DNA of 6,023 nucleotides from Candidatus Mcinerneyibacteriota bacterium. Lineage in GTDB: Bacteria; AUK180; JAQVHJ01. Position numbers and translations under genes: made by a program. The notes beneath the pieces were generated by a model. The model ran no database searches and was not told the origin of the DNA. It saw only the letters and a program-made list of their open reading frames with translations. Positions 1 through 6,023 of the stretch are shown here, in pieces. The stretch covers positions 1-6,023 of the forward strand of contig DAOVMD010000207.1 of the NCBI GenBank assembly GCA_030630935.1, given 5' to 3'. The first letter of the stretch is position 1; each line of letters begins with the position of its first letter.

Positions 1-43
1 ATCGGACTTTAACCGATAAGAAATTACAAGCTTTGCTTGGCGC

Positions 44-70
44 ACTCATCCCGTCAATCCCGTACATCCC
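44..70. repeat. Three tandem 9-nt units, NNNNATCCC on the plus strand
   Basis: Units at 44-52, 53-61 and 62-70 share the ending ATCCC, with variable first four bases (actc, gtca, gtac). On the minus strand this reads as GGGAT repeated every 9 nt. It is a degenerate microsatellite with no coding role that I can support. Confidence 0.55.
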
Positions 71-140
71 TGTTAAAAATCTTCTCTTTTCTTTTTCAGC
101 GGCGTGTTCAGTGTGATCAGTAGTTAATTTTAGTTTTTTT

Positions 141-180
141 GTTTTTTGAGTTCTCTTTAGTTCTCTTAAGTTCCCTGTCA
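141..180. repeat. Degenerate 10-nt tandem repeat, consensus TTCTCTTNAG
   Basis: Four decamers in register at 141-150, 151-160, 161-170 and 171-180. The middle two are ttctctttag and ttctcttaag; the outer ones are more diverged. A different period from the 9-nt array nearby shows that these are independent small arrays. Confidence 0.5.
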
Positions 181-183
181 ATT

Positions 184-217
184 AAAAAAGTTTGAGCGAA
201 GCGAGTTTTTTCTTTTT
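184..217 (+). other. Mini-hairpin GAGCGAAGCGAG between an A6 and a T6 tract
   Basis: The word at 194-205 has a GC-GAA-GC core (196-202) inside flanking A6 (184-189) and T6 (206-211), followed by CTTTTT. On the plus strand a hairpin plus a T-rich run resembles a small terminator, but no plus-strand gene is seen to its left in the window. The same 9-mer AGCGAAGCG recurs at 448-456 and, inverted, at 266-274. Confidence 0.3.
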
Positions 218-227
218 ATAATCGTTT

Positions 228-252
228 CATATGGGAGGATTAAATCCATATG
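228..252. other. Nested palindromes CATATGG...CCATATG and GGATT-A-AATCC
   Basis: Outer arms CATATGG (228-234) and CCATATG (246-252) match perfectly over 7 bp. A second perfect inverted repeat, GGATT (237-241) and AATCC (243-247), shares CC 246-247 with the outer right arm, so the two hairpins exclude each other. It could be a protein-binding site or the end of a mobile repeat. No gene is attached on either side. Confidence 0.4.
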
Positions 253-372
253 GTCAGGGCTTGGACGCTTCGCTAGATTTTCGATGCGACTCGGAAACCC
301 CTACTTTGTTTGGGATACAATTCTTTTATTTTTGAATGAATACTTAAGTTTTATATTTAAAATGATTATTCA

Positions 373-460
373 AAACAAAAGCATTGAAATAAATAATGCA
401 AAAACAATTATCAATTAATAATTATCAACCATCAATCATAAATGCAGAGCGAAGCGATGC
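373..460. repeat. Composite repeat element, copy A (conserved 31-mer, heptad array, cap hairpin)
   Basis: Same order as copy B. The 31-bp block is at 373-403, with GCATT/AATGC arms at 381-385 and 395-399. Five degenerate 7-nt units with consensus CAATTAT follow at 405-439. The cap hairpin at 444-460 has a GCA/TGC outer stem, two tandem G-A positions, and a GC-GAA-GC core. The heptad sequence and cap sequence differ from copy B while the architecture and length match. Confidence 0.55.
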
Positions 461-461
461 T

Positions 462-671
462 ATTAAGCAATTTCTGCTATAAATAAAGGTATCAAATTAA
501 TTATAAAACAGAAATATTCTTAAATTCAATACATTCTTTCTTTTTAACTCTATCCTAAATGGAGAGGTTCATTTTTATATTTCGCTGACTGCGTCTTACT
601 CCTTATCCTGTTTCAATCTAATCTAAAAATTTTCAATTTCTTCATCTGTTTTATTAAGCAATAGTCGCTCT
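462..671. other. AT-rich spacer with no recognisable feature
   Basis: No frame with a plausible start and ribosome site, no tRNA-like fold and no strong hairpin was seen here. An 11-mer, TATTAAGCAAT, occurs at 461-471 and again at 652-662, just outside the two composite repeats, and may be part of their flanks or a chance match in AT-rich DNA. Confidence 0.4.
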
Positions 672-698
672 AAACAAAAGCATTGTAATAAGTAATGC
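672..698 (-). terminator. Possible clpC transcript terminator
   Basis: Reading leftward from clpC, a perfect 8-bp hairpin at 761-743 begins on the last base of the stop codon but lacks a T tract. About 45 nt further on, a GCATT/AATGC hairpin (698-680) is followed directly by TTTTGTTT (679-672). The stem is only 5 bp, so termination would be weak. No stronger terminator was seen up to position 1. Confidence 0.3.
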
Positions 699-761
699 AA
701 AATTATTCTTACTTATTCATTCTTCACTGTTCATTGTTACTTGTGACATCTTTGATGTCAC
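672..761. repeat. Composite repeat element, copy B (conserved 31-mer, heptad array, cap hairpin)
   Basis: Three parts in plus order. A 31-bp block (672-702) is 29/31 identical to 373-403 and contains GCATT/AATGC arms (680-684, 694-698). A degenerate array of six 7-nt units with consensus near TTNTTCA runs from 706 to 747. A perfect hairpin GTGACATC-TTT-GATGTCAC (743-761) closes the element, overlapping the last heptad and one base of the clpC TAG stop. Total 90 bp, against 88 bp for copy A. Confidence 0.6.
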
Positions 762-3250
762 TATTTCTTCACCTCGTCTTTCTTAGGTTCTAAAGACTTT
801 GGTTTCTTATTTTTTATCTTCTCATAACTAAGATGTCTATTTTCAACTTTAATTTTTATAATTGAATTATTCAGGGTTTTATCCTTTAGAATTGCCTCAG
901 ATAACATATCCTCAAGGAGGTTTTGAATTATTCTCCTTAAAGGCCGTGCTCCAAGATCAGGATTATAACCCAAATCAATTATTAATTCTTTTGCTTTAGG
1001 AGTTAATTCGAGTGAGATATTTTTCTTTGTCAACTGAACTAAGAGATCTTTCAGCATTATATCAACAATTAGGGATAACTCTTCTTTTGTTAAGGCATGG
1101 AAAACAATGATCTCATCTAATCTATTCAGGAATTCAGGTCGGAAGATATTCTTTAGTTCAGACATGATCTTCTGTTTCATCTCCTCATATTCAAGTATCT
1201 GATCGTCCTTTCTGAAACCAAGTGATTTTCCTTTCCCAATTATTCTTGCCCCTGCATTAGAAGTCATAATTATTACAGAATTCTTAAAATCAACTGTTCG
1301 ACCGTTATTATCTGTTAACCTTCCATCCTCAAGAATCTGGAGTAAGAGGTTAAATACATCAGGATGAGCTTTTTCAATCTCGTCAAATAAAACTACTGAA
1401 TACGGTCGACGCCGAACTGCCTCGGTTAGTTGTCCTCCTTCTTCAAACCCGACATAACCCGGAGGAGCACCTATTAACCTTGATACAGCGAACTTCTCCA
1501 TGTATTCAGACATATCAATCCTGATAAGAGCATCTTCACTTGCAAATAAAAATTCTGAGAGAGCCTTTGCAAGTTCAGTTTTCCCGACACCGGTTGGTCC
1601 AAGAAAAATGAAAGAACCAATCGGACGTCTTGGGTTTTTAATCCCGGCACGAGCTCGACGAATCGCTCTGGAGATGGTTGTAATTGCTTCATCCTGACCG
1701 ATTACTCTCTTGTGAAGTTCGTCTTCCATCCTGAGTAACTTCTCAGATTCTTCTTCTTCCAATCTCGAAACTGGAATTCCGGTCGACTTACTTACAATCT
1801 CAGCGATATGTTCCTCGGTAAGGACAACCTGTTTTTCACTCCGTTTCTCCTCCCATTTCTTCTTGAGCTTACGTAACTTTTCTTTTAACTTCTTCTCCTC
1901 ATCACGGAATTTTGCTGCCTTCTCAAATTCCTGATGATTGGAACTGGCAATCTTCTCTTTCTCGATTTCCTGAATCTTAACTTCAACTTCTTTTATCTCA
2001 GGCGGCAGAGTCATTGTTCTTAATCGAGCACGGGACCCCGCTTCATCAATTAAATCAATGGCCTTATCCGGAAGAAACCTATCGGGGATATATCTATCAG
2101 AAAGCTCAGCGGCTGCAATTAATGCCTCATCAGTAAGTGTAACATGATGATGTGTTTCATACCTATCTCGTAATGCTTTTAAGATTTCAATTGTTTCTTC
2201 AACAGTTGGAGCTTTTACGAAAATTGGCTGGAATCTTCTTTCCAGGGCTTTATCCTTTTCAATATATTTCCTATATTCATCCAGAGTTGTTGCACCAATA
2301 CACTGAATCTCACCTCTCGAAAGAGCTGGTTTCATCATACTCGAAGCATCGATTGAACCTTCAGCAGAACCTGCTCCGATCATATTATGAATTTCATCAA
2401 TAAATATAACTATATTTTTTGACTTTGTAATATCTTTTAAAACTTTCTTCATCCTGCTTTCAAATTGACCACGGTACTTTGTTCCCGCAACAATTGCTGC
2501 AAGGTCAAGACTTAATAATCTTTTATTTTTTAATAATTCAGGAATATCCCCGTTAACTATCATCTGAGCAAGACCTTCAACAATCGCAGTCTTACCAACT
2601 CCCGGCTCACCAATGAGAACAGGATTATTCTTCTTACGCCGGGATAAAATCTGAATAACCCGCTCCATCTCGTTTTCTCTACCGACAACCGGGTCTAATA
2701 ACTTCTTAGCTGCAAGTTTCGTTAAATCCCTGCTGAATTCATCTAATGATTGAGAATGATCCATTGTCCCCGGTTTCTTGAACGGATTTCCATAATCACC
2801 TTCATCTCGAAGTGAAGCAATTCTCCGTAATAATTCCGCCCTGAGTTCATGGAGGTCAAGTCCGAGATTCAACAGAACCTTTATCCCAACTCCTTCGCCC
2901 TCATGAAGTAAACCCAACAGAATATGTTCCGTTCCTACAAAATTATTTCCCAGTTTCCGGGATTGAGATTGGGATAACTCAATAATCTGCTTGGCTCGAG
3001 GAGTATAACGTAATGGTGTGAATGGTAATACTATCCCGGTGCCCTGACCAATTATCTTTAATACCTGCTGCTGAGCAAATTCAAGAGTAACTTCTAATTC
3101 CCGGAGAATTCTGGAAGCAAGTTCTTCTTCTTCCTGAAGAATCCCTAAAAGAATATGTTCACTCCCAATGTAATCATGAAAAAATGCCCGGGCTTCCTTC
3201 TCGGCATTGGAGAGAGCATTCTTTGCACCTCGTGTAAAATTATCAAACAT
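761..3250 (-). CDS. clpC: ClpC-type AAA+ protein unfoldase (ATP-dependent Clp protease ATP-binding subunit), complete
   Basis: Class I Hsp100 unfoldase of 829 residues, close to the usual ClpC length. It would unfold cytosolic substrates and thread them into ClpP. Seen in order: two Clp_N repeats (about 16-67 and 91-142, with GSEHILLG at 29-36 and GTEHILLG at 106-113); first AAA+ domain with Walker A GEPGVGKT 214-221, pore loop KYRG 257-260, Walker B VIFIDE 281-286 and arginine finger ERRF 337-340; a short middle region with a UVR motif (about 438-466), which marks ClpC rather than ClpB; second AAA+ domain with Walker A GPTGVGKT 551-558, pore loop GYVG 598-601, Walker B LFDE 621-624, sensor-1 Asn in TSNAG (663-667) and sensor-2 GARPLRR 767-773. 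LGF at 677-679 occupies the ClpP-docking loop, so ClpP partnership is expected. The Lys-rich tail (about 811-829) is variable. It starts 12 bp after sppA with its own Shine-Dalgarno and ends in tandem stops TAG TGA. No ctsR, mcsA, mcsB or clpP is present, unlike the Firmicute clpC operon. Nothing catalytic is missing. Confidence 0.97.
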   Translation of the reverse strand: MFDNFTRGAKNALSNAEKEARAFFHDYIGSEHILLGILQEEEELASRILRELEVTLEFAQQQVLKIIGQGTGIVLPFTPLRYTPRAKQIIELSQSQSRKLGNNFVGTEHILLGLLHEGEGVGIKVLLNLGLDLHELRAELLRRIASLRDEGDYGNPFKKPGTMDHSQSLDEFSRDLTKLAAKKLLDPVVGRENEMERVIQILSRRKKNNPVLIGEPGVGKTAIVEGLAQMIVNGDIPELLKNKRLLSLDLAAIVAGTKYRGQFESRMKKVLKDITKSKNIVIFIDEIHNMIGAGSAEGSIDASSMMKPALSRGEIQCIGATTLDEYRKYIEKDKALERRFQPIFVKAPTVEETIEILKALRDRYETHHHVTLTDEALIAAAELSDRYIPDRFLPDKAIDLIDEAGSRARLRTMTLPPEIKEVEVKIQEIEKEKIASSNHQEFEKAAKFRDEEKKLKEKLRKLKKKWEEKRSEKQVVLTEEHIAEIVSKSTGIPVSRLEEEESEKLLRMEDELHKRVIGQDEAITTISRAIRRARAGIKNPRRPIGSFIFLGPTGVGKTELAKALSEFLFASEDALIRIDMSEYMEKFAVSRLIGAPPGYVGFEEGGQLTEAVRRRPYSVVLFDEIEKAHPDVFNLLLQILEDGRLTDNNGRTVDFKNSVIIMTSNAGARIIGKGKSLGFRKDDQILEYEEMKQKIMSELKNIFRPEFLNRLDEIIVFHALTKEELSLIVDIMLKDLLVQLTKKNISLELTPKAKELIIDLGYNPDLGARPLRRIIQNLLEDMLSEAILKDKTLNNSIIKIKVENRHLSYEKIKNKKPKSLEPKKDEVKK

Positions 3251-3257
3251 TTTTAAT

Positions 3258-3264
3258 ACCTCTT
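3258..3264 (-). promoter_or_regulatory. clpC ribosome binding site overlapping the sppA stop codon
   Basis: AAGAGGT lies 7 nt before the clpC ATG (3250-3248). Its first two bases are the last two bases of the sppA TAA stop (3265-3263). A ribosome ending on sppA therefore covers the clpC initiation region, which predicts translational coupling and a shared transcript. The motif is weaker than the sppA site, consistent with reliance on coupling. Confidence 0.75.
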
Positions 3265-5719
3265 AATTCGTTTCAATTGAATAAGGACAATAATACCAAT
3301 ATTTTCCTGAGTTCAAAATATCAAGTCCCAGATCAGGAATAAACAATGACCTGATATCTCCACCTGTGAAAATCTCATTCATTAGATTCCCACGAGTATC
3401 CATGTACAAAATATTCGTTATCTTTTTAATCTTAGCTTCTTTCGCAGCTAATTTTATTGCGTCCTGTAAGGTTCCTATCTCATCAATTAAATTTATCTCT
3501 AATGCTTGACGACCTGTGAAAACCTGACCTCGGGCGAGCTCTTCAACTTTATCAAGATTTAAACCTCTGCCGGCTGAAACTTTTTTCTTAAATTTTAAGT
3601 AGAAATCACTCATATGTTTTTTTAGAATATCCCGTTCTTCAGGTGAAAATGGCCGGTTCAGAGCATAGATATCTGCATGCTTTCCGAATTTAACCTGAGA
3701 TTGGGTTATTCCTAACTTTCCGTAGAGTTCCTTTAAAACAAACTTCCCGCCAAAAATACCGATGGAACCTGTGATTGTTCCCGGATCGGCTACGATCTTA
3801 TCTGCAGGGGCAGCAATATAATATCCACCGGATGCTGCAACATTACCCATACTGATAATTACTTTCTTCCCGCTCTTTTTCAATGCTTCAATCTTCTGCC
3901 AGATAATATCAGATGCAATCGCTGAACCTCCTGGCGAATCTACCCTGATTACAACTGCCTTAATATCTTTTCTATTGGCTAACTCATCAAGCTTCTTTGC
4001 AATGGTTTCTGAACCTGCGGTATTTCCAAAAAGAAGATTCCTCCCGGATTTTCCTGTTACAATCGTTCCTGTAATAAACATAACTGCAATCTGAGCTTTA
4101 TTAGACCAGTTATCATTATAGAAATCAACCATCTCAATATTTAGCTGAGAATATTTACCCGGGAATGAAAAACCTCTGTGATATTCCTTAATAAGATCCT
4201 TCAATTCCGGTTCATAACCGATTGCATCAATTAAACCAAATTCCTTTGCCTGCTCTGCTGATATAAGACCATAATTATCAATGATATCTTCAATCCTGGA
4301 TTTCTCTAACTCTCTACCTTCGGCAATGCCGGTAATGAGTTGATCATAAATATCTCCGAGTAAACTCTTTAAATTCTCTTCTGCAGCAGGGGAAATCTCC
4401 GTGCGTGTAAATTGTTCAACTGCTGATTTATACTTATTTGAATCCGGTCTTATAAAGTCAGCTTGAATCCCCAACTTATCAAATAGCCCCTTAAAAAATG
4501 TAAGTCTTGCAGAGATCCCAAATAATTCAAGAGACCCTGATGACGGCATTATAATTGCATCACACATACTTGCAAGATAAAAATCTTTTAACCCGGCACC
4601 ATATTCAAGGTAACAGATTATATACTTATCCCAGGTTTGAATCTTTTCCATTATATCAATTAGTTCCTGTACTTGAGAAATCGATAGGGAGTTTGATTTC
4701 AAATATAGAACAACTCCTGAAACCTCATCAATATATTGAACCTTCTCAAATTGTGAAACTAAATCCCGGAACTTTGGAAGACGTGGAGAAAATATCCCGC
4801 CTCGGATATCCTCTTCAGTATAAGAACCGCCAATCTTGATTTTCGCCACCATTGTAGGTCTGTACTTGGTCGGTATACCCTTGAATTCTTTCTTGTGATA
4901 AAGACTGTCAAATGTAAATGCAAGGTTATCTATATTCATCGTTTTATCTTGATTCTCAACTCGTGAGTAAGAAACTGAAGAGAAACCTGAGTAAATTGAA
5001 ATACCAAACCGATACTCGTTATCCTTATCTCCGTTTGCAAATACATACATCAACGGTAAAACCTCAAGCTTTACTCCATAATAATTATTGTATAATCTGA
5101 ATTTATCTTTCTCAAATTCCTCATATTCTGTGTCCCAGGTTAAAGTAATCCTGTTTGTTAATGGTCGAATCGCAACACCACCGCGTAACCTTCTCTGAAG
5201 ACGGTCATCTAAAAATTCCCGGCCATAAACACGGTTCCGAACAACTGCTCCAAAGGAAACCCAGTTATAAGGTCGAAGCATTAAACCAATATCAAAATTC
5301 TCTGTACGACTAACTGCACCAAAGTCCGAGTAATACCAGCGATGATTAAAGCCAATCGTAAGATTATTAATCTTAAGAATCGACCCACCCCAGTTCAATA
5401 CCTTTAACTTGGATTCTGTCTCAGAATCAATAAATTCCTCATAACCTATACTCCCTAATATCGGTAATCTTAAAAGATAAATATTCCTGCCGACTATATA
5501 AGATGGATCTATATTAGTATCAAATGAAAAATAACCTTCGGAACGCCTCTTAAATCCTAAACCTGCAGGATTTATTAATAGAGCAGAAACATCGTCATTA
5601 GTTGCAACCGAAGTAAATGTTCCAACCTGCCTGTTTAAATATACCTCATCAAGGGCAAAAACAGGTAACAGTGTTAAACTTAAAAATACTAATGTCAAAA
5701 TTAAAAACAACTTCTTCAT
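3263..5719 (-). CDS. sppA: Signal peptide peptidase SppA (67K type, family S49) fused to an N-terminal outer-membrane beta-barrel-like domain
   Basis: An 818-residue exported serine protease that should degrade cleaved signal peptides. Residues 1-22 are a signal peptide (MKK, a Leu/Phe core, likely cleavage after VFA). Residues 23 to about 285 hold no further hydrophobic helix but a run of short amphipathic strands with aromatic ends. The opening NDDVSALLINPAGLG (41-55) is the signature seen at the start of PorV/UPF0164 outer-membrane barrels. From about 290 comes SppA: an N-terminal S49 domain (about 290-510) with the catalytic lysine K431 in KYKSAVEQF, and a C-terminal S49 domain (about 542-760) with the nucleophile S630 in NVAASGGYY, plus DSPGGSA 594-600 and TGSIGIFGG 650-658. 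K431 and S630 align with the E. coli K209/S409 dyad, so the enzyme should be active. A tail of about 55 residues follows. E. coli SppA is about 618 residues with an N-terminal membrane helix; here the barrel-like module takes that place. The start is fixed by AGGAGG 5 nt upstream and the signal peptide. First gene of a pair with clpC. Protease identity is very secure; the barrel is a fold inference. Confidence 0.95.
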   Translation of the reverse strand: MKKLFLILTLVFLSLTLLPVFALDEVYLNRQVGTFTSVATNDDVSALLINPAGLGFKRRSEGYFSFDTNIDPSYIVGRNIYLLRLPILGSIGYEEFIDSETESKLKVLNWGGSILKINNLTIGFNHRWYYSDFGAVSRTENFDIGLMLRPYNWVSFGAVVRNRVYGREFLDDRLQRRLRGGVAIRPLTNRITLTWDTEYEEFEKDKFRLYNNYYGVKLEVLPLMYVFANGDKDNEYRFGISIYSGFSSVSYSRVENQDKTMNIDNLAFTFDSLYHKKEFKGIPTKYRPTMVAKIKIGGSYTEEDIRGGIFSPRLPKFRDLVSQFEKVQYIDEVSGVVLYLKSNSLSISQVQELIDIMEKIQTWDKYIICYLEYGAGLKDFYLASMCDAIIMPSSGSLELFGISARLTFFKGLFDKLGIQADFIRPDSNKYKSAVEQFTRTEISPAAEENLKSLLGDIYDQLITGIAEGRELEKSRIEDIIDNYGLISAEQAKEFGLIDAIGYEPELKDLIKEYHRGFSFPGKYSQLNIEMVDFYNDNWSNKAQIAVMFITGTIVTGKSGRNLLFGNTAGSETIAKKLDELANRKDIKAVVIRVDSPGGSAIASDIIWQKIEALKKSGKKVIISMGNVAASGGYYIAAPADKIVADPGTITGSIGIFGGKFVLKELYGKLGITQSQVKFGKHADIYALNRPFSPEERDILKKHMSDFYLKFKKKVSAGRGLNLDKVEELARGQVFTGRQALEINLIDEIGTLQDAIKLAAKEAKIKKITNILYMDTRGNLMNEIFTGGDIRSLFIPDLGLDILNSGKYWYYCPYSIETN

Positions 5720-5724
5720 AGATT

Positions 5725-5732
5725 CCTCCTTA
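5725..5732 (-). promoter_or_regulatory. Strong sppA Shine-Dalgarno site
   Basis: TAAGGAGG ends 5 nt before the ATG at 5719-5717. It is a near-perfect anti-16S complement, fixes the start codon, and places the signal peptide at residue 1. Confidence 0.88.
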
Positions 5733-5747
5733 GTTATTAAAAAGTTA

Positions 5748-5768
5748 CTGTGAAATGTTTATTCACAG
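5748..5768 (-). promoter_or_regulatory. Perfect inverted repeat in the sppA leader (operator or leader hairpin)
   Basis: Arms CTGTGAA (5748-5754) and TTCACAG (5762-5768) match over 7 bp around a 7-nt spacer. It lies 15 nt upstream of the Shine-Dalgarno and, if transcription starts near 5785, would be inside the mRNA leader. It may be a repressor operator or an RNA hairpin; a T5 run follows within about 5 nt on the transcribed strand, so weak attenuation is also possible. The gap between TGTGA and TCACA is 9 nt, not the 6 of a CRP site. It is not CIRCE and not the CtsR heptad repeat. Confidence 0.5.
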
Positions 5769-5791
5769 AAAACTGTTATTTATCGAATAAT

Positions 5792-5797
5792 ACTATA
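5792..5797 (-). promoter_or_regulatory. Possible -10 element for the sppA-clpC operon
   Basis: TATAGT, overlapping a second candidate TATTAT (5792-5787), is the best -10-like hexamer upstream of sppA on the minus strand. No good TTGACA-like hexamer sits 16-18 nt further upstream, so either the promoter uses another sigma factor or non-canonical consensus, or this is not the promoter. The leader would be about 65 nt. Confidence 0.22.
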
Positions 5798-5861
5798 CTT
5801 ACAGGACTTTCAGCTTCCTCCACCCCATTTGCCTGTCTTGATGGAGTTTACAAATAAAAGC

Positions 5862-5909
5862 AAAAAAAAAAGATATTTTACCACCCCGAACTAAAAGAAA
5901 AAACGGGGT
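5862..5909 (-). terminator. Weak terminator-like hairpin plus T10, reading leftward upstream of sppA
   Basis: On the minus strand the 6-bp stem (extendable by two G-T wobbles) is followed by a 10-base T tract about 11 nt from the stem base. That distance is too long for a classic Rho-independent terminator, so it is only a candidate for insulating sppA from an upstream gene outside the window. Confidence 0.2.
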
Positions 5910-5919
5910 AAACTCCGAA
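5881..5919. repeat. CCCCG-stem hairpin repeat, copy 1
   Basis: CCACCCCGAA (5881-5890) and a right block at 5904-5919 match copy 2 (5964-5996) at 10/10 and 14/16 positions. The arms ACCCCG (5883-5888) and CGGGGT (5904-5909) pair over 6 bp. The 15-nt interior is A-rich and unlike that of copy 2. A second small hairpin, CTCCG-AACA-CGGAG (5913-5926), is attached on the right side. On the minus strand the stem is followed, after about 11 nt, by T10 (5871-5862), so it could also end a minus-strand transcript arriving from beyond the right edge. Confidence 0.55.
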
Positions 5920-5963
5920 CACGGAGGAAAACATATAAAAACAAAAGGAAAACAATTATTTCA

Positions 5964-5996
5964 CCACCCCGAAGTGAATTCGGGGTAAATTCCGGA
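5964..5996. repeat. CCCCG-stem hairpin repeat, copy 2
   Basis: Second copy of the element at 5881-5919. Arms ACCCCGAA (5966-5973) and TTCGGGGT (5979-5986) form a perfect 8-bp stem with a 5-nt loop. The flanking CCA and TAAAYTCCGRA blocks are shared with copy 1. Stem blocks are conserved while the loop differs, which points to a structured interspersed repeat rather than chance. Confidence 0.6.
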
Positions 5997-6023
5997 TTAA
6001 GCATGCTGCGACCTGAACCTATG

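Follow-up and report, generated by a model that had tools for sequence, protein, structure and literature searches.

The 6,023-nt stretch of DNA analysed here (the window) encodes an SppA-type protease fused behind a signal peptide and a predicted barrel. We consider it about two-thirds probable that the product is an outer-membrane-anchored, periplasmic signal-peptide-peptidase-type protease whose barrel serves mainly as an anchor or docking part. Descriptions of SppA place it at the inner membrane, where it acts on spent signal peptides, although its true physiological substrates are debated. The analysis shows the domain make-up, catalytic residues, predicted fold, homology and recurrence of the fusion; its insertion in the outer membrane, the periplasmic side of the protease, the tetramer and the substrates are what we infer.

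The fusion gene occupies positions 3263..5719 on the minus strand (818 aa, ATG to TAA in the open reading frame listing), and a Shine-Dalgarno sequence read from the DNA (AAGGAGG, 5725..5731, minus) lies 5 nt upstream of its ATG. All parts of the gene given below are likewise on the minus strand. Residues 1-22 (5654..5719) form a signal peptide of the typical Sec type, with probable cleavage after the terminal VFA and with no lipobox cysteine, in keeping with the cleavable-type signal peptide described in the first-pass annotation of this DNA. In a hydrophobicity scan it was the sole hydrophobic 19-mer stretch of the window's protein. The models place an N-terminal plug, or hatch, next (residues 23-60; 5540..5653), and NDDVSALLINPAGLG, noted earlier as lying near the start of this domain, corresponds to residues 41-55. 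A predicted 14-strand beta-barrel (residues 61-271; 4907..5539), delimited from two models, structure alignment and hhalign, is joined by a linker of low model confidence and without a transmembrane helix (residues 272-287; 4859..4906) to a 67K-type SppA (peptidase S49) domain recognised by profiles and structure alignment (residues 288-775; 3395..4858). The protein closes with a C-terminal tail (residues 776-818; 3266..3394). A C-terminal 'PYxIxx' was considered as a barrel-closing strand placed after SppA and was rejected, as barrel-less SppA has the same ending. A chance open frame or an assembly chimera was also ruled out, because the identical junction is found in many unrelated genomes. 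No RNA families were found within the 6,023-nt window.

The protease part was identified with several independent comparisons. Residues 317-782 match TIGR00705 (SppA 67K type) at 324.5 bits (cut-off 311.45), PF01343 matches two stretches of the protein (241.9 bits), and the match to E. coli SppA (3bez) covers residues 319-775 with an E value of 1.9e-54. When modelled residues 288-775 were compared with residues 55-551 of 3bez_C, 463 residues aligned with a Z score of 38.0 and an rmsd of 2.8. The catalytic lysine K431 lies in the N-half (4427..4429) and the catalytic serine S630 in the C-half (3830..3832), and this Ser-Lys dyad is invariant in 17/17 fused homologues. The complete 67K-type SppA that had been claimed, with both residues at these positions, was thus borne out: the SppA part of the fusion is a complete two-repeat SppA with its dyad, and peptidase activity is predicted from its sequence.

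The fold of the N-terminal domain was predicted with AlphaFold2, once for the whole protein (17-row alignment, pLDDT 78.2, pTM 0.65) and once for residues 1-300 alone (31-row alignment, pLDDT 78.0, pTM 0.74). Both alignments are shallow and both models have locally low confidence, which in the full-length model falls at residues 165-172 and 273-286. The two models agree on 14 strands at residues 61-271, preceded by two short helices at 46-55; the amphipathic strands that were read from the sequence at the outset were therefore recovered twice, and the structure prediction proposed as a check returned a barrel and no soluble fold. In structure alignments, residues 25-274 gave best Z scores of 24-26 against FadL, TodX, TbuX and PorV (rmsd about 3 A), and the barrel OmpG reached only about Z 17 as against 21-26 for FadL, TodX, PorV and BamG-type chains. 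Foldseek TM-scores of the barrel model to PorV were moderate (0.56). The start of the domain aligns with the start of the FadL hatch, and an NPA motif (N50-P51-A52; 5564..5572) is conserved among its homologues (N in 30/31, P in 31/31 and A in 26/31). In FadL, the NPA motif is part of the hatch, which closes off the lumen (PMC8407342). Together, the models and alignments support the prediction that this domain is a FadL/PorV-superfamily barrel of 14 strands with an N-terminal hatch.

Kinship at the level of sequence is more distant. The N-terminal domain matched no Pfam family up to E 10, UPF0164, Toluene_X and PorV included, and gave no match in PHROGs. PorV_fam (NF033709) scored 15.6 bits over residues 37-62 only, below its cut-off of 90. 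Single-sequence searches tie the domain to L039 and L040, which themselves score 129.8 and 81.7 bits with PorV_fam. When a profile of 17 fused N-terminal domains was compared by hhalign with 11 PorV/PorQ-family proteins from the same and related genomes, the probability was 99 and the score 129.9 over about 204 columns, as against 32.1 for a reversed profile and 9-16 for column-shuffled ones. The score was still 81.3 after the first 62 residues, and with them the NPA region, had been removed. These comparisons support the domain as a remote PorV/PorQ relative outside the curated PorV_fam and Pfam families; we call it a relative and not a member because it falls below the PorV_fam curated cut-off. 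From the first-pass description of a PorV/UPF0164-type barrel, we can retain the remote kinship with PorV, but the UPF0164 half found no counterpart in Pfam.

The fusion is not peculiar to the window's genome, and the survey of its recurrence recommended earlier found it in several phyla. It is present in 7/7 genomes of the window's phylum. The window's own genome (80% complete) yielded only one SppA. Each of the five genomes of the second family of this phylum also has a short SppA of ~320-333 aa. Four of these five carry two fused copies; the sister-family paralogues (L046, L033 and L048 versus L047, L032, L016 and L035) form two supported clades, and only one of the two adjoins clpC. In another phylum, at least 75 of 84 genomes gave a match that extends across both barrel and SppA; more than 60 of these fused genomes encode, in addition, an SppA that lacks the barrel (about 600-690 aa). 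The fusion was found in 3/4 genomes of a third phylum, plus one case cut by a contig end. It also turns up in single genomes of other phyla, and further cases occur in G007, G009, G013, G031, G034 and G057. A separate barrel gene in G062 (a 291-aa ORF) was ruled out, as the frame runs past the contig end. In the open-access literature that we searched, we found no account of an SppA-barrel fusion; the fusion, an ordinary enzyme on an unusual anchor, is widespread and apparently unremarked there. In a tree of the SppA part, which has long branches, fused and unfused rows are intermixed with seven changes at the fewest, and the starred branches force at least two changes between the fused and unfused states. 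The fusion may go back to one ancient event with later losses, or it may have arisen repeatedly.

The gene that follows, clpC (761..3250, minus strand, 829 aa), starts 12 nt past the stop of the fusion sppA, and this order is kept in 7/7 genomes of the window's phylum, across both families. Because ClpC is cytoplasmic, the adjacency points to co-expression more than to a common task. The AT-rich non-coding DNA beyond clpC contains a 34-nt direct repeat (370-403 and 669-702, 91% identical). Upstream of the fusion, a hairpin-like CACCCCGAA...CGGGGTAAA unit occurs twice within positions 5866-5994, in copies that are imperfect (about 80%), and a fixed-spacer version of this motif had no match in the window's genome. 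That genome (G000) also contains a large set of PorV paralogues (at least 14 PorV/PorQ-family matches) and 33 matches to type IX secretion system (T9SS) sorting domains. At another locus, L041 of G045, the fused sppA is followed downstream by a signal-peptide-bearing ORF (3134-4141, minus) that looks PorV-like by eye; a putative isoaspartate methyltransferase ORF, also judged by eye, lies between the two.

In E. coli, an N-terminal transmembrane helix fastens SppA to the inner membrane (PMC9360617). In the window's protein, the SppA domain starts where the solved chain of the E. coli enzyme begins (3bez residue 55), and because the junction coincides with this point, the barrel seems to stand in the place of the inner-membrane helix. 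A retained transmembrane helix before SppA had been named as an observation that would count against an outer-membrane enzyme; the hydrophobicity scan found no helix of the E. coli type directly before SppA in the window's protein, and in none of the 35 fused proteins scanned did the stretch from barrel to SppA contain a hydrophobic 19-mer. Nearly all barrel-less 67K SppAs had one N-terminal hydrophobic segment in the same scan. We regard an outer-membrane location of the fused SppA as a strong prediction.

It is possible, although we think it unlikely, that the barrel functions as a channel or shuttle coupled to SppA, for peptide disposal, for peptide import or as a side branch of type IX secretion. 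Peptides or secretion substrates would then bind to the barrel or travel through it, to be trimmed or destroyed by SppA. The superfamily does include transporters (FadL, TodX) and the shuttle protein PorV, and the window's phylum has a T9SS, with 24-42 matches to C-terminal sorting domains per genome and SprA-like proteins in 7/7 genomes. SprA-like proteins were detected in 10/11 of the fused genomes sampled outside this phylum and in 9/45 unfused genomes (Fisher p 2e-5, a raw value that ignores kinship). However, this association tracks ancestry, as 4 of the 11 sampled fused genomes belong to one phylum, and exceptions to co-occurrence run both ways: G034 has the fusion without SprA, and G012, G015, G051 and G059 have SprA above the cut-off without the fusion. 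A strict role as a type IX secretion partner was rejected on these grounds, since the association is present but not strict. The hatch region is also kept and would block the lumen.

A docking role on the BAM complex is a rather improbable alternative. BamG is a 14-strand, FadL-type subunit bound to BamA in the BAM complex of Bacteroidota (PMC12578637), and the fused barrel might dock in the same manner, with SppA removing outer-membrane proteins that have stalled or misfolded there. The model aligned with the BAM-associated barrels 9n2d_B, 9hjm_F and 9hiv_F at Z scores of 21-23, but this is slightly below the best FadL or PorV chains (about 25).

We see very little chance that the protein is an ordinary inner-membrane SppA, in which the hydrophobic stretch stays uncleaved as an anchor and the strand-rich domain acts as a periplasmic spacer. 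Signal peptides do resemble anchors, and the SppAs characterised so far have one N-terminal hydrophobic segment each (PMC9360617; PMC13236525). Against this stand the predicted barrel with its hatch and the VFA cleavage site after the hydrophobic stretch. To our knowledge, FadL/PorV-superfamily barrels with a hatch have no soluble or inner-membrane members. The annotation had left the protease bowl either in the periplasm or at the cell surface, and of these we keep only the former: the bowl should lie on the periplasmic side, because the even number of modelled strands (14) and the N-terminal hatch put both termini there, as in FadL and PorV. A surface-facing SppA domain, which that annotation raised and which would fit the commonness of surface proteases in T9SS bacteria, is opposed by the same predicted topology and is the reading to which we give the least credence.

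For an outer-membrane-anchored, periplasmic protease, the following sequence of events may be proposed. The fusion protein would be exported by Sec and its signal peptide then removed, after which the FadL/PorV-type 14-strand barrel would insert in the outer membrane, plugged by its own N-terminal hatch. The C-terminus of the barrel would come out on the periplasmic side and bear the complete Ser-Lys SppA via the short linker; the protease is probably a tetramer, suspended from four barrels. The protease most likely acts on freed peptides and protein fragments close to the outer membrane, on its periplasmic side. The activity for which SppA first became known is the degradation of lipoprotein signal peptides, as an inner-membrane protein (PMC9360617), and clearance of lipoprotein signal remnants is the least likely of the roles proposed for the fused enzyme because SppA does that job at the inner membrane. 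Since the fused SppA is borne by a barrel and recurs in several lineages, it probably works at a second membrane, and where a separate helix-anchored SppA is encoded, that enzyme would serve the inner membrane and the fused one the outer. Such a division of labour would extend only tentatively to the window's species, in whose 80%-complete genome a single SppA was found. A more far-reaching version, in which several phyla exchanged the helix for a FadL/PorV barrel beside an inner-membrane SppA and the barrel gates peptide exit or substrate entry, is doubtful in our view. If this two-membrane version were true, peptides would be cleared at both membranes, with the barrel as a gate.

The widespread and conserved barrel form would mean that part of the SppA family acts away from the inner membrane. 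In Flavobacterium columnare, production of outer-membrane vesicles rose 3.8-fold when the ordinary sppA was lost (PMC13236525), and the fusion may bear on this increase. It would be an unusual layout for an outer-membrane protein to hold a periplasmic protease, probably multi-subunit, as part of itself.

Compared with known systems, the fusion shares the whole two-repeat protease of E. coli SppA (protease IV, 3bf0/3bez), with a Ser-Lys dyad across the halves, but has a barrel domain of ~250 residues where the E. coli enzyme has one N-terminal inner-membrane helix. With the FadL, TodX and TbuX (Toluene_X) channels it shares the fold and the hatch, at a best Z of about 25 and 10-13% identity. 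It differs from them in the size of its N-terminal domain (~250 residues, as against about 365-445 in their solved chains), in the absence of a Pfam match to that domain and in its C-terminal protease. PorV/PorQ proteins (NF033709; F. johnsoniae PorV 6h3i_F and 8gl6_F) likewise have a 14-strand barrel, a plug and an NPA(G) motif (Z 24-25). However, PorV has no enzyme domain, and the shuttle role is known for PorV, to which the fusion is compared by fold and profile. BamG has the same fold (Z 21-23) and no protease domain. The OmpA-like layout, an N-terminal barrel followed by a periplasmic peptidoglycan-binding C-terminal domain, follows the same general plan as the fusion, in which the barrel is of another type and the periplasmic domain is an enzyme.
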